Origin: Mesonia mobilis DSM 19841
GTDB lineage: Bacteria; Bacteroidota; Bacteroidia; Flavobacteriales; Flavobacteriaceae
Assembly (NCBI RefSeq): GCF_000423405.1
Contig: NZ_AUHX01000016.1
Span: 1-47,010, forward strand
Length of the DNA: 47,010 nt
Reading direction: 5' to 3'
A program made the translations under genes and the position numbers. Each line of letters begins with the position of its first letter. Positions within the stretch are counted from its first letter, which is position 1. This document shows, one piece after another, positions 1-47,010 of this stretch. Below the pieces are notes generated by a model. It made no database searches. It saw only the letters and a list, made by a program, of their open reading frames with translations, and had not been told where the DNA came from.

Positions 1-203
1 GCTTTTTTTACGAAGTTGTGTTGTGAATACTGAATTTAAGTATTTGGTATTTAATAGGTTGTATGTGTTTCAACCAATGAGAAGCTTTTCCTGTTTTAAG
101 GAGAGGCTTTTTTTGTTTATAGTTGGTAGTTTACGGTTTACGGTTTTCAGTGGTCAGTGTACAGTTGACAGTATTCAGAGATCAGTTTTTAGTGAACAGT
201 TGG

Positions 204-352
204 CAGTTTTTGTGAGATCATAGATTTTAGAGTATAGAATCTAGACTTTTGAATTGGGTGAGGGAGTGTTCAGTTGACAGTTTGCAGTGTTCGGGTATTG
301 GGTTTTGAATTGTCATGCAGAACGAAGCGATAGTGTAGTGAAGCATCTTTTG
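204..352. repeat. Dispersed repeat R1, copy A
   Basis: About 150 bp that recur with few changes at 830-981. The core is a hairpin: TAGATTTTA (221-229), a 5-nt loop gagta, then TAGAATCTA (235-243). It is followed by a shared tail containing GAGGGAGTGTTCAGTTGACA and, near the end, GAACGAAGCGATAGTGTAGT. Shorter derivatives of the core lie near 455-482, 6757-6783, 8226-8252 and 8368-8390. Confidence 0.8.
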
Positions 353-487
353 ATCCTTCGACAAGCACAGAATGACGTTGGGAAGTTGAATTCGAAATTA
401 AAGTTGAAATTGAAAGATTTCTCGACTCCGCTTGAAATAACGGTTTTTGAGAGATTCTAGAGCATAGAAAATAGACTTTTAGAATTA

Positions 488-537
488 GTTGAGTAAGGTG
501 TTTTGTGCGCTGGTTCATGGGATTCCGGATTGGGATT
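488..537. repeat. Dispersed repeat R3, copy 1
   Basis: Fifty bases that recur at 8403-8452 with about seven differences. The shared core is TTTTGTGCGCTGRTTCATGR followed by GATTCCGG. In both places it follows directly on an R1-type core, so R1 and R3 may be parts of one larger element. Confidence 0.7.
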
Positions 538-642
538 GTTCATTTTTTTTCATTGCCCAAGGGTGCATTCCTCTCCCTTGCGGTCGTCGGATGCAATGAA
601 ATCTAGGCTTACGAATTTCGTCTAAATTTATTGTTCAGTACC

Positions 643-696
643 TAAATTTTAGGAACTCGCCCGATTAGAATCGGACTCAAACAGCCTAAAATTTTA
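643..696. repeat. Nested inverted repeat
   Basis: Outer arms TAAATTTTAGG (643-653) and CCTAAAATTTTA (685-696) are complementary apart from one extra A. Inside them is a smaller hairpin, CCGATT-ag-AATCGG (661-674), flanked by ACTCGC and ACTCAAAC. The layout suggests a folded recombination site or a small non-coding element; which one is unknown. Confidence 0.55.
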
Positions 697-712
697 CGGC
701 AATTTCACTTCA

Positions 713-807
713 AATTTTACGATAAATTTTCGGTAGGCCGTAGGTTTTCATTCGAACTCAATCTTGCTCCCCTCATTTGAAGGAGGGGTGCCTGAAAGGC
801 GGGGTGG
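713..807. repeat. Dispersed repeat R2, copy 1
   Basis: About 95 bp that recur at 983-1077. Shared landmarks are TTCGGTAGGCCG and the GC-rich end CTCATTTGAAGGAGGGGTGC followed by CTGAAAGGCGGG. R2 follows R1 copy B directly, so the region looks like nested or tandem repeat insertions. Confidence 0.75.
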
Positions 808-829
808 TTGACTTGGGGTGTTCAGTTTA

Positions 830-981
830 CAGTTTTTGTGAGAATATAGATTCTAGAGTATAGAATCTAGACTTTTTGAATTGGGTGAGGGAGTGTTCAG
901 TTGACAGTTTGCAGTGTTCGAGTATTCGTGTTTTTGTGTTGTCATACAGAACGAAGCGATAGCGTAGTGAAGCATCTTTTG
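830..981. repeat. Dispersed repeat R1, copy B
   Basis: Second long copy of R1. Here the core hairpin is perfect: TAGATTCTA (847-855), loop gagta, TAGAATCTA (861-869). The tail matches copy A almost base for base to about 981. The two copies diverge immediately outside these limits, which defines the unit. Confidence 0.8.
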
Positions 982-982
982 G

Positions 983-1077
983 AATTTTACGACTCATCTT
1001 CGGTAGGCCGGAGGTTTTCATACGAACTGAAACATGCTCTCCTCATTTGAAGGAGGGGTGCCTGAAAGGCGGGATGG
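983..1077. repeat. Dispersed repeat R2, copy 2
   Basis: Second copy of R2, with the same start (ATTTTACGA) and the same GC-rich end as 713-807. It lies directly after R1 copy B. Confidence 0.75.
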
Positions 1078-1276
1078 ATGTGGATTGTTGGCGGTTTACA
1101 GTTTACAGTGATCAGTAGTCAGTAGTTAGTTGGCAGTAATTAGTGAGTGGATTGCAGATTTTATTTTGAATGTTGAATTTTTTATGTTGAAAGATAGACC
1201 TATTATTTGAAGTTTAGTTTTATTTAAACAACTATCATTTTTATTAACTACCCCATGAGTATCTTAACTTTGTTTA

Positions 1277-1375
1277 TTATTTACAAAATATAGGTGCAGG
1301 AACAATCCAACTTAATATTGCCATTATTGCAATGCCAATAATAATTATAATTGCTGCGAATTTTCGAAAACTCAT
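1277..1375 (-). CDS. Putative 32-residue single-span membrane peptide
   Basis: A short open frame of 32 codons plus stop (TAA). It begins MSFRKFAAIIII with a basic start, then an uninterrupted hydrophobic stretch of about 20 residues (residues 7-26) and a short tail ending in FCK. It starts 11 nt after the stop of the preceding helical-protein gene on the same strand, so it could be the last gene of the glutamate dehydrogenase operon. The positive-inside start and clean membrane helix favour a real small membrane protein. With no homologue recognised and such a short frame, chance cannot be excluded. Confidence 0.45.
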   Translation of the reverse strand: MSFRKFAAIIIIIGIAIMAILSWIVPAPIFCK

Positions 1376-1386
1376 GGGTTTGCTTT

Positions 1387-1779
1387 TTATCGAATACTAT
1401 AGTTACTTAATCTTTTATAGAATTTCAGCTTTAGTTCATAAAAGCTTTTTTCAACACTTATAAATTCAGCTCGTTTCTTCTCATGTTTTTTGGCTAGCGT
1501 TAGATCATAATTTCCGTGACCATATTCCAGTTCCTTCAGTAGTTCTTGTTCATATTTACAAAAGGAGGCGAAGCTTATTGTGTTTTCTCGCCTTACTCTT
1601 TGTATCTTATTCGCTATTTCTGTTTCCTGTATTATTTGTTTCTGTATGCAGTTAATAGCATCTAACTCTTGATGATTTTCTTCTAGTTTGTTTTGCCAAT
1701 ATTGAAGTTCTATCAAATCTTTTTTTAGACTTAATATTTTGTTAGCACTCATTTGATCAAGAATAGAATTTGAAATCAT
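1387..1779 (-). CDS. Hypothetical helical (coiled-coil) protein, copy 2
   Basis: 130 residues, strongly charged, no signal peptide or membrane span; predicted mostly alpha-helical with heptad-like spacing. Its start overlaps the stop of the upstream gene by 4 nt (ATGA type), so the two are translationally coupled. It resembles that neighbour in layout: an N-terminal helix with EL.YW / EL.NW, a middle segment with an EQEL / EHEL motif, and a basic helix near the end with KKRAEF / KKEVLF. I infer an old tandem duplication. Function is unknown; its place behind glutamate dehydrogenase and a GreA/Rnk-like gene suggests a cytoplasmic accessory role in that operon. Confidence 0.75.
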   Translation of the reverse strand: MISNSILDQMSANKILSLKKDLIELQYWQNKLEENHQELDAINCIQKQIIQETEIANKIQRVRRENTISFASFCKYEQELLKELEYGHGNYDLTLAKKHEKKRAEFISVEKSFYELKLKFYKRLSNYSIR

Positions 1780-2177
1780 ACCATTTTTTGCGTGATTAGG
1801 TTAAACAATACTTCTTTTTTATTTCTGTAGGTAGCTGTGAATTGATCGTATTTGGCTCTATACAGTTCGTGTTCATGAATAAATAACCGATCACAAGCAA
1901 TGTCATCACATTCATTCCACATAGATAGGTTATTGTGATACTTTTTTAAGGTGGTCACCAATTTATCACTCTCTTGTTCTTTTCTGTCTAACTCTAATTT
2001 TAGGGAGTAAACATCTTTTTCTACATGGTTTTTTTTACAAAGTTTTTTTAAGTACCGGATCTCTTTTTCTATAAATAATAAATGTGTAATCCAATTTTCT
2101 AGTTCTTTGTTATTTCGTTTGTGAGAAACTAAATGTTCGTTATCATGTAAAAAAATTGACTTTGATTCACTGTTCAT
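1776..2177 (-). CDS. Hypothetical helical (coiled-coil) protein, copy 1
   Basis: 133 residues, soluble, Lys/Glu-rich and predicted helical. Segments with coiled-coil character lie at about residues 24-85 and 100-130. It starts 2 nt downstream of the GreA/Rnk-like gene and overlaps the next gene by 4 nt, so it sits inside a tight operon. It contains an isolated CDDIAC motif around residues 91-96. The downstream protein looks like a diverged paralogue. I do not recognise a named family. Confidence 0.75.
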   Translation of the reverse strand: MNSESKSIFLHDNEHLVSHKRNNKELENWITHLLFIEKEIRYLKKLCKKNHVEKDVYSLKLELDRKEQESDKLVTTLKKYHNNLSMWNECDDIACDRLFIHEHELYRAKYDQFTATYRNKKEVLFNLITQKMV

Positions 2178-2179
2178 CG

Positions 2180-2596
2180 TTATATGGGGATATTTGCTGT
2201 GGTATCTTGTTTGACTTCTTCTATGATATATTGCTCTTCTTTATCTTTAGAAAAGGTTAAATTTACGATGTCTCCTTTAGAATAACCTATGAGCGAGACC
2301 GGTAACGGACTTAGTATTGAAAATTTTTGCTTTTTAAGGTCTTCATCCATAGGGATTACAATTTGTAAAGGCATTACCGATGAGTTGCGAAGACATTTAA
2401 TCTTTACACTACTGTTTATTCTGATAATTTCTAAAGGCATTTCATTTTCCTCTACGATTATCGCATCTTCAATTTTATGCTTTAATTTTTCTAAAGCCAG
2501 TTTATGCGCTAACGTATGATCATATCCTGAAATGTTTAGGAGTCTCTTTATATAAACGTACTCCCTTTTTTCGATGATGTAGCTTCCATATTTCAT
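2180..2596 (-). CDS. GreA/GreB C-terminal-domain (Rnk-like) protein
   Basis: 138 residues. The C-terminal half (about residues 60-125) fits the FKBP-like C-terminal domain of GreA/GreB transcript-cleavage factors. The key stretch is SILSPLPVSLIGYSKGDIV, matching the family pattern SPLG-ALLG-GD-V. The N-terminal part is short and lacks the two long antiparallel helices that true Gre factors insert into the RNA polymerase channel. It is therefore closer to Rnk-type regulators, which bind RNA polymerase without cleavage activity. It starts 13 nt after glutamate dehydrogenase and is probably co-transcribed with it. Inference: it adjusts transcription under the same condition that induces the operon. 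Confidence 0.75.
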   Translation of the reverse strand: MKYGSYIIEKREYVYIKRLLNISGYDHTLAHKLALEKLKHKIEDAIIVEENEMPLEIIRINSSVKIKCLRNSSVMPLQIVIPMDEDLKKQKFSILSPLPVSLIGYSKGDIVNLTFSKDKEEQYIIEEVKQDTTANIPI

Positions 2597-2609
2597 AGCA
2601 TTTTAGGTA

Positions 2610-3911
2610 TTAAGGAAAAATCCCTCTTTGTATATAGGCCTTTTCAATTCTCTTAATAGCTATGCAATAAGCGGCTTTGCGCATATCGATACTTTCTTCT
2701 TGAGAATAGGTATATACTTTGTTGAACGATTCTTCTAATTTTTGATTAAGTTTTACTAGGGTTTTATCTAGTGACCAATGCTCTCCATTTCTATTTTGAA
2801 GCCATTCAAAATAACTGGCTATTACCCCTCCGGAATTGCAAAGAATATCTGGAATGATATCTACGCCATTAGCTATTAAAATTTTTTCAGCCTCATTGTC
2901 TATTGGACCATTTGCTCCTTCTGCGATAAGTTTAGCTTTGATGCCCGAAGCATTTTCCTGAGTGATTTGATTACCTAGAGCAGCCGGAATTATAATGTTA
3001 CAATTGATTGAGAAAAACTCTTCTTTCTCGATCATTTCTGCATGAGGAAAACCAGCTATTCGATTTTCGTTGATATAGTTATAATCGTTTAAAGAATTTA
3101 CCTCTATGCCGTTGGAATTGTATAAGGTAGCCGAAGCATCTTGCACCGCAATTAATACCGCACCTTCATCTTCTAAGAATTTTGAAGCCCAATACCCAAC
3201 GTTACCAAAACCTTGCACGATAAAGGTTTTATTTTTTAAAGTTTCATTTTGGTTTTGAAGGTATTTTTTAATGGTGATGTATACTCCGTAACCCGTGGCA
3301 CGATCTCTGCCTTCCAGACCGCCAATACCATCCGGTTTCCCTGTGACTACATGCTGATTATTAGAACGTTTTGCCGGTAGTTGGCTACTCATATAAGTAT
3401 CTGCAATCCAAGCCATCGTTTGGCTGTTGGTATTTACATCGGGAGCAGGAATATCGTGCTCCGGACCTATATTGTCTCCTAAAGCATAGGTGAATCTTCT
3501 AGTAATTCGTTCTAACTCTGCATTAGAATATTTATAGGGATCTAACTGAATTCCGCCTTTACCGCCGCCAAATGGTAATCCTGCTAAAGAGGTTTTCCAA
3601 GTCATCCACATAGCTAGGGCTCTAGCGGCATCTATATCTACTGTGGGATGATAACGAAGTCCTCCTTTGTAAGGCCCTAAAGCATTATTGTGTTGCACCC
3701 GGTAACCGGTAAATACCTCCACAGTTCCGTCATCCATTTTTACAGGAAAGTGTACTACAATTTCATTATTGGTGATTTTTAATATTTTCTGTATATCACG
3801 ATGCAGATCAATATATTCTGCCGCGCTATTAAATTGCTCTAATACATTCTGCATCATTCCCTGAGCTACTTTTTTTCCGGTTTTTTTATTATTTATTATC
3901 GTTGCATTCAT
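2610..3911 (-). CDS. gdh: Glu/Leu/Phe/Val dehydrogenase (glutamate dehydrogenase)
   Basis: 433 residues, the usual length of hexameric glutamate dehydrogenases. The enzyme interconverts glutamate with 2-oxoglutarate and ammonium using NAD(P). The substrate domain carries the catalytic lysine motif LPFGGGKGGI (about residues 112-121) and the active-site aspartate motif PAPDVNT (about 156-162). The dinucleotide domain begins at about residue 230 with VQGFGNVG. The size and motif style resemble the catabolic RocG/GudB group more than the longer E. coli GdhA type, but cofactor choice cannot be read with confidence. It starts 7 nt after a small Cys-rich gene and is followed closely by the GreA/Rnk-like gene. 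Two positions upstream on the same strand lies a sigma-54 activator pair that may control it. Confidence 0.93.
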   Translation of the reverse strand: MNATIINNKKTGKKVAQGMMQNVLEQFNSAAEYIDLHRDIQKILKITNNEIVVHFPVKMDDGTVEVFTGYRVQHNNALGPYKGGLRYHPTVDIDAARALAMWMTWKTSLAGLPFGGGKGGIQLDPYKYSNAELERITRRFTYALGDNIGPEHDIPAPDVNTNSQTMAWIADTYMSSQLPAKRSNNQHVVTGKPDGIGGLEGRDRATGYGVYITIKKYLQNQNETLKNKTFIVQGFGNVGYWASKFLEDEGAVLIAVQDASATLYNSNGIEVNSLNDYNYINENRIAGFPHAEMIEKEEFFSINCNIIIPAALGNQITQENASGIKAKLIAEGANGPIDNEAEKILIANGVDIIPDILCNSGGVIASYFEWLQNRNGEHWSLDKTLVKLNQKLEESFNKVYTYSQEESIDMRKAAYCIAIKRIEKAYIQRGIFP

Positions 3912-3918
3912 AAATTTT

Positions 3919-4047
3919 CTAGCTATTTTTTATTGTAGTTAAATCATATTCTTCACAAGACCATACTTGATCTTTTTGAATTGTAAGCACACAATAAGAT
4001 TGGTGTAAACAATTTTTGCATATAGAATTAATTGGGGCAGTCATCAT
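3919..4047 (-). CDS. Small four-cysteine protein (42 aa)
   Basis: An open frame of 42 codons between the regulator terminator and gdh, ending in TAG. The protein has four cysteines spaced C-x2-C-x5-C-x11-C (Cys10, 13, 19, 31), with the last in the context VWSCEEYD. I recall short proteins of this style (CxxC... followed by W-x-CEEY) in other bacteria, probably binding zinc or an iron-sulfur centre; the recollection is not checked. There are two consecutive ATG codons (4045-4047 and 4042-4044). The frame lies 7 nt before gdh on the same strand and directly behind the best sigma-54-like site, so it would be the first gene of the operon. Confidence 0.7.
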   Translation of the reverse strand: MMTAPINSICKNCLHQSYCVLTIQKDQVWSCEEYDLTTIKNS

Positions 4048-4072
4048 ACATTTTAAAGTTTGAAGACTAAGA

Positions 4073-4088
4073 TTCAATACGAATGCCA
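4073..4088 (-). promoter_or_regulatory. Candidate sigma-54 (-24/-12) promoter
   Basis: On the minus strand the sequence is TGGCATTCGTATTGAA, compared with the consensus TGGCAYnnnnnTTGCA. The spacing is exact and there is one mismatch, A for C in the -12 GC. The predicted start of transcription (near 4062) leaves a leader of about 15 nt before the Cys-rich gene. No TAnnTTTG element is visible in this gap. The adjacent sigma-54 activator makes the call more plausible; the -12 mismatch makes it less so. Confidence 0.4.
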
Positions 4089-4116
4089 GAAAGATTTAGT
4101 TTTTGCTAGAAATAAA

Positions 4117-4143
4117 ATAAGTCGCTGAAAAATAGCGACTTAT
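4117..4143 (-). terminator. Terminator behind the sigma-54 regulator
   Basis: Perfect 10-bp stem ATAAGTCGCT / AGCGACTTAT with a 7-nt loop. On the minus strand it is followed by TTATTT. It separates the two-component genes from the gdh operon. A second, weaker hairpin, GGGGTAAA (4178-4185) with TTTACCCC (4204-4211), lies between it and the stop codon. Confidence 0.75.
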
Positions 4144-4214
4144 TTGTTTAGGAATATTTGTTTGATTATTTTGAATCGGGGTAAAATGTATCGGCCGGGA
4201 AAATTTACCCCATT

Positions 4215-5525
4215 TTATTCGTTAAGCTTGAGTCTAATGGTTTTGCGATCGATCCCTAATATTTCCGCAGCTTTAGTTTTATTATTATTAGTAGTTCTCA
4301 AAACTTTTTCAATGTATTTTTTCTCCATTTCTTTTAAAGTAAGAAGAGTCTCTGCTTCAGGAAAATCAATTTTATATTTCAAATGATCTGGGAGGTGATC
4401 TATTTCAATGATTTTATCACAGAGGATTACTGCTCTTTGAATAATATTTTCGAGTTCTCTAATATTTCCCGGCCAATCGTATCTTTTTAAAACCTCTAAT
4501 GCTGCAGGGTTTATTTTTATAAATCTATCTTTATATTCTAATCCATATTTGAGTAAAAATTTATCGATAAGCATTGGGATGTCTTCTTTTCGATTACGCA
4601 GCGGAGGTACTTTAATTTCTACCACAACCAGTCGATAATATAAATCTTCTCTAAAGAGCTCTTTTCTGCTCATTTCTTTTAGGTTGCTATTGGTAGCTGC
4701 AATAATTCTTACATCGATTTTTTCTGGTTTTTGAGCACCTACTTTAATAACTTCTTTTTCTTGTAGTACTCTTAATAATCTTGTTTGAACACTAAGTGAA
4801 GCATTACCAATTTCATCTAAAAAAATAGTTCCGCCATTGGCTGCTTGAAAAAATCCATTTCTATTTTTTTCTGCTCCGGTAAAAGCTCCTTGGGTATAGC
4901 CAAAAAGTTCAGCTTCAAGCAAATTTTCGGGGATGGCTCCGCAATTTACTGCTATAAAAGGTTGTTTTGAAAATTTCCCTTCGTAGTGAATTGCTCGAGC
5001 GATGAGCTCTTTACCGGTACCACTTTCTCCTTCTACAAAGACGGTGGCTTTATTGTTCTTTACTCGTTCTATCACTTCAAAAATTTCTTTGATTGCTGAA
5101 GATTTTCCTATAATTTCTTTGGGAATTTCTATAGGTGCAGATTCATTAACGTTTGATTTATAATGAATAGATTTTTCGACCGCCTGTTTAAGTTCTTCTT
5201 TAGTAAAGGGTTTGGTAAGATAATCTGCAACCCCATTTTTAATAGCTTTTAAGGAGTCTTGAACAGAAGGGTAACCCGTTACGATGAGTATTGGAATGTA
5301 GGGATAATTTTCTCTTACAAAAGTCACTAGTTCAAACCCATCTATCTGTGGCATTTTTAAATCGGTTACAAGTAAATCTATTTTTGTATCTTTTAGTATG
5401 GTGACCGCTTCTTTTACAGATATTGCTTTAAATACGTGGAACCCCCACTTATTTAAATGCCGATGTAACAGTTCTAGGATCGAAAGATCATCATCTACGA
5501 CTAATATGTTTTCTTTTAATTTCAT
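4215..5525 (-). CDS. NtrC-family sigma-54-dependent response regulator
   Basis: 436 residues in the classic three-part NtrC layout. The receiver domain (about 5-118) has acidic residues Asp11-Asp13, phospho-acceptor Asp55 in VTDLKMP and a conserved lysine in TKPF. The AAA+ domain (about 140-375) has Walker A GESGTGKE, the GAFTGA loop that contacts sigma-54, Walker B GGTIFLDEI and a following arginine-rich region. A Fis-type helix-turn-helix ends the protein (NNNKTKAAEILGIDRKTIR). It activates transcription only from sigma-54 promoters after phosphorylation. The kinase gene ends 1 nt upstream, so the two form an operon. The nearest likely target is the gdh operon directly downstream. Confidence 0.95.
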   Translation of the reverse strand: MKLKENILVVDDDLSILELLHRHLNKWGFHVFKAISVKEAVTILKDTKIDLLVTDLKMPQIDGFELVTFVRENYPYIPILIVTGYPSVQDSLKAIKNGVADYLTKPFTKEELKQAVEKSIHYKSNVNESAPIEIPKEIIGKSSAIKEIFEVIERVKNNKATVFVEGESGTGKELIARAIHYEGKFSKQPFIAVNCGAIPENLLEAELFGYTQGAFTGAEKNRNGFFQAANGGTIFLDEIGNASLSVQTRLLRVLQEKEVIKVGAQKPEKIDVRIIAATNSNLKEMSRKELFREDLYYRLVVVEIKVPPLRNRKEDIPMLIDKFLLKYGLEYKDRFIKINPAALEVLKRYDWPGNIRELENIIQRAVILCDKIIEIDHLPDHLKYKIDFPEAETLLTLKEMEKKYIEKVLRTTNNNKTKAAEILGIDRKTIRLKLNE

Positions 5526-5526
5526 T

Positions 5527-6606
5527 TTAAAAAGTTGCCGGTAGCTTAATTTTAAATGTTGCTCCTTGATGAGGGTTGTTGTTCGCTGTAATTTTTCCTT
5601 TATGGCTAGCTATAATCCCATGTACCACACTTAGGCCTAGACCCGACCCTTCTCCTACCGGTTTAGTAGAAAAAAAAGGTTCAAAAAGTTTAGTTTTTGT
5701 ATTTTTATTAAATCCGATACCTTCATCAATTACCTTAATAATGATGTTTGTTTTGGTTTTGTAAGCCTTGATTTTTATGGTCCCATTTACTGGTGTAAAA
5801 TAAATGGCATTCATTACTAAATTAAAAATAACCTGAGTGATTTGTAAAACATCTGCTTTTAGTACTAAATGATCTTCTATGTCTAATACACAGTTTATTT
5901 CTTTTTTTCGAAGACTAGGTTTCAACAGGTCAATAGCACTTTTTAAGGTTGGTTTTATGTCTGCTATTTGCCATTCTTGTGGCATTTTACAAGAAAAAAA
6001 CATTAGTTTTTTTACTACTTCTCTTGAATAGATCGCGTTTTTAATAATTTTATCTAAGTCTGTATGAAAATCACTTTTCTCTGGAAAATTTTCTTGCAGT
6101 AATTCAGAAAATCCTAAAATATTGGTTAAAGGTGTATTTAATTCGTGTGCGATACCTGCGGTTATTTCTCCTAAGATGTTTAAACGATCTGTATGTTCAA
6201 TTTGTCTTCTTAAGGATTTTTCATTTTCTTTAATTTCTATACGCTCAAGAAGACTACTCATCTTTAAAGCTATACTATCGATTAATTGTTTTTCTTCCTT
6301 TAAAAATGAGCTTTTATTGCTAGTTAAGCTAGCTGTTAGTTCTCCTTTAGGTTGGTTGAATAATTGAATTTTGCTACTTATGGTAAGTTGATCATTTAAT
6401 ACTCCGGTTGCATAATTTACATCCTTATAAACCACTGAAATTTCTGTAGCACTTGGAAATTGAAAGGCTTTTTTAATACTTACTAAAATAGCTGTTAAAC
6501 TTGTTTCTAATGAGTCTATATCTGTATTGCTGATAATGGAAGAAACTTCATAGAGACAGGTAAGCTCTTTAATGCGTTCTCTTAATTTAAGTTCAGTAGT
6601 TTCCAT
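5527..6606 (-). CDS. Soluble sensor histidine kinase partner of the NtrC-type regulator
   Basis: About 359 residues, no membrane span. The N-terminal 140 residues look like a GAF-type sensor (CLYEVSSIISN at the start), then a HisKA domain with H-box ITAGIAHELNTPLTNILGFS, N-box NLVMNAIYFTP, G1 DEGIGF and G2 GSGLGLSVVHG. Autophosphorylation on the H-box histidine would feed Asp55 of the regulator 1 nt downstream. The frame can be extended to a TTG at 6613-6615, but the ATG at 6604-6606 (METTELKL) is the more likely start. A cytoplasmic sensor suggests an internal signal (metabolite or redox); nothing in the sequence says which. Confidence 0.92.
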   Translation of the reverse strand: METTELKLRERIKELTCLYEVSSIISNTDIDSLETSLTAILVSIKKAFQFPSATEISVVYKDVNYATGVLNDQLTISSKIQLFNQPKGELTASLTSNKSSFLKEEKQLIDSIALKMSSLLERIEIKENEKSLRRQIEHTDRLNILGEITAGIAHELNTPLTNILGFSELLQENFPEKSDFHTDLDKIIKNAIYSREVVKKLMFFSCKMPQEWQIADIKPTLKSAIDLLKPSLRKKEINCVLDIEDHLVLKADVLQITQVIFNLVMNAIYFTPVNGTIKIKAYKTKTNIIIKVIDEGIGFNKNTKTKLFEPFFSTKPVGEGSGLGLSVVHGIIASHKGKITANNNPHQGATFKIKLPATF

Positions 6607-6756
6607 AGGCTGCAATTTTTCAATTTGAAGATAATTATTTTTAGCCGTAACTGATATATGAAGTTACCAATTTGTAGAATATTTTGATGAAGAAACCCCC
6701 CAGACTGAAAGTTAAGAGGAGTAAGTTTTAGAGTTTTTTTAAGGGGGAGTTTGGCT

Positions 6757-6783
6757 TCTAGAGAATAGAAGATAGACTTTTGT
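6757..6783. repeat. R1-like repeat fragment
   Basis: The phrase CTTCTAGAGAATAGAAGATA followed by GACTTTTG matches the core of repeat R1 (copies at 204 and 830). It lies in the gene-free gap between the histidine kinase and the AraC gene and retains an imperfect hairpin (CTTCTA-gaga-ATAGAAG). Confidence 0.55.
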
Positions 6784-6857
6784 TTGTTTAACAGGGAGTA
6801 TAGTTAAGTAGCGGTGGCTGTTATTCGAGAGTGGCTTTAGAATTTTTCGGGTCATCT

Positions 6858-7733
6858 TTATTTTTTGTGATAACTTTTTTTGAAGTCAATCGGGCTGGTT
6901 CCTGTTTTCTTCTTAAAATATCTAGAAAAGTACGCGTAGTCTTCAAAACCTAAAGTTTCAGCAATCCTCGCCAAAGGATTTTGCGAATGCACGATTAATC
7001 TTTTAGCCTCTAAAATAACCCGTTCTGCAATCAATTGGTGAGTGGTTTTGTTGAGTGTTTCTTTGGTTACTCTATTTAGGTGTTTTGTAGTGATGTTGAG
7101 TAAACCCGCATAATATTTAGGAAGTTTCTCTTGGTGATAATATTCTTCTATATATTGTTCGAGCTGTTCTAGAATTTTTAGATAATTTACACTTGCATAG
7201 TCTGCTAAGTTAAGCGTTGAAGTGTAGGCTCTAGTTAAGATAATGTAAATATCGTTGATACTATTGACCATTTTTAAATTTCTAAAGGCTTGCGTTTCAT
7301 GATACTCTTGTAATAGTTCTCGAAACTTATTTTCAATACCTTTTAATGAATCAGTAAGTTCTAGTACAGGTGGGTTTTGGTAGGAGTAATAAAAAGGAAA
7401 ATTACTCAATTGATGCGTGAGGTAGTACATTTCGTAAAATTCTTTTGAATGAAAAAAAATGAATCCGTTTGGAGGTGTTTTAAATTTCCAGAAATGTGTT
7501 TGTCCAGGTTTTAGAAAAAATACTTTTCCGGGAGAAATAGAATAGCTTTTAAAATCAATTTCGTGCACACCGCTCCCTTTCGTGAAGATGACACATAAAT
7601 AGAAATTATGACTATGAGGAGTACTGGTTAAATGCTTATTTATTTTAATGTGATTCGCAAACGAGTTCACATATACCTGATGCACTTCTTTTGAGGATTG
7701 AAATTGCTTGATATTTAAAACGGGAATCTTCAT
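6858..7733 (-). CDS. AraC-family transcriptional regulator
   Basis: 291 residues. The N-terminal part (about 35-105) reads as a cupin-like ligand-sensing domain (TPHSHNFYLCVIF, then SPGKVFFLKPGQTHFW). The C-terminal 100 residues form the double helix-turn-helix of AraC proteins, with the hallmark ETLGFEDYAYFSRYFKKKTG and TSPIDFKK. It is expected to be a cytoplasmic DNA-binding activator or repressor responding to a small molecule. It is divergent from the DUF983 gene; the shared 90-bp gap probably holds both promoters. Targets are unknown. Confidence 0.93.
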   Translation of the reverse strand: MKIPVLNIKQFQSSKEVHQVYVNSFANHIKINKHLTSTPHSHNFYLCVIFTKGSGVHEIDFKSYSISPGKVFFLKPGQTHFWKFKTPPNGFIFFHSKEFYEMYYLTHQLSNFPFYYSYQNPPVLELTDSLKGIENKFRELLQEYHETQAFRNLKMVNSINDIYIILTRAYTSTLNLADYASVNYLKILEQLEQYIEEYYHQEKLPKYYAGLLNITTKHLNRVTKETLNKTTHQLIAERVILEAKRLIVHSQNPLARIAETLGFEDYAYFSRYFKKKTGTSPIDFKKSYHKK

Positions 7734-7795
7734 AGATGTCTTAAAAGTACAAATAATTGAGTGAAAATTATAAGGTTAATGTTATGGGTTGTATT

Positions 7796-7803
7796 TAGCT
7801 TTG
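7796..7803 (+). promoter_or_regulatory. Putative -7 element for the DUF983 gene
   Basis: TAGCTTTG fits the Bacteroidota -7 consensus TAnnTTTG and lies 20 nt before the start codon at 7824. No good -33 TTTG is seen at the expected distance, so only half of the promoter is supported. Confidence 0.4.
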
Positions 7804-7823
7804 TCTGGTAAAGATATGAGGTT

Positions 7824-8168
7824 ATGAATGATATTATAGGTATTTTAAAGGGAAAATGCCCGAATTGTAAGCAAGCTGCTATTTTTGAAACCAAAGGAAA
7901 TATTTTTCTGTTACGTATGCCGGTGATGAATAAAAGGTGTAAAGAGTGCAATTTTAAATTTGAAAAGGAAACCGGATTTTTCTTCGGAGCTATGTTTGTA
8001 AGCTATGCATTAGCGGTTGCAGAGATGATTGTTAGCCTTGTTCTTTTCTGGCTTATCTTCGATTTACAGCCTTTATACGTTTTTTTCATTATTACGGGAA
8101 TGGCTTTTTTAGGAAGTACTTTTAATTTTAGGCTTTCAAGAACTATCTGGATCTATTTGTTTTATTGA
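7824..8168 (+). CDS. DUF983 family membrane protein
   Basis: 114 residues. It starts with two CxxC pairs (GKCPNCKQ at about residue 11 and KRCKECNF at about 38) that probably bind zinc, followed by two membrane spans (about 52-76 and 81-100) and a NFRLSRTIWIYLF tail typical of DUF983. The family is small, widespread in Bacteroidota and Alphaproteobacteria and without a known function. Length and motif order are normal. It is divergent from the AraC-type regulator and ends just before a repeat region, so it is probably transcribed alone. Confidence 0.88.
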   Translation: MNDIIGILKGKCPNCKQAAIFETKGNIFLLRMPVMNKRCKECNFKFEKETGFFFGAMFVSYALAVAEMIVSLVLFWLIFDLQPLYVFFIITGMAFLGSTFNFRLSRTIWIYLFY

Positions 8169-8189
8169 TTTAATATTGAAGTAGTACAG

Positions 8190-8452
8190 GATGATCCTTC
8201 GACAAGCTCAGGGTTTGAGTAAGAGGGGAGATATTAGAGGCTAGAGCCTAGACTTTTTGATTTGTGTGAGGGAGTGTTCAGTGGTCAGTTTGCGGTGAGC
8301 AGTGAGCGATTAGCTTTTAGTGTTTGTCCTTCGACAGGCTCAGGATGACAGTTCTATTGGAGAGTTTAGAACCTAGAGTATAGAAGTTAGACGTTAGATT
8401 TGGTTGAGGAAGTTATTTTGTGCGCTGATTCATGAGATTCCGGGTTGAGATT
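8190..8452. repeat. Second cluster of R1/R3-type repeats
   Basis: This gene-free stretch repeats the vocabulary of 1-1276. It has CCTTCGACAAGCTCAG (8196-8211), CCTTCGACAGGCTCAGGATG (from 8328), two diverged R1 cores (8226-8252 and 8368-8390), a GAGGGAGTGTTCAGT phrase (near 8268) and R3 copy 2 (8403-8452). From 8453 to 8606 I see only AT-rich sequence that probably carries the promoter of the next gene; TATTTTCG at 8573-8580 is a weak -7 candidate. Confidence 0.7.
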
Positions 8453-8606
8453 AGAATGGCGGAGTTGTGAGTTCGAGATAAAACTTATCTATTAGAAAAT
8501 CTAATCGTATAAAAATCTCATTAAATCTTCATATAAAACCGCCAAAGGCTTATTATTTCTCTATAAAAATTCTATTTTCGCTTTTTTAAAATTTAAATCA
8601 ATTTTT

Positions 8607-8783
8607 ATGAAAGAACTTATTGAAAACATCAAAACTGAATTCGAATCTTTTGATAACGATGCTCAAGCACAATTAGAAAGCGGTAACAAAGCTGCAGGAA
8701 CTAGAGCAAGAAAATCTTCTTTAGCTTTAGAAAAGCTTTTAAAAGAATTTCGTAAAGTTTCGATTGCAGAATCGAAGAAATAA
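8607..8783 (+). CDS. Histone H1-like small basic protein (58 aa)
   Basis: 58 residues ending in TAA. An acidic N-terminal helix (KELIENIKTEFESF) is followed by GNKAAGTRARKSS and a basic helical tail (LEKLLKEFRKVS). The segment KAAGTRARK is the hallmark of the short Bacteroidota proteins annotated as histone H1 or Hc1-like, thought to bind and compact DNA. It is a single-gene unit with its own strong terminator 7 nt after the stop. Confidence 0.85.
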   Translation: MKELIENIKTEFESFDNDAQAQLESGNKAAGTRARKSSLALEKLLKEFRKVSIAESKK

Positions 8784-8790
8784 AAACAAA

Positions 8791-8811
8791 AACCCCTCGA
8801 CAAGAGGGGTT
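8791..8811. terminator. Bidirectional rho-independent terminator
   Basis: Stem AACCCCTC / GAGGGGTT with loop gacaa, then TTTTTATT on the plus strand; the minus strand also runs into a T-rich tract. It serves the histone-like gene and, from the other side, the convergent response regulator. Confidence 0.9.
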
Positions 8812-8843
8812 TTTTATTGGTCTTTCTTACAATATCTAGGTGA

Positions 8844-9506
8844 TTAGATCAAGCCTATGTCTTTGCTGAGTGCAATGAGTTGGTAGGTGTTTTTAGCGCC
8901 TAAATGTATTTTTAATTTACTTACCCGTTTTTCTACCGAGCTTAAGCTATTGGGTGAAATATTTTTTGCTTTCAATTGTTTACTGATCGCATCTTGGCTC
9001 AGGCCTTCTGCCAGGTTATTTAATAAATAAATGTCGTATTCTTCAATCTCAAAATCGGCTTTGGTTGCTATTATTTTTTGGATTTGTGGCGACAAATAGG
9101 TTCTATTGTTAGCCGTTTGTGTAATGGCTTCTTCTAATTCTACGAGTCCGTTACGGTCTTTGCAAACATAAGCTTCGATGCCTTTTTTTAGCAATTGCTC
9201 GATTTTGGCTTTGCGGTCTTCTATCGAATAAGCAATAATTTTAAGCTCAGGATGTTCTTCTTTTAATTTGGTGATCAACTCTTTGCCCGAATTAATTTGT
9301 TGCGGTCGATAATCGGTTTTAAACGATAAATCGGTAATTAAAAGTTGGTAAGGCTGTTGTTCCTGAAACGCTTTTTTAATCTTTAGATACGCCTCTTCAC
9401 AATACTGTACCTGGTCTATTTCTTCAATTTGTAATTTTTTAGCCAGTTGAAGAATTCCTTCATTAATACTTCCTAGATCTTCTGCAATTATAATTTTATC
9501 GTACAT
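8844..9506 (-). CDS. NarL/LuxR-type response regulator
   Basis: 220 residues. The receiver domain (1-125) has acidic residues Glu9 and Asp10, phospho-acceptor Asp59 in LLITDLSF and a lysine in VCKDRNG. The C-terminal helix-turn-helix (about 150-215) reads LNNLAEGLSQDAISKQLKAK and KRVSKLKIHLGAKNTYQLI, the general LuxR/GerE pattern. It ends near a bidirectional terminator. The kinase gene ends 3 nt upstream, so the two are co-transcribed. Target genes are unknown. Confidence 0.93.
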   Translation of the reverse strand: MYDKIIIAEDLGSINEGILQLAKKLQIEEIDQVQYCEEAYLKIKKAFQEQQPYQLLITDLSFKTDYRPQQINSGKELITKLKEEHPELKIIAYSIEDRKAKIEQLLKKGIEAYVCKDRNGLVELEEAITQTANNRTYLSPQIQKIIATKADFEIEEYDIYLLNNLAEGLSQDAISKQLKAKNISPNSLSSVEKRVSKLKIHLGAKNTYQLIALSKDIGLI

Positions 9507-9509
9507 CCC

Positions 9510-11144
9510 CTAACAAATTATTTGAACTTTAAAGCCTTTATTAATTTCTGTTTCAAAAGTAATACTTCCTTTAATGGCTCGAATACGGGATTCCGTATTT
9601 ACCAGTCCGTTTTTCTTTTTTAGCTCACTTCCTTTACCGTTATCGGTATAATTGATCACTAGTTTTTTTCCTTTTTGCTGAAAGTCTAATAGAACTAAAG
9701 AAGCTTCGCTATGTTTCTTCATATTGGTGAATAGCTCTTGTATAATTCGGTATAAGGTCGCTTTTTTTAAGGCTGAAGTATGTTTCCAATCGATCGCACT
9801 AAGGTTTTTCGTGATAATTTTAATGGTTTGGGTTTGGTAGTGGCTCAACATTTCTTGTAAGACTTCCGTGAAATTTTCCTGTGTCGGAAAACTTTTATTT
9901 TCCCGAGAAATATTTCTAGAGGTATGGTAAATATCTTCCAAGCGATCTAAAGTGTCTTCTTTTTGATAGGTTGAATTTTGAAGTTTTGCCATTAAGTAAT
10001 AAATATCGTTAGCTACTTCGTCGTGAATTTTTTTAGCAATGCGAGATTCTGTAGAGAAAACCTCTTCTATTTTTTCTTTGCGATGTTTAATTTTTAGGTA
10101 GGCAAAAATGGCTAGGGCTAAGATAAATACTAAGATCCCAATCAATTGAAATAAAAATGTTTTTTGCCTTTCCTTTTCTTTTTCAACTTGTAATAAAGCG
10201 GCTTCCCGCTCTGTTTTTTGAAGTTGAAACTGAATCGCCAAATAGTTGCTTTCTGCTTTCTTGTTCAGCCTATCTAAGCTATCTTTTACCCGAAGGTAGT
10301 TTTTTACTAAAGGCATTTCGGTTAAGCTTACTAATTTTTTAAGCGCACTTTCTTTATACTTTAAATTTTTGAATTGCTCTGCGATGTCTTGTGCTTTTAT
10401 AAAATAGGCTTTGGCGAGTTGCTGTTGTTGCTGAAGTTGATAATATTCACCTAAATGAATGTAGCTGGTAAATAAGCCTTCTTTTAATTGTAATTTTTCT
10501 CTGAGCGCAAGAGCAGATCGCATTTCATTCAAGGCTCTTTGAGGTTGCGAAACTCGAAACAGATAGCCTAAATTATCTCTGGCTCGAGCTAAATTTTCTA
10601 GATTCTCGGTTTGTTCGCTTAAAGCGATGGCTTGGGTATAATAATCTACAGCCGTAGAATCATTTTGTTGATCGCGTGCGATATTTCCGAGGTTATTGTA
10701 AAGGATCGCTTTTTGTTTAGCAGAAGCATTTGGAACTGCTTTTTTATAGAAATATGAAGCTTGTTTAAGCTTCCCGGTTTCTTTATATAATTTACCTAGG
10801 TGATTGTATAAGGTATTTTGGTATGCTTTTTTAGTTGAAGAGGAAGCAGTTTTTTCTAAAACCTGAAGCGCCTTTGTTGCTGTTGCCTCACTCTCTTGTA
10901 AAACCCCTAGTTTTTGTTGAATTCTGGCAATATAGATGAGGTGATAAACCTCTGAAAGCTCTGATTGATCGTTCTTTGCTTTTGCATTAAAATACCTAAA
11001 AGCTTCTAATAATTCTTGAGGCTTAGCCGAGTTATTTACCTTACTAACATAGTTGTTGAGACTGTCTGAAGGCGTAGTGTTCTGAGCATTAAAATTATTA
11101 CTAAAAAATAGCAGTAATAGCGATATAAGTAGGGAATATCTCAT
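9510..11144 (-). CDS. TPR-containing membrane sensor histidine kinase
   Basis: 544 residues. A signal peptide (MRYSLLISLLLLFFSNNFNA) leads a periplasmic array of tetratricopeptide repeats (about residues 60-280), for example ALYNNLGNIARDQQNDSTA. A coiled segment, one membrane span (about 326-347), and a cytoplasmic kinase of the NarX/DesK type follow. The phospho-acceptor box is IAKKIHDEVANDIYYLMAKL, and the ATPase domain has ELFTNMKKHSEA and YTDNGKG. This TPR-kinase layout is common in Flavobacteriia. It pairs with the LuxR-type regulator 3 nt downstream. The TPRs suggest that a protein partner or cell-envelope state is sensed. Confidence 0.92.
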   Translation of the reverse strand: MRYSLLISLLLLFFSNNFNAQNTTPSDSLNNYVSKVNNSAKPQELLEAFRYFNAKAKNDQSELSEVYHLIYIARIQQKLGVLQESEATATKALQVLEKTASSSTKKAYQNTLYNHLGKLYKETGKLKQASYFYKKAVPNASAKQKAILYNNLGNIARDQQNDSTAVDYYTQAIALSEQTENLENLARARDNLGYLFRVSQPQRALNEMRSALALREKLQLKEGLFTSYIHLGEYYQLQQQQQLAKAYFIKAQDIAEQFKNLKYKESALKKLVSLTEMPLVKNYLRVKDSLDRLNKKAESNYLAIQFQLQKTEREAALLQVEKEKERQKTFLFQLIGILVFILALAIFAYLKIKHRKEKIEEVFSTESRIAKKIHDEVANDIYYLMAKLQNSTYQKEDTLDRLEDIYHTSRNISRENKSFPTQENFTEVLQEMLSHYQTQTIKIITKNLSAIDWKHTSALKKATLYRIIQELFTNMKKHSEASLVLLDFQQKGKKLVINYTDNGKGSELKKKNGLVNTESRIRAIKGSITFETEINKGFKVQIIC

Positions 11145-11241
11145 TCTACTAAAATAGTGTTTATTAGTAAAGGCATTGTAAAAACTAAGCTTTTGTTATT
11201 GCTATCAGCTTAAATTGAATATTTTAATGAGTATATCTTTC

Positions 11242-12348
11242 TTACTTCAACATTTCCGGAGTAGCAACGGTTCTAAAGCCAACGTGGTCAGATCCCGAAT
11301 CCGGACTCATTCCCATTTTTGCTGAAATTCGAAAACTTGCACAGTAAGAAGCATGGCATAGAAAACTACCGCCTTTAATAATTTTTTCCTGTTGATAAGG
11401 GTTTTGTGGGCTATATCCTTTTTCGGCTCCACGTGGATTATTAATTACTTGTGCTGTATCTAGTTCTTTATAATAGTTTACATTATAATAATCACTCGTC
11501 CACTCCCACACATTTCCTAACATATCATAAATGCCGATACTGTTTGCAGGGTAAGAAGCTACCGGTGCAATATAACTGTAACCGTCTTGTGATTTGTTTT
11601 GGGTAGGGAAAATGCCTTGCCAAGTATTGGCTTGATCGTTTAATACCGAAACATCATTTCCCCAAGTAAAAATCTGATCGTTGTTGGAACCTTGAGCAGC
11701 AGCTTCCCATTCAGCTTCGGTTGGGAGTCTTCGGCTAGCCCATTTACAATACGCTAATGCATCTTCGTAAGCAATATGTACTACCGGTAAATCGTCTTTA
11801 TTTTCAATAGTGCTTCCTTTGCCATAAGGTTGTTTCCAATTTGCACCTAATTGCCACGTCCACCATTGCATATAATTATTCATTGAAGCTACTTTTTCGA
11901 TCGATTTATCAAATGTCAAGCTTCCCGGCTGTAAGACAGAGTCGGCAGGTTTAGGCGTATTGGGTGGGAGTTGCTTTTTCATCGCTTCCCAATCAATAGG
12001 TCTTTCCGCAACAGTTTTATAATTAGTCGCATTTACAAACGCTCTAAACTCTTTATTTGTGACCTCGTGAATGTCTATAAAAAAACCATCGACAAATACT
12101 TGATGCGCAGGTTTTTCGTGTTGCATTGCATACTGATCATTTTCTTTAGCACCTTGAGTAAAAGTTTTGCTTGAAACCCAAACCATACCATTTGGAGTCT
12201 CGATATCCGTAGGTTTTGCAATTGTTTGAGATAAAGATTCTTTAATTGTTTTTTTTTGAGAAGTATTATGATCTGATTCTTTTTGTTTGCAGTTTGTGAG
12301 TACAAGAGCAATTAGAATTAATAAATTAATTCTTATATAGAATTTCAT
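11242..12348 (-). CDS. Lipoprotein formylglycine-generating enzyme (SUMF1/FGE family)
   Basis: About 368 residues from the start I choose. A lipoprotein signal (MKFYIRINLLILIALVLTNC, lipid Cys20) is followed by a full FGE-sulfatase domain from about residue 55 (GMVWVSSKTFTQGA) to the end. Landmarks are RLPTEAEWEAAAQG, DMLGNVWEWTSDYY and GGSFLCHASYCASFR. The last contains two cysteines five residues apart, as in the catalytic CysxxxxCys pair of true formylglycine-generating enzymes, so oxidation of sulfatase cysteines is plausible. The frame extends to a TTG at 12405, but a good promoter element (12379-12386) lies inside that extension. Gap to the downstream kinase gene is 97 nt. No sulfatase lies in this window. 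Confidence 0.85.
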   Translation of the reverse strand: MKFYIRINLLILIALVLTNCKQKESDHNTSQKKTIKESLSQTIAKPTDIETPNGMVWVSSKTFTQGAKENDQYAMQHEKPAHQVFVDGFFIDIHEVTNKEFRAFVNATNYKTVAERPIDWEAMKKQLPPNTPKPADSVLQPGSLTFDKSIEKVASMNNYMQWWTWQLGANWKQPYGKGSTIENKDDLPVVHIAYEDALAYCKWASRRLPTEAEWEAAAQGSNNDQIFTWGNDVSVLNDQANTWQGIFPTQNKSQDGYSYIAPVASYPANSIGIYDMLGNVWEWTSDYYNVNYYKELDTAQVINNPRGAEKGYSPQNPYQQEKIIKGGSFLCHASYCASFRISAKMGMSPDSGSDHVGFRTVATPEMLK

Positions 12349-12378
12349 AGAGAGAAGTTTTTTTGAAAAAATAGTATT

Positions 12379-12386
12379 CAAATATA
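12379..12386 (-). promoter_or_regulatory. -7 promoter element of the FGE gene
   Basis: On the minus strand this reads TATATTTG, a perfect match to the Bacteroidota -7 consensus, about 30 nt upstream of the ATG at 12348. An ATTG lies 16 nt further upstream, shorter than the usual spacing. Its position rules out the longer TTG-started reading frame. Confidence 0.5.
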
Positions 12387-12441
12387 ATGTTAACTCGTTA
12401 GACAATCCTAATCGAATTTATTCACATCCTACAAATTCTTT

Positions 12442-12449
12442 TACCTTTG
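12442..12449 (+). promoter_or_regulatory. -7 promoter element of the UvrA-like gene
   Basis: TACCTTTG matches TAnnTTTG exactly and lies 27 nt before the ATG at 12477. At about the right distance upstream there is only TTTA (12417-12420). It is divergent from the FGE promoter 56 nt away. Confidence 0.45.
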
Positions 12450-12476
12450 AAGTTGCACTAAGAAAAATTGCATTTT

Positions 12477-15400
12477 ATGCGCCTTCAAAACGCTACACAA
12501 AATAACCTTAAAAATATTTCTTTAACACTTCCTGAAAACCAATTAATTGTGGTTACGGGGCTTTCCGGTTCGGGCAAGTCTTCGCTGGCGATGGGCACGA
12601 TCGCTAACGAAGGTTATCGTTATTTTTTAGAAAGTTTACCGGCTTATTATCAACAAAACAGTATCGCTATTCCTACGGCAGAAGTCGATGCGATTAGCGA
12701 TTTGCCTCCGGTAGTGAAGGTAGAACAATCTAAACGCTTTCAATCCATCAAAGCTACTTTTGGTACGTTGTCTGAACTCGCCCCTATTTTTAGAGTTTTA
12801 TTTGCGCGTTATGCCGGTAAAGAGAAGATGAGTAGATCGTTATTTTCTTTTAACCATCCCAAAGGGGCGTGTGCCCAATGTCGTGGGATTGGAGAGGAAG
12901 AATATATTGATATCAACAAACTGATCGGTGATGAAAATAAAACCCTGCGTGAAGGTGCGATTGTCACCACTTTACCTAACGGTTATATTGTCTATTCGCA
13001 AGTCACCGTTGAAGAGCTCAATAAAGTTTGCCAAGCGCACGGTTTTCACGTCGATATGCCTTGGAAAGACTTAAACAAAGAACAAAAAAATGTAATTCTC
13101 TACGGCAGTGATCGCCTTCAGGTGTTTTATGGCAAACACAGTATTGAATCGCGTTTGCGTTGGCAAGGCTTTAAGGCCAAACCCCGAGAAGAAGGCTATT
13201 ACAAAGGTGTAATGCCCATTATGGAAAACATTCTTCGACTCGATCGTAACAAAAGTATTTTGCGTTTTGTGAGTTCACGAACCTGTCCCAACTGTGGGGG
13301 AGCCAGAATTAAACCGGAACATTTAGCATTTCAGTGGCACGGATTAAATTTTCAAGAATGGATGCAACTTCCGTTAACCGAACTGTATGAGCGCTTGCAA
13401 ACGTTAGAACTTTCAGCAGGCGAACAGGTTTTGGTCGATAAAATGAATACCCAATTGTTCGATTTTATTCGATTGGGAATGGAGCATTACCGTTTAGCTA
13501 CGCCGAGTACTGAGATTTCTTCGGGCGACGGCCAGCGCATCAAACTCATCAAGCAAGTGAACAGTAGCTTGCAAGGTATTTTATATGTATTTGACGAACC
13601 GTCGATCGGACTTTCAGAAGCTTATCAAAAACATCTCCTTCATATTTTACGCCGACTCATCCGCAACGGAAATACCGTGATGGTGGTCGAGCACGATCTC
13701 GAATTTATTCGATCGGCAGATTGGGTGGTCGAGTTAGGTCCGGGAGCGGGAGTTGAAGGCGGCGAAGTCTTGTTTAATGGTCAATTAAAAGATTTTTTAG
13801 CTGCGGAAGAAATCACTACTCCAACGAAAAAAGCTTTTGATCGTGATCGTTTGACTGTTGAAAAAGTTAAAGCGGTACAGCTAAAAGATTTTCAACCTCA
13901 GGTGGAAGGTTTGCATGTGATCAGTAAAAAAACGAAAGCGGTTACCGAGAAAATAGTTTCTTTTTGTACGAACAATGATTTTCAATTGCATCAGGTCGAC
14001 GATCAACCCATTGGGAAAACTCCCCGAAGCAATCCTGCGACTTATACCGGTTTGGCTGATAAGATTCGGGATTTGCTAGCCAAAACTACTGCTGCCAAAG
14101 AAGCGAAACTCACAAAAAGTGCTTTTTCTTTTAATAATAAAGCCGGGCGATGCCCGCATTGTGAAGGCGCCGGTGTGATCACTTTATCGATGAGTATGCT
14201 GGGAACGGTGAATCAAACTTGTCCGCATTGTTTAGGAAAACGCTTTCAGCCTGAAGTCTTAGCAGTCACTTGGAACCAAAAAAACATTGCCGATATTTAT
14301 GAGCTGAGCATCGATGAAGCGCTCGATTTCTTTTCCGAAGAAAAAAAATTAGCAGCCATTTTATCGTTAATGCATCAATTGGGCTTGGGTTACCTCAAGC
14401 TCGGGCAAGCCTCGAACACCTTGTCGGGAGGAGAAGCACAGCGTATTAAACTCACAAAGCATTTTGCCAAATCGGCTAAGAAAACCTTGTTGTGGTTAGA
14501 AGAACCCAGTATTGGTTTGCATCAGCAAAATGTAGCCCAATTACTGGCAGCCTTGCAGCAATTAAAAGCCAAAACAGCCGGGATTATTTGTGTGGAGAAT
14601 CATCAACTTTTTCAGCAAGCGGCCGATGTTTGGCTCAATAATGCTGAAGTGATTTCGTATCAAGAACCAACCCTTCCTTCGGTTCAGCGGCAAGATGTCA
14701 TTTCGGTAAGAGGAGCGCGAACCCATGCTCTGAAAGATTTGAATGTTGAATTTCCGAAGCAAAAATTATCGGTGGTGACCGGTATTTCAGGTTCAGGTAA
14801 ATCGTCATTGGTGATCGATACCTTACACGGTTACGGTTTGCAAGAAATGACCAAGCAATTTTCAAGTTACGAGCAATCTCGTGTTGGTGTTAATTTTCAG
14901 CTAGAAGTGGAACATATTGAAGGTTTAACGCCCAGTATTTGCATTAGCCGAAAAGAGAAAAATTTTACCGAACGCTCCGATCTTGCTAAGCAAACCGATA
15001 TCGATAAAAGTTTACGTTTTGCCTTTTCGAGAAAAGCACAATATGAAGGAAAAGATTGGACGGCGAGTCACTTTTCTAATCAGCACGAATTAGGAAAATG
15101 TGTGGTTTGCGATGGCTTGGGAGAAGAGCAATTGCCCGACCCGCAAAAAGTGGTGATCGATGCGCAGAAAAGTATAGCAGAAGGTGTTTTTACCCATAAT
15201 AAAGCGCTGGCGTATTATGGGCAACCTGATAGTCAATATATGGCGGTGTTGAAGGAAGTAGGGAAGGCGAATGCTTTCGATTTGCAAACGCCTTTTGAAG
15301 ACTTAACGCCTGCGCAACAAGAAATCATTTTCAACGGAATTCCCGATAAAAAGTGGAAAGCTACTTGGGAGTTTAAAACCAAAACCCGAACCGGAACCCA

Positions 15401-16964
15401 AGAACTGCAGATGGTTTGGGAAGGATTGTTTACCTATTTGCGTGATGAATATCTAAAAACGCGAAAGAACAAACGCATAAAAGCTTTGCAGGCTTTACTT
15501 TCTGCACAAACTTGTAGTCATTGTCAAGGTAGCGGCTTAAAGCCGGAGCGATTAGCCATTGAAATTGGTAGCAAGTCGATGCACGATTTAAAATCGATGA
15601 ATTTTGAAGAATTTGCTGAATTTTTAAATGAAACTTCTTCATTTTCCAAAATCGATCGAGATCTAGTGAAGCGTTTAGCCGAACATTTACAAACGACACT
15701 TTTACGCGCGCAGCAATTACATATCGATTATTTACAGTTGAACCGAAAATCGAAAACACTAAGTGGGGGTGAACAGCAACGCGTCGCATTGATCAAGCAA
15801 TTAAATAGTCCGTTGCAAGGCATCACCTATTTGTTAGATGAACCTTCGGCCGGTTTATCGCAAGCTAATATTCCCGATTTAATTCGGTTGTTGAAAGAAT
15901 TGGTAACGAAAGGGAATACGGTGATCGTGATCGAGCATCATAAAGATATTATCTTGGCGGCCGATCGCTTGTACGAGATTGGCCCCAAAGCCGGAAGTTT
16001 AGGTGGTGAGTTGATGTTTGAAGGGAGTCCGCAAGCATATTTGAAAGCCGAACATTGTCATCCATTTTTGAAACAAGTTCCCGAGGCGATTCAGCTTCAA
16101 CCGGGAACGAAACAAATTCAGCTTCAGCAATTAGAAAAACACAGTTTAAAGAAAGCAAATTTAGCCATTCCTGTGGGCGGAATTACCGCCATTTCCGGAA
16201 AATCGGGCGTAGGAAAAACCACGTTGGTCAAAGAAATTTTAATTCCCAGTATGGAACGAGGAAAACCGGTGAATTGTGCGCAAATTGAATTTCCTACTAG
16301 TTATGCCGGCGTTGATTATTTTGAACCTAAAAAATTACGCGCGCATCACAAAACCTTGTTGGTCGATTATTTAGATCTCCTGAAAGTAATCACCAAAGTA
16401 TTTGCTGATCACAGCGAACAACCGTCTCGCTATTTTTCTTATAAAACCAAGAGCAGCCAATGCCCGAACTGTAAAGGCAAAGGATTTGTAGAAACCAGTT
16501 TAGATGTGGTGGCTAATGCTGTGGAAGTTTGTGAAGTTTGCGAAGGCAAGCGCTATCAAGCGGAAGTTTTGGCTGTGAAGGTCGAAGCGAAAAGTATTGC
16601 CGATGTTCTTGCGTTTAGCATTTCAGCATTAAAAGATTGGCTGCAAAACTTTGCTGTAAAATCTACTACAGAAAAATTCCTGCAGCAGCTCACCGATATT
16701 GGTTTAGGACATTTAGCGATCGATCAAGCGGTTACTTCACTTTCTTCCGGAGAAAAACAGCGTTTGTTATTGCTAAATTGGCTTCAGCAACCTGAAGAAA
16801 ATCAATTGTATATTTTAGATGAACCCAGTACCGGATTGCATTATGCCGATATTGATTTGTTGTTCAGTATTCTTCAGCAACTCAGTACCACTAATGATTT
16901 GCTAGTGATCGATCACAATCCTTATTTGTTAGAAAAAATAGGTGTTGGAATGATCTTGGTATAA
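12477..16964 (+). CDS. Tandem-fused UvrA-like protein with four nucleotide-binding domains
   Basis: About 1495 residues; ordinary UvrA is about 940. The order of motifs shows two UvrA-like units in one chain. Unit 1: Walker [10 protein letters not shown], Zn motif CAQC, CPNC, degenerate signature SSGDGQR (13511-13546), Walker B YVFDEPS; then a second half with CPHC...CPHC, signature LSGGEAQR and WLEEPS but no P-loop (about 13900-13955 reads [12 protein letters not shown]). Unit 2: Walker [10 protein letters not shown], signature [14 protein letters not shown]; then Walker [14 protein letters not shown]...CEVC, signature [28 protein letters not shown] follows shortly after the first P-loop region, so the UvrB-binding domain is missing. 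It therefore resembles UvrA2/drug-resistance UvrA proteins rather than the repair UvrA. Probable role: recognition of DNA lesions or DNA-bound drugs. ATG at 12477 is preferred over TTG at 12468. Confidence 0.93.
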
Positions 16965-16967
16965 TAT

Positions 16968-17001
16968 ATCCTCAGGGAAATTTTTCAATTTCCCTGAGGA
17001 T
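16968..17001. terminator. Bidirectional terminator between convergent genes
   Basis: Perfect 15-bp stem ATCCTCAGGGAAATT / AATTTCCCTGAGGAT with loop tttc, 3 nt after the UvrA-like stop and 5 nt before the stop of the convergent DoxDA gene. There is no long T-run, but the stem is strong from both sides. Confidence 0.7.
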
Positions 17002-17006
17002 TGCGT

Positions 17007-18029
17007 TTAGTTTTTCAGTACTTTTTGTGACCAACTAGCTCCACTAATATCGGTGAGTTTAAGTTGGTAATTGCCTTTAGGTAATTGTTTAAACTTTTTG
17101 TTGGTAAAGCTTAAAACTGCTTTTGCTCCTAACGGAATCACTAAACTATGTTTGCCCGGTTTTACTTTAGCCACATATTTATTTTTAATTTGATGGCTGC
17201 TAAGTTGGGCTAAATCTTCTTGTTTGTAAGCCATCACTATTTTGTTTTCGGTATTCAACAGTTCTACTTTAATAAGCCAAGAGCCGTAAACATCAACGCC
17301 TTCTGTTCTGTAAACTTCAAAAGAAAGGTTTTCTTGGTTGATTTTTGCTTGGCTAATTTCTAATTTGGGTTTAACCGATTTGTTATGCAACTTGCCCCAT
17401 AAGCCACCGTGAAAAATTTGATTGGTACTCAAGGTGATCGCTAAAATTACCAATGAGCCTACGAGTACAAATTTTGGTAAAAGCTTTATGTTTAACGGGA
17501 AGTCACCAGAACCTAGCCACGCAAAATATTTGGTTTGGGTGAATTTAACTTGTTGCTGAAGCCAATAGTGATCGATCGAGTAGGTGCTGCTTCCGGTGAG
17601 AAACAGTACGAAACCTGCTGCAATCCCTAAAACTCCAATTTGCCATTCGTCGAGGCAGGTCGTGCCAATCCACCCCGAACCTAAAAGAATACCCATTGCC
17701 AATGCCATCACACCGATACTCATTAATCGAGTAAATGCACCGAACATTAAACATAAGCCTACTAAACCTTCGATAATGGTAAAAATGAGCATATGTAGCC
17801 ATAAGGCCTCTGGATGTTCTACCAAATATTCGATAAAGGGTTGTATACCGAGTGCGTTAGGCAAAAAGTGATTAAATTTTTTACCGATGTAACCGGCAAA
17901 TTCAGGATCGAGTTTTGGAGCTAAGATGGTTCTGCGCCAAAATGCAGAAAAGTACGTCCAGCCCACGACGAGTCTTAAAACTAAAGTGAACAGTCCGCTA
18001 TTGTGATTGAGATTTATATTTTTCATCAT
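17007..18029 (-). CDS. DoxD-DoxA fusion (thiosulfate:quinone oxidoreductase-like)
   Basis: 340 residues. The N-terminal half (about 10-165) is a four-helix DoxD/DoxX-type membrane domain (FTLVLRLVVGWTYFSAFWRR, LGSGWIGTTCLDEW). After another membrane helix (about 183-203) the C-terminal 130 residues form an exported beta-rich domain like DoxA (YGSWLIKVELLN, then ending LTDISGASWSQKVL). In Acidianus, DoxD and DoxA are separate subunits of an enzyme that oxidises thiosulfate to tetrathionate and passes electrons to quinone; fused forms are known in Bacteroidota. It overlaps the DsrE-like gene by 1 nt, so the two are coupled. A role in sulfur-compound oxidation is inferred from family only. Confidence 0.85.
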   Translation of the reverse strand: MMKNINLNHNSGLFTLVLRLVVGWTYFSAFWRRTILAPKLDPEFAGYIGKKFNHFLPNALGIQPFIEYLVEHPEALWLHMLIFTIIEGLVGLCLMFGAFTRLMSIGVMALAMGILLGSGWIGTTCLDEWQIGVLGIAAGFVLFLTGSSTYSIDHYWLQQQVKFTQTKYFAWLGSGDFPLNIKLLPKFVLVGSLVILAITLSTNQIFHGGLWGKLHNKSVKPKLEISQAKINQENLSFEVYRTEGVDVYGSWLIKVELLNTENKIVMAYKQEDLAQLSSHQIKNKYVAKVKPGKHSLVIPLGAKAVLSFTNKKFKQLPKGNYQLKLTDISGASWSQKVLKN

Positions 18030-18448
18030 TAAATAGTTAGGGTTAAAAATCCTTGTTTTTGAAGTTGAAAAGCGTGTAAAATTCCGTTTTCGGTAATTGG
18101 TAAACCAGGCGGTACATCTTTTTTGCTCAGGTTGAATTTGGTTAATGAAATTCCGCAGGCAAAAATCTTCACCCCTTGCTTTTTTGCAGTTTTTAATAGA
18201 GCCGCAAAGTCTTGGTTTTGTGGGATATTTTGAAGGGTTTTTCCGCAGAAAATCACCTGAAATTCTCCAAATAGTTCACCATCTTCATTTTCTAATGCAG
18301 TGGCGGTTTGTAAAATAGCCGGTAGTTGTTGAATATTTTTAGAAAGCACCGCATACTTATTTTTTTCAAGTTGAGTTTGTGCTTTTAAACTTGAGGTTGC
18401 CATTCCGAAGAAAAAGAGAGAACAGCATATCATGATCGTATTTTTCAT
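18029..18448 (-). CDS. Exported DsrE/DsrF-like protein
   Basis: 139 residues with a signal peptide (to about residue 24, SSLKAQ). The mature part has the DsrE-like fold pattern: ILQTATALENE, then VIFCGKTLQ, then LLKTAKKQGVKIFACGISL. Two cysteines (in IFCGK and FACGIS) occupy positions that in DsrE-type proteins often handle sulfane sulfur. Its stop overlaps the DoxDA start by 1 nt, so the two genes are translationally coupled and probably act on the same sulfur compound in the periplasm. The gap to the upstream hypothetical gene is 168 nt. Confidence 0.85.
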   Translation of the reverse strand: MKNTIMICCSLFFFGMATSSLKAQTQLEKNKYAVLSKNIQQLPAILQTATALENEDGELFGEFQVIFCGKTLQNIPQNQDFAALLKTAKKQGVKIFACGISLTKFNLSKKDVPPGLPITENGILHAFQLQKQGFLTLTI

Positions 18449-18616
18449 TTGATAAACGATTTAAAATTTGATATTAATAGTTGTGAACCCTTACGTGAGG
18501 TAAGCGTTTTAAAAAGTTGGAAAGTAGCTTAAGTGAGCATTGAAATTTTAGGTATAGCAGAAAGCCCTTTTTATAGGATGAATAAAAAGATATACGTAAA
18601 AAAGCTTCAGCTTAAG

Positions 18617-19006
18617 CTATGCGAAATAAGAAGGATGATCTTTAAAATTCTGGTAGAGAATGTAGAGCGGGACCGGTTCATTTCTCAAAATTTGAGAAGT
18701 CAGCACCGAGCCAGCTTCCGTTTTTATTTCGGTGGAATAAAAACCGGCAGGAACTGAAGATGGCAAAACGGCAAGCGTTTGAAGTGCGCTATCATTTTTT
18801 AGCGTAGTTGCAGTAACTTCTTCAAAAACTACACAACTTGCCGGACTGAGTGTCGCTTTACTTTTATTGGTAGCTTCGGTGGTTTCTACACCAATCTGAT
18901 CCTGAATTAAATTACGAACCTTGCAGGGTGAAAGTAATAACAAAGCCAAGCATAACGCCATCGATGCGTTACGAAAAAAGCCGATCTGTTGATGATTTAC
19001 TTTCAA
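18617..19006 (-). CDS. Small exported protein of unknown function
   Basis: Up to 129 residues. A basic start and hydrophobic run (MALCLALLLLSPC) look like a signal sequence. The rest is polar, with a second cysteine in SPASCVVFEEV and a C-terminal PVPLYILYQN segment. The longest frame begins with TTG at 19004-19006; the first ATG (18959-18961) would give 114 residues and a very short n-region, so TTG is plausible. Its place between the TonB/DUF4249 pair and the DsrE/DoxDA pair suggests it belongs to one of these modules. No family is recognised. Confidence 0.6.
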   Translation of the reverse strand: MKVNHQQIGFFRNASMALCLALLLLSPCKVRNLIQDQIGVETTEATNKSKATLSPASCVVFEEVTATTLKNDSALQTLAVLPSSVPAGFYSTEIKTEAGSVLTSQILRNEPVPLYILYQNFKDHPSYFA

Positions 19007-19085
19007 AATGAAATTTTATTGATAATCTAGTTCTGCTAAAATACGAGCTTTATCGTTAATAATGCTCGAATCAGTTTTTTAATCG

Positions 19086-19934
19086 TCATTCTTGTTCTTC
19101 TTCTACCGTATATGTAAACTCTCGTACTTGCGAAAGCCTAAAATAGCCCAAGGCATAGTTGTCTTCATTGGTCTCATTAATAATATTGCCTCTAATATTG
19201 GCCGGTGGTGTAACAAAAGGATTTGCGCTGGTGCTTTCTAGAATAAGACTCATATAACTATGAAATTGCTCTGAGATCGCTCTAAATCTGATGGCAAGCG
19301 TATCGCCCGGTTCCAGATCTTCATTAGAAAAATCGCTATCCATTTCGTTGCCGTTGAAAAAGTCGTCACTCGTAATATCGTATTCCGGTAGCGGCAGAAA
19401 ATCTACTTCGACATCGGTTAAGTAAAAGTTTTCTTCTTCAGCAGGATCATCGTAATAAAAAGTGACTTCATAATCTTCTCCTAAAAATCCTCCATCGGCT
19501 TCTTGTTCGATTCGGTTAATTTCCGGTGTAGTAATTAGACTTTCGGTTGCCGTAAAGGTTTCATCATCGACACTTACAAATAGCTGATAGGTTTCCTGAA
19601 GTTGAGGAACAAAATTGTTACATTGGTAGGTGCCGGCTTCATTGGTTTCCGTAAACGTGAAGGTATCGCCCAAAGTATTGGTGATGTAAACTTCAGCATT
19701 CGCAACCTTAGTCGTTTCGGTTTCATAATAATTGGTGAGTCGGCTTAGGTAGATTTGTTGAACATTTCCTGAAGTTGCTGTATCCCAAAGGATTTCTGCA
19801 TCGATCACTAAACGATTATCACTCGATGCCAAGTCAACTTCTACCACATCTTCACAAGAAAACAGAAAAAGGCTTAAGGCGAATAACGATGAATAAACAA
19901 CACATCTTGATTTTATATGATGAAAGAATTTCAT
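19086..19934 (-). CDS. DUF4249 lipoprotein, partner of the TonB receptor
   Basis: 282 residues. The signal ends in a lipobox (ALSLFLFSCED), then comes a beta-rich exported region that begins VEVDLASSDNRLVIDAEI, as in DUF4249. This family nearly always follows a TonB-dependent receptor in Bacteroidota and is thought to be its outer-membrane partner, in the way SusD partners SusC, although the ligands are unknown. It begins 6 nt after the receptor gene and is surely co-transcribed with it. Highly acidic overall. Confidence 0.88.
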   Translation of the reverse strand: MKFFHHIKSRCVVYSSLFALSLFLFSCEDVVEVDLASSDNRLVIDAEILWDTATSGNVQQIYLSRLTNYYETETTKVANAEVYITNTLGDTFTFTETNEAGTYQCNNFVPQLQETYQLFVSVDDETFTATESLITTPEINRIEQEADGGFLGEDYEVTFYYDDPAEEENFYLTDVEVDFLPLPEYDITSDDFFNGNEMDSDFSNEDLEPGDTLAIRFRAISEQFHSYMSLILESTSANPFVTPPANIRGNIINETNEDNYALGYFRLSQVREFTYTVEEEQE

Positions 19935-19940
19935 AAGCTT

Positions 19941-22550
19941 TTAAAATTTGAAGTTATAAGAAACACTTGGCAAAATACCGAAAATAGAAAGTCGGCGAGC
20001 TTCGTTTACGCCGCTATCTTCGTTGGTGGTAAATCGGATTGAAGCGGCATTGCTCCGGTTATACACGTTATAAATACTAAATACCCAGTAGCTTTGCCAG
20101 CCTTTTTTCTTATCGGGTTTTGGAGTAAAGGTAGCGGCTAGATCTAAATGATGATACGCGGGTAATCGATTTTCATTTCGGTTAGCATAATTAGGAACCG
20201 GAATGCCGCCTAACTCATAATAGCCGTTGGGGTAGGTGACCGGTTGCCCCGATTGTAAGGCAAAATTGGCGCTAAACGACCATTTTTTGGTATGCTCGTA
20301 ACTTCCTGTTACGCTCAAGTTATGGAGTTTGTCGTAAGGCGAAAGGTACCAATCGCCATTGGCAATGCCCGGTTCTTCCGGCGAGTTGCCTTCTGTACGT
20401 TGTTCGGCACGAGATAAAGTGTAGGAAACCCATCCGGTTAATTTCCCGGTGTTTTTTCTGAATAAGACTTCTAACCCATAAGCTCTGGCTTCCCCATTCA
20501 GCAAGACTTGTTCGATATTGTTGTTGGCGATAAGATCGGCGCCATCTACATAATCGATTCGGTTTTGAATGTCTTTGTAAAATACTTCGGTTTCTAATGA
20601 ATATTTTTTATTGCTGAAATTTCTAAAATAGCCCAACGCATATTGATCTAGCAATTGAGGCTCGATAAACGAACCGCTCGGCGTCCAGATATTTACCGGA
20701 GTAGGCGATTGACTGTTAGAAACGATATGTAAGTATTGCGCCATTCGATTATAACTTGCCTTTAAGGAGGTGTCGTCGTTTAATGCAAAAGATAGTGCTG
20801 CACGAGGTTCTAGGTTATTAAAATCTCTAATCACTTCACCGCTATCGTAAAGAGTACTGCCAATTGGCGGAGCTTCTTCATAAATACCAAAATCAGGATT
20901 ATAGATTACAGGATTATTGTTGGCATACCTGCTTATGGCTTGCGGACCAAAGCGGTAAAACATACTATAGCGCAAGCCATATCTCACATTGAGTTGCTCA
21001 GAAATTTGATGAGAAACATCGATATACGCAGAAGGCTCTAATGCATATTTTTTATCGAGTTGTCTAAAGTTTACCGAAGACTCGGCATTTGGAGCCAAGG
21101 TACCCGGATTTACTTCATAGTTAATAGCTTCTGCACCGTAATTTAATTGCACTTCTTCTGAGAGGTAATGTTGCCAGTCGTAGGTGAGTCCGTAACTTTC
21201 TATGGCGCTTTGCCACTCGAAATTTTGGCTATTCAGCTCTAGGTTAAAGCGGTAATCGCTATAGAATACAGCCAAATTGGTAAGAATATTTTCGTTAAAA
21301 CGATGTTCCCATTTTAGATTAGCCATCGTATTGCCATAGGTACTGGAAAAGCTATCGCTAATATCGAACAAGTCGTTCCCGTAATACCCGGAAAAGCTCA
21401 ATGCGTTTTTATCGTTGAGGCGATACTTTAAGCGTGTGTTTAGGTCGTAAAACATAGCCGAGTTTTCGTTATCGGCAAGTTTTAAGAAAAGATGTGCGTA
21501 AGAAGTTCTTCCGCCGATCATAAACGAGCCTTTTTCTTTTTTAATTGGTCCTTCAAGCATTAATTTGCTAGAGATGAGTCCGATGCCGCCGGTTGCTTTA
21601 AATTCTTGATCGCTCCCAGTGTGTTGGTGCACATCGAGTACTGAAGAAACCCGACCTCCAAACTGTGAGGGAATTCCGCCTTTGTATAATTCTAAATTAT
21701 TCACCACGTCGGCGTTAAAAACAGAAAAGAAGCCAAACATATGTGAATCGCTGTAAATTGGTGTTCCGTCAAGTAGAATTAAATTTTGATCGGCTGCACC
21801 ACCCCGAACATTAAAGCCAGAAGAACCTTCGCCGGCATTGGTGACACCCGGTAAGGTAAGTAGTGATTTTAAAGGATCGGGTTCTCCCAAGGCTACGGGT
21901 ATTTGTTTGATCTCGTTCATATCGAGCGTATTCATGCTCATTTGCGGTTTTTTAATATCTACCGCTTTGGAGTTTTGTGTGATCACCACTTCTTCTAAAC
22001 TTTCGCCATCTTCTTCCAACTGGGTAGTAATGCTAATGTTTTGATTTAAATTTATCGTTTGGGTTTGGTTCATAAAACCAATATAGCTGATGTTTAGCGT
22101 ATAGGTTCCTGCCGAGAGTTCTAGAGAGAATTTGCCGTTTTCATCGGTAGAGGTTCCGGTGCCGGTTTCTTCTACATAAATATTTGCTCCTAATAAGGGT
22201 ACGTTTGCAGGATCGGTAATCGTTCCCGATAAGGTATAGGTTGTTTGAGCATTGTTTTGCGCTGCTTCTTTCACCGTAATGGTATTGCCAATAATTTCAT
22301 ATTTGTAAGCATTTTTCAGGTTCAATTTTTCTAAGAGCTGTTTTACTTCCATACTGGCAGGGAAAGCTTCAGCATCCAGAGCCCGATTGGTTTGAATGTT
22401 ATTGCTATAGGCAAAGCTATACGAGGTTTGTTCTTCCACCAGACTCATTAATTCTTTTAAAGTGGTAGGAGAGGTTATAAACTGTATGGTTTGCGCTTTT
22501 GTTGGTAAATTACTAACTATGAAGAGCAGTAATAAAAGCCATTGCTTCAT
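19941..22550 (-). CDS. TonB-dependent receptor with STN signalling domain
   Basis: 869 residues. Order: signal peptide (to about residue 19), STN domain (about 25-72, containing LKELMSLVEEQTSYSFAYS), carboxypeptidase-D-like regulatory domain (about 83-170, SGTITDPANVPLLGANIYVE), plug (about 205-315, with GFNVRGGAADQNLILLDGTP and GGRVSSVLDV) and a long beta-barrel that ends in the terminal aromatic SYNFKF. The STN domain is the part that signals ligand uptake to a FecR anti-sigma factor, which fits the two genes upstream. Substrate is not predictable; DUF4249 rather than SusD as partner argues against an ordinary glycan system. Confidence 0.93.
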   Translation of the reverse strand: MKQWLLLLLFIVSNLPTKAQTIQFITSPTTLKELMSLVEEQTSYSFAYSNNIQTNRALDAEAFPASMEVKQLLEKLNLKNAYKYEIIGNTITVKEAAQNNAQTTYTLSGTITDPANVPLLGANIYVEETGTGTSTDENGKFSLELSAGTYTLNISYIGFMNQTQTINLNQNISITTQLEEDGESLEEVVITQNSKAVDIKKPQMSMNTLDMNEIKQIPVALGEPDPLKSLLTLPGVTNAGEGSSGFNVRGGAADQNLILLDGTPIYSDSHMFGFFSVFNADVVNNLELYKGGIPSQFGGRVSSVLDVHQHTGSDQEFKATGGIGLISSKLMLEGPIKKEKGSFMIGGRTSYAHLFLKLADNENSAMFYDLNTRLKYRLNDKNALSFSGYYGNDLFDISDSFSSTYGNTMANLKWEHRFNENILTNLAVFYSDYRFNLELNSQNFEWQSAIESYGLTYDWQHYLSEEVQLNYGAEAINYEVNPGTLAPNAESSVNFRQLDKKYALEPSAYIDVSHQISEQLNVRYGLRYSMFYRFGPQAISRYANNNPVIYNPDFGIYEEAPPIGSTLYDSGEVIRDFNNLEPRAALSFALNDDTSLKASYNRMAQYLHIVSNSQSPTPVNIWTPSGSFIEPQLLDQYALGYFRNFSNKKYSLETEVFYKDIQNRIDYVDGADLIANNNIEQVLLNGEARAYGLEVLFRKNTGKLTGWVSYTLSRAEQRTEGNSPEEPGIANGDWYLSPYDKLHNLSVTGSYEHTKKWSFSANFALQSGQPVTYPNGYYELGGIPVPNYANRNENRLPAYHHLDLAATFTPKPDKKKGWQSYWVFSIYNVYNRSNAASIRFTTNEDSGVNEARRLSIFGILPSVSYNFKF

Positions 22551-22574
22551 AAGAGGTTAAGTTTTTAGAGGTTG

Positions 22575-23423
22575 TTAGTTGTTGGTGGCAAAATAAATTT
22601 TTTGATCAGTGTTGCTTTTTTGATAGCTATATTGATAAAGCTGTGCTACGATCGCTATTATATGCTCGAGCGGTTCTTGTCGGTTTAATTTTAGTGTGAT
22701 TTTTTTATGACTAATATCGTCGGGAAACACGAGTTGAAACCCGTAATTTTTCTGAATATAAGTTACAAAGTCTTTTAGAGGAGTTTCTTTAAATTCTTTA
22801 AAAAGTTCGAAACTCTCGATATCGATAGCATCATTTTTAAATACAAAAACTTCTCCCGGGGCAATGATCCAATTCTTATCACGACCTTCAACTTGCAATT
22901 GAACGCTTCCTTCGTATAAATTGACTTCGGTGTGTTTAGCCGATAGGTTTTTTACTTTAAAAATCGTTCCCAAAACTCGGGTAGTGGTTAATTGACTTTT
23001 TACCGTAAACGGATGTGCTGAGTCTTTTTTGACTTCAAAAACCGCTTCTCCCTTAAGTTCTACATTACGGTGCGTTTTAAAATTTTCAGGAAAGCTTAGT
23101 TGTGCATTTGCAGCTAAATTAACCTTAGAGCTGTCGGGTAAAAAGATGGTTTTAATATGTGTTGTTGGGTTTTCAATAATTTGGTAAGCGCTAGTGTTGG
23201 TAGTTGCTAATTTATTTTTCTGAAATAAGACTCCGGTAAGTGTTGCTGCGATTACTAGAAATGAAGCCGCGATCCCGTAATACCATTTTTTTGGTTTTTG
23301 CTGCGGAAACTTTTCTGCTTGAAATTTTTTCCAAGAAGCTTCTTTTTGCCCATCAGAAGCAGGATTGCTGTTGCCGGCTTGCCAGCTTTCATTTATTTTC
23401 TTTTCGATTTCTTCTTCATTCAT
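22575..23423 (-). CDS. FecR-family anti-sigma factor
   Basis: 282 residues: a cytoplasmic N-terminus of about 47 residues that would bind the sigma factor, one membrane span (about 48-67, GIAASFLVIAATLTGVLF), a periplasmic FecR domain (about 95-190, with SKVNLAANAQLSFPENF and LKGEAVFEV) and a C-terminal STN-like region (about 205-265). It would hold the ECF sigma inactive until the STN domain of the receptor reports substrate. Gaps of 65 nt to the sigma gene and 24 nt to the receptor gene fit one operon. Confidence 0.92.
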   Translation of the reverse strand: MNEEEIEKKINESWQAGNSNPASDGQKEASWKKFQAEKFPQQKPKKWYYGIAASFLVIAATLTGVLFQKNKLATTNTSAYQIIENPTTHIKTIFLPDSSKVNLAANAQLSFPENFKTHRNVELKGEAVFEVKKDSAHPFTVKSQLTTTRVLGTIFKVKNLSAKHTEVNLYEGSVQLQVEGRDKNWIIAPGEVFVFKNDAIDIESFELFKEFKETPLKDFVTYIQKNYGFQLVFPDDISHKKITLKLNRQEPLEHIIAIVAQLYQYSYQKSNTDQKIYFATNN

Positions 23424-23488
23424 CCTTTGAAAGAATTCAACCTAGATGAGGTTCTTTTAATAATAGACAAACAAGAAATAAAAAGTTC

Positions 23489-24025
23489 CTAAGCTTTTTT
23501 TACTTTTTTTAAAATAAATTGATGGGCGAGGTAAATATGATTGGCGATCGTTTTACGAGAAAGTCCCGTAAAGTCTGAAATTTCTTGGTAAGAATAATTA
23601 TCAATTTTATGAAGCCGAAAGATTTTTTGACGCTGCTCAGGCAATTGCGCTATAAGTTGGTAAAGTTGTTCTTTTTGAAGTTGAATATTTTCTGAAATCA
23701 CTTTTTCTTCGATTTCTTCCTTCAAAAAATTAGGTTCTAAGCGTATCACTTTTTGTTCACGCTGAAGGTGATTGAGAATAAGATTTTTACAGATCACAAA
23801 AAGTTGCTTCTCGAAGGCAACCTCTTCTTTTAAAAGTTTTCTGTTATCGTAAACTTTTAAAAAAGTTTCGTGTACAAAATCATCTGGAGTTAATAACTGA
23901 AAATTAAAACGTTTAGCTACGCCAATAAGGTGGTCGTAATAGTGAAAGTATGCTTTTTTAAAGCTCGCTTCTTTTCCTTTTTTTAAACCTTTAATTAGTT
24001 TTTTTTCTGAAAAAACTCGCTTCAT
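23489..24025 (-). CDS. ECF-type RNA polymerase sigma factor (FecI-like)
   Basis: 178 residues. Region 2 spans about 20-90 (FHYYDHLIGVAKRF, TPDDFVHETFLKVYDNRK) and region 4 about 125-175 (IAQLPEQRQKIFRLHKIDNY, then YQEISDFTGLSRKTIANHI). It is the first gene of the sigma/anti-sigma/receptor/DUF4249 series on the minus strand and should direct polymerase to that operon when released by FecR. Its own promoter is not obvious by eye. Confidence 0.93.
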   Translation of the reverse strand: MKRVFSEKKLIKGLKKGKEASFKKAYFHYYDHLIGVAKRFNFQLLTPDDFVHETFLKVYDNRKLLKEEVAFEKQLFVICKNLILNHLQREQKVIRLEPNFLKEEIEEKVISENIQLQKEQLYQLIAQLPEQRQKIFRLHKIDNYSYQEISDFTGLSRKTIANHIYLAHQFILKKVKKA

Positions 24026-24117
24026 ACTTTTTTGTTCGTAGGTATATAACTGCCGTAACCGAGAATTATTTTATTACTGAAAGATAAAAATTTTTTGGGT
24101 TTAGTTGAAAATAAAAA

Positions 24118-24150
24118 GCCGAACTGCTATGAATTTCATAAGCATCCGGC
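24118..24150 (-). terminator. Terminator of the pirin-YceI unit
   Basis: An imperfect hairpin pairs GCCG...TATGA with TCATA...CGGC around loop ATT. On the minus strand it is followed by TTTTTATTTTC. It lies 36 nt after the YceI stop codon. Confidence 0.65.
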
Positions 24151-24185
24151 CCTGGGGTAAATGAACAAAAACAATCAATCTAACA

Positions 24186-24704
24186 TTAATCTTGTTTGAT
24201 AAATTGAGCGTTTACAATAAGCTTCACTTTATCTGAAACGACTACGTTCCCTGCTTCGGTCACCGCGCTCCATGAAAGTCCGAAATCTTTACGGTTCAAA
24301 CTTCCGGTAAACTCAAAACCTGCTTTGGTTTGCCCGTAAGGATCTTCTACAATCCCGTTGTAATCTACTTCAAGGGTAATTTCTTTGGTTACGCCTCTTA
24401 AGGTGATTTTTCCTGTTAATTTTTCTCCGTCAAAGTCTGTTGAAGTAAAACTAAGCTCCGGATGCGCTGCTGCATTAAAGAAATCTTCCGATTTTAAATG
24501 TGCGTCACGATCGCTGTTTTTAGTATTGATCGAGTCTACTTTTGCAGAAAATCTCATTTCAGCATTTTTAAAATCTTCCTGTTCTGTTTCGATAGAAGCT
24601 TCAAACTCGTCAAAATGTCCCGTTACGGTCGAGATCATCATGTGCTTTACTTTAAAAGACACTTCAGAATGAGAAGGATCTAAAATCCATTTTGTAGTTG
24701 CCAT
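24186..24704 (-). CDS. YceI family protein
   Basis: 172 residues, the normal length without a signal peptide, so probably cytoplasmic. Family landmarks are WILDPSHSEVSFKVKHMMIS at the start, DSINTKNSDRDAHLKSEDFF in the middle and GKITLRGVTKEITLEVDY later. YceI proteins are lipocalin-like barrels that bind long isoprenoid or amide lipids; their cell role is unsettled, with links to stress. The gene lies 24 nt behind the pirin gene and is followed by a terminator, so the two share a transcript. Confidence 0.93.
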   Translation of the reverse strand: MATTKWILDPSHSEVSFKVKHMMISTVTGHFDEFEASIETEQEDFKNAEMRFSAKVDSINTKNSDRDAHLKSEDFFNAAAHPELSFTSTDFDGEKLTGKITLRGVTKEITLEVDYNGIVEDPYGQTKAGFEFTGSLNRKDFGLSWSAVTEAGNVVVSDKVKLIVNAQFIKQD

Positions 24705-24728
24705 ATTTTTTCTTTTTTATAGTGTGAT

Positions 24729-25439
24729 TTAATTCATTGGGACTTCCATCAATAAAAGATGAGCGTCTTCTAAAATTTCTATGTTGAAAGCTGAAGTTTC
24801 CCAAACGCCAAGCCCATCTCTTTTAGAAAGCTCTTGATCTTCAATTTTAATTTTTCCGTCAATTAAGAAAGTATAAACTCCGTTATTCGAGTCTTGAAGT
24901 TGATAGGTGTTTTGCTCTCCTTTTTCAAAACGACCTATATGAAACCAAGCGTTTTGATGTATCCAAGCGCCTTCATCTTCAGGGTTAGGAGATACAATTT
25001 GCTGAAATTTATTTTTACTGTCTTTAGCATTCAATTGAATTTCGTCGTAACGCGGAGTAACTTCTTCGGTATGTGGGATTACCCAGATTTGTAAAAACTT
25101 TACAGGATCGTGAGCGCTGCCGTTAAGCTCGCTATGTACAATTCCCGTTCCGGCAGACATTACCTGTATTTGATTAGGCTCGATAATGCCGCCATTGCCC
25201 ATATTGTCGCCGTGTTTTAAATCCCCTGCTAATGGGATGCTAATGATCTCCATATTTTTATGCGGGTGTTTGCTAAAACCCATTCCGCCGGCAACATGAT
25301 CGTCGTTAAGCACTCGTAAAGCACCAAAATTTACTCTTTCAGGATCAAAATAGTTCGCAAAACTAAAAGTGTGGTAACTTTTTAACCAGCCGTGATCGGC
25401 ATAACCTCTACTGTTTGCTTGGTGAAATACCGTTTTCAT
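24729..25439 (-). CDS. Pirin family (YhhW-type) bicupin
   Basis: 236 residues, normal for the bacterial YhhW/pirin group. Motifs: RGYADHGWLKSYHTFSFANY at the start, metal ligands in FSKHPHKNMEIIS, and a third histidine plus glutamate in MSAGTGIVHSELNG. Members bind iron and some oxidise quercetin; the natural substrate in flavobacteria is unknown. A clear -7 element precedes it, so it is transcribed at least partly apart from the Crp-type regulator 82 nt upstream, which may be its regulator. Confidence 0.92.
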   Translation of the reverse strand: MKTVFHQANSRGYADHGWLKSYHTFSFANYFDPERVNFGALRVLNDDHVAGGMGFSKHPHKNMEIISIPLAGDLKHGDNMGNGGIIEPNQIQVMSAGTGIVHSELNGSAHDPVKFLQIWVIPHTEEVTPRYDEIQLNAKDSKNKFQQIVSPNPEDEGAWIHQNAWFHIGRFEKGEQNTYQLQDSNNGVYTFLIDGKIKIEDQELSKRDGLGVWETSAFNIEILEDAHLLLMEVPMN

Positions 25440-25463
25440 CTTCTTTCTCTTTTAATTTCTGGT

Positions 25464-25471
25464 CAAAATTA
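25464..25471 (-). promoter_or_regulatory. -7 promoter element of the pirin-YceI unit
   Basis: On the minus strand this reads TAATTTTG, an exact TAnnTTTG, 24 nt before the pirin start. The -33 position at the right distance is not a good TTTG. Confidence 0.4.
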
Positions 25472-25520
25472 AGGTAGAAAAAAGCATTGTGCATTGACCT
25501 ATGGTAAGAAGTGAAAATGC

Positions 25521-26108
25521 CTAAAATTCTTTATGGGCTATTTTTTTGCGAACACGACTTAAACTCTCTGGCGTGATGCCCAAATAAGAGGCAATAAGTC
25601 GTAAAGGAACCCGCTTACTTAAATTAGGGTAGAGTTTTAGAAAATCGACATATCGTTCTTCGGCAGAAGCGCCTAGCAATAAATTAATACGGTGGTTGAG
25701 GTGACGAACGTGTTTGTGTAGCAAAGCTTCGTTTCTCTCTCTAAAATTAGCGCAGAGTTTAGAAAGTTCGTCAAAAAAAGATTCGTTAAAAATACAAACT
25801 AATGAGTCTTCGATAGCTTCGACATAAAAAGAAGAACGCTCTTTAAGATGAATACTTCCGAGGTCGCCAATAAGCCAATTTTCGGGCGCAAATTGTAAAA
25901 TGTGCTCTTTACCGTTGCTGGAATACGAATACGATTTTAGCAAACCACTTTCTACAAAATAATATTCATTACTAAATTCTTCTATCTGTAGTAATACTTC
26001 GCCTTTTTCTAAGCTTCTTTTTTCGTAGAAATTTTGAAGTTTTAAGGTGTCTTCTTCAGAAAGTCCCCATTGTTTTTTTATGTACCACTGGAAGTTTGAG
26101 CTCATCAT
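25521..26108 (-). CDS. Crp/Fnr-family transcriptional regulator
   Basis: 195 residues. The N-terminal 120 residues form a cyclic-nucleotide-like beta-barrel (KGEVLLQIEEFSNEYYFVES, then LLKSYSYSSNGKEHILQF), followed by a long dimer helix and a short HTH (VPLRLIASYLGITPESLSRV). It has no Fnr-type N-terminal cysteine cluster. This short form is common in Bacteroidota, often next to small redox or stress genes. It lies directly upstream of pirin and YceI on the same strand. Two in-frame ATGs (26106-26108, 26103-26105) are both possible starts. Confidence 0.92.
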   Translation of the reverse strand: MMSSNFQWYIKKQWGLSEEDTLKLQNFYEKRSLEKGEVLLQIEEFSNEYYFVESGLLKSYSYSSNGKEHILQFAPENWLIGDLGSIHLKERSSFYVEAIEDSLVCIFNESFFDELSKLCANFRERNEALLHKHVRHLNHRINLLLGASAEERYVDFLKLYPNLSKRVPLRLIASYLGITPESLSRVRKKIAHKEF

Positions 26109-26487
26109 AAAATTTTCAGCCTTTAAAATTATAAAATCTTTCTGAAGAAAGCCTTACTTCTATTCTGTTGAATTGAGAAATAGATTTATTTAACTTTTTC
26201 TTAGACTAGGTGATTTTACGAATGCACTATCTTTAAAAACCTTGAAAAGGTAAATCACTTCCCCACATTAGCTTATAAAACTGAATCTATTATTTGAAAA
26301 TATGTAGAAATGATGAATAGAAAGTGTAGAAATATTCCTCAGTTTATCGGCTTTAAATTTTATTCAAAAAAAATACAAAGCTGTGAATGCTTGTTGTAGA
26401 AGCGATTATGTTTTGTTCTTTGATTTTTAACCAAATAGGTTTAATAATTGTTCAAGCACTAACCAAATTACTTTACTTACACGCATT
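26109..26487. other. Divergent intergenic region, regulator / efflux operon
   Basis: 379 bases without a gene. It separates the Crp-type regulator (minus) from the RND efflux operon (plus). Apart from the promoter at 26412-26443, with an imperfect inverted repeat TTAACC-aaata-GGTTTA over its -7 element, I see nothing beyond AT-rich sequence. Confidence 0.6.
26412..26443 (+). promoter_or_regulatory. Promoter of the RND efflux operon
   Basis: TTTG (26412-26415), 20-nt spacer, TAGGTTTA (26436-26443), one base off the consensus TAnnTTTG. It lies 44 nt before the adaptor start codon. An imperfect inverted repeat overlaps the -7 box and could be an operator. Confidence 0.45.
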
Positions 26488-27639
26488 ATGAAAAATTATA
26501 CTTACAAAAGTTTGAGCGTTTATGGTTCGATGATGATGGCCGTGATGCTTTTTACCACTTTTATTTCATGTAAAGAAGAAGAGAAACCCGATGAAGGTTT
26601 GCCTTTGCCGGTAATGGCGTTAAAAGAGCAAAATGCCGCCAAAGGGTTTGAATATATTGGTTCGATTGAAGGAGTTGAAACCGTAGAAATTCGTCCGCAA
26701 GTCGATGGAATTTTAGAAGAGATTTATGTAGATGAAGGAGATTTTGTCGAGAAAGATCAGCCGCTTTTCAAAGTAAATAGTCAACCCTATATGGAAGATT
26801 ATAAAAATGCGATGGCGAACGTTGCTTTAGAACGCGCAAAAGTTGAAAAAGCAAAAAGTGACCTAGAGCGTTTACAGCCCTTAATTGATAATGAAGTAAT
26901 TTCTGAAGTAAGAAAAAAATCAGTCGAAGCCGATTACCAAGTCGCTAAATCTTCATTAGAAAGAGCGCAAGCGCAAGCCGCCAATATGCGTATTAATTTA
27001 GATTTTACGACCATCAAAGCTCCTGTAAGTGGTTTTATAGGAAGAATACCAAAATCACCCGGTAATGTGGTAAAACAGACCGATAGTGAACCTTTAACCG
27101 TTCTTTCTAAAGTCGATAATATTTATGTGTATTTCTCAATGAGTGAGTCAGACTATTTGTATTACGAGCGTTCTAAAAACGATACTTTATCTAATAAAAT
27201 GAATAGCAAGGTAAAACTTGTTTTAGCCGATGGTTCTATTTACGAACATCCCGGTCGTGTTGATGCCAACTCAGGTCAAATCGATAAAACGACCGGATCG
27301 ATCACTTTAAGAGCAAGATTTAATAATCCCGATACTTTATTACGATCAGGAAATACCGGTAAAGTTTTAATGGAAGAGCTTTACCCGAAAGCCATTTTGG
27401 TTCCGCAGCGATCTACTACCTACATTCAAGACAAAAAGTTCGTGTTTGTTTTAGATGAAAACAATATCGCTCATCGTCGCGAGATTGAAACCGAAGGGAG
27501 ATCTGGCGATAATTATATTGTGAGTCGCGAAAGCCTTTCTCCCGACGAGCGCATTGTAGTTTCTGGTTTAGATAAACTCGCTACCGGTATAAAAGTAAAA
27601 CCTATTAAACGTGGTCGTCTTTTAAGTACAAGCAATTAA
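26488..27639 (+). CDS. RND efflux periplasmic adaptor (membrane fusion) lipoprotein
   Basis: 383 residues. The signal ends in a lipobox (LFTTFISCKEEE), so the mature protein is a lipoprotein of the AcrA/MexA type. The two lipoyl halves are visible at about residues 57-90 (IEGVETVEIRPQVDGILEEI) and 160-185 (FTTIKAPVSGFIGRI), separated by a helical hairpin (about 95-150), then beta-barrel and membrane-proximal domains. It would join the permease and the outer-membrane channel encoded next. First gene of a three-gene operon, 65 nt before the permease. Confidence 0.94.
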   Translation: MKNYTYKSLSVYGSMMMAVMLFTTFISCKEEEKPDEGLPLPVMALKEQNAAKGFEYIGSIEGVETVEIRPQVDGILEEIYVDEGDFVEKDQPLFKVNSQPYMEDYKNAMANVALERAKVEKAKSDLERLQPLIDNEVISEVRKKSVEADYQVAKSSLERAQAQAANMRINLDFTTIKAPVSGFIGRIPKSPGNVVKQTDSEPLTVLSKVDNIYVYFSMSESDYLYYERSKNDTLSNKMNSKVKLVLADGSIYEHPGRVDANSGQIDKTTGSITLRARFNNPDTLLRSGNTGKVLMEELYPKAILVPQRSTTYIQDKKFVFVLDENNIAHRREIETEGRSGDNYIVSRESLSPDERIVVSGLDKLATGIKVKPIKRGRLLSTSN

Positions 27640-27704
27640 TAAAATTATTCAACCGACTTTTTCTTCAACAAAACCATTCAACTTTTTACGATACGCTATA
27701 AGCC

Positions 27705-30700
27705 ATGTTTAAAAAGATTATAAAAAGACCAGTACTTACACTTGTCATCACTATTATTCTCATTTTAGCCGGAGTTGCCAGTATCTCTACTTTGCCGGTA
27801 GAGCGTTTTCCGGAGATTGCCCCACCAAGTGTAAGTATTCAAGTTTATTATCCCGGTGGTAATGCAGAAACGGTAGCCAAATCTGTACTTCTTCCTATAG
27901 AAGAAGCAATTAACGGTACCGAAAATATGAGTTATGCCAACTCTACCGCGACCAACTCGGGTCGTGGGCGAGTTACCGTATATTTTAAGCCGGGTACAGA
28001 CCCTAACGCTGCGGCAGTCGATATACAAAACCGAATATCTACCATCACTTCAATGATTCCGCCGGAAGTAAATGAAGCAGGAATTTCTGTAGTGAAGCGG
28101 ATGAAAGGTAGCATTATGACCATTAATATTTTTAGTGAAGACGACTCTTACGATGAAACCTTCCTAAATGCCTTCACTCGTATTAATATTCGTAGAGAAT
28201 TAAAACGTATCGACGGGTTAGCAGAAGCGTCAATCTTAAGACAACGTGATTATGCGATGCGAATTTGGCTGAATCCGCAAAAAATGGCGAGTTACGAGTT
28301 AACACCAAGAGAAGTTTACGAGCAGATCGAAGATCAAAATTTTGAAGCCGCTCCCGGAAAATTTGGAGAGAACTCTGATGAGCTTTTTGAGATCGTGATG
28401 AAACACGACGGTCGGTTTAACGAACCCGAAGAATATGAAAATCTGGTTATCAAATCGAATAAGCAAGGAACTTCACTACACTTAAAAGATGTTGCTCGAG
28501 TAGAATTTGGTGCTTCTAACTACACCAGTGAAAATAGATTAGACGGGAAACCTTCTGTGACGATCGATATTGTGCAGATGAATGGGGCTAACGCCAAAGA
28601 GATCGATGAGAATATTCGAAAAGTTTTAGAAGAGCAATCACGACTATTTCCTGAAGGTGTCGATTATGAAATTACCTACAGTGTACGTGATCAGATCGAA
28701 GAATCGATGAGCCAGGTTGAGCATACGCTGGTAGAAGCTTTTATTTTGGTGTTCTTGGTAGTGTTTATCTTCTTACAAGACTTTAGAGCAACCTTGATCA
28801 CCGCGATCTCGATACCGGCTTCTTTATTGGGTACTTTTTTCTTTCTTAATATTATTGGCGCTTCGATGAATGTCTTAAGTATGTTCTCCCTAGTATTAGC
28901 CATTGGTATTGTGGTTGATGATGCGATCGTTGTGATGGAAGCCATTCATGAGAAAATGACGCATCAAGGCTTACCGGTAAAGAAAGCGGTTTCTTCTGCG
29001 ATGGATGAAATTACCGGCGCCATTATTTCAATTACGGTAGTAATTGCTGCTGTGTTTTTACCGGTTGCTTTTTTAAGCGGTCCGGTTGGGGTATTCTATC
29101 AAGAGTTCGCTTACACGATTATTTTTGCCGTGCTTATTTCAGCTATTAATGCTTTAACGCTTACGCCGGTACTTTCTAAAATTTTCTTCGGAAAGAAAAA
29201 GAAAAAATCGAAAAGCGGAGTTTCTAAAGCGGTTTCAGAATTTCGTCAGGTAAGAAAAGCAAAAGTTACCAAGCGTAAAGGTTTACGTAAATTTGATTCT
29301 CTTTTTGAACGATTTACTAATAAATATTTAGTGATCGTGAAGTGGATTTTAAACCATACTTGGATTGGTTTAGGAGCACTTTTACTCATTATTGCCGCAA
29401 CCGTTTTTCTAGGCAGATCAACGCCTAGCGCTTTTATCCCTACAGAGGATGATAATTTTTTAATTATGTCTTTAAAAATGCCAGAAGGTTCTTCACTGCA
29501 CAGAACCAATGCTGCGCTTCGACAAGCCGATTCTATTTTACAGTTAGATGAAGCGGTAAAAGGTGTGAACACGGTTTCTGGTTTTAATGTAGTCGATAAT
29601 GCAAATAGTCCGTCTTCTGGATTGGCTTATATTCAGCTGAAAGAAGGCAGTGAACGTGGCGAGATTGAAGATATACAAGAAGTGATTAAAAATCTGCTCA
29701 AAAAATTAGAACAGGTAAGTGAAACCGACGTGAACATTTATCCGCGCCCGACCATTCAAGGTTTTGGTAATTTTGATGGAGTACAGTTTATGCTTCAAGA
29801 TCGTGCCGATGGTGATTTAGGTGAATTTGGGCAAATTGTAAACGAGTTTATCAATACGTTGGCCAACGAAAAAGAAGTTGAAAATGCGTTTACGTCTTTC
29901 AACCCTAATTTTCCACAGTATCGTTTAGCTATCGATTATGAAAAAGCCAAAGCTTTAGGAGTAAGCGTAAAAGATATGATGTTTACCATTCAGTCTTATT
30001 TTGGGCGAGTGCAACCGGGAGATTTTAACCGTTTTAGCAGGCAATATGGAGTGTATATGCAGTCTGATATTCAGTTTAGAGAATCGCCAGAATCGTTTAA
30101 TAGCATTTTTGTGAAGAATGATTTAGGAGAAATGGTTCCTGTAAATACCATTGTAAAACTGAAACAAACTTATGGCCCGGAGGTGGTGAATCGTTATAAC
30201 TTATACAATTCAGCAAAAATCAACGTGACTCCGGCAAAAGGTTACAGTACCGGTGATGTAATGAACAAGATTGAAGAGTTGTCTGAAAGTAAACTGCCGG
30301 CAACACTTAGTTACGAGTGGACGAGTATGAGTTTAGAAGAAAAAAACTCAGGCGGCGATACGATGATCGTTTTTGTGATCATCATCATATTGGTCTATTT
30401 TATTCTCGCCTCACAATACGAAAGTTTCTTGTTGCCGTTAGCGGTAATGCTATCGTTACCTTCCGGAATATTGGGAGTGTTCTTAGCGATTAATCTTGCC
30501 GGGATCGATAACAATATTTACGTGCAGATCGGTATTATCATGTTGATTGGTTTATTGGCTAAAAATGCGATTTTGATCGTAGAATTTGTTGCGCAAAAAC
30601 GGCGATCGGGACTTCCGGCCTTCGAAGCGGTTATTGAAGCCAGTCGATTAAGAATACGTCCGATTATTATGACCTCACTAGCATTTACCGTTGGTTTAGT

Positions 30701-30884
30701 ACCGTTGATGTTTGCCAAAGGTTCTTCGGCACAAGGAAATCATTCAGTTAGTATCGGGACCGCCGGCGGAATGATAAGTGGTATTGTTTTAGGAATATTT
30801 ATAATTCCGTTATTGGCCTATTTATTTCAGAAATTACACGACCGTAATAATTTAGAACGTTTTGGTGAAGATGATGAAGAATAA
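27705..30884 (+). CDS. RND multidrug efflux permease (AcrB/MexB type)
   Basis: 1059 residues, the usual size. Twelve membrane spans with two large periplasmic loops are evident. It starts FKKIIKRPVLTLVITIILIL and contains VERFPEIAPPSVSIQVYYPG. The proton-relay aspartates are in GIVVDDAIVVMEAIHE (TM4) and the partner lysine in GLLAKNAILIVEFVAQKRR (TM10). It exports drugs or other amphiphiles by proton antiport. Compared with E. coli AcrB it has a basic cytoplasmic linker after TM6 (GKKKKKSKSGV). Substrates are unknown. Confidence 0.96.
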   Translation: MFKKIIKRPVLTLVITIILILAGVASISTLPVERFPEIAPPSVSIQVYYPGGNAETVAKSVLLPIEEAINGTENMSYANSTATNSGRGRVTVYFKPGTDPNAAAVDIQNRISTITSMIPPEVNEAGISVVKRMKGSIMTINIFSEDDSYDETFLNAFTRINIRRELKRIDGLAEASILRQRDYAMRIWLNPQKMASYELTPREVYEQIEDQNFEAAPGKFGENSDELFEIVMKHDGRFNEPEEYENLVIKSNKQGTSLHLKDVARVEFGASNYTSENRLDGKPSVTIDIVQMNGANAKEIDENIRKVLEEQSRLFPEGVDYEITYSVRDQIEESMSQVEHTLVEAFILVFLVVFIFLQDFRATLITAISIPASLLGTFFFLNIIGASMNVLSMFSLVLAIGIVVDDAIVVMEAIHEKMTHQGLPVKKAVSSAMDEITGAIISITVVIAAVFLPVAFLSGPVGVFYQEFAYTIIFAVLISAINALTLTPVLSKIFFGKKKKKSKSGVSKAVSEFRQVRKAKVTKRKGLRKFDSLFERFTNKYLVIVKWILNHTWIGLGALLLIIAATVFLGRSTPSAFIPTEDDNFLIMSLKMPEGSSLHRTNAALRQADSILQLDEAVKGVNTVSGFNVVDNANSPSSGLAYIQLKEGSERGEIEDIQEVIKNLLKKLEQVSETDVNIYPRPTIQGFGNFDGVQFMLQDRADGDLGEFGQIVNEFINTLANEKEVENAFTSFNPNFPQYRLAIDYEKAKALGVSVKDMMFTIQSYFGRVQPGDFNRFSRQYGVYMQSDIQFRESPESFNSIFVKNDLGEMVPVNTIVKLKQTYGPEVVNRYNLYNSAKINVTPAKGYSTGDVMNKIEELSESKLPATLSYEWTSMSLEEKNSGGDTMIVFVIIIILVYFILASQYESFLLPLAVMLSLPSGILGVFLAINLAGIDNNIYVQIGIIMLIGLLAKNAILIVEFVAQKRRSGLPAFEAVIEASRLRIRPIIMTSLAFTVGLVPLMFAKGSSAQGNHSVSIGTAGGMISGIVLGIFIIPLLAYLFQKLHDRNNLERFGEDDEE

Positions 30885-30894
30885 GCAATTAGTT

Positions 30895-32427
30895 ATGAAA
30901 ATTCAACAATTAAAAAATAGAAGCATTCTAGTTCGTAATTCTCCTAAAACATTTTTAGGTCGAAGTCTATTCGTATTCTTTGTCTTCATAAGCATGGTAA
31001 GCTGTAAAGTAGGAGAAGATTATGAGCGCCCCAAATTTGATGAGGTTTCAGAAGATTTTTATCAAAAAGATTCGTTGCTGGCACAAACCAAAGATACGAT
31101 CGATGTTACGCAAGATACCATCCCGATGTCTAACATTCCGTGGAAAGAATACATTGAAGATCCGGTGCTGGAGCGTCTTATTGATACAGCTTTGGTGAAT
31201 AATATCGACTTGCAAAAAGCGTTGCGAAACTTGGCGATCAATGAAGAAGAATTAGCGCAATCGAGAGCCAATTTTCTACCTTCATTAAATTCGACTCCCG
31301 CAAGCTATCGCAGAGAATATTATTCTGAAAACTATAATAATTACGGTTCTAATCGAGCCCGAAGAAATCACGGCGAAAACGTACCCGAAAGTTTTTATAC
31401 CGAACGATTAGAATATTCAACCGCGTTGCAAGCTAATTGGGAATTGGATATCTGGGGGAAATTACGCTGGCAAAAAGAAGCTGCTAATGCCAGGTTATTA
31501 CAATCAAAAGAATTTAAGAAAGCCGTGCAAACCGCTTTGGTAGCAGAAGTAGCATCTACCTATTACAATCTGGTTACCTTAAAATCGCAAATTGAAGTAG
31601 CAGAGAAAAACTTTGCGCTTAACGATAGTACGTTAACCATTGTGCAGTTGCAATACGATGCAGGTGAAGCGACTTCGTTGGCAGTGCAGCAAACCAAATC
31701 GCAAAAGTTACGTTCCAAATCACTTATTCCGCAGTTGCAGCGTCGATATACCATTATGGAAAACCGATTGAATTATTTATTAGGAAGATCGCCGCAAGCT
31801 ATCGAAATAAAAGAGTCGTTTGATGAGGTTCAATTTCAGAATAAATACCAAATCGGGGCTCCGTTAGAATTGATAAAAAACCGACCCGATGTTGCTATGG
31901 CAGAATATGAATTGATGGCTAAAAATGCTGAAAGCGGAATTGCTGAAGCGCTAAAATATCCTTCATTAAGTATTGGTGCGAGTGCCGGATTAAATTCATT
32001 TCAGTTAGGAGAATTTTTAGATCCGGTAAGTTCTGGTTTTGCTTTGCTGAATGGTTCTGTTTTTCAGCCTATTTTCAATAATCGTAAGTTAAAAACGAAC
32101 TATCGCGTAGCCTTAACTAAAGAAGAAATAGCACAGCTCGATTTTAAAGAGAAGCTTATTGGTGCTATCGAAGACGTCTCGAATGCTTTAGCTAGAATCG
32201 ATAAATTAAAGGAAGAATATAGCATTGCAGAAGAGCGTATTGAAGTTACTCAAAAAGGTTTGAAAGATGCCGGGATGTTGTTTAGAGGTGGTTATGCCAA
32301 TTATTTAGAAGTGATCACTGCACAATCTGATGCTTTAGAAAGTGAGTTAGATTTAATCACCATTAAGAAAGAATTGCTTATTGCTAATGTAGAATTATAC
32401 CGAAGTTTAGGAGGCGGCTGGCAGTAA
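30895..32427 (+). CDS. Outer-membrane efflux lipoprotein (TolC/NodT-like)
   Basis: About 510 residues from the start I choose. The lipoprotein signal ends FFVFISMVSCKVGEDY, then two outer-membrane-efflux repeats (about 75-290 and 300-505) rich in long helices, including NWELDIWGKLRWQKEAANAR and KNRPDVAMAEYELMAKNAE. The frame stays open upstream to 30862, overlapping the permease; ATGs at 30871 and 30874 are alternatives. The ATG at 30895, 10 nt past the permease stop, still gives a full signal peptide. Completes the tripartite pump. Confidence 0.93.
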   Translation: MKIQQLKNRSILVRNSPKTFLGRSLFVFFVFISMVSCKVGEDYERPKFDEVSEDFYQKDSLLAQTKDTIDVTQDTIPMSNIPWKEYIEDPVLERLIDTALVNNIDLQKALRNLAINEEELAQSRANFLPSLNSTPASYRREYYSENYNNYGSNRARRNHGENVPESFYTERLEYSTALQANWELDIWGKLRWQKEAANARLLQSKEFKKAVQTALVAEVASTYYNLVTLKSQIEVAEKNFALNDSTLTIVQLQYDAGEATSLAVQQTKSQKLRSKSLIPQLQRRYTIMENRLNYLLGRSPQAIEIKESFDEVQFQNKYQIGAPLELIKNRPDVAMAEYELMAKNAESGIAEALKYPSLSIGASAGLNSFQLGEFLDPVSSGFALLNGSVFQPIFNNRKLKTNYRVALTKEEIAQLDFKEKLIGAIEDVSNALARIDKLKEEYSIAEERIEVTQKGLKDAGMLFRGGYANYLEVITAQSDALESELDLITIKKELLIANVELYRSLGGGWQ

Positions 32428-32431
32428 AACT

Positions 32432-33928
32432 TTAAGAAACTTTTATTTTAGGTTTTACAGCATTTTGCAAATAAACTTTAAAGTTAGAGCCTTTATTTAC
32501 TTCACTCTCTACCTCAATTTTTCCGCCTAAAGCTTCAATCTGATTTTTGGTGATAAATAAACCAATACCTCTCGAGTCTTTGTGCTCGTGAAAGGTTTTG
32601 TACATTCCAAAAAGTTTTGATTCGTGCCTCTCTAGGTCTATTCCTAAACCATTATCTATGATTTGTATTTCAACATTATTATTTACTTCTTCAGCAATAA
32701 TCTGAATACTTAAATTACGTTCTGGCGCTTTGTATTTAACTGCATTGGTAAGTAAATTAAGCAGAATGCTTTCTAGATAAGCAGGAATAGCTTTTACTGT
32801 TATCGTTTTATCTACTACGATATCTAATTTAGCTTCAGAAGATTTGAGCAAAGCAGAAATATTTTCAATCGTTTTTTCGATATAATGATGCAGGTTTAAT
32901 TGTTCGATATTTTTATCATCACTATTGTGCATCGCAACCACTTCATTTAAATGCTCAATAGTTTCACTTAAGTTATCTACTGACTGACCTAAGAGCGGCA
33001 TTAACTCGTTTTCTTTAAGCTCAGGATAATCGATATCCATCAACTCTAGTAACATTGATAAGTTATTCGAGTGAGATTTTAAGTTATGCGAAACAATATG
33101 CGCAAAATTTAATAAGCGCTGGTTTTGATCTGAGGTAATATCTAAATACGAAGTGAGTTTTTGTTTACTTTCGTATTGCTCGGTAAGATCTATTATTTGC
33201 GCTAAATAGCTAATAGGTTTATCATTTTGATCTTTAATAGAAGTTAAGACCAAATGCACATACACCAAATTACCATTTTTATGAACGTATCTTTTTTTAG
33301 TGGTGTAAGTTTCAATTTCGCCCTTCTTTAATCTTAGTACACCATTTTTAAATCGCTTTGCGTCTTCGTGGTAAATAAGGTCATTAATGTTAAACTTTTT
33401 AGCTTCTTTTAGATCGTAACCAACAAGTTGGGTAAATCCGTGGTTAATGTCTTTGATCATGCAATGCTCATCAGAAAGTACAATACCAACACTTGTGTTT
33501 TTTAAGACGTGGTTGATAAATTGAACTTGCTTATGAAGTCGTTCTTGCTTTCTTTCTTCTCGATCTATGTCTTGAAACAAACCATAAACACTCGTACATT
33601 CATTGTCTTCAAAAACAGGAATACCAATGGCACGTACCCAAATTTCTCTACCTTTCCCCGTCGTGATCTTTATTTTAACATCGTATTCTTTATTCTTACT
33701 AATAGCTTCTTCAATACTTTTAGTAATAAGTTCTAAAGATTTAGGATCTTTGTAAAAGCTTAGGGCTTGTTCGAGCGTGTAATTATAATCTTCCTCTACT
33801 TCGTGTATAAATTTAGTCACCTTACTCCAATAGACTTTTTGTTCGCGCAGGTCTACTTCCCAACTACCCATTTTAGCGTAAGTAGCTGTTTTTTCTAGTA
33901 ACGATTTATAGTCTTTGTGGTGGTGCAT
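32432..33928 (-). CDS. PAS-domain sensor histidine kinase
   Basis: 498 residues, no membrane span. Two PAS domains (about 15-125, MGSWEVDLREQKVYWS; about 140-255, NTSVGIVLSDEHCMIKDINH) each end in a PAC-like segment. Then come a HisKA-type dimerisation helix with FAHIVSHNLKSHSNNLSMLL, N-box LLNLLTNAVKY, G1 IDNGLGID and G2 SRGIGLFITKNQ. No response regulator lies next to it, so it is an orphan kinase. It is convergent with the efflux operon; the stop codons are only a few bases apart with no terminator between. Confidence 0.93.
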   Translation of the reverse strand: MHHHKDYKSLLEKTATYAKMGSWEVDLREQKVYWSKVTKFIHEVEEDYNYTLEQALSFYKDPKSLELITKSIEEAISKNKEYDVKIKITTGKGREIWVRAIGIPVFEDNECTSVYGLFQDIDREERKQERLHKQVQFINHVLKNTSVGIVLSDEHCMIKDINHGFTQLVGYDLKEAKKFNINDLIYHEDAKRFKNGVLRLKKGEIETYTTKKRYVHKNGNLVYVHLVLTSIKDQNDKPISYLAQIIDLTEQYESKQKLTSYLDITSDQNQRLLNFAHIVSHNLKSHSNNLSMLLELMDIDYPELKENELMPLLGQSVDNLSETIEHLNEVVAMHNSDDKNIEQLNLHHYIEKTIENISALLKSSEAKLDIVVDKTITVKAIPAYLESILLNLLTNAVKYKAPERNLSIQIIAEEVNNNVEIQIIDNGLGIDLERHESKLFGMYKTFHEHKDSRGIGLFITKNQIEALGGKIEVESEVNKGSNFKVYLQNAVKPKIKVS

Positions 33929-34260
33929 AAATGTTTTTTGTTATAAACGAAGTTTTTTGAATTTAGGATTTAAAATTTAGTTTCGAAACGGTAAATATCC
34001 ATATTAAAATGTTATTATTTTAAGCCTTAACAATACTTTTTAATTATTAAGAAATATGGCTAATGATGATTGAAATATTTAGTCGGAAAATTTACGTCGA
34101 ATAGAAATACTGACGTAAAAAACAGATGAATGACCAATTATCTGTGTTGAAATTCACAAAAGCCCATTTTAATTGGCTAAAATGAATTAATAGGAAGAAA
34201 TTGTAGAGTAATTTTGAATGTTTCTAAATGCAATTTAAGTATCAAAGAATATTAATAAAA
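33929..34260. other. Gene-free AT-rich gap
   Basis: 332 bases between two minus-strand genes. No open frame of interest, no clear hairpin and no exact TAnnTTTG box were found on the minus strand, where the kinase promoter is expected. Confidence 0.5.
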
Positions 34261-34890
34261 TTAAGCTTCAATTTTATAAGCGCAACGATGAGCACCGGCA
34301 AGTATATGATTAACGCGTTTAATTTTTAGGTCTTCGCCTAAAACAGTTTTAAAGGTTTGAAGCTCTGCTTTACAAAAGCCTTGACAAATTTTTGCAGCAG
34401 CACAAATTGGGCAATGGTTTTCTACCAGTAAATAACTGCCATCATCTTGTTTTTCATAATTTGCCATATAGCCTTCTTTAGATCTTGCGGTTGCTAATTT
34501 TTTAATTTTTTCTTCTAGATCATCGTGAGCGGTGATCTGCTTTTGGTATTTTTCGGCATTATCTTTACCGGTAGATGCTATAATTTTGTCTAAGGCTTCT
34601 TCTCCTAAATTCTCTCTTATTTTTTCGATAAGTTTAACCGTAAGTCCGGAATGCGTATCAGGGAATTTTGCGTGGCCTTGCTCGGTTAGTGACCAAATTT
34701 GTTTAGGACGACCACGACCTTCAGACCTGCTTTCAGATTTTACAAAGCCTTCATTAGCTAATTTGAGTAACTGAAAACGAGCACCTTCTGTCGTTACTGC
34801 TAATTCTTTCGCCATTTCTTTCAGCGTCATTTCTCCTTCATTTTTAAGGATGAATAGCGCTTTTTCATTTTCAGGAATCATATTATTCAT
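34261..34890 (-). CDS. HTH regulator with C-terminal cysteine cluster (SufR-like)
   Basis: About 209 residues. The N-terminal winged helix (about 5-75) reads MTLKEMAKELAVTTEGARFQ and KSESRSEGRGRPKQIWSLTE, as in SufR/ArsR/DeoR-like repressors. The C-terminal third holds cysteines in HCPICAAAKICQGFC and AGAHRCAY, a layout like the iron-sulfur-binding end of SufR. I infer an Fe-S-based redox or iron sensor. It is divergent from superoxide dismutase across 86 nt, with a palindrome touching its start codon. The frame extends to TTG at 34899; ATG at 34890 or 34881 are more likely. Confidence 0.87.
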   Translation of the reverse strand: MNNMIPENEKALFILKNEGEMTLKEMAKELAVTTEGARFQLLKLANEGFVKSESRSEGRGRPKQIWSLTEQGHAKFPDTHSGLTVKLIEKIRENLGEEALDKIIASTGKDNAEKYQKQITAHDDLEEKIKKLATARSKEGYMANYEKQDDGSYLLVENHCPICAAAKICQGFCKAELQTFKTVLGEDLKIKRVNHILAGAHRCAYKIEA

Positions 34891-34922
34891 AATAAACAAA
34901 GTGTTTATTTGGTTTATTAAAC
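34891..34922. promoter_or_regulatory. Predicted operator of the SufR-like regulator
   Basis: Perfect inverted repeat AATAAACA-aag-TGTTTATT (34891-34909), followed by the smaller palindrome GTTTA-t-TAAAC (34912-34922). Four TAAAC/GTTTA half-sites thus lie in 32 bases. The first palindrome ends at the regulator start codon and covers the sod -33 box; the second lies in the sod spacer and touches the regulator -7 box. Binding would block both promoters. Confidence 0.6.
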
Positions 34923-34938
34923 AAAAGTAGTATATTTG
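34908..34938 (+). promoter_or_regulatory. Superoxide dismutase promoter (perfect Bacteroidota consensus)
   Basis: TTTG (34908-34911), 19-nt spacer, TATATTTG (34931-34938). Every consensus position and the spacing fit. Expected leader to the ATG at 34977 is about 30 nt. Confidence 0.75.
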
Positions 34939-34952
34939 TACCGTAATTAAAA
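34922..34952 (-). promoter_or_regulatory. Promoter of the SufR-like regulator
   Basis: On the minus strand: TTTT (34949-34952), 19-nt spacer, TACTTTTG (34922-34929). The -7 box is exact and the -33 box is one base off. It overlaps the sod promoter on the opposite strand. Confidence 0.5.
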
Positions 34953-34976
34953 GTTTAATTTTTAAATCTACAAGTT

Positions 34977-35588
34977 ATGAGTTATAAATTGCCAGAATTA
35001 CCCTATAGTTATGATGCATTAGAACCACATTTTGATGCGGCAACCATGGAAATTCATCACAGTAAACATCACCAAGGTTATACCAATAAATTAAATGCTG
35101 CTTTAGAAGAAGCAGGTTTAACCGATAAAAATATTGAAGATCTTTTTGGGACCACTTCTAAACTTTCTACCGGTATTCGCAATAACGGTGGTGGTTTTTA
35201 TAATCACAGTTTATTTTGGAGTGTTTTAAGTCCGAACGGAGGAGGAGAGCCTAAAGGTAAAGTAGCCGAAGCGATCCAAGAGACTTTTGGATCTTTTGAT
35301 GCTTTTAAAGATACCTTTAATAATGCTGCGGCTACTCGTTTTGGTTCAGGTTGGGCTTGGTTAATTGTTGATGAAAACAAGAAACTTAAAGTAACTTCTA
35401 CACCAAACCAAGATAACCCATTAATGGATGTTGCTACCGATAACGGAACTCCAATTTTAGGATTAGATGTTTGGGAGCACGCCTATTACTTAAACTACCA
35501 AAATAAGCGTCCAGATTATATTCAGGCATTTTGGAATATTGTGAACTGGGACGAAGTTGAAAAGCGTTATTTAGCAGCTATTTCATAA
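34977..35588 (+). CDS. sodA: Superoxide dismutase (Mn/Fe family)
   Basis: 203 residues, full length and without a signal peptide, so cytoplasmic. It converts superoxide to hydrogen peroxide and oxygen. Metal ligands are the histidine in [13 protein letters not shown] (His27), the histidine in [11 protein letters not shown], and Asp and His in [12 protein letters not shown]. The [11 protein letters not shown] context is nearer the manganese type, but iron or cambialistic use cannot be excluded. The promoter is ideal and shares an operator region with a divergent Fe-S-type regulator. Two hairpins lie downstream. Confidence 0.95.
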
Positions 35589-35664
35589 TTTTTATTCCAC
35601 TTCTGGTTAGACTCGGCTTTTTCTGTTAAGTCGGGTTTAGCTCTTTTTATATTTTTAATTGAAT

Positions 35665-35697
35665 GCTTTTCTCTATACCTAGAGAAAAGCAGTTTTT
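35665..35697 (+). terminator. Terminator of the superoxide dismutase gene
   Basis: Perfect 11-bp stem GCTTTTCTCTA / TAGAGAAAAGC with loop tacc, followed by AGTTTTT. It shows that an ATG at 35663 is not the start of the next gene. Confidence 0.75.
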
Positions 35698-35698
35698 A

Positions 35699-35720
35699 GA
35701 AATTCTATCGATAGAATTTC
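35699..35720. repeat. Perfect 22-bp palindrome
   Basis: GAAATTCTATC / GATAGAATTTC with no spacer, directly after the sod terminator and 29 nt before the start of the DUF2480 gene. A T-rich tract follows (TTCCTTTTTT). It may be a second terminator hairpin or an operator for the downstream genes. Confidence 0.55.
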
Positions 35721-35749
35721 ACTCTTCCTTTTTTAATTCAACATATATT

Positions 35750-36253
35750 ATGAGTGATTTGCCCATCCGTAATCGAGTGGCAGAAGCGGGGATCTACGAG
35801 CTAAATTTACTGGAACTTCAGCCTGAACTTGATATAGAAACTTTAGATATAAGTCAATTTCTACACGAAGGTTTAATTCTTATTGAAAAAGAGTTTAAAG
35901 CTGCTATGCAACAATTTGACTGGTCGGTTTTTTCTGAAAAGATCGTGTGTTTAACCTGTACCACCGATGCGATTATTCCGCAGTGGGCGTATTTAATATT
36001 TGCTGAAAAGTTAAAAGGTATTGCGCTAGAAATTAGTTTAGAAAAGCCGGAATCAATTCAGCATAAAAAATGACAGAACGCTATTAGAGATGAAGATTTT
36101 TCAACCTATAAAGATCAGAAAGTAACTTTAAAAGCGTCGGCAGAAGTTCCCGAAGCCATTTATCTCACGGCCGCTTTACAACTTATGCCTATCGTAAAAA
36201 CATTAATGTATGGCGAGCCGGGATTACCAAAAGTAGTTTTTAAAAAGAAATAA
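35750..36253 (+). pseudogene. DUF2480 family gene interrupted by an in-frame TGA
   Basis: From ATG 35750 (MSDLPIRNRVAEAGIYEL) the frame runs 107 codons to TGA at 36071-36073. It then continues in the same frame for 59 more codons to TAA at 36251-36253. The extension (QNAIRDEDFSTYKDQ... LMYGEPGLPKVVF) has clear DUF2480 character, and the whole would be 167 residues, the usual family size. So this is a nonsense change, not a frameshift. The stop lies where, as I recall, relatives have an aromatic residue, so TGG to TGA is likely. The region where I recall a GxACSTVP motif here reads GEPGLPKV, suggesting a diverged copy. The FMN-reductase gene begins 1 nt after the TAA. Confidence 0.8.
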
Positions 36254-36254
36254 T

Positions 36255-36809
36255 ATGAAAGTTTTACTCTTTAACGGAACCTTGAGTTCTGCACAAGATA
36301 CTTCTGAACAAATCACCGATTACCTCAAAAATCATTTAGAACATTTAGGTTTTGAAGTTGTTGTTTTTCGACTTGCGGCGCACGATATTCCTTTCTTTGA
36401 TCCTCGCATAAAAGAAACTCCGGCGGCTGTAAAGCAAATGCTAGAAATTTTTCGTGAGTGTGATCGCCATATTCGGTTAACTCCGCTTTATCACGGCGGG
36501 ATGGTTGGTGCCATGAAAAATTGTTTAGATTGGTTAGTGCTAAGTGCACAAGAAAATTTTCCTTATTTAACATCAAAAGTCGTCGGTTTAATTTGTTGGG
36601 CTTATGGCGGCAATGCTGCTACAGGAATCGATGCTTTACGAACGATTGTTGCTAATTTACGTGCCTGGACTTTGCCTTATAGCATCCCGATTGTGCGCGA
36701 AGATCTATATGAACATCAAACCGCTAGTTTCACTGTTCTTTACCAAGAACGTTTTAAACGATTGAGTGAATTATTAGTAGAAGATACCTTACCCGTTTAT
36801 GGCCGCTAA
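36255..36809 (+). CDS. NADPH-dependent FMN reductase family protein
   Basis: 184 residues with a flavodoxin-like fold. The start MKVLLFNGTLSSAQDTSEQI matches the phosphate-binding loop of NADPH-dependent FMN reductases/azoreductases (family form GSxRxxS), and the second flavin motif is TPLYHGGMVGAMKNCLDWL. A later GLICWAYGGNAATGIDALR segment fits the family. Probable cytoplasmic flavoprotein reducing quinones, flavin or similar compounds. It overlaps the next gene by 11 nt and starts 1 nt after the broken DUF2480 gene, so all three were one operon. Confidence 0.88.
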   Translation: MKVLLFNGTLSSAQDTSEQITDYLKNHLEHLGFEVVVFRLAAHDIPFFDPRIKETPAAVKQMLEIFRECDRHIRLTPLYHGGMVGAMKNCLDWLVLSAQENFPYLTSKVVGLICWAYGGNAATGIDALRTIVANLRAWTLPYSIPIVREDLYEHQTASFTVLYQERFKRLSELLVEDTLPVYGR

Positions 36810-37296
36810 AGTAAATTTGAACTACCTGCAACAATTAATTAGGGAAACGATTTTGTATCCTAGTTTGGGAACTTTACCGTACACGATTATTGTTTTTTCT
36901 GCGGAAGAGGTTGAAGAAAAATACCCTTTTCAAGAAGAAGTTGCGTTTTACTTGGCATTTTATTTTTGGGATGAATATAATGAGGAAGACCTGGTCGACT
37001 TTTATAAAAACACCAAAGAAGCGCTACAGTTAGAAGGGCTGCAAAAAGCTTTATATGTAGAAAAAATTTTTCTTCAATTGCAAAACCCTGAAGAATATGA
37101 ATTTTGGTTATCTAAACAAATTGCCTCTGCGATCGGGAGGTTAAGCGGAAAACTTCAGCCTTATTTTCAATTAAAAGTCACCAATCCTAAAGAAACTTCA
37201 ATTTTAGAAAACGAACAATTGCTCACTCAACATCCAAAAATGAGTTTGTGCAACGTGTTGTGTTTAAAAAATAAAAAAGAGCTATCTGTAAATTAG
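36799..37296 (+). CDS. Hypothetical protein, 165 aa
   Basis: Soluble, acidic in the middle (FWDEYNEEDLVDFYKNTKEA) and predicted mainly helical, no signal peptide. Two cysteines lie near the end (SLCNVLCLKN). It overlaps the FMN-reductase gene by 11 nt, so it is translationally coupled to it and probably acts in the same process. I do not recognise the family. Its stop codon lies inside the loop of the terminator. Confidence 0.75.
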   Translation: MAAKVNLNYLQQLIRETILYPSLGTLPYTIIVFSAEEVEEKYPFQEEVAFYLAFYFWDEYNEEDLVDFYKNTKEALQLEGLQKALYVEKIFLQLQNPEEYEFWLSKQIASAIGRLSGKLQPYFQLKVTNPKETSILENEQLLTQHPKMSLCNVLCLKNKKELSVN

Positions 37297-37308
37297 ATAG
37301 CTCTTTTT
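37274..37308. terminator. Bidirectional terminator overlapping the gene end
   Basis: Perfect 14-bp stem AAAAAGAGCTATCT / AGATAGCTCTTTTT with loop gtaaatt. The stop codon TAG (37294-37296) straddles the loop and the right arm, so the left arm is coding. The minus strand also ends in a T-run, serving the convergent adhesin gene. Confidence 0.88.
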
Positions 37309-37339
37309 ATTCAGTAGTAATGGTAGTTGAATTTACCTC

Positions 37340-40300
37340 TTACTGAAAAAGTATTTTAGAAACCCCGTAGTTGGTTTGTTCACTGTTAATCTTTAAAAAG
37401 TAAACTCCGGTTCCCACATTTGGAGTAATGCGAAGGTCGTTTCTTCCTTCTTCTAAATTCATTTTTTGTACATAGACTTGTTTACCGGTAATGTCGAACA
37501 AACTAATCTCTGCAGAAGATTTTTCTTCACTATATAAAAGACAATTTAATTCTCCGTGTGAAGGGTTTGGGTAAACAATAAACTCATTACTCATATTCAG
37601 TAATAAATCTTCGTAACCAGATGGAGCTGTTTTTGCAAAAGCTACATTTTCGATCGTAAGATCTAAATCGTTCGTTCCTGCTTCCATGGGTAAAAAGGTA
37701 AAGCTAAGCATGGTGAGATCGTCTGCTGTGAGCTTTTGGTTAGTTCCTGTAGAAGTGAAAAACTCAAATGGAATGTAATAAGTTTGCTCGCTACTTTCTA
37801 CATTTATATTGGCTTTGTATTGTTTGCTCCAATCGTCGATCGAAGATTTAATTAAGCCTAATTCTAATAAGCCGCTACCTTTTGCTGTAAACGTAAGGTA
37901 ATTGTAATCGCTATAATCGGCAGCTAAACTTCCCGGTAATAAAGATTTATAAAGCGTTAGGTAATCATATTCACTATGCGCTTTGATACGCACATTTCTA
38001 TGAACAGCTAATTGATCTTCTTCGTAAACTCTTTCAAAATTGTTAGAAACCCTATATTCTTCAATCGTGGTATAAGTTGCGTCGTAATCTAAGCCCCAGT
38101 TACCATCGGCGTGATAGAATACATCTTGAATTTCACCATCAACCCTAATTCTTCCGTCGTATTCGTAACCATCTTTAATGTCGATGCTAATGTTTTGAAC
38201 AGCTTCAGATTTAAACGGATTGTAACGCAGCGCAAAACCGTTAGTTTCACTATAAACTTCATCCATATCAATTTCTACACTTTTATCAAGTTGGGTACTT
38301 TTCAGCTTTAAATTTAAAAGTGTATTGTCACGAGAAACTTTTGCGGCATAAGTGCGCGGCAGCTTTTCTTCTTCGTTTTGGATTACCGGTTGGTAAGCAT
38401 TTAAGTTATCTAAAATATCTTCAACCAATTTTACGGTGTAATCCGGTTTTGTAGACCATACCTGAAAATTATAAACCTCATTTGAGTTGAAGTAGCCATT
38501 TACATACCAATTGCTTTGCAGGCTGTAAAAGTCGTCTGTTAAATTTTCACCAACTGCAAAAGAAATAGCATATTCGGTAACTCCGTTTCTTTGCTTGATG
38601 GCTTGCATAATGAAATGATAACCTTCAATATTTTTTTGTTGAATAGTTAAAATCTCAGCTCCTTTTAATCGGTCACAAGAAGCTTTAGTATGGTTGTAAA
38701 CATCGTCGATGGTTTTGATGCCTAAAACAACTCCTTTAGTTTTTTCTTCAACAGAAAAATCTACACTTAATACTTCGTCGGCAACCGTATAATCTAAAAT
38801 GTCTGTAGGTGAAGAAATATTCGCAATATTGCCGGGTGTTAATTCTTCCGGAAACATTTCTAATAACGTAAGACCGCTTTGTCCACGATGGGTTAGTTTA
38901 GAAGTAAGTGCCTTTTTGTTGAATTGAGCTGCCTCAGCTTTATTGAATTTCGTAGGAACACTTTTTTTCTTACGTTGTAGGTACTGTCTTGCAACGGCAT
39001 CACCTAAGCTTTCACTTTCTAAACCACCGTCATTTCCGGTATTTACCTCGTCAGATTCGATCGTTACAGGAATGGTTGTAGTGTTTTCGCATCCGTTATT
39101 GTCGGTAGTATGTACATCAACTTCAAAATATCCTGCTTCTGTAAAATCGAAAGTTACCGTATTTTGGTTTGGGAAAAAGTTGCTATTTCCGTTAGAAACT
39201 TCCCAGTAATAATTGCTGAATTGGTTACTGTTCGTAAGTACAAATTCTTTAGTGACAACTCCAGAACCACTAGCGATAGTCGTTGCGGTAACCACAGCTT
39301 CTACTGTTGGAAAAACTTCAACCTGAATAGTTTTTGTGTCTGAACCATAGGTGTTCGTCGTGGTAAGTGTAACCGTGTAAGTTCCTGCAGCGGCATAAGT
39401 TTTTGTTGGGCACATTAAAGAGCTTGTGGTCCCATCTCCAAAATCCCAATGATAAGAAAAAGGAGCTTCAGGTTGATTGGTGCTTTCTGTATGTGAAGTA
39501 TTGTCGAATATAAATTCTTGGTCGTTAAAACATTGCTGCGTAGCGTTAATATTGAAATCTGCCGTTGGCGGAACTCCAGCTACCGGAGCGCAACCCGGTA
39601 AAGATGGTTCAAAAACCGCGTAATGCATCTCACCACCACTATGGATTAAAGATCTACCGATAACTTGCCCTTCGATATTCGATTGATTTACTGTTTTTAC
39701 AATGTCTGCAAATGGCGCGTAAACAGTACCTTCGATCGTTGAGTTTCCTTGTATGTTTAAGGTGGTTGTATTATAAAAGTTATAAAGAATATACGGGCAG
39801 TTTTGTAAACCAATTCCGGCTTGATTCCATACATTCCAGTTAAATGTACCGGCAGCATCTACATTAATAACAAGTACTTTAGAAGCACTTGGTTGATGGT
39901 TATAGGTGAAAACTTGTACATTATTTAAATCGTTACCGGTAACATTTAGGTAATTGATGCCGTTCTGTAGATTGATCTTTACCTGATTGGGTAGGTTGGT
40001 TGTTGGTATTGATTGTCCGTTAGGATTAGTAAGTTGAGCGTTTTCTGTACACTGAGCAATACTTGAAGATAAAGTACGCATTTCTTGAAAGGCACTTGCA
40101 AAATCTACGAGATTACCTTCGAAAACGGGATTATTGTTTACGCCAACATTTAACTGATTAGAATTTGCTTGTAACATAATTTTTGGAGAAGAATTATAGT
40201 TACTATTAGGCGTAATACGAATAGGAGATGCGGCATTATTTTGATCGTAATACCAAACGTAAGAACCTTGGCCGTCTCCAATTTTAATATATGTGTTTTG

Positions 40301-40603
40301 GTTGACCTGAAGTGCATTTCCTGAATTGTAATTCACTTTACCGCCAACAAGTAATCCTATGTTATTTCCGCCAACTTCAAAATTACCGGTATGGTTGGTG
40401 GCGACTTGATAGTTGCCTTGTAAGGTTAAATCTTTTCCTAAAGCTAGCGGTCCGTCGGTTTCATTAGTAGCTAATGTAGCATTTTCTTCAATAAAAACAT
40501 TAAAGCCTTTGGCAGGATCTGTAGGTGATTGGCTATATGATGGAAAAGATAAGCCAATTGCGAAAAGGGAGAACGTAATTAGCGTTTTGGTAATGTTGTG
40601 CAT
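37340..40603 (-). CDS. Choice-of-anchor A / PKD surface protein with type IX secretion tail
   Basis: 1087 residues. Signal peptide to about residue 24 (GLSFPSYSQ); a choice-of-anchor A domain (about 30-335, GFNVFIEENATLATNETDGP and STIEGTVYAPFADI); a PKD domain (about 345-430, YHWDFGDGTTSS) and a second PKD-like domain (to about 515). A region of unknown fold follows (about 560-1000), then a type IX sorting domain at the end (about 1010-1087, FIVYPNPSHGELNC, FDITGKQVY, GVYFLKI). It is thus sent through the Sec system and the type IX system to the surface or medium. An adhesin or matrix role is inferred. No neighbour shares its direction. Confidence 0.9.
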   Translation of the reverse strand: MHNITKTLITFSLFAIGLSFPSYSQSPTDPAKGFNVFIEENATLATNETDGPLALGKDLTLQGNYQVATNHTGNFEVGGNNIGLLVGGKVNYNSGNALQVNQNTYIKIGDGQGSYVWYYDQNNAASPIRITPNSNYNSSPKIMLQANSNQLNVGVNNNPVFEGNLVDFASAFQEMRTLSSSIAQCTENAQLTNPNGQSIPTTNLPNQVKINLQNGINYLNVTGNDLNNVQVFTYNHQPSASKVLVINVDAAGTFNWNVWNQAGIGLQNCPYILYNFYNTTTLNIQGNSTIEGTVYAPFADIVKTVNQSNIEGQVIGRSLIHSGGEMHYAVFEPSLPGCAPVAGVPPTADFNINATQQCFNDQEFIFDNTSHTESTNQPEAPFSYHWDFGDGTTSSLMCPTKTYAAAGTYTVTLTTTNTYGSDTKTIQVEVFPTVEAVVTATTIASGSGVVTKEFVLTNSNQFSNYYWEVSNGNSNFFPNQNTVTFDFTEAGYFEVDVHTTDNNGCENTTTIPVTIESDEVNTGNDGGLESESLGDAVARQYLQRKKKSVPTKFNKAEAAQFNKKALTSKLTHRGQSGLTLLEMFPEELTPGNIANISSPTDILDYTVADEVLSVDFSVEEKTKGVVLGIKTIDDVYNHTKASCDRLKGAEILTIQQKNIEGYHFIMQAIKQRNGVTEYAISFAVGENLTDDFYSLQSNWYVNGYFNSNEVYNFQVWSTKPDYTVKLVEDILDNLNAYQPVIQNEEEKLPRTYAAKVSRDNTLLNLKLKSTQLDKSVEIDMDEVYSETNGFALRYNPFKSEAVQNISIDIKDGYEYDGRIRVDGEIQDVFYHADGNWGLDYDATYTTIEEYRVSNNFERVYEEDQLAVHRNVRIKAHSEYDYLTLYKSLLPGSLAADYSDYNYLTFTAKGSGLLELGLIKSSIDDWSKQYKANINVESSEQTYYIPFEFFTSTGTNQKLTADDLTMLSFTFLPMEAGTNDLDLTIENVAFAKTAPSGYEDLLLNMSNEFIVYPNPSHGELNCLLYSEEKSSAEISLFDITGKQVYVQKMNLEEGRNDLRITPNVGTGVYFLKINSEQTNYGVSKILFQ

Positions 40604-40690
40604 CTTAGATTGGTTAATTTTTCACAAAAATAACTAAAATAGTTATGGGGTAAGTTACCTGATCTTGAAATGTTTATTGGTCTCAGAAAT

Positions 40691-40838
40691 GGGTTTAAAA
40701 CCCTGCAATTTTATTGCAGTACTTTAGTAATGCGAAAAAATATGTATAAGTTGCTTGAAATATTTCGTGTTGACAGTTTTTAAATAATAGGACTTTCAGT
40801 CCTTAGTCAGTACCAACCTCTGCACTTTTAGTGCAGAG
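40691..40838. repeat. Cluster of perfect palindromes (REP-like)
   Basis: In 150 bases: GGGTTTAAAACCC (40691-40703), CTGCAAT-ttt-ATTGCAG (40703-40719), TACTTTAGTA (40720-40729), AGGACT-ttc-AGTCCT (40789-40803) and CTCTGCACT-ttt-AGTGCAGAG (40818-40838). Three share a stem-ttN-stem layout with a TTT or TTC loop. The spacing and perfection suggest a repetitive extragenic palindrome cluster rather than one terminator, though it lies just behind the CapD-type gene. Confidence 0.65.
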
Positions 40839-40861
40839 TGATTTAGTTATGAAGCAAAAAG

Positions 40862-42796
40862 TTAATAGATGCGTTGTTGTTTTTTAGTTGATGGTGTTTC
40901 GTTTGAAGAGTAATTTATATATTCAGGAACCAAAGATTTTAAAGATTTTATAGTTCGTTCTTTTTCATTTAAGTTGATGAATTCTTCCAATTCAGCTAAG
41001 AGTGAACTTTTAGAAATATCAAATTCATAAGAAGACTTGGCAATCATTATTTTTTGATGATGAGTAGCAAGTGTAGTTTCTTTGTCTGCGAGTAATTCTT
41101 CATATAGCTTTTCACCAGGACGTAAACCAGTAAATTCAATTTTAATATCTTGGTTAGGAACTAAGCCTGTTAATCGGATCATATGTTGAGCGAGATCTAT
41201 AATTTTAATAGGAGACCCCATATCGAATACATAAATTTCGCCTCCTTTACCCATAGCTCCTGCTTCTAGCACTAATTGGCAAGCTTCATCAATCGTCATA
41301 AAATAGCGTGTTATTTCTGGGTGAGTGACAGTAACCGGGCCGTTATTTTCAATTTGTTTTTTAAAATGGGGGATTACTGAGCCGTTAGACCCAAGAACAT
41401 TTCCAAATCGGGTGGTAATGAATGAAACTTTATTTTCAGGATTGCTTGCTAGTGATTGTATATATAATTCTGCAGCTCTTTTAGAAGCCCCCATAATATT
41501 GGTTGGGTTGACAGCCTTGTCTGTAGAAACGAAAACAAATCGCTCAACTTCATAAGCCATTGATAGATCTGAAATATTTTTGGTTCCTTTAAAGTTAACA
41601 CTTAAAGACTCTAGAGGGTTGGCTTCCATCATCGGTACGTGTTTGTAAGCGGCACCGTGAAAAACTACTTCTGGAGTATGAGTTATGAATACCTCTTGGA
41701 GTCTGCTCTTGTCTCTAACGTTTGCGATAATCGTTTCAAAATTTAGAGTAGGATGTAATTTTAAAAGTTCAAGTTTTAATTCGTGTAAAGGAGTCTCTGC
41801 TTGATCTAAAAGAATTATTTTTTTAGGAGTGAAATTTATTAATTGTCTTACAATTTCACTGCCTATAGAGCCTGCCGCTCCAGTTACTAAAATTGTTTTA
41901 TCCTTGTAAATTTTGAATAACTTTTTGTTATTTAGTTTAATAGGGTTTCGTTGAAGTAAATCCTCAATATTAATTGCTTTCAGATTTTTAAAATCGGTGT
42001 GATCCCAGTCTTGTAATTTGGGGAGTTTGTAAATTTTAATTTTTAATTCTAAAAAATCGGTAATAATGGTATTTGAAGATTTTTGTAACTCCTTTAGTTT
42101 ATTATCACTTACAATGATCGATTTTGCATAATGAGTAGAATCTCTTACTTGTTTAAGATCATAGATCGGAAGATTAAAAATACGGTTATGTGATTTAGAT
42201 TCTTTTTTAGTCGGGTTTATAAAACCAATAATATCAAAGGAGCCAGAATTTTGCGATATTAAACCTTCTGCCATCGCCACATCAGAAGACGAAGTGCCTA
42301 AAATATAAGCTTTTGTAGATGGTTTTTGGGTTGCATTTAAAATTTCATAAATACGTTTAACTACAATACGAAAGAAAAATAGTAGTGAGTAAGCTATAAA
42401 ACCGTAAATAAAAACCCCCGCATCTACGATGAGTTTGTGTTCAAAAAAGTAATAATCTATTCTGTTAAATATTAAAACTGTAAGAGCGCAGCTCATAGTT
42501 ACTTGCAATTGCTTTATAGCATCTTTAAAGCTAGAATACCTAACCAAGCCCATATAAGACTTGTAAATAACAAAATAGAAAGATTGAATTACCAATAGAA
42601 TTAATAATTCCCAAGTAAGATAAAATATTTTAGAAGGAGAAGAGTCAACCGTAGAGATTAAAAAATACGCGCCGTTTGCGGCAACAAGACAAAGAAAAAG
42701 ATCAATTAAGAAAATAATCCATCTTGAGACGTAATTTTTTACAACTCTTCGGGCAATTTTAATAAGCCCTTGTTTTATGTATTTAAAAATCTTCAC
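40862..42796 (-). CDS. FlaA1/CapD-type nucleoside-diphosphate-sugar epimerase/dehydratase
   Basis: 644 residues. Four membrane spans in the first 150 residues, a Rossmann-like linker region (about 165-260), then the extended SDR domain (about 298-570). The NAD motif is GAAGSIGSE; the catalytic region reads STDKAVNPTNIMGASKRAAE, with Met-x4-Lys in place of the usual Tyr-x3-Lys, as in WbpM/PglF/FlaA1 4,6-dehydratases. It probably makes UDP-4-keto-6-deoxy-HexNAc precursors for capsule or O-glycans. The start is GTG at 42794-42796; a near-perfect promoter 18 nt upstream supports it. Divergent from the Wza/Wzc genes. Confidence 0.92.
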   Translation of the reverse strand: MKIFKYIKQGLIKIARRVVKNYVSRWIIFLIDLFLCLVAANGAYFLISTVDSSPSKIFYLTWELLILLVIQSFYFVIYKSYMGLVRYSSFKDAIKQLQVTMSCALTVLIFNRIDYYFFEHKLIVDAGVFIYGFIAYSLLFFFRIVVKRIYEILNATQKPSTKAYILGTSSSDVAMAEGLISQNSGSFDIIGFINPTKKESKSHNRIFNLPIYDLKQVRDSTHYAKSIIVSDNKLKELQKSSNTIITDFLELKIKIYKLPKLQDWDHTDFKNLKAINIEDLLQRNPIKLNNKKLFKIYKDKTILVTGAAGSIGSEIVRQLINFTPKKIILLDQAETPLHELKLELLKLHPTLNFETIIANVRDKSRLQEVFITHTPEVVFHGAAYKHVPMMEANPLESLSVNFKGTKNISDLSMAYEVERFVFVSTDKAVNPTNIMGASKRAAELYIQSLASNPENKVSFITTRFGNVLGSNGSVIPHFKKQIENNGPVTVTHPEITRYFMTIDEACQLVLEAGAMGKGGEIYVFDMGSPIKIIDLAQHMIRLTGLVPNQDIKIEFTGLRPGEKLYEELLADKETTLATHHQKIMIAKSSYEFDISKSSLLAELEEFINLNEKERTIKSLKSLVPEYINYSSNETPSTKKQQRIY

Positions 42797-42813
42797 TGGA
42801 CGCTAATAAAATC

Positions 42814-42844
42814 GAAAAGTACATATATTATTTATGGTTTCAAA
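42814..42844 (-). promoter_or_regulatory. Promoter of the CapD-type gene
   Basis: On the minus strand: TTTG (42841-42844), 19-nt spacer, TACTTTTC (42814-42821), one base off TAnnTTTG. It supports the GTG start at 42796, with a leader of about 12 nt. Confidence 0.55.
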
Positions 42845-42908
42845 GGACTTTACGGCTTATAGATTATTTTGCGGTTAATTGTAATTTTTCTAATTAATGA
42901 TTTATCAC

Positions 42909-42938
42909 TTTGCTAACTATAAAACTTACTTATATTTG
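42909..42938 (+). promoter_or_regulatory. Promoter of the Wza/Wzc operon, abutting the start codon
   Basis: TTTG (42909-42912), 18-nt spacer, TATATTTG (42931-42938). The ATG at 42944 follows after only 5 bases, so transcripts would begin at or within a base or two of the start codon. Confidence 0.65.
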
Positions 42939-42943
42939 CTTTT

Positions 42944-43708
42944 ATGAAAAAACTTTTGCTATTCGTAGGTGTTTTGTTTTTAGTAAGTTGTGCTTCACGA
43001 AAAAATGTAGTTCAATTTCAAGATGCAGAGAGCTTACCAGAAATTAATATTGATAGTATTTATCACCATCCGGAAATACAGGTGAATGATATTTTGAAAA
43101 TAGATTTAACGGCTTTAGAGCCTGAAAGTTTAATGCCTTTTCAATTTGAAAAAAGTTTAACGGGATCAACCGGAGCAAGACAAATCGAATTATTGAAGCT
43201 GGAAGGTTATTTGGTAAGTAAAGAGGGAGTAATTAATTATCCTGGTTTAGGCGAAGTCGCTGTTGAAGGGAAGACTACCCAAGAAGTACAGGTTCTATTA
43301 AAAGAAAAACTTTCAAGTTTTGTGAAAGATGTAGAAGTGAAGGTACGTTTATTGAATTTTAAGTTTACGGTCATGGGAGAGGTGAAAGCACCAGGAACGT
43401 ATACGATTTCAGAAGAAACCGTTACACTTCCACAGGCATTAGGGATGGCTGGAGATTTAACCATTCAGGGAGAACGAAAGAATGTGTTGATTTTTAGAAA
43501 TAATCAGGGAGTAATTACCTCTAAGCGTATTGATTTGACTTCTGTAGATTGGATGAATTCTCCGTATTATTTTCTTAAGCAAAACGATATGGTATATGTA
43601 GAGCCTAATAATCCTCGGGTTAAATCTGCAGGTTTTATAGGTAACGTGGGGAACTTAATTTCTGTGGTGTCTATTGTAATGAGTGCTGCGGTTTTAATCT
43701 TTAGATAA
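42944..43708 (+). CDS. Wza-like polysaccharide export lipoprotein
   Basis: 254 residues. The lipoprotein signal is textbook (MKKLLLFVGVLFLVSCASRK), so the start is firm. The poly-export domain (about 45-145, HPEIQVNDILKIDLTALEPE) and one SLBB-type domain (about 150-225, FKFTVMGEVKAPGTYTIS) follow, then a C-terminal hydrophobic helix (about 232-254). This is the short Bacteroidota outer-membrane polysaccharide export form. First gene of an operon with the Wzc-like kinase, 7 nt apart. Confidence 0.93.
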   Translation: MKKLLLFVGVLFLVSCASRKNVVQFQDAESLPEINIDSIYHHPEIQVNDILKIDLTALEPESLMPFQFEKSLTGSTGARQIELLKLEGYLVSKEGVINYPGLGEVAVEGKTTQEVQVLLKEKLSSFVKDVEVKVRLLNFKFTVMGEVKAPGTYTISEETVTLPQALGMAGDLTIQGERKNVLIFRNNQGVITSKRIDLTSVDWMNSPYYFLKQNDMVYVEPNNPRVKSAGFIGNVGNLISVVSIVMSAAVLIFR

Positions 43709-43715
43709 TTGATTT

Positions 43716-46091
43716 ATGATGAATGCTGAAAATCAACGCCAATATACAGAAGAAGAAAATGAAGATTTAAAGTTTTTGATTTTCAAATACTTAAAAAATT
43801 GGCCTTACTTTTTAATATCAGTGATTATATTTATTCTTATTGCTGTATTTTATCTTAAATATTCGACTCCAATTTATCAAACTTCTACTTCGGTTAAGGT
43901 GTTGAAAGATGATGAAGGTGGTGTTGATTTGTCGGGTTTAAGTGCTTCTACAACCTTATTCAATTACAGTAAAGTGAATCTTGAAAATGAAATTCAGATT
44001 TTCAAATCAAGAAGAATGTTAGGAAGGGTTATCGATAGTTTACAGCTGACGACCACTGTGTATAAAGTAGGGAGTTTGCGAGATGAATTACTATTTGGTG
44101 AAGAAATACCATTTAAGATTGAGTATATAGAAAATGATGTTGAAGAAAGATCAACAGCTACATTTAATTTTAGTTTGAGATTTAAAGCTAATAATAGCTT
44201 CGAAATTCATAATGATGAAAGGAATATTTCAGTCTTAGCATCTTTAAATGATACTATACGAGAATTTGATGAAGATTTTATAATTAAACCTACTGTGTTT
44301 AACCATAAAATTAATAATTCAGATGAATATAAGATCTATAAAATTGATAGAAATTCATTGCTGTCACGGCTTTCAAATGAAATTAGTATTGAAGCGGTTG
44401 GAGATAAGAGTGATGTACTGAGGGCAAGTGTTAAAGGTGCAAATAAAACTCGAAATGAAACCATTTTAAATACGCTTGTAAAGGTTTTTAATCAGGATGG
44501 GGTAGAAGATAAGCGATTAATTTCTAAACGAACCAAAGAGTTTGTAGAAGAGCGTTTAAAAATATTGGTACAAGACTTAGATACTGTAGAGTCCGGTTTG
44601 GTCGAGTTTAAAAAAGATCGAGGCGTGGTGAATGTTGAAGCTAGCGTAGAAGAATTATTTACGAAAGAGGCAACTTCAGAATCTGAGAAATTTAATATTG
44701 AAACACAATTAGCGATTTCTAAGGATTTTAGAAATTTATTAGTCAATCAATCTGGGTATACATTACTGCCTGCTAATTTGGGTATTGAAAGTGAGTCTGT
44801 TAATCGACTTACAAATACCTATAATGAGCTAATAAGTAATAGAAACCGTTTACTTTCTTCGTCGACAGAAGAAAACCCGATGGTGTTGAAGCTAAATGAA
44901 GAGTTAGATAGAATTCAGGATAATATTTTAGTGAGTTTAAAGACTTATTTGCAAGCTTTAACCACTTCATACCAGCGATTGAGATCTAGGGAAGGAAGGT
45001 ATACCGGTGAAATTAATAACCTTCCTCAAGTCGAAAAAGAATTAAAGGGAATTTTACGTCAGCAAGGAATTAAGGAACGTTTATATGTATTCTTACTGCA
45101 AAAGCGAGAGGAAGCGGCGTTGTCTTATGCGATCACTTCACCAACTATTAAAATCGTAGATTTCGCTTACACTGGTTCAACCCCTATTTCTCCTAAGCGA
45201 AATATGATTTTATTAGGAGCATTTTTAATAGGGCTAGGGTTGCCTTTCGGTTTTTTATATTTAAAATTTTTACTAGATACAAAGGTGAATAATCGAGCTG
45301 AAATTGAAAAAGAGTTAACCGGTCTTTCAGTTTTCGGAGAAGTTCCTCAGTTGTCTAATTCACAACCCAAGATGCTGAAAAGAAATGATCAATCTGCTTT
45401 AGCGGAGGCGTTTAGAATTTTTCGAACAAATTTATTACATCAATTGAAGTTTTCGAAGAATCAAGATCCAGCAACGGTTAATAGTAAGGTGATTTATGTT
45501 ACTTCATCGATTAAAGGAGAAGGAAAAACTTTTACTGCAAATAACTTAGCTAGGGTAATTGCCTCTTCTAACAAAAAAGTGCTTTTAATTGGGGCAGATT
45601 TAAGAAATCCACAAATACATATGTATTATGATTTTGATAGAAATTTACCGGGGGTTTCAGATTATCTTTTTAATGAAAATTTAGATATCCGTTCGATTAT
45701 TCAGAAGGATAAATCAGATTTTAAAAATTTAGATATTTTATCATCTGGTAGCGTTCCTCCTAATCCTGCAGAATTATTAGTAGAAAACCGATTTGAAGAG
45801 CTGATCGATGTAGTGAAGTCTATTTATGACTATGTAATTGTTGATACTGCTCCCACAATTTATGTGACCGATACTTTTTTGATTTCTAAGTATGCAGATG
45901 TTACGGTTTACGTTGTTAAGCAAGGGCTTACAGAGAAAAAATTATTACATCACATAAAAGAAGTGAATAATAAGAAGAAATTAAATCATATAGCTTTAGT
46001 TTTAAACGGAGTGGTAAGTGATACGAATTTTGGCTACGGCTACGGTTATGTTTATAATGATACAAAAAAGCCTTTCTATAAGTTTTGGTAA
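43716..46091 (+). CDS. Wzc-like chain-length regulator and tyrosine autokinase
   Basis: 791 residues. A Wzz domain with membrane spans at about 29-49 and 497-517 encloses a large periplasmic region with coiled coils (about 270-470). The cytoplasmic BY-kinase follows (about 575-760) with Walker A SSIKGEGKT, Walker A' LLIGADLRNP and Walker B YVIVDTAPT. The C-terminus carries the expected tyrosine cluster (FGYGYGYVYN, then FYKFW). It controls polymerisation and export of capsule or exopolysaccharide together with the Wza-like protein. Two adjacent ATG codons (43716, 43719) are possible starts. A strong terminator follows, so the operon here has two genes. Confidence 0.95.
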   Translation: MMNAENQRQYTEEENEDLKFLIFKYLKNWPYFLISVIIFILIAVFYLKYSTPIYQTSTSVKVLKDDEGGVDLSGLSASTTLFNYSKVNLENEIQIFKSRRMLGRVIDSLQLTTTVYKVGSLRDELLFGEEIPFKIEYIENDVEERSTATFNFSLRFKANNSFEIHNDERNISVLASLNDTIREFDEDFIIKPTVFNHKINNSDEYKIYKIDRNSLLSRLSNEISIEAVGDKSDVLRASVKGANKTRNETILNTLVKVFNQDGVEDKRLISKRTKEFVEERLKILVQDLDTVESGLVEFKKDRGVVNVEASVEELFTKEATSESEKFNIETQLAISKDFRNLLVNQSGYTLLPANLGIESESVNRLTNTYNELISNRNRLLSSSTEENPMVLKLNEELDRIQDNILVSLKTYLQALTTSYQRLRSREGRYTGEINNLPQVEKELKGILRQQGIKERLYVFLLQKREEAALSYAITSPTIKIVDFAYTGSTPISPKRNMILLGAFLIGLGLPFGFLYLKFLLDTKVNNRAEIEKELTGLSVFGEVPQLSNSQPKMLKRNDQSALAEAFRIFRTNLLHQLKFSKNQDPATVNSKVIYVTSSIKGEGKTFTANNLARVIASSNKKVLLIGADLRNPQIHMYYDFDRNLPGVSDYLFNENLDIRSIIQKDKSDFKNLDILSSGSVPPNPAELLVENRFEELIDVVKSIYDYVIVDTAPTIYVTDTFLISKYADVTVYVVKQGLTEKKLLHHIKEVNNKKKLNHIALVLNGVVSDTNFGYGYGYVYNDTKKPFYKFW

Positions 46092-46148
46092 GGCTAATTG
46101 ATGATGATCTTTGTGTAAAATAATCTATAGATATATCCATTTCGAAAA

Positions 46149-46192
46149 TTGAATAAAAAAGCCATAGTAACAACTATGGCTTTTTTATTCAA
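46149..46192. terminator. Very strong bidirectional terminator
   Basis: Perfect 20-bp stem TTGAATAAAAAAGCCATAGT / ACTATGGCTTTTTTATTCAA with loop aaca, 57 nt after the Wzc-like stop. T-runs are present in both directions. Confidence 0.92.
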
Positions 46193-47010
46193 TGGAGATA
46201 AATACGTTTCGGGTGAAAATAGTAATCTGCTCGAGTAGACATTTTCGTAAAAGTCATAATGAGTCTTTGTTATTATAGCATTTGGTGTGTTCAATGGAGG
46301 AATTTCGTCGATTCGTGTTGAATTCAAAAGTTGATTGAAAATTAAAAAAGAAAATGTATCGAAATTCAGGGTAGATATGAAGTTCACTTTTTTGAAATAG
46401 GATCAGATCGGATAAGAATCACGTTCATTTTTTTGGTTAAACAGTGTTTCCGTCTAAATTCCAGTAAAGTTTTTAGGTTAATTAAAAGTATGTTGCTTGT
46501 GAAATTGCCTCTCAAGTTTGTGGTGAAATCTGAGTATTATGGGGTGGAGCTTTTTGGGCTAGTGCCTTTTTTTATTAATGCTGTGCATAAGAATAGTAGT
46601 GAGTATGTTACAGCTGCGTGTGCGAAAACCAATGATTTGAAAAGGATTATTGAGTTTTGCATAGAAATAATGATATTATTGATTATCCGTTATTTGTAAT
46701 AATTAATTTCTGCGTCATTCTGAATTTATTTCAGAATCTCATATAATGCTAAAAATCAAAGCTTATCAGATGAGACCCTGAATCAAGTTCAGGGAGACGA
46801 AACATTTTATGATGCATTACGGACATTCAAAATGATATTCAATTAAATCTATTCTAAACTAATGTCTCAAGGAATATTTGCAAATATCATTTGTTCTTTT
46901 ATCAATGTTTTTATGCTAGTAACCTACTATTTTCTATTAGTCTGGCAGAATAAGGTAAGAAGTGGTATTTGTCGGACTACTACAGTCTAATGATCATTGA
47001 TTTTATCTCT
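46193..47010. other. Gene-poor end of the window
   Basis: 818 bases with no convincing gene. An 88-codon frame at 46433-46699 (non-ATG start, no recognisable domain) and a roughly 42-codon frame from 46862 are the only ones near a start codon on the plus strand. The palindromic repeat at 46713-46799 occupies the middle. The next capsule genes probably begin beyond the window. Confidence 0.5.
46713..46799. repeat. 87-bp nested palindromic repeat element
   Basis: Left arm 46713-46741 (CGTCATTCTGAATTTATTTC AGAATCTCA) and right arm 46771-46799 are imperfect inverted repeats of each other. Each arm also folds on itself: TTCTGAAT...TTCAGAA on the left and CCCTGAA-tcaag-TTCAGGG on the right. The four-stem layout is typical of small non-autonomous repeats. 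Confidence 0.65.

Follow-up and report, generated by a model that had tools for sequence, protein, structure and literature searches.

Which genes answer to the sigma-54-type two-component system that heads a compact gene cluster of Mesonia mobilis DSM 19841, and what does the response serve? The cluster lies on contig NZ_AUHX01000016.1, within a stretch of 47,010 nt analyzed as a whole (hereafter, the window). The eight genes of an earlier sequence-only reading (kinase, regulator, and six downstream genes) were all found where it had placed them, on the minus strand. A soluble sensor histidine kinase with HisKA and HATPase_c domains (5527..6606 from an ATG start, to 6615 if the start is TTG) is followed by an NtrC-type sigma-54 response regulator (4215..5525; Response_reg, Sigma54_activat, and HTH_8), a 42-aa Cys4 mini-protein (3919..4047), a glutamate dehydrogenase of the Glu/Leu/Phe/Val type (GDH; 2610..3911), an Rnk-like factor (2180..2596), two helical proteins, HelA (1776..2177) and HelB (1387..1779), and a 32-aa hydrophobic open reading frame (ORF; 1277..1375). 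From the kinase to HelB, the successive gaps are 1, 137, 7, 13, 2, and −4 nt, and the 32-aa ORF starts 11 nt past helB; the six downstream genes overlap or are at most 13 nt apart, as tightly packed as had been described. The 32-aa ORF, previously taken as a sixth member encoding a membrane peptide, is probably outside the regulon: it is not conserved, and among the remaining 32 kinase loci, only that of G144 had a hydrophobic ATG-initiated ORF of 18 to 70 aa at most 330 nt past the last operon gene, with a sequence that differs.

Kinase orthologues were identified in 33 of 149 genomes of the family, about one-fifth of the sampled relatives, using a profile built from HelA-bearing loci and a cutoff of 1e−90. 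Residues C20, H157, and C209 are identical in all of them. The N-terminal domain of the kinase models as a GAF fold (residues 1 to 145, AF2 pLDDT of 91; best fold match to GAF domain 4g3k, E = 7e−5), and the domain search gave no PAS match in this region. The regulator combines a receiver carrying the phospho-acceptor aspartate (D55, 33/33 orthologues), an AAA+ domain with GAFTGA (30/33), and a Fis-type HTH, which places it among the NtrC-family sigma-54 activators. Its identity as the NtrC equivalog, NR(I), was rejected: TIGR01818, the best NCBIfam match among the matches listed, scored 418.5 bits against a cutoff of 558.6, and the regulator remained below the cutoff of every model among those listed (25 of 130). 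The genome has one PF00309 match, which settles in the affirmative whether rpoN is present.

A palindrome (TGGGTAATTnTnCCCCAGT) occurs directly behind the regulator gene, at a fixed distance from a −24/−12 sigma-54 box. The candidate distal enhancer (UAS) of the window, TGGGGTAAATTTTCCCGGCC (4193..4212, minus strand), reached 14.7 bits against a matrix whose training excluded the window and lies 104 nt upstream of the −24 element. A half-conserved proximal copy, CCGATACATTTTACCCCGAT (4175..4194, minus strand), was identified by visual inspection and aligns with the register of the proximal copy of the relatives. The exact core of the UAS, GGGTAANTTTNCCC, occurs once in the 3.2-Mb genome, the pattern having been picked after seeing the window; when one mismatch was allowed, the count was 16, including 2 for the window site itself, compared with 12 in the control, so that matches elsewhere were near the control level. 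The candidate promoter, TGGCATTCGTATTGA (4074..4088, minus strand), has the box spacing and upstream palindrome of sigma-54 promoters with a UAS and deviates from consensus by an A at −12. It is the sole match of the window to TGGCAYN5TTGM, a pattern found somewhere in 27 of 100 shuffled windows. While the score of the box was reached by 9 of 500 shuffles, that of box and UAS jointly was reached by none of 100. The previously claimed intrinsic terminator is present on the minus strand (4115..4145; 12-pair stem, loop of 7, and T-rich tail), in a region where terminator-like sites are not in excess overall (4 versus 3.2 in shuffles). It sits between the candidate enhancer and the candidate promoter.

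The same architecture recurred among the relatives. The UAS motif was obtained by EM on 20 of the 33 kinase loci, excluding the window, and in these training loci the distance from UAS to −24 was 85 to 89 nt in 15, 105 to 106 nt in 4, and 117 nt in 1. A joint score of UAS and box of at least 18 was attained at the predicted position by 29 of the 33 loci, 20 of the 33 having trained the motif. The misses were G030 (16.4), G100 (12.9), G076 (UAS at 117 nt, beyond the scanned distances), and G011, whose operon is elsewhere. The joint scan gave 48 matches at ≥18 and 66 at ≥16, against 0 and 6 in the reversed control; the 48 correspond to 36 distinct sites, training loci included. In the held-out test, all 11 kinase loci exceeded all 100 shuffles, 10 of them clearly and the G100 locus narrowly (12.9 versus a shuffle maximum of 12.6). 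The UAS of the window scored below those of all 20 training loci and above 3 of the 11 held-out ones. When the promoter was considered alone, 4 of 21 loci (L039, L043, L048, and L049) did not exceed their shuffles because the scanned stretch had been cut at a wrong or missing start of the Cys gene; their sites were subsequently chosen by eye. The site also accompanies genes that have moved: UAS and box are retained before the unlinked operon of G011 (joint score of 25.4) and before helA-usp-mscS on a separate contig of G001 (22.3), and the inverted helB of G100 carries its own pair (19.1). Among genomes lacking the kinase, G093 and G053 had no site (scores of 9.6 and 8.7, matched by 20 and 25 of 100 shuffles), and G127 had one joint match of 18.8 with a poor box. 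The comparison shows, at the level of sequence, gene linkage, a shared enhancer-promoter architecture, and co-movement of the site with the genes.

The content of the loci was counted from same-strand genes on the retrieved stretches only; the sequence matches, initially 42, gave 32 stretches for comparison. The 33 kinase loci contained the NtrC-type regulator in 33 cases, Rnk in 30, GDH in 29, the Cys mini-protein in 25, HelA in 23, and HelB in 12, the inverted copy in G100 being additional. Three loci (G002, G084, and G087) have no GDH next to the kinase, regulator, Rnk, and Hel protein that they retain, and those of G100 and G116 have no Rnk; therefore, no single effector is obligatory. A Usp-like gene follows helB or Rnk at 8 loci; 7 of these genes match Pfam Usp at E ≤ 0.001, and 6 score over the cutoff. 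The comparison of gene order across Flavobacteriaceae had been fixed beforehand as the refuting test of the sequence-only reading, which had proposed a dedicated response acting on nitrogen/carbon flow and transcription together. The order was conserved, and the reading was not refuted by this test. Overall it is partly supported: dedicated two-component/sigma-54 control of the operon is a well-supported prediction, given the conserved order and the enhancer and −24/−12 box at fixed spacing, while a nitrogen/carbon purpose found no specific support.

What the operon encodes bears on its role. In the mini-protein (CxxCx5Cx11C), C10, C13, C19, and C31 are unchanged in all 20 sequences of the alignment, and its profile gave nothing convincing against PDB sequences and Pfam. 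GDH, which is not alone in representing its family in the genome, matched ELFV_dehydrog (PF00208) and ELFV_dehydrog_N (PF02812), both over the cutoff. The Rnk-like factor carries the GreA_GreB C-terminal domain (PF01272, 43.8 bits), found in 23 of 23 sequences, none of which matched an N-terminal Gre family at E ≤ 0.01, and its profile matched 2pn0 and Rnk itself (3bmb, 6e−18); against NCBIfam PRK05753 it scored 56.9 bits, below the cutoff of 109. Assignment as a GreA transcript cleavage factor was rejected (TIGR01462, 48.3 versus a cutoff of 139 bits, the match beginning at model position 58). Passages of two reviews state that Rnk binds RNA polymerase, both its function and its effect on transcription being unknown (PMC4598747 and PMC8632087); the Escherichia coli protein is described as competing with Gre/DksA and as being of unknown function (PMC4598747), and Rnk as upregulated in the anoxia-induced growth arrest of Pseudomonas aeruginosa (PMC8632087). 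In the available part of PMC8087004, rnk appears only as a changed gene. A coupling of the operon to transcription through Rnk is plausible.

HelA and HelB are related, as had been claimed, a homology detected by profile (hhalign, 98.3%, E = 1e−14) and not by pairwise BLAST (best E of 0.12). HelA is modeled as a three-helix coiled coil (AF2 pLDDT of 87, pTM of 0.78; helices at residues 14 to 49, 54 to 89, and 93 to 132) with an EC(D/E)DxxCD-type turn whose E89, C90, and C95 are invariant in 26 of 26 sequences; HelB lacks the cysteine pair. None of the matches listed in fold searches with HelA reached E ≤ 0.001, and most were generic helical proteins; its profile found nothing convincing, named families included, among PDB sequences and Pfam. 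Across the phylum, the profile matched in few genomes (13 out of 395, with 11 of the 13 belonging to the same family), and several of these matches may be stress-island paralogues; a single-sequence scan of genome contigs gave one paralogue locus. Such paralogues occur in islands with Usp, Hsp20, a beta-CASP nuclease, and a receiver-Crp regulator. We regard HelA/HelB as a new coiled-coil family, present in a sigma-54-type regulon and in stress islands. The HelA tip together with H11/H103 was considered as a zinc site.

The sigma-54 promoter pattern was not in excess in the genome of the window (17 versus 24 in the control), and therefore no wider regulon is claimed there. A relaxed UAS search in 52 genomes gave 247 matches versus 190 in the control for the 33 kinase genomes and 94 versus 127 for the other 19, a small excess that reveals no clear wider regulon. 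Of five exact UAS among the matches listed, four were at the operon and one in G019, which lacks the kinase. UAS and a sigma-54-like box were found upstream of MscS (G101), NhaA (G029, with a weak box), and HelA-Usp-MscS (G001), the MscS and NhaA targets coming from single genomes each. These candidate extra members in relatives, Usp, MscS, and NhaA, point to stress.

We favor, at a probability of roughly 0.6, a survival regulon that depends on sigma-54, has Rnk and GDH at its core, and is activated by the GAF-type kinase and the NtrC-type regulator, survival of stress or growth arrest probably being the purpose of the operon. The soluble kinase would phosphorylate the activator, which would bind the bipartite palindromic enhancer just behind its own gene and open the sigma-54 promoter about 85 to 105 nt downstream. 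A single operon would thereby be switched on, comprising the Cys protein, GDH, Rnk, HelA, HelB, and in some relatives Usp. GDH would shift glutamate/2-oxoglutarate and NAD(P)H, Rnk would occupy RNA polymerase instead of Gre-type factors, and HelA/HelB would serve as stress coiled-coil proteins. We infer phosphotransfer, DNA binding, expression, the action of each product, the role in stress or growth arrest, and the signal.

MscS and NhaA could suggest an osmotic or ionic stress response in which GDH adjusts the glutamate pool; since these cases come from single genomes and no MscS- or NhaA-type gene was identified beside the system of the window, we consider this unlikely. A nitrogen-status, NtrBC-like system tuning GDH for ammonia/glutamate balance, with Rnk and the helical proteins as passengers, would fit the NtrC-like activator with TIGR01818 as its best listed match, the presence of GDH at most kinase loci, an alanine dehydrogenase/PNT-family gene after helA in G027, and the sigma-54 control of GDH reported in Bacillota (PMC12316311, in the part available). 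It is made quite improbable by the regulator missing the NtrC equivalog cutoff, by a kinase N terminus that models as GAF without a PAS match, by the three loci holding Rnk/Hel without adjoining GDH, and by relocated targets (HelA-Usp-MscS and HelB) that include no nitrogen genes.

Alternatively, a standard vegetative promoter might drive most of the transcription of the window's operon, the sigma-54 site being vestigial in this genome. The A at −12 and the weak UAS would agree with this, as would a sigma-70-like TTGAAT/TAAAAT match (9/12; 4077-4050) overlapping the −12 region and the GDH-HelA pair of G053, from the same genus, without kinase or site. Nevertheless, the joint site exceeded 100 of 100 shuffles, kinase and regulator retain their key residues, and sigma-70-like sites did not exceed shuffles (22 versus 23.0, in a scan that omits Bacteroidota-type promoters), so that we hold this to be very improbable. 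Coiled-coil tips of Gre and DksA enter or cap RNA polymerase. By extension, HelA/HelB could be a new class of arrest factors of transcription or translation acting with Rnk, the acidic two-cysteine tip (ECDDxxCD) of a helical hairpin entering or capping the polymerase under redox or metal control with assistance from the Cys4 mini-protein; this is a highly speculative idea, to which we give very little credence. If true, one sigma-54 switch would deploy an entire polymerase-silencing kit.

The survival regulon that we favor resembles several known systems in part. It shares with NtrC/AtoC/ZraR-type systems a receiver-AAA+-Fis regulator with GAFTGA, an adjoining kinase, and palindromes before a −24/−12 promoter, but differs in its soluble GAF-fold kinase, its Cys-GDH-Rnk-Hel target, and a regulator under the NCBIfam cutoffs (25 of 130 listed). 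The Rnk-like factor is similar in size to E. coli Rnk and has the same C-terminal domain, but misses the PRK05753 cutoff and shares a sigma-54-type operon with GDH and HelA/HelB. GDH is also assigned to sigma-54 in predicted regulons of Bacillota, another phylum, with no mention of Rnk or Hel proteins in the available part of that source (PMC12316311). Within the same family, the L061 island of Usp, Hsp20, and beta-CASP has a HelA paralogue and Usp but a regulator of another class (receiver-Crp), and no GDH or Rnk match within the compared stretch. No description of a Cys-GDH-Rnk-Hel operon was found in the titles, abstract openings, and passages of the literature searched.

These results define HelA/HelB as a coiled-coil family for which no named family was found, and the regulon offers a testable enhancer code for one Bacteroidota activator. 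By combining Rnk with a single mappable enhancer and a kinase, the system would provide a switch for turning Rnk on and off to learn its function.

All eight genes and their shared minus strand, as proposed in the sequence-only reading, were confirmed by the ORF listing and the sequence: a kinase (5527-6606), an NtrC-type regulator (4215-5525), a 42-aa Cys protein (3919-4047), GDH (2610-3911), an Rnk-like protein (2180-2596), HelA (1776-2177), HelB (1387-1779), and a hydrophobic 32-aa ORF (1277-1375). The operon is as tightly packed as had been described, with gaps of 7, 13, 2, and -4 nt from the Cys gene to HelB. A Pfam search of the window proteins recovered kinase, sigma-54 regulator, GDH, and GreA/GreB C-terminal domain families, and no family above the cut-off for HelA, HelB, the Cys protein, or the 32-aa ORF. 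The suggested kinship of HelA and HelB held in profile comparison and failed at the pairwise level. In its predicted structure, HelA has three long helices, the second and third joined by a turn that carries the invariant residues E89, C90, and C95. For the N-terminal part of the kinase, prediction gave a GAF fold, and C20 and C209 are identical in 33/33 orthologues. The PDB entries nearest to GDH by sequence include 1b3b and 1gtm, and the genome encodes further PF00208 members. An AraC-type regulator (6858-7733) lies upstream of the kinase; in G101, a relative, an AraC-type gene follows helB by 136 nt. By eye, the contig end (1-1270) is intergenic, with degenerate ACAGT/CAGTAG-type repeats and no convincing genes, 8607-8783 encodes a lysine-rich, histone-H1-like ORF of 58 aa, and 12468-16964 an unusually long 1,498-aa ORF of UvrA-type ABC appearance, its halves duplicated within one chain.

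Among 149 genomes of the family, a single-sequence search matched HelA in 38, and the kinase had an orthologue (E ≤ 1e-90) in 33. Kinase, regulator, and operon genes occurred together in 20 of the 33 HelA neighbourhoods examined (32 fetched stretches and one named locus). The 33 kinase loci all carried NtrC, followed by Rnk (30), GDH (29), Cys (25), HelA (23), and HelB (12). Rnk-type matches of at least 96 bits were found in 34/149 genomes, counted among the matches listed, while any match to the Rnk query extended to 148/149, mostly GreA-like and near 50 bits. Some Rnk-type genes lie outside such operons (loci L177, L181, and L182), and a second Rnk precedes Cys in G001, G075, and G129. A Usp-like gene follows HelB by 7 to 13 nt in six genomes (G002, G039, G073, G074, G076, and G084); in G029 the distance after HelB is 150 nt, and in G075 the Usp-like gene lies 94 nt behind Rnk. 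Pfam Usp was matched at E ≤ 0.001 in 7/8 of these genes and above the cut-off in 6/8.

The regulatory logic, in which kinase and regulator would act on the operon through sigma-54, is well supported by sequence comparison. The genome has one match to rpoN, whose presence the sequence-only reading had proposed checking, and 13 PF00158 matches; since these include four strong sigma-54 activators, the regulator is one of a small set. Candidate -24/-12 boxes were scored between regulator and operon in 21 loci, with 500 shuffles each. The boxes averaged 11.88; shuffled sequences averaged 9.38, with 9.99 as the largest shuffled mean. Fifteen boxes had scores reached by at most 5/500 shuffles. The score of the window box, TGGCATTCGTATTGA, was reached by 9/500 and that of L036 by 31/500. 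In four loci an incorrect or absent Cys start had truncated the scanned stretch, and the scores therefore did not rise above those of shuffles; boxes for these loci were afterwards chosen by eye. Four observations count against this reading: the window box departs from the consensus at position -12, a match resembling a vegetative promoter overlaps this box, the window's genome has no genome-wide excess of boxes, and none of the effectors is present at every kinase locus.

Expectation-maximisation on 20 upstream regions, the window left out, found the palindrome tTGGGTAATTtTtCCCCAGT, a putative upstream enhancer (UAS) placed 85 to 89 nt from the box in 15 loci, 105 to 106 nt in 4, and 117 nt in 1. 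By eye, the two preferred distances appear to reflect two tandem copies. The window UAS (14.7 bits) lies 104 nt from its box, and the window's genome contains a single exact copy of the palindrome core. All 11 kinase loci with a downstream operon and no training role beat all 100 shuffles in joint UAS-box score, L195 narrowly, and 29/33 kinase loci, training loci included, scored at least 18 at the expected place. Across 1,455,700 bases (both strands counted), 48 matches (36 distinct sites) reached at least 18, against 0 in reversed sequences; at least 16 was reached by 66 and 6, respectively. The joint site travels with its genes, accompanying the operon of G011 on another contig (L054), helA-usp-mscS of G001, also on another contig (L047), and the inverted HelB of G100, on the opposite strand. 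Fifteen other loci gave 2 matches, against 0 in the control: the G001 helA site and L181:10344 of G127 (no kinase orthologue at 1e-90; joint score, 18.8), which has a poor box and is probably a chance match. In the kinase-less G093 and G053, no joint site rose above the shuffle background. Single genomes also have UAS and box sites before nhaA (G029), mscS (G101), and a second unit (G144). The NhaA antiporter gene of G029 (L040:14724-16031) precedes the kinase gene by about 60 nt and has its own upstream UAS and weak sigma-54-like box, which might point to autoregulation at that locus.

Less probably, the system serves nitrogen metabolism; sigma-54-controlled GDH is reported for Bacillota (PMC12316311), but this reading accounts poorly for kinase loci lacking GDH. 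Another source (PMC4598747) describes Rnk as binding RNA polymerase in competition with Gre and DksA, and an E. coli rnk deletion as having no phenotype under normal growth. HelA paralogues occur in stress islands: L061, with a receiver-Crp regulator, Usp, an ATP-cone/Mrr protein, a beta-CASP nuclease, and Hsp20; L057, with a baeRF protein and MscS; and L064, which looks similar on a scan of two of its proteins. We infer a role of the operon in stress or growth arrest because Usp, MscS, and NhaA are candidate co-regulated genes in relatives, because HelA paralogues have Usp, Hsp20, a beta-CASP nuclease, and a receiver-Crp regulator as neighbours in such islands, and because Rnk, its effect on transcription uncharacterised, is reported to rise in anoxia-induced growth arrest (PMC8632087). 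The kinase and regulator would switch on, through sigma-54, an operon that probably serves survival under stress or growth arrest.
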